DNA of 16,793 bases from Polaromonas sp. (GTDB taxonomy: Bacteria > Pseudomonadota > Gammaproteobacteria > Burkholderiales > Burkholderiaceae_C), in assembly GCA_026786065.1 (NCBI GenBank), contig JAJAYS010000274.1, forward strand, positions 1-16,793, in the 5' to 3' direction. The notes beneath the pieces are model-generated. The model saw only the letters and a program-made list of their open reading frames with translations. It did not search any database and was not told where the DNA came from. Below are positions 1 through 16,793 of this stretch, one piece after another; the first letter of the stretch is position 1; every line of letters starts with the position of its first letter. Both the position numbers and the translations under genes were made by a program.

Positions 1-377
1 CAGCTCAGTGCGGCCCGACGGTGGATGGCCGAATAGACGAACCGGCCATGGTCCGGCAAAGGGCCGTAGGTGTGCGCGTCGTCGTCTGGATCAGGCATGG
101 TCAAGCCCGTGGCTGGCTGGCCCGTACTGCGCGCTCGCAGACTTCAGGTGAAAACTTGTTTGATTTCTTCATGGCTCAATCCTCTCAGAGAGTTGAGCCT
201 TCTCAAAACTTAGGGCGGTTCACATTTACAGTTGCGCTATGGCGACTTGCTTCAGTTCGCCGTCCTAAACAGGGACGAATAAAGGATGCAGGCCGCAGAG
301 GCGGGGCTATATGACAGAGCTTTCTTCAGGAATCAATACAGCCGAGTTTTGATCCTAGTGCTAGTCCGGAGCTAGCC
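1..377. other. Gene-free stretch at window edge
   Basis: I see no credible protein-coding gene here. An open frame of 97 codons (21-314, plus strand) has no ribosome binding site, no recognisable domain and a composition that looks accidental. The stretch contains a near-palindrome at 173-199 and a small inverted repeat at 360-376 (GCTAG/CTAGC). It lies downstream of the 3' end of the tRNA-Thr gene, a common place for integrated elements, but I see no copy of the tRNA 3' end in it and no integrase. It may be the tail of a locus that continues outside the window. Confidence 0.5.
173..199. repeat. 27-base near-palindrome
   Basis: The outer arms GGCTCAA (173-179) and TTGAGCC (193-199) are perfectly complementary, and the inner CTCT/AGAG (182-185, 187-190) pair around the centre at 186. 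Only the bases at 180-181 and 191-192 interrupt the symmetry. No U-tract follows on either strand, so it is not a standard terminator. It could be an operator or part of a structured RNA. Confidence 0.5.
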
Positions 378-408
378 AAAAAAAATCCGCTACGTTTTAG
401 ATAGCGGA
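378..408 (-). terminator. Intrinsic terminator after tRNA-Thr
   Basis: Seven-base arms TCCGCTA (386-392) and TAGCGGA (402-408) enclose a nine-base loop. Reading the minus strand, the hairpin is followed directly by eight Ts (A-run at 378-385). It lies 16 bases past the 3' end of the tRNA gene, so it is the natural terminator of that transcript. The plus-strand side also ends in a T-rich stretch (410-419), so the hairpin may work in both directions. Confidence 0.85.
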
Positions 409-424
409 CTTTTCTTATTAAAAA

Positions 425-500
425 TGGTGCCGGAGAGATGAATCGAACACCCGACCTTCTCATTACGAATGAGCTGCTCTACCGACTGAGCTACACCGGC
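425..500 (-). tRNA. tRNA-Thr (anticodon CGT)
   Basis: Reading the minus strand, a full cloverleaf fits 76 bases including an encoded CCA end (425-427). The acceptor stem is GCCGGTG/CTCCGGC with one T-T mismatch. The D arm is GCTC/GAGC. The anticodon stem-loop GCTCA-TTCGTAA-TGAGA gives anticodon CGT, which reads ACG threonine codons. The T arm carries the standard TTCGATT loop. The mismatch at the top of the anticodon stem (G27-A43) also occurs in the E. coli tRNA-Thr(CGU) as I recall it. It has its own promoter upstream and a terminator downstream. Confidence 0.95.
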
Positions 501-510
501 TAAGCCCCAG

Positions 511-538
511 AGTATATCGGGCTGCGACGGGCTGCAAA
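511..538 (-). promoter_or_regulatory. Sigma-70 promoter for tRNA-Thr
   Basis: On the minus strand a TTTGCA box (533-538; 4 of 6 matches to TTGACA) is followed after 16 bases by TATACT (511-516; 5 of 6 matches to TATAAT). The -10 box ends ten bases before the first base of the tRNA, which suits a very short 5' leader. The box match and position are seen directly; promoter activity is inferred. Confidence 0.6.
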
Positions 539-552
539 TTTCGGCGTTCGGC

Positions 553-1809
553 CTACTTGATGGTGAACGCCGGCAGCTTTTTGGGCACTGGCAGGTTTTT
601 CAGGGTCGCATAGACCGGCAAGCCGTTTTTGTACTTCGGGTAGTCCTCGCCCTGGATCAGGGGCGTCAGGTAGCGCTTGCAGGGCTCGGTGATGCCGAAG
701 CCGTCCTTGGTGATGAAGTTGCGCGGCATGAATTTTTCGACGTTGGCGACTTTGGCCAACGGCGCCATGCCGATCTTGTATTTGTACGGTGAATCGCCGA
801 TGCGGTCGATGGTGGGCATGACGGCGTTGTGGCCCTTGAGTGCCAGTTCAACGCCTTTCTTGCCCAGCTCGTAGGCCTGCTTAACGTCGGTCGCCGAGGC
901 GATGTGGCGCGCTGCGCGCTGCAGGTAGTCGGCCACGGCCCAGTGAAATTTATAGCCCAGCGCCTCTTTCACCATGTTGGCGACGACGGGGGCCGCACCG
1001 CCAAGCTGGGCGTGGCCGAAGGCGTCGCGTGTGCCTTGCTCCGCCAGAAACCGGCCGTCGGCGTAGTGGCAACCCTCGGACACCACGACAGTACAAAAGC
1101 CGTGTGTCTTGACGAGCTTTTCGACGCGCGCCAGAAATTTCTTCTGGTCAAACGCAATCTCGGGAAACAGTACCACCACCGGGATGCCGTGGTCTTCGAC
1201 CAGTGCGCCGGCGGCAGCAATCCAGCCGGCATGGCGGCCCATGACTTCGAGCACAAAGACCTTGGTTGAAGTTTCGGCCATGGAGCGCACATCAAATGAC
1301 GCTTCCAGCGTTGAGACAGCCACATATTTGGCGACCGAGCCAAAGCCCGGGCAGCAATCGGTGATTGGCAGGTCGTTGTCGATGGTCTTGGGGATGTGGA
1401 TGGCCTGCAGCGGGTAACCCAGGGACTCCGACAACTGGCTGACCTTGTAGCAGGTGTCTGCCGAGTCGCCGCCGCCGTTGTAGAAAAAGTAGCCGATGTC
1501 GTGCGCTTTGAATACCTCGATCAGGCGCTCGTATTCGCGCCGGTTGGCGTCGAGCGATTTCAGCTTGAAGCGGCACGAACCGAATGCGCCGGAGGGCGTC
1601 GAGCGCAAGGCCGCGATCATGCTGGCGGATTCTTTGCCGGTGTCTATCAGGTCCTCGGTCAGCGCGCCCAGAATGCCGTTTCGCCCGGCATAGACTTTGC
1701 CCAGCTTGTCCTTATTGGCACGCGCGGTTTCGATGACGCCGCAGGCCGAGGCGTTGATGACGGCCGTAACGCCGCCCGACTGCGCATAAAAAACATTCTT
1801 CTTTGCCAT
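553..1809 (-). CDS. pfp: 6-phosphofructokinase, probably PPi-dependent
   Basis: This 418-residue cytoplasmic enzyme of the phosphofructokinase family interconverts fructose 6-phosphate and fructose 1,6-bisphosphate. The family signatures are visible: a glycine-rich phosphate loop near the N-terminus (AQSGGVTAVIN, 9-19), NGGGDS at 111-116, PKTIDND at 140-146 and EVMGRHAGW at 188-196. The aspartate at 115 and the lysine at 141 sit where ATP-using enzymes have glycines; in the family these two changes mark pyrophosphate use, which makes the reaction reversible. The residue before that Asp is Gly (114) instead of the usual Mg-binding Asp. The gene lies 65 bases downstream of pepN on the same strand and may be co-transcribed. 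The upstream ribosome site is weak (AAAGAC). ATP use cannot be excluded from sequence alone. Confidence 0.9.
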   Translation of the reverse strand: MAKKNVFYAQSGGVTAVINASACGVIETARANKDKLGKVYAGRNGILGALTEDLIDTGKESASMIAALRSTPSGAFGSCRFKLKSLDANRREYERLIEVFKAHDIGYFFYNGGGDSADTCYKVSQLSESLGYPLQAIHIPKTIDNDLPITDCCPGFGSVAKYVAVSTLEASFDVRSMAETSTKVFVLEVMGRHAGWIAAAGALVEDHGIPVVVLFPEIAFDQKKFLARVEKLVKTHGFCTVVVSEGCHYADGRFLAEQGTRDAFGHAQLGGAAPVVANMVKEALGYKFHWAVADYLQRAARHIASATDVKQAYELGKKGVELALKGHNAVMPTIDRIGDSPYKYKIGMAPLAKVANVEKFMPRNFITKDGFGITEPCKRYLTPLIQGEDYPKYKNGLPVYATLKNLPVPKKLPAFTIK

Positions 1810-1874
1810 GCTTGTCTTTCGTTTGAAGATCTAATTCTGGAGCTTTTTGGTACCGGCCCGTGCGTTGTGCAACC

Positions 1875-4592
1875 TCAGTCTGAAAGCGCCCGGCTGACCA
1901 CCTCGTGGGTGTCTTTGCTCAGGTCGGTTTTGGCGGCCACGCGGGCAATGGCCTGGCGCGCTGCGCTGCGGTACGGTTCGGCCAGCCGGCTCCAGCGGTC
2001 GAGCGCGCGGGCGAGCCGGGCGGCCACCTGCGGGTTGAGGGCGTCGAGCTCGATCACGCGCTCGGCCCAAAACACGTAGCCAGCGGCATCGGGCCGGTGA
2101 AAGCCCCCCGGGTTGGCCTGACAGAAGGTGCCCAGCACACTGCGCGCGCGGTTTGGGTTTTTCAGGCTGAAGTCGCGGTGCTTCATCAACAGTTTGATGG
2201 CCGGCAGCACGCTGCCGCTGCGGTCGGGCGTGCCGGCCTGCAGTGAGAACCACTTGTCGATGACCAGGGCTTCGTCCTTGAACATCGCGTAGAACTGCGC
2301 CAGCGCCGGTGCAGCCAGCGCGTGGCCGCTTGAGACCAGAGCAGACAGCGCGTTGAAACGCTCGGTCATGTTGCCGGCAGACTGAAAGCTTTGCAGCGCG
2401 CGCTCGGGCCAGCTGGCGTCACCGCTGTGTTGCGCAGCCAGGCACAGATGCGTCAGCGCCATGCCGGCCAGCGCGCGCCGGCCGGACGAACTCGCGTCGG
2501 GCGAATAGCGGCCGGTCGTCTGGTTGTCGGCCCAGGCGCTTTCCCAGTCGGCGCGCAGTGCGCTGGCCAGTTGCAGCCGCATCTGTTCACGCACCGCGTG
2601 GACGCGCTGCGGGTCCACGGTGTCGAGCTGTTCGGCCAGATAAGTTTCAGACGGCAGCGTCAGCACCAGTTCCTTGAATGCGGGGTCCAGACCGGTGTGA
2701 CGCAAAACGCTCTGCATTGCGAGGATATAAGCATCATTTAGCACCGGAGCCCAATCTTTATGGGCGTTATCAGCTCCTGATTTAATAGCAAAAAGCGCCT
2801 GCCTGACGGCCAGACGCTGACCGGCTTCCCAACAATTGAACGGGTCGCTGTCGTGTTTGAGCAGATGCAGCAACTGCGCGTCCGGGTAGTCGAGCTCAAG
2901 CACCACCGGGGCCGTAAAGTCACGCAGGATCGAAGGCACCGGTGCGTCGGCGATGCCTGCGAACACCCGCGTTTCCGACGCCTGCGTCATCACGACGGTG
3001 CGGGTGTGGGCGCCGCGCTGGCCGGCCTTCATGGCTGTTGCGCTGGCTGATTCACCGACCAGTTGCAGCGGCAGGTCGGCGCCATCCGCCCCGACCAGGC
3101 CCAGGCAGACCGGCAACACAAACCGCTCTTTGGCCGGCTGCCCCGGCGTGGGCGGGCAAGACTGGGTCAGCGTCAGCGTGTAGGTTTGTGCCACCGCGTC
3201 ATGCACGCCCTGCGCCTGTACGCGCGGCGTGCCGGCCTGGCTGTACCAGCGCTTGAACTGCGTAAGCAGCAGCGCCAGATCGGAGATTGGGTTGGCATCG
3301 GCAATCGCCTTAGCGAAGTCGTCGCAGGTCACGGCCTGGCCATCGTGACGTTCGAAATAGAGATTCATGCCGCGCGCAAAGCCTGCACGGCCGACCAGGG
3401 TCTGCATCATGCGGACCAGCTCGGCGCCTTTTTCGTAAATCGTGACGGTGTAGAAGTTGCTGATTTCGATGTAGCTGTCGGGCCTCACCGGATGCGCCAT
3501 CGGGCCGGCGTCTTCCGGGAACTGTGCGCTGCGCAGCACCCGCACGTCTTCGATGCGCTTGACGGCGCGGGCCGAGGGCTCAAGGCACAGGTCCCGCGAA
3601 AACTCCTGGTCACGGAACACCGTCAGCCCTTCTTTCAGACTGAGCTGAAACCAGTCGCGGCAGGTGATGCGGTTGCCGGTCCAGTTGTGAAAGTACTCGT
3701 GGCCGACCACGCTTTCGATGTTCGCGTAATCGGTGTCGGTGGCGGTGGCCTGGTTGGCCAGCACGTACTTGGTGTTAAAAATGTTCAGACCCTTGTTTTC
3801 CATCGCGCCCATGTTGAAGTCGCTGGTGGCGACGATCATGAAGCGCTCAAGGTCCAAACTCAGGCCGAAGCGCGCCTCGTCCCAGGCCACCGAATGCATC
3901 AGCGAATTCATTGCGTGCTCGGTCTTGTCAAGGTCGCCAGGGCGGACATACACCTGCAGCAGGTGTTCGTTGCCGGCGCGCGAGGTGATGCGCTGCTCGC
4001 GCGCAACCAGTTGGCCGGCCACCAGCGCAAACAGGTAGCACGGCTTTTTGTGCGGGTCCGACCATTGGGCGAAATGCCGACCACCGTCGAGCGGTCCCGC
4101 TTCGACCAGGTTGCCGTTGGACAGCAGCACCGGGTATTTCTTGCGGTCGGCGCGCAGGGTCACGCTGTAGCTAGCCATCACATCGGGGCGGTCCAGAAAA
4201 TAGGTGATGCGCCTGAAGCCCTCGGCTTCGCACTGCGTGAAGAACGAGTCGTTGCTGACGTACAAGCCCATCAGCTTGGTGTTTTTGGCGGGCGCGCAGG
4301 TGGTGAAAATTTCGAGATCGAAGGCGTCGGGCAGGTTGTCCAGCACCAGTGTGTCGCCCTCCATGCGGAACGAGGCGCCCTGGCCATTGACCAGCACGCG
4401 CGACAGATTGAGTTCTTCGCCGTCCAGCCGCAGCGACTGCAGCGGCACATCGGCATTGCGCCTGAGCGCCATTTTGTTGAGCACGCGGGTTTTGGCCGGG
4501 TCGAGGTCAAAGCACAGATCGACCGTGTCGATCCAGTAAGCGGGCGCGACATAGTCGGCGCGGTGGATCACCGCTGATTGGCCTTCACGCAT
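1875..4592 (-). CDS. pepN: Aminopeptidase N (M1 family)
   Basis: This 905-residue zinc metallo-aminopeptidase removes N-terminal residues from peptides in the cytoplasm; the length fits bacterial PepN. The exopeptidase motif GAMEN is at 262-266. The zinc site is HEYFH at 298-302 plus Glu321 (LKEGLTVFRDQEF), with Glu299 as the general base. The catalytic tyrosine corresponds to Tyr381 in ISNFYTVTIYEKG. The N-terminal beta domain precedes this and the long helical C-terminal domain follows. There is no signal peptide. The start at 4592 keeps the whole N-terminal domain; its ribosome site is weak. An AT-rich patch at about 2710-2800 encodes a stretch around residues 602-616 and resembles an intergenic repeat found elsewhere in the window. 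It is followed by the phosphofructokinase gene on the same strand. Confidence 0.97.
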   Translation of the reverse strand: MREGQSAVIHRADYVAPAYWIDTVDLCFDLDPAKTRVLNKMALRRNADVPLQSLRLDGEELNLSRVLVNGQGASFRMEGDTLVLDNLPDAFDLEIFTTCAPAKNTKLMGLYVSNDSFFTQCEAEGFRRITYFLDRPDVMASYSVTLRADRKKYPVLLSNGNLVEAGPLDGGRHFAQWSDPHKKPCYLFALVAGQLVAREQRITSRAGNEHLLQVYVRPGDLDKTEHAMNSLMHSVAWDEARFGLSLDLERFMIVATSDFNMGAMENKGLNIFNTKYVLANQATATDTDYANIESVVGHEYFHNWTGNRITCRDWFQLSLKEGLTVFRDQEFSRDLCLEPSARAVKRIEDVRVLRSAQFPEDAGPMAHPVRPDSYIEISNFYTVTIYEKGAELVRMMQTLVGRAGFARGMNLYFERHDGQAVTCDDFAKAIADANPISDLALLLTQFKRWYSQAGTPRVQAQGVHDAVAQTYTLTLTQSCPPTPGQPAKERFVLPVCLGLVGADGADLPLQLVGESASATAMKAGQRGAHTRTVVMTQASETRVFAGIADAPVPSILRDFTAPVVLELDYPDAQLLHLLKHDSDPFNCWEAGQRLAVRQALFAIKSGADNAHKDWAPVLNDAYILAMQSVLRHTGLDPAFKELVLTLPSETYLAEQLDTVDPQRVHAVREQMRLQLASALRADWESAWADNQTTGRYSPDASSSGRRALAGMALTHLCLAAQHSGDASWPERALQSFQSAGNMTERFNALSALVSSGHALAAPALAQFYAMFKDEALVIDKWFSLQAGTPDRSGSVLPAIKLLMKHRDFSLKNPNRARSVLGTFCQANPGGFHRPDAAGYVFWAERVIELDALNPQVAARLARALDRWSRLAEPYRSAARQAIARVAAKTDLSKDTHEVVSRALSD
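2746..2789 (-). repeat. Short AT-rich repeat inside pepN (copy 1)
   Basis: On the minus strand this 44-base segment begins GCTATTAAAT and contains AGCT at its positions 15-18 and ACGCCC at 23-28. It includes the small hairpin GCCCA/TGGGC. An ungapped comparison with the intergenic copy at 14133-14180 gives 23 identities in the first 40 bases, including all three landmarks at the same spacing. It is read in frame as pepN residues 602-616 and stands out from the GC-rich surroundings. I judge it a repeat element absorbed into a variable loop of the protein; this is inference. Confidence 0.45.
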
Positions 4593-4996
4593 GGAGATAC
4601 TTTCGGGAAAAAACGAGATATGGACCCGCAGCGCTGGCGGCTGCGAGGGGCGAAATTGGGGCCGGACGCTCGGCTGCGCGTTGATGCGCCCGAGATTGGA
4701 CCATTACCGAGGCCACACGATCAGACCGCTTTCGATGGCCACACGGGCCAGCTGGCGGTCCTTGGTAATGAGCCCGTTGGCGCGGATCGGCAGGGCTGCT
4801 GCGCGACCAGCAGAGTCCGCGCAATTGGCCCGCTGTCGGAGCCAGCTGCAGCCGCTAATCGCGGCCGGCTGTTTCACGCGGCTGCGAAAGTGTGTTGCGA
4901 TATTTCCGGACGGCAATGGTTTGCATGAGTTTTTGCAAGGACATATCCGATTTTATCGAATGCGCCCGGCGCGGCGGTCTCCAGCACGGCGCTCGC
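4593..4996. other. Intergenic gap pqqE-pepN, possible gene remnant
   Basis: No intact gene is evident in these 404 bases. The gap must hold the end of the pqq transcript and the promoter of pepN, but I cannot point to a clear terminator or promoter. A 70-codon minus-strand frame (4704-4916) ends with GLITKDRQLARVA followed by ESGLIVWP, which resembles the C-terminal beta-alpha end of PIN-like nuclease domains. The rest of that frame is not recognisable, so this could be a decayed gene fragment or chance. Confidence 0.35.
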
Positions 4997-6178
4997 CTAT
5001 TTTCGCAAGATTGGGGAACTGCCCGCCGGAGCCAGTCGCTCCGAATTTTTGGGATCCCGAAACACCAGCGGCTTGACGACGGTTCGTTCGCTGTCGGGCA
5101 CCTGTGCGTAAGCTACCGCCGCCAGCACGCGATCGTGAAACGGCGATTTGTCGCAAACCGGGTCGGCATTGGCGGCGTCACCGGTCAGCATCAGCGCCTG
5201 GCAGCGGCAGCCGCCCAGGTCTTTTTCTTTTTCGGGGCAGGTGCGGCACGGCTCTTTCATCCAGGCGTCACCCCGAAAGTGGTTGAAGGCCGGCGACGCA
5301 TACCAAATGTCGGGCACGCTCATGCTGCGCACGTTCGGGAACTCGATGTTTTTCAGCATCTTCGCGGTGTGGCATGGCAGTGCGGTGCCGTCGGGTGTCA
5401 CGGTGAGAAAAATGTTGCCCCAGCCGTTCATGCATTTTTTCGGCCGCGTTTCGTAGTAGTCGGGCACGACAAAAAAGATGCGCAGCTTGTCTCCGAGTTT
5501 GTCGCGCCAGGCATTGGTGACGCGCTCGGCGCGTTCGAGCTGCTCGCGCGACGGCAGCAAGCCGTCGCGATTGAGTTCGGCCCAAGAGTAATACTGCGAG
5601 TTGGCCAGCTCCAGGTATTCGGCGCCCAGCTCGACCGCCAGTTCGATGATCTGTTCGATGTAGTCGATGTTCAGCCGGTGTACCACGCAATTGAGCACCA
5701 TTGGCCAGCCGTTGGCCTTGATGAGGTGCGCGGTGCGGCGCTTCAGCTCGAAGGTTTTGGTGTTGGACAAAAAGTCGTTCAGCTCTTTGGTCGAGTCCTG
5801 AAACGAAAGCTGGATGTGGGCCAGCCCGGCCTCTTTGAGCGCCGCCGCACGCGACTCGGTCAGGCCGACGCCGGATGTCAGCAGATTGGTATAGAACCCA
5901 AGTCGATGGGCCTCGGCCACCAGCACTTCCAGGTCGTCGCGCAGCATCGGCTCGCCGCCAGAAAACCCGCACTGCACACTGCCGGCGGCGCGCGCCTCGC
6001 GCAGCACCCGCAGCCATTCGTCGGTCGAGAGTTCGGCCTGCGCACCGGTCTGCGCAAAGTTGACCGGGTTGTAGCAAAACACGCAGTGCAACGGACAGCG
6101 GTAGGTCAACTCGGCGAGCAGCCATAGCGGTGGGCCGGGTGGGCTGGCAGCGCCCGATGTCGACTCAGCGGCGTTCAT
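4997..6178 (-). CDS. pqqE: PQQ synthase PqqE, radical SAM
   Basis: PqqE is a cytoplasmic radical SAM enzyme that, with PqqD, makes the first carbon-carbon link between the conserved Glu and Tyr side chains of the PqqA peptide. From the ATG at 6178 it has 393 residues. The SAM-cluster motif Cx3Cx2C is Cys28, Cys32, Cys35; GGEP follows at 74-77. The C-terminal SPASM cysteines are all present: Cys249, Cys269, Cys311, Cys314, Cys324, Cys326 and Cys342, with Asp320. This matches the auxiliary iron-sulfur pattern of the family. The frame stays open 32 codons upstream to 6274, but that extension overlaps pqqD and is unlike the family N-terminus, so the ATG at 6178 is preferred. It overlaps the end of pqqD by 14 bases and is the last gene of the operon. 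Confidence 0.97.
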   Translation of the reverse strand: MNAAESTSGAASPPGPPLWLLAELTYRCPLHCVFCYNPVNFAQTGAQAELSTDEWLRVLREARAAGSVQCGFSGGEPMLRDDLEVLVAEAHRLGFYTNLLTSGVGLTESRAAALKEAGLAHIQLSFQDSTKELNDFLSNTKTFELKRRTAHLIKANGWPMVLNCVVHRLNIDYIEQIIELAVELGAEYLELANSQYYSWAELNRDGLLPSREQLERAERVTNAWRDKLGDKLRIFFVVPDYYETRPKKCMNGWGNIFLTVTPDGTALPCHTAKMLKNIEFPNVRSMSVPDIWYASPAFNHFRGDAWMKEPCRTCPEKEKDLGGCRCQALMLTGDAANADPVCDKSPFHDRVLAAVAYAQVPDSERTVVKPLVFRDPKNSERLAPAGSSPILRK

Positions 6179-6479
6179 GGTGTGCGAGCCATCCCTGGCG
6201 CTGTGCAATGGCCAAAAAGTCCAGCACGTCGGCGGCCAGGCCGGTCGCGCCGAAGCTGCTTTCGAGCTCGTCAATCACTGCCTGAACGGTTTTCTGCCCG
6301 TCCAGGCGCTGCATGATCTCGCCGGCGCTGCCATTGAGCTTGACCATGCCCTCGGGGTACAGCAGCACCCAGGCTTTCTGCACTTCTTCCCATTGCAGGC
6401 GGTAGTGCGCGGCAATGCCGGGCTGGTCGCTCAGGCTCGGGGCGGCCGGCTGGGTTGGGGTGGTTTGCGTCGTGGTCAT
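6165..6479 (-). CDS. pqqD: PQQ peptide chaperone PqqD
   Basis: PqqD is a small protein of the RRE (RiPP recognition element) type. It binds the PqqA peptide and presents it to PqqE. The product has 104 residues: a Pro/Thr-rich N-terminal tail of about 20 residues, then the conserved core with [25 protein letters not shown] (split across 25-49) and a helical end containing [14 protein letters not shown]. The start ATG overlaps the pqqC stop by four bases (6476-6479), and its 3' end overlaps pqqE, so the three genes are translationally coupled. Confidence 0.95.
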
Positions 6480-7222
6480 GCGCTGGCTTTCTTCTCGCCG
6501 ACGATGGCGATTTCACACTGGCTGAGCATGATGGCGTCGGCCAGCGCCCACAACACATCGAGCTTGAACTGCAAAATCTCAACGGCGCGCTGCTGCAGCG
6601 CCCGGCTTTGGCTGAAATGCGCCAGCGTGAAATGCAGGCCGTGCTCGACGTCTCGCCGGGCCTGGGTCAGCCGCTGCTTGAAGTAGCGCAGGCCTGCGGC
6701 ATCAACCCACGGATACTGCACTGGCCAGGTGTCGATGCGCTGCTGGTGAATGTGCGGTGCGAACAGCTCGGTCAGGCTCGATGCCACGGCCTCTTGCCAA
6801 GGCTGGCGGCGCGCAAAGTTGACATAGGCGTCCACCGCAAAGCGTGCCGCCGGGGCCACGAAACGCAGTGACGTGACGTCGTCGCGCGACAGGCCTACCG
6901 CCTCGCCCAAGCCGATCCAGGCTTCGATGCCGCCGGCGTCGTCGATCCCGCCCAGCGTGCAACCGTCGTGATCGAGAATGCGCAAAATCCATTCGCGGCG
7001 GATCTCTCGGTTGTCGCAGTTCGACAAAATCGCCGCGTCCTTCAGCGGGATCGACACCTGATAGTAAAAGCGGTTGGCGACCCAGCCGCGCAACTGGGCC
7101 GGCGTCAGCTTGCCCTCGGCCATCATCACGTGAAACGGGTGGTGGATGTGGTAATTGGTGCTTTTGCCGCGCAACTTGGCTTCAAATTCTTCGGCGCTCC
7201 AGGGTTCGGGAAGGCTGCTCAT
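6476..7222 (-). CDS. pqqC: Pyrroloquinoline-quinone synthase PqqC
   Basis: PqqC is a cofactor-free oxidase that carries out the final ring closure and eight-electron oxidation yielding PQQ. The 248-residue product is all-helical and of normal length. Comparison with the Klebsiella enzyme as I remember it places the active-site residues at His25, Arg51, Gln55, Lys61, His85, Tyr133, Glu152, His159, Tyr180 and Arg184, all conserved. The ATG at 7222 overlaps the pqqB stop codon by four bases and has a good ribosome site (GGAG, eight bases upstream). Confidence 0.97.
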
Positions 7223-8136
7223 AAATCGATCTCCATGCCGTCGTAAGCGACTTCAATGCCGCGTTCGGTCAGTTCGCGCCGCTGCGTGCTGTCGGCGTTC
7301 AAAATAGGGTTGGTGTTGTTGATGTGGATCAACACCTTGCGGATGCCCGCAGGAAGCTGGTCCAGCCATTCGATCATCCCGCCAGGGCCGGTCTGCGGCA
7401 GATGGCCCATTGAGCGCGAGGTTTTTTTGGAGGCACCCAGCGTGATCATCTCGTCGTCGGTCCACAGCGTGCCATCGACCAGCACGCAGTCGGCGGCCTG
7501 CATGGCGGCCCAGACGGGCGCTTCCATCAGGCCCAGGCCCGGTGCGTAAAACAGGCGTTTTCCAGTCGCAGGCTCCAGCACGGTCAGGCCGACGTTGTCG
7601 CCAGGTTGCGGGCGGTCGCGGTGCGGTGAGTACGGCGGCGCATTGCTGATGAGCGGCAGCGCGGTGAAGTGCAGACCGGGTGCGCTGGCAATTTCAAAAC
7701 CGCTGACGTCCAGCCGCAGTTCACGCCAGTCGATGCCGCAGTAGTGTCCTAGCACCTTGAACAGCGGGTTGCCGCTGACCAGGTCGTCACGCACCAGCGG
7801 GTGGCACCACAACTCCAGCGGCTGGCGGTGCTCGCGGAGCATGTACAGGCCCGTCGTATGGTCGATTTGCGCGTCCATCAAAAGGACGGCCCGGATGGCG
7901 GTGTCGCGCAGGCTGCGCGCTGGCTGCAGCCTGGGGAAGCTGCGGATCTGTTGGAGGATGTCGGGGGAGGCGTTGAGCAAGACCCAGTTTTGCGTGTCGG
8001 CACTGATGGTGATCGACGATTGGGTGCGCGCCGTGAAGCGGGGATCGCCTTGGCGGCAAGCGTGGCAGTTGGGGCAGTTGCAGTTCCATTGCGGGAATCC
8101 GCCGCCGGCCGCAGACCCAAGGACATGGACTTTCAA
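7219..8136 (-). CDS. pqqB: PQQ biosynthesis protein PqqB
   Basis: PqqB belongs to the metallo-beta-lactamase fold and is thought to be an iron-dependent hydroxylase acting on the Glu-Tyr intermediate; older literature suggests a role in PQQ export. The N-terminal [18 protein letters not shown] region holds the structural zinc cysteines (19, 21, 24 from the start chosen here), and [10 protein letters not shown] carries the modified metal-site motif. No in-frame ATG exists near the expected N-terminus. I chose the TTG at 8136 because it gives [12 protein letters not shown], the usual family beginning, and 305 residues. A second TTG at 8181 lies inside the U-tract of the upstream terminator and would add 15 unconserved residues. 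The gene overlaps pqqC by four bases. Confidence 0.93.
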
Positions 8137-8179
8137 AGCGTGAACGTTTCCGGTTTCATGGCGGCACAGCCGCCCAGAC

Positions 8180-8215
8180 AAAAAAATCAGCCCGTCGGTT
8201 TGCCCCGACGGGCTG
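8180..8215 (-). terminator. Strong intrinsic terminator between pqqA and pqqB
   Basis: A perfect 11-base-pair stem (CAGCCCGTCGG at 8188-8198 with its complement at 8205-8215) closes a six-base loop. Reading the minus strand it is followed by A and then seven Ts (A-run 8180-8186). It starts seven bases after the pqqA stop codon. Most transcripts from the pqqA promoter should end here, with limited read-through into pqqBCDE. That would give excess PqqA peptide over the enzymes, in line with high pqqA expression reported in other PQQ producers. Confidence 0.9.
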
Positions 8216-8222
8216 GCCGCGA

Positions 8223-8297
8223 TCAGCGGTTGGCGATGTACATCGTGATTTCAAATCCAAAGCGCATGTCGCTGGCAGCCGGTTTTTCCCATTTCAT
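8223..8297 (-). CDS. pqqA: PQQ precursor peptide PqqA
   Basis: This is a 24-residue ribosomally made precursor of PQQ. It starts MKWEKPAASDMRFGFE and ends ITMYIANR. The conserved pair Glu16 and Tyr20 (motif ExxxY) supplies all the carbon and nitrogen atoms of PQQ. The ATG at 8297 has a strong ribosome site, GGAGA, seven bases upstream. The length and sequence are typical of PqqA. It is the first gene of the operon and is separated from pqqB by a strong terminator. Confidence 0.97.
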   Translation of the reverse strand: MKWEKPAASDMRFGFEITMYIANR

Positions 8298-8372
8298 ACA
8301 ATTTCTCCAATGCAGTTGAGCCGCAAATTCGCGGTGCGTGTTTCGGCGGCGCATCCGCTGATACACGATTTC

Positions 8373-8400
8373 AGTATGCGCCCCCCAGCCAAAGCGTCCA
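8373..8400 (-). promoter_or_regulatory. Weak candidate promoter for pqqA
   Basis: On the minus strand TGGACG (8395-8400) is followed after 16 bases by CATACT (8373-8378); each box matches the sigma-70 consensus at 4 of 6 positions. Transcription would begin near 8366, leaving a leader of about 70 bases before pqqA. Poor boxes with a dyad about 22 bases further upstream would suit activator-dependent expression. The assignment is tentative. Confidence 0.25.
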
Positions 8401-8421
8401 TCGCAGAAATATGGAATTGCA

Positions 8422-8440
8422 CCTCATGATTTTCATGAGG
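8422..8440. promoter_or_regulatory. Perfect dyad, candidate operator
   Basis: CCTCATGATTTTCATGAGG is a perfect inverted repeat: eight-base arms at 8422-8429 and 8433-8440 around TTT. It lies in the divergent control region, 124 bases upstream of pqqA and 35 bases upstream of the S33 hydrolase ATG. No U-tract follows. Symmetry and position suggest binding of a dimeric regulator, possibly the response regulator encoded three genes away; that link is inference. Confidence 0.55.
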
Positions 8441-8475
8441 CATGGGGGTTGGCGATTGCGGCTAGCATCGCCTGC

Positions 8476-9558
8476 ATGACCGCGTCTGCCCCGCCTTCCG
8501 ATGTATTTTGCGAAACTGGCGTCGAGCTCGCGGCCGCCGCTGCGGCCGGTGCGCCACAAGGCGCTGGCCTGCCGTTGGTTCCGGGGCCGTTTACTGTCAC
8601 CGGTTGGCTTGATGTGCCCGGTGGCCACCGTATCTATTACGAGCAGGGCGGCCAGGCGGGTGCCCTGCCGGTGCTGTTTCTGCACGGCGGGCCGGGTGGA
8701 GCCTGCTCGCCGCGGCATGCCCAGTTGTTCGATCTCACTCTATGCCGGCTGACCCTGTTCGACCAGCGCGGCTGCGGGCGCAGTCTGCCGTGCGGCGAAC
8801 TGCGGGCCAACACCAGTGACGATCTGCTGGCCGACATCGAAGCGCTGCGCCAGCACTTGGGCGTGACACGCTGGCTGGTCGTGGCGGGTTCCTGGGGGGC
8901 GGGGCTGGCGCTGGCCTACGCGGCAGCGCATCGCGACGCCTGCCTGGGCCTGGTATTGCGCGGCGTGTTTCTCGGTCGCCCGAGCGATCTCGACTGGTTC
9001 TTCCAGCAGGCCCAACAGTTTTTGCCGGACGCCTGGACTGAACTGGCCGCTGGTGCTCCGCAGACTGCGCATGCCAGCCTGCTGCACTGGCTGGCTGACG
9101 GCCTTCTTTACGGCGACGCAGAGACCGCGCTCGGCCGCGCGCTGGCTTGGGAGGCATGGGAAGCTTCGGTCACGCAGCGCCAGCGCTGTGCACGCCGCGC
9201 CGGTCCGCTGACCGGGTCCGACCTGTCGGCGTTGCTGGCGAAGTACCGCATACAAAGTCACTACCTGACGCACGGCTGCTTCTGGACCGCACCGCCCTTG
9301 CTGGAGCGGGCGCAAGCCCTGGCCGGTCTGCCCACGGCGCTGCTGCATGGGCGGCTCGACTGGGTGTGCCGCCCGCAAGCCGCCTGGGATTTGCACGAGC
9401 GCATTGCCGGCAGCCGGTTGCAGGTGCTGGAGGGGTGCGGACACAGCCCGTTCGAGCTACCGATGGCCGAGGCGCTGCGGCAGGCCCTTGCTGGATTTTC
9501 CGAGACCGGCGACTTCACCGGTTGGGGCAAAGATTTTTTCGCTGTCGCCACGCCATGA
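8476..9558 (+). CDS. S33 alpha/beta hydrolase, prolyl iminopeptidase-like
   Basis: This 360-residue alpha/beta-hydrolase of peptidase family S33 probably removes N-terminal proline or similar residues from short peptides. The oxyanion motif HGGPGG is at 70-75. The nucleophile elbow GSWG puts Ser139 as nucleophile, with Asp295 (HGRLDW) and His323 (GCGHSPFE) completing the triad. WEAWE at 225-229 matches the glutamate motif that prolyl iminopeptidases use to hold the substrate N-terminus. An Ala-rich N-terminal extension of about 35 residues and a short C-terminal tail are unusual. The ATG at 8476 is preferred; a TTG at 8449 would add nine residues. The stop overlaps the kinase start (ATGA). 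Its place next to pqqA suggests a role with PQQ or its precursor, which is inference. Confidence 0.85.
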   Translation: MTASAPPSDVFCETGVELAAAAAAGAPQGAGLPLVPGPFTVTGWLDVPGGHRIYYEQGGQAGALPVLFLHGGPGGACSPRHAQLFDLTLCRLTLFDQRGCGRSLPCGELRANTSDDLLADIEALRQHLGVTRWLVVAGSWGAGLALAYAAAHRDACLGLVLRGVFLGRPSDLDWFFQQAQQFLPDAWTELAAGAPQTAHASLLHWLADGLLYGDAETALGRALAWEAWEASVTQRQRCARRAGPLTGSDLSALLAKYRIQSHYLTHGCFWTAPPLLERAQALAGLPTALLHGRLDWVCRPQAAWDLHERIAGSRLQVLEGCGHSPFELPMAEALRQALAGFSETGDFTGWGKDFFAVATP

Positions 9559-10919
9559 GCCTGCGCCTGCAGATCAATCTGCTGATTACCGCGCTGATGC
9601 TGATTTTTTCCGGCACGCTGATCGGTGTGGAGATCAGCACCACCCGACGCGCGGTGCATGAAGAAGTTCTTGGGGCCAACGTGGTCGCGGCCCAACTCCT
9701 CTCGCGCATGGACTGGCGCGAAGTCGGGGCCGGGCTGGAGGCCGTCAACGCCTACCTGACCCGCGTCGGCCGGGTGCGGGCCAACGAGATCACCCTGTAC
9801 GACGCCCAGCAGCAGCTGATTTACAGCTCCCCGCCTTCGACCTACAAGACTGGCCGGCAAGCACCAGGCTGGTATGCGCGCCTTGTGGCGGAACCGCTGG
9901 CGGCGCGTGAAATCAAGCTGCTAAACGGCCGCATCGTGCTTCAGCCGGATGCCTCCCGCGCCACGCTCGATGGCTGGGACGATTTGCAACCGATGCTGTG
10001 GCTGGTGCTGGCGGTGTTCGTGCTGGCCAATGCGCTGGTTTATGCGATCTTGGGCCATGCCACCCGGCCGCTGCGGCTGGTGTTGCGGGGCCTGCACCAA
10101 GTGGAGCAGGGCGACTACGGCACCCGGCTTCCCGCATTGGCGGGGCGCGAAGGCCGGCAGATGGGCCACGCCTTCAACGCCATGGCGCAGTCGGTGCAAG
10201 ACAGTGCGGCGGTGCGCCAGCAAGCGCAGGCCGCCAAACAGGAGCTGGCTCAAAACCGCGAACTGACGCACGTCATCCAGGACCGCATCGAGCGCGAGCG
10301 CGGCGCGATTGCACGCGAACTGCACGACGAAATCGGCCAGCAAGTCACGGCGATCAAAACCGTCGGGCTGGTGATTGCGCGCAAGGCTGCCGGGCAGGAT
10401 GCGTCGATCGAACAATCGGCGCGGCTGGTGATGGCTTGCGCCGACCAGATTTATGACGGGGTGCACCGGCTGGTTGCGCAATTGCGGCCGCTGGCGCTGG
10501 ACCGTTTTGGCCTGCGCGATGCGCTGCAGGACTGGCTCGGCGACTGGCGCGCGCGCTTTCCGGACGCCGGTCTGTCGCTGAAGCTGGCCGGCCCGCTCGA
10601 CGGGCTGGACGACGCGCTGGCCACCGCCGTGTACCGCATCGTGCAAGAGGCGGTCAGCAACGCGGTGCGGCATGCCGGCGCCAGCCGCATCGAGGTTGAA
10701 CTGCACGCCAGCGAAGACAGCTTGCGGGTGTCGGTGCAAGACGACGGTATGGGCCGCATCGGCGACTTTCATGCGCCCGGTCATTTCGGCGTGCTCGGCA
10801 TGCGCGAACGCGCGCAGGCGCTGGGCGGCGAGTTCGAGCTTGAGCAAATTGCAACCGGCGGCGTGCGGGTGCGGGTCACTTTGCCGCTGAACAAACATAC
10901 AAAAGCAGGAACGCCATGA
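9555..10919 (+). CDS. Membrane histidine kinase, NarX/HisKA_3 type
   Basis: This 454-residue inner-membrane sensor kinase has a first membrane helix at about 7-25, a periplasmic sensor region of some 120 residues, a second helix at about 147-167 and a HAMP linker to about 220. A short coiled coil follows, then a HisKA_3 domain with phospho-acceptor His257 in ARELHDEIGQQ. The ATP-binding domain has Asn369 (QEAVSNAVRHAG), DDGMG at 396-400 and GHFGVLGMRERA at 409-420. The start ATG overlaps the hydrolase stop and the gene end overlaps the next start (10916-10919), so a three-gene operon is clear. Its partner is the adjacent NarL-type regulator. The context is like the EraS/EraR-type systems that govern PQQ-dependent alcohol oxidation in Pseudomonas; the ligand is unknown. 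Confidence 0.92.
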   Translation: MSLRLQINLLITALMLIFSGTLIGVEISTTRRAVHEEVLGANVVAAQLLSRMDWREVGAGLEAVNAYLTRVGRVRANEITLYDAQQQLIYSSPPSTYKTGRQAPGWYARLVAEPLAAREIKLLNGRIVLQPDASRATLDGWDDLQPMLWLVLAVFVLANALVYAILGHATRPLRLVLRGLHQVEQGDYGTRLPALAGREGRQMGHAFNAMAQSVQDSAAVRQQAQAAKQELAQNRELTHVIQDRIERERGAIARELHDEIGQQVTAIKTVGLVIARKAAGQDASIEQSARLVMACADQIYDGVHRLVAQLRPLALDRFGLRDALQDWLGDWRARFPDAGLSLKLAGPLDGLDDALATAVYRIVQEAVSNAVRHAGASRIEVELHASEDSLRVSVQDDGMGRIGDFHAPGHFGVLGMRERAQALGGEFELEQIATGGVRVRVTLPLNKHTKAGTP

Positions 10920-11551
10920 AAGTCATGCTAGTGGACGACCATGCGGTGGTGCGCACGGGTTTCAGGCTGCTGCTGCAGGCCGCTGGCGATGTCGAGGTCA
11001 CGGCTGAAGCCGACAGCGGGGAGGCCGCCTGCCAAATGTACGAAAGCGTAGCCCCGGATGTCGTGGTGATGGACATTGCGATGGCCGGCATGGGCGGCAT
11101 TGAGGCCATCAAACGCCTGATCGCCAAGAACGGTCGCGCGCGCATTCTTGCGTTGTCGGCCCATGAGGACACCAGCCACCCGATGCGAGCGCTGCAGGCT
11201 GGGGCGCTCGGCTATTTGTCGAAGCGTAGCGCGCCTGAAGTGTTGATCGAAGCCATCCGCACTATTGCGCGGGGCGAGCGCTATCTGGATGCGCAGATCG
11301 CCCAGCGCATCGCGATGCAGAACATTCGCGGCGACGCCGGTCCGATGGACAAGCTCTCGCCCCGCGAGTTCGAAGTGTTTGTGCAACTGGCGCGCGGCCA
11401 GTCGGTGGCGCAAATCTCGGAGACGCTGTCGGTTTCCAGCTCCACCGTCGGAACGCACCTCTACAACATCAAGCAAAAACTCGGGCTGGCCAATCAGGCC
11501 GAGATGACGCTGCTGGCGGTGCGTCACGGGCTGATCGACATTGCCGGTTGA
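10916..11551 (+). CDS. NarL/LuxR-family response regulator
   Basis: This 211-residue transcriptional regulator has an N-terminal receiver domain with acidic residues Asp7 and Asp8, phospho-acceptor Asp53 (VVVMDIAMAGM), Ser81 and Lys103. After a linker, a C-terminal LuxR-type helix-turn-helix begins at about 145 (LSPREFEVFVQLARGQS) and contains SVSSSTVGTHLYNIKQKL. It is the last gene of the hydrolase-kinase-regulator operon and should be phosphorylated by the kinase just upstream. Such regulators bind inverted repeats, so the dyad at 8422-8440 is a reasonable target. No U-rich terminator is evident after the stop. Confidence 0.93.
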   Translation: MKVMLVDDHAVVRTGFRLLLQAAGDVEVTAEADSGEAACQMYESVAPDVVVMDIAMAGMGGIEAIKRLIAKNGRARILALSAHEDTSHPMRALQAGALGYLSKRSAPEVLIEAIRTIARGERYLDAQIAQRIAMQNIRGDAGPMDKLSPREFEVFVQLARGQSVAQISETLSVSSSTVGTHLYNIKQKLGLANQAEMTLLAVRHGLIDIAG

Positions 11552-11656
11552 AGCGCTGGCGAAGCCGGCTTGCGCGGGACGCGTTACGCTGCGCGATTGG
11601 CGGGGGTCTGGGGTCGGGGCGGTCTGCGGCCGTGGCCTCCATGCGGAGGGACATTG

Positions 11657-11734
11657 CTGGCATCCCGGCCACCGAGCCAGGATCCATGACGGTCGGCGCT
11701 GGTGCATGGATCCCGGGTCAAGCCCGGAATGCAG
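11657..11734. repeat. REP-like 78-base imperfect palindrome
   Basis: Two arms of about 31 bases (11657-11688 and 11705-11734) are largely complementary around a 16-base spacer. The innermost nine bases pair perfectly (GGATCCATG at 11680-11688 with CATGGATCC at 11705-11713), and the outer parts pair with some mismatches (CTGGCATCCCGG against CCGGAATGCAG). The right arm contains the smaller hairpin CCGGGTCAAGCCCGG, a motif common in dispersed bacterial palindromic repeats. It lies in the gap between the convergent response regulator and prfB genes and could act as a transcript end or barrier. Confidence 0.7.
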
Positions 11735-11777
11735 CCTGACTGGCGGCGTCAAGTCTGTGGACCTTGATCAGCGCTTT

Positions 11778-12882
11778 TCAAACGCCCTGTTTCAGCGAAG
11801 CCTCAATGAACGGATCGAGGTCGCCGTCCAGCACCTTCTGCGTCGCCGAGGTTTCGTAGTTGGTGCGTAGGTCCTTGATACGGCTCTGGTCTAGGACGTA
11901 GCTGCGAATCTGGTGGCCCCAGCCGACGTCGGTTTTGGTGTCTTCAAGTTTTTGCTGCGCCTCCTGCTGCTTGCGCAACTCGAAGTCGTAGAGCCGCGAG
12001 CGCAGCCGTTTCCAGGCGACGTCGCGGTTGCTGTGCTGGCTGCGGCCGTCCTGGCACTGCACCACGATGCCGGTCGGAATGTGGGTCAGCCGCACCGCCG
12101 AATCGGTCTTGTTTATGTGCTGGCCGCCGGCGCCGCTGGCGCGAAAGGTGTCCACCCGCACGTCCGACGGATTGATGTCGATTTCGATCGAGTCGTCGAT
12201 TTAGGGGTACACGAACACCGACGCAAACGAGGTGTGGCGCCCGCCCGACGAGTCGAACGGCGACTTGCGCACCAGCCGGTGTACGCCGGTCTCGGTGCGC
12301 AACAAGCCGAACGCGTATTCGCCCTCGATCTTGATCGTCGCGCCCTTGATGCCCGCCGTGTCTCCGGCCGTCTCGTCTTCAATCTGCGTCCTGAAGCCCG
12401 TGCGTTCGGCGTACTTGAGGTACTGGCGCAGCAGCATGCTGGCCCAGTCGCAGGCCTCGGTGCCACCGGCGCCAGCCTGGATGTCAAGAAAAGCATTCAG
12501 CGGGTCGGCCGGGTTGTTGAACATCCGGCGAAACTCCATTTTCTCGACCTCGCGCGCAACCACGGCGGCTTCGCCTTCGATGGACTGCATACCGGCCTCG
12601 TCGCCTTCGGCCTTAGCCATGTCGAACAATTCGGCGTTGTCGGCCAACTCGGTGCTCAGGCGGTCGATGACACGTACCACGTCTTCAAGCGATTTCTTCT
12701 CGCGCCCGAGTTCCTGCGCGCGCTTCGGGTTGTCCCAGACCTTGGGGTCTTCCAGCGCAGCGTTCACTTCGTTTAATTTTCGTTCCTTGGCAGGGTAGTC
12801 AAAGATACCCCCGAAGCTCATTGACCCGGTTGCTCAGGTCGGCGAGCTGGTTGCCTATTGAATTGATGTGTTCTGCTTCCAT
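11778..12882 (-). pseudogene. prfB: Release factor 2 with programmed frameshift and internal TAA
   Basis: RF2 releases the finished chain at UGA and UAA codons. Translation starts at the ATG at 12882 behind a good ribosome site (AGAGGA). After 27 codons a UGA (12799-12801) requires the classical +1 shift into the main frame, giving 367 codons in total, normal for RF2. The codon-recognition motif SPF is at 207-209 and the catalytic GGQ at 252-254. Between them, codon 227 is TAA (12201-12203) where the family has Glu (VFVYP-E-IDDS); everything after it stays in frame to the natural stop. As read, the product would be a 226-residue protein with recognition domain but no GGQ loop. A single G-to-T change from GAA explains it. 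Since prfB is normally essential, a sequence error, a second copy or true decay must be considered. The lysS gene that often follows prfB is not present in the short gap. Confidence 0.9.
12798..12813 (-). promoter_or_regulatory. prfB programmed +1 frameshift site
   Basis: On the minus strand the sequence CGGGGGTATCTTTGAC gives the standard elements: an internal Shine-Dalgarno-like G-run three bases before the slippery CTT, then the UGA stop followed by C. Low RF2 lets the ribosome slip from CUU to UUU and continue at GAC. This is the well-known autoregulatory loop of RF2 synthesis. Confidence 0.95.
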
Positions 12883-12925
12883 GATGGTTCCTCTAGCGGT
12901 TAAAAAATGTTTACTCGGCACCACG

Positions 12926-14080
12926 CTATTGTTGGCCCACCAGCGGCAGCCGCAGGCTGAAGGTCGAGCCTTCCCCCAGCGCGCTCTTCACTTCGATGCG
13001 GCCGCCGTGCGCGTGGGCGATCTGGCGGCTGATGAAAAGCCCCAGTCCGAGGCCTGGCGCGACTTGCTTGCCGACGGCCCGTTCGAACTGATTGAAGATG
13101 CGGGCATGGTCTTCGGGCGCAATGCCTATGCCCTGGTCGCGCACCGAAACCCGCGCTTCGCCGGCCGCCGGCTCGCTCGCCACCTCGACCTGCACCGGCT
13201 TGCCGTTGCCGTAACGAACCGCATTCGTCAGCAAATTGGCCACCACCTGCTCAATGCGGAACTCATCCCACAGGCCGGGCAGTGCGTCTGGCGCAGACAG
13301 CTCCAGCGTGCAACCGACGGCGGCGGCCTGGTCGGCATGGCTTTCGATGGTGCGGCGCACCAGCCCGGCCAGGTCGCTGGGCGCGGGCGCAATGTCCAGC
13401 GTGCCGCGCTGCATGCGCGAGACGTCCAGCATGTCGTCGATCAAGCGCATGATGTTGCGGATCTGCTGCTCGTCGCGCTCGACCATCGCCTGAATTTTTT
13501 CGGGAGCCAGCGTGGCGCCACCAGCGAGTCGGCGCCGCAGCTGGGCTTGCAGGAGCAGGGTGTTGAGCGGAGTGCGCAACTCGTGCGAGGCCATCGACAT
13601 GAAGTCGTCACGGACCTGCACCGCCCGCTGCAGCTGGGCTTGGGTGGTTTGCAGCTCATGCAGCAAGAACTCTTGCTGTTTGCGCTGGCGGTACATCTCG
13701 ACGAAAGCGCTGACCTTGCTGCGTACGGCATGGCTGTCAAGCGGCTGGTAGAGAAAGTCGATGGCGCCGCTTTCGTAGCCGGCAAAGGCGTAGTTCATTT
13801 CCCGGCCGGCCGCGCTGACAAAAACGATCGGGATGCTGCGCGTCTTGGCGGTGCTGCGCATCATCCCGGCGAGTTCCAGCCCGTTTATGCCCGGCATCTG
13901 CACGTCCAGGATCGCCAGCGCGAATTCGTGCTCCAGCATCAGGGCCAGCGCGGCTTCTCCTGAGTCGGCGCGGCAGATGATGCGGCCCTCCTGGCGGATC
14001 AGCGCGTCCAGTGCCAGCAGGTTCTCCGGCAGGTCATCGACGATCAGTATTTTTGCAGTGTCGGTGGGGAAAGGGAGCAT
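12926..14080 (-). CDS. REC-HisKA-HATPase response regulator/histidine kinase
   Basis: This is a cytoplasmic 384-residue protein with an N-terminal receiver (about 10-125; Asp15-Asp16, phospho-acceptor Asp59 in LAILDVQMPG), a coiled linker (about 128-155), a HisKA domain with His166 in ASHELRTPLN, and a HATPase_c domain with N-box Asn282/Asn286, DQGIG at 315-319 and GLGLGLF at 343-349. There is no membrane segment. The lysine that normally follows the last receiver strand is Gln112 (LYQPLD). It probably receives phosphate from the multi-receiver hybrid protein encoded upstream and passes it on, or its kinase is gated by its own receiver. The start at 14080 has no good ribosome site. prfB starts 43 bases further on, on the same strand. 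Confidence 0.9.
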   Translation of the reverse strand: MLPFPTDTAKILIVDDLPENLLALDALIRQEGRIICRADSGEAALALMLEHEFALAILDVQMPGINGLELAGMMRSTAKTRSIPIVFVSAAGREMNYAFAGYESGAIDFLYQPLDSHAVRSKVSAFVEMYRQRKQQEFLLHELQTTQAQLQRAVQVRDDFMSMASHELRTPLNTLLLQAQLRRRLAGGATLAPEKIQAMVERDEQQIRNIMRLIDDMLDVSRMQRGTLDIAPAPSDLAGLVRRTIESHADQAAAVGCTLELSAPDALPGLWDEFRIEQVVANLLTNAVRYGNGKPVQVEVASEPAAGEARVSVRDQGIGIAPEDHARIFNQFERAVGKQVAPGLGLGLFISRQIAHAHGGRIEVKSALGEGSTFSLRLPLVGQQ

Positions 14081-14132
14081 CGGTTCAAATTATGCGTTAT
14101 GGGCTGTAAGTCTCAAGACTGAAGCACTTTCA

Positions 14133-14180
14133 GGCTATAAACCATTAAATACGGGCGTAAGAAGCTATAAAAAAAGTAGC
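14133..14180 (-). repeat. Short AT-rich repeat upstream of REC-kinase (copy 2)
   Basis: On the minus strand this begins GCTACTTTTT and has AGCT at its positions 15-18 and ACGCCC at 23-28, the same landmarks at the same spacing as the segment inside pepN (2746-2789). It sits in the 138-base gap between the CheB-like gene and the REC-kinase gene. A small dyad AGTCT-CA-AGACT (14109-14120) lies next to it, nearer the kinase start. I associate such elements with Comamonadaceae intergenic repeats, but could not check this. Confidence 0.45.
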
Positions 14181-14218
14181 GGACGGGGAGGCAGAAGCAA
14201 AGGCGTGGGGCTGGCGGA

Positions 14219-14851
14219 TCACGGTGCTGCCGGTGGCGCGAATTGCGCGGTCAAGCCCGCGAGCAAACGTCCGATCCCGGCCAGCGGGAGCACGAAATCG
14301 GGGGTGCGCAAGGCAATCGCCGCGCCTGGCATGTCCGGGCTGTGGGCTTCGGCGGGGTCCTGCACCACAGTCAGGCCGCCCTGCTGCGCAATGCGGGCCA
14401 GACCTGCCGCGCCGTCCGCATTGGCTCCGGTTAAAAGCACCCCGACCAGGGCCCGACCGAACGCATCGGCGGCAGACTCGAACAACACGTCGATAGACGG
14501 CCGGCTGAAGAGCACGGGCGCATCGCAGCTCAGCGACAGGCTGCGGTTTGTCTCGATCAGCAGGTGGTAGCCCGGCGGAGCAAAGTAGAGCGTGCCCGGC
14601 TGGAGGGGCTCTTTGTCAACCGGCTGGCGCACGGCCAGCCTGGCGCGCCGTGCGAAAAGTTCGGGCAGCACGCTGGCGTGCTGTTCTGCCTGATGCAACA
14701 CCACCACCACCGCCAGCGGGTAGTCGGCTGGCAGGCCGGGAAGAATTTCGATCAGGGCTTCGACCCCGCCCGCCGAGGCGCCGATGACGACCGCAGCCCG
14801 CCGGCGAAGAGACACCGGCAATGCAGTGGAACGGGTTTCGGCGTCGCTCAT
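14219..14851 (-). CDS. CheB-type methylesterase domain protein, no receiver
   Basis: This 210-residue protein consists almost wholly of the CheB C-terminal methylesterase/deamidase domain, which removes methyl groups from glutamate residues of signalling proteins. The catalytic triad is visible: Ser26 in VIGASAGGV, His53 in VVVLHQ and Asp146 in LTGANADGA. Classical CheB has an N-terminal receiver of about 130 residues and a linker; both are absent, so phosphorylation control must be lost or supplied by another protein. The ATG at 14851 overlaps the stop of the CheR-like gene by four bases. With no MCP, CheA or CheW nearby, a role outside chemotaxis is likely. The substrate is unknown. Confidence 0.9.
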   Translation of the reverse strand: MSDAETRSTALPVSLRRRAAVVIGASAGGVEALIEILPGLPADYPLAVVVVLHQAEQHASVLPELFARRARLAVRQPVDKEPLQPGTLYFAPPGYHLLIETNRSLSLSCDAPVLFSRPSIDVLFESAADAFGRALVGVLLTGANADGAAGLARIAQQGGLTVVQDPAEAHSPDMPGAAIALRTPDFVLPLAGIGRLLAGLTAQFAPPAAP

Positions 14852-15675
14852 GTCTTGCGAAACAGCCGCTCGGGTTTGGACACCACGTCGAAGCGCTCGG
14901 AAAACGCCGAAAAATCGAGGCTCTCTTTGATGCCCAGGCCGAGAAAACCGCGGTGGCTTAGCGAGTCGTGAAACAGTGCCAGCGCCCGGTCCTGCAGTTT
15001 TTTGTTGAAGTAGATCATCACGTTGCGGCAGGAGATGAACTGCGTCTCGGAAAACACGCTGTCGGTGGCGAGGCTGTGATCGGCAAAGGTGACGCTGGCG
15101 GCCAACGCGCGGTCGAACAACGCGCCGCTGTAGGCTGCGGTGTAGTAGTCCGAAAAAATCCCGGTGCCGCCCGCCTTGTGGTAATTGGCGGTGTAGCTTT
15201 TGACCCGCTCAATGGGAAAAATCCCTTTCTTCGCCCGCTCCAGTGAGGCCGGATTGATGTCGGTGGCGTAGATCAGGGCTCGGGTCAGCAGCTTTTCTTC
15301 ATGCAGCAGGATGGCCAGCGAAACCACCTCTTCGCCGGTGCTGCAGCCGGCAATCCAGATCTTGAAGCTCGGATAGGTTTTGAGCACCGGCATGACGTGC
15401 TGGCGCAACGCGCGGAAGTAGCCGGGGTCGCGGAACATGTCGCTGACCGGCACCGTGATGATCTGCATCAGCTGCGCGAACACCAGCGGGTCCCGCAGGA
15501 TGCGCTCCTGAATCGCCGAGATGCTGCCATAGCCCAGCTGCTGCTGCGCGTGCAGCACACGGCGCTTCAGCGAAGCGCTTGAATAATCGCGGAAATCCTG
15601 GTTGTAGCGCAGGTAAATGGCCTCCACCAGCAGGCGGATTTCAATGTCGATCTCGCTGCCGTGCGGCATGCTCAT
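14848..15675 (-). CDS. CheR-type SAM-dependent methyltransferase
   Basis: This 275-residue protein-glutamate O-methyltransferase of the CheR family uses S-adenosylmethionine. The N-terminal helical domain contains NQDFRDYSSASLKRRV and the FRDPGYF motif. The SAM-binding motif IAGCSTGEEVVSLA follows at about 109-122, and the family C-terminal motif CRNVMIYFN comes later. The start is the ATG at 15675, which overlaps the stop of the multi-receiver gene (ATGA, 15672-15675); a longer open frame upstream overlaps that gene and is unlikely. The pair with the CheB-like gene downstream points to reversible methylation of one target, perhaps the hybrid sensor protein upstream. Confidence 0.93.
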   Translation of the reverse strand: MSMPHGSEIDIEIRLLVEAIYLRYNQDFRDYSSASLKRRVLHAQQQLGYGSISAIQERILRDPLVFAQLMQIITVPVSDMFRDPGYFRALRQHVMPVLKTYPSFKIWIAGCSTGEEVVSLAILLHEEKLLTRALIYATDINPASLERAKKGIFPIERVKSYTANYHKAGGTGIFSDYYTAAYSGALFDRALAASVTFADHSLATDSVFSETQFISCRNVMIYFNKKLQDRALALFHDSLSHRGFLGLGIKESLDFSAFSERFDVVSKPERLFRKT

Positions 15676-16793
15676 GGGTACCTTCCCTTGGGCATCCAGA
15701 CGCGGATCAGCGAGAACAGGCGTTCGAGCTCGATCGGCTTGGCCAGGTAGTCGTTGCAGCCAGCTTGAAGGCAACGCTCCTGGTCGTCTTTCATGGCCTG
15801 CGCGGTTACCGCGATCACCGGCAGCTTCGCCCAGGCCGGGTTTTTCCGAATTTCGCGTGTGGCGCCGTAGCCGTCCATGACGGGCATCATCATGTCCATC
15901 AGCACCAGGTCGATGCCGGGCACTGCTTTGAGTTTGTCCAGCGCCTCAATGCCGTTGCGGGCGATCTCCACCAGCGCACCTTTGTATTCGAGCGCGCTGG
16001 TCAGCGCAAAGATGTTGCGCACGTCGTCGTCCACTACCAGCACACGCCGGCCTTCAAACACCTTGTCGCGGTGCCTGGCAACTTTGAGCATGCGCTGGCG
16101 CTCCAGAGACATGCCACTTTCGACTTTGTGCAAAAACAGCGTGACCTCGTCGAGCAACCGCTCGGGCGAGCGCGCTCCCTTGATGATGATCGAGCGCGAA
16201 TACTGTTGCAGATCGGCCTCTTCGGTGCGGCTCAGGTCGCGGCCGGTGTACACCACGACCGGCGGGAAAGACCGGATATCTTCGGCCGACATGCGCCGCA
16301 ACAGGTCGTTGCCGCTCATGTCGGGCAGTTTGAGGTCGATGATCATGCAGTCAAAAATCGAGCTGTGCAGCAGCTCGAGCGCCTCGTCGCCCCGTTCTAC
16401 CGCAACGATCTCGATGTCGTCGTCACCGATCAGCGCGGCAATGCTTTCGCGCTGGCGCGCATCGTCTTCGACCAGCAGCACCCGCTTGACCTTTTGCGCC
16501 AGCTTGCGCTCGACGCTGGCAAACACCTCCCGCAGTTGCTCCCGCGTGGTGGGCTTGATTGAATAGCCGATGGCGCCCATCTGCATCGCCGGCTCGCTCA
16601 AGTCTTCGGCAGAGATTACGTGTACCGGCAGATGGCGGGTGCGCGGCCGTTCCTTCAGTTGCTGCAACAGTGCCAAGCCGGATGCATCGGGTAACCGAAT
16701 GTCCAGCAAGATGGCATCGGGCGCCATGCTCTCTGCCAGTACCAACGCCTCGTCGGCCTGGCTTGCGACCAGGCAGTGATAACCCAGCTCATG
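15672..16793 (-). CDS. Multi-receiver protein, C-terminal part of hybrid kinase (partial)
   Basis: The gene runs off the right edge of the window, so only its last 373 codons are seen. Three receiver domains are present. The first has phospho-acceptor Asp31 and Lys80. The second has DD near 110, Asp153 (CMIIDLKLPD) and Lys205. The third has VVDDDVRNIFAL, Asp300 (LVLMDMMMPVMDGYGA) and Lys352. The order and the third domain match the C-terminal end of large hybrid histidine kinases with HAMP or GAF sensor regions, commonly encoded beside cheR, cheB and a REC-kinase gene. The kinase core itself would lie outside the window, so its presence is inference. The stop overlaps the CheR-like start. Confidence 0.88.
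   Translation of the reverse strand, partial: HELGYHCLVASQADEALVLAESMAPDAILLDIRLPDASGLALLQQLKERPRTRHLPVHVISAEDLSEPAMQMGAIGYSIKPTTREQLREVFASVERKLAQKVKRVLLVEDDARQRESIAALIGDDDIEIVAVERGDEALELLHSSIFDCMIIDLKLPDMSGNDLLRRMSAEDIRSFPPVVVYTGRDLSRTEEADLQQYSRSIIIKGARSPERLLDEVTLFLHKVESGMSLERQRMLKVARHRDKVFEGRRVLVVDDDVRNIFALTSALEYKGALVEIARNGIEALDKLKAVPGIDLVLMDMMMPVMDGYGATREIRKNPAWAKLPVIAVTAQAMKDDQERCLQAGCNDYLAKPIELERLFSLIRVWMPKGRYP

Follow-up and report, generated by a model that had tools for sequence, protein, structure and literature searches.

An in-frame TAA inside prfB of a fragmentary Polaromonas draft genome is probably a consensus error

UGA is read by RF2 only, and RF2 is normally essential. The prfB gene described here resembles bacterial RF2 genes (family TIGR00020) in scoring over the family cut-off, in encoding both SPF and GGQ and in having the standard frameshift site, but it differs from them in an extra in-frame TAA between the domains. 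Interrupted genes of comparable kinds have been described. According to the available portion of PMC12421855, prfA is annotated as a pseudogene in 34 genomes, for which its authors left sequencing error open; there, as here, the stop lies at no conserved place and occurs in single genomes, whereas the gene concerned is prfA there and prfB here, with a stop outside the frameshift motif. In the part of PMC11017572 available to us, internal stops in assemblies are often consensus errors at low coverage, in a study in which metagenome-assembled genomes (MAGs) were not assessed. Our case is like those spurious pseudogenes in that an internal stop falls in an otherwise normal gene of a poor assembly, but isolate genomes with reads were used there and assembled sequence alone is used here. 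The accessible parts of PMC12421855, PMC7918605, PMC13245932 and PMC11017572 do not describe any functional stop at the place of codon 227 of prfB.

The window, by which we mean the whole stretch of 16,793 nucleotides that was analysed, belongs to a Polaromonas-like draft genome (hereafter G000) of 2.93 Mb in 396 contigs that is 83.6% complete. The features that matter here all lie on its minus strand:

11778..12882, minus strand: prfB (RF2), whole gene; ATG at 12882-12880, 367 codons through the +1 frameshift, natural stop TGA at 11780-11778
12799..12813, minus strand: standard programmed +1 frameshift site of RF2, CGGGGG TAT CTT TGA and then C, read by eye
12204..12818, minus strand: post-frameshift segment 5′ of the TAA, a complete PCRF domain (PF03462, profile 2-194 of 194) with SPF
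12201..12203, minus strand: codon 227, an in-frame TAA in the place of a Glu codon
11781..12200, minus strand: segment 3′ of the TAA, a complete and strongly constrained RF-1 domain (PF00472, profile 2-116 of 116) with GGQ

When read through the TAA, the gene matches the TIGR00020 profile with 485.7 bits, over the cut-off of 370, with one TAA inside the match. From the ATG, 27 codons lead up to and include CTT (12804-12802), the TGA at 12801-12799 follows, and the frame goes onward in +1 from GAC; a CGGGGG element stands 5′ of the frameshift point, and the motif, whose elements are as given in the available portion of PMC12421855, is also present in the nearest relative, locus L034. It is the TGA of this standard site, at codon 28, that serves as the regulatory stop of prfB, and an earlier note on this DNA had passed it over. 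Beyond the site, the frame is interrupted by one TAA: the minus strand around 12203-12201 reads Phe-Val-Tyr-Pro-TAA-Ile-Asp-Asp and is then open to the natural stop. Alignment to the RF2 chain 1gqe_A puts SPF, which we take to be the codon-reading motif, before the TAA and GGQ, presumably the loop, after it, and the TAA separates the two domains that Pfam defines in RF2, with PCRF ending 4 residues before it and RF-1 starting at the 4th residue after it. The earlier note had placed the stop at a conserved Glu codon between SPF and GGQ with the natural stop downstream, and had given a product of 226 residues; both statements hold, the length being right given this ATG and an ordinary +1 shift at CTT/TGA. 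Its further idea, that such a product could occupy the ribosomal A site, found no support, as the whole C-terminal part, which we take to comprise the GGQ domain and a C-terminal segment packing against the codon-reading domain, would be missing and nothing indicates synthesis or folding of the piece.

The codon is Glu in all 110 other prfB loci that could be aligned there (57 GAA, 53 GAG), so that the stop occurs in none of them; one further match, L063, is too short to reach codon 227 and is outside the 110. In a larger set of 127 loci, some of them from the same genomes, Glu was found in 125 of the 125 with a letter at this codon. An RF2 match over the cut-off was obtained in 72 of 87 genus genomes, G000 included, and only two of these 72 have an internal stop, namely G000 itself and, at another residue, G022, both being assemblies of about 400-460 contigs. 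The G022 gene (L114; G022:C375, about 1-820, minus strand) carries an in-frame TAG between SPF and the place of the TAA. The closest prfB in the 86 other genus genomes is 88% identical at the DNA level, and none of those assemblies is a close second one for this species. Among named records, the closest is that of a Polaromonas sp. MAG, with a protein identity of 95.7% across prfB, and on this basis the genus is taken to be Polaromonas. A single match is usual among the genus genomes that exceed the RF2 cut-off, while G016, G034 and G090 have two such matches, and G016 and G034 have 6% contamination. In G010, a second RF2 match (L127, G010:C27:5134-5298), partial and confined to the C-terminal part at family positions 298-353, follows the complete prfB at a distance of about 700 bases. 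Comparison with L034 showed CheR, CheB and sensor-kinase genes upstream in both loci; L034 differs in one extra gene between the kinase and prfB, and the downstream genes are unlike until pepN. From this gene order, the prfB locus of the window looks orthologous to that of L034.

The part of the gene after the TAA bears the marks of an intact coding sequence. Against L034 it has a dS of 0.686 and a dN of 0.0062, and the values across the 14 nearest loci range over 0.006-0.038 for dN and 0.59-1.28 for dS, as compared with a dN of 0.016-0.037 and a dS of 0.48-0.96 in five reference pairs of intact relatives. To judge by these rates, the part after the TAA is not decaying, and its constraint is no looser than between intact relatives. 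Since its codons are conserved as in those relatives, the TAA either does not exist in the cell, does no harm or arose very recently. Thr at residue 161 of RF2 (position 141 of the frame; window 12399-12401, minus strand) is unique to this copy, with Lys in 119 of the 127 loci, and is the sole other residue unique to the window's prfB at a nearly fixed position in that set.

In the 49 readable contigs of G000, 177 long frames end in TGA (109), TAG (36) or TAA (32). As TGA ends 109 of the 177 and only RF2 reads UGA, a working RF2 is needed. A changed genetic code was considered and rejected, given that all three stop codons end long frames and that the stops in the interrupted genes are TAA or TAG. 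A second prfB, which the earlier note had offered as one explanation, was not found by profile search in the 396 contigs; the other two family matches in the genome are one on C113 with 264 bits, at the level of RF1, and, on C253, a short ArfB-like match to the GGQ domain. With the assembly 83.6% complete, a missing second copy in its unassembled part is possible. Neither was a suppressor tRNA, another of the explanations offered, seen in this incomplete genome: none of the 30 tRNA loci that were read, of 33 found, has an anticodon for a stop codon.

We then considered whether other genes of the same assembly are interrupted. Stops between coding-like stretches were sought in G000 and in a comparison genome of 9 contigs, G023, using one codon model for both genomes and loosened thresholds that were set after the results of earlier runs. 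Over 375,711 bases, G000 yielded 16 candidates; G023 yielded 6 over 276,357 bases. Besides prfB, four G000 genes in the 49 readable contigs have a Pfam domain running across the stop, and a fifth gene was recognized by eye:

L135 (2450), G000: AcrB-type transporter, stop inside a Pfam domain
L136 (3127), G000: ABC ATPase, stop inside a Pfam domain
L146 (3259), G000: FolD, stop inside a Pfam domain, the match to which is also lost further along, frameshift-like
L168 (3095), G000: solute-binding protein, stop inside a Pfam domain, the match to which is also lost further along, frameshift-like
L135 (5470), G000: membrane-fusion protein, stop mid-gene, by eye and with no Pfam match

The ten remaining candidates are neighbouring genes, four by Pfam (L169, L194, L201, L203) and six by eye only (L136 at 1680, L141, L151, L159, L163, L165). 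Two of the six in G023 lie inside transposase domains (L179), and four have no domain across the stop. Leaving out prfB, which was preselected, non-mobile genes with a stop in a Pfam domain number 4 in 376 kb of G000 versus 0 in 276 kb of G023 (about p = 0.1), so that the excess of interrupted genes in G000 is suggestive only. The interrupted genes in L135, L136, L146 and L168 may reflect either a poor consensus or true pseudogenes. Earlier runs gave 7 versus 2 candidates (G000 versus G023) with separate models on N-free contigs and, in the first scan, a biased 15 versus 2, with a codon model distorted by the nine all-N contigs among 40 of G000; a run with the same fault returned 1 candidate in 18 further G000 contigs, one of them all N. 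A frameshift scan, its model affected by N, gave 5 versus 5 and was too noisy to separate the two genomes.

Several large genes of G000 are free of internal stops, namely gyrA and a paralogue, dnaE, two carB fragments and nine matches to class I tRNA synthetases. rpoB is represented by a fragment of 50 positions and rpoC by no match in G000, which makes both unusable as a check on quality. A parC-like match in G032 contains one TAG, which we take to result from reading past the natural end. In-frame TAG also interrupts rpoC of another draft Polaromonas genome, G016 (L192, G016:C5), at a distance of 11 codons from the contig end near 68197; this is a stop that a living cell could hardly tolerate.

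The explanation that we favor, with a probability of roughly 0.7, is that one base was called wrongly in the consensus of a fragmentary draft, which is probably metagenome-assembled, and that the internal TAA arose in this way; this accounts for the results with nothing new required. The gene would then be an ordinary single-copy prfB whose autoregulatory frameshift is the standard one, and the cell would produce RF2 as usual, through a +1 shift at the TGA near codon 28. While we infer that the TAA base itself is wrong, the TAA, the intact and constrained gene with its orthologue in L034 and the other mid-gene stops are observations. A consensus error is supported by the invariant Glu, by the constraint after the stop, by the fragmentary assembly, by the lack of a second prfB in it and by the need for RF2, and further by the four other domain stops in G000, the prfB stop in G022, the rpoC stop in G016 and the low-coverage consensus errors described in PMC11017572. 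It is weakened by the slight excess of 4 versus 0, the two interrupted transposases in G023, the uninformative frameshift scan and the stop-free large genes of G000, as well as by the position of the site, 4.6 kb from the contig end, in a window where inspection of frames and Pfam domains revealed no other visibly broken gene. PMC7918605 also speaks against it, with the argument that genuine, read-through cases are numerous among prokaryotic in-frame stops. Alternatively, the stop may be a real and very recent nonsense mutation, in cells that are dying out or that rely on a second prfB located where the genome was not assembled. We rank this second and consider it unlikely, although it covers most of the results: a gene otherwise intact and constrained is what one would expect soon after mutating, the incomplete assembly leaves room for another copy, a few other genes of G000 look broken too, and two RF2 matches occur in the relatives G016, G034 and G090. 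However, it requires either that the cell was doomed or that a second gene escaped detection, and it has to be set against an RF2 that is normally essential in a genome where TGA is the commonest stop, an assembly with no second copy, and a genus in which single matches prevail and the two-match genomes include the contaminated G016 and G034. Of the explanations in the earlier note, sequencing error is the best supported and recent mutation is possible.

We regard it as very unlikely that the UAA is real and is read through by a near-cognate tRNA or a suppressor, giving full-length RF2 at a lower level, possibly with RF1/RF2 feedback. Readthrough also predicts constraint after the stop, and the available portion of PMC7918605, arguing from sequence conservation, describes readthrough of prokaryotic in-frame stops as frequent and mostly short-lived. 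Nevertheless, the stop is absent from the 110 other loci, the tRNA loci that were read offer no suitable anticodon, and long frames still end at all three stop codons. Nor is UAA with an A after it known as a leaky context. Even more doubtful is the idea that the levels of RF1 and RF2 jointly set RF2 output via readthrough, which would make the TAA a second self-regulating stop of prfB in one Polaromonas lineage. The least probable reading, to which we give hardly any credence, is a split RF2, in which the PCRF and RF-1 halves would be separate cooperating chains or the 226-residue piece alone would block ribosomes. The TAA does fall exactly at the junction of the two Pfam domains, but the first possible start after it, a GTG at 12161, is inside the RF-1 domain and has no ribosome-binding site before it that could be seen by eye, and the 110 other loci have a Glu codon with the frame running through. 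A real and tolerated stop would call into question the need for an intact RF2 in a genome of mostly TGA stops. On the consensus-error reading, when an essential gene of a fragmentary draft carries a lone internal stop, this should not be taken as biology unless reads back it. Elsewhere in the window, the minus strand at 4997-8181 carries a run of genes resembling those for the PQQ cofactor, presumably pqqB, pqqC, pqqD and pqqE from a reading of their frames.
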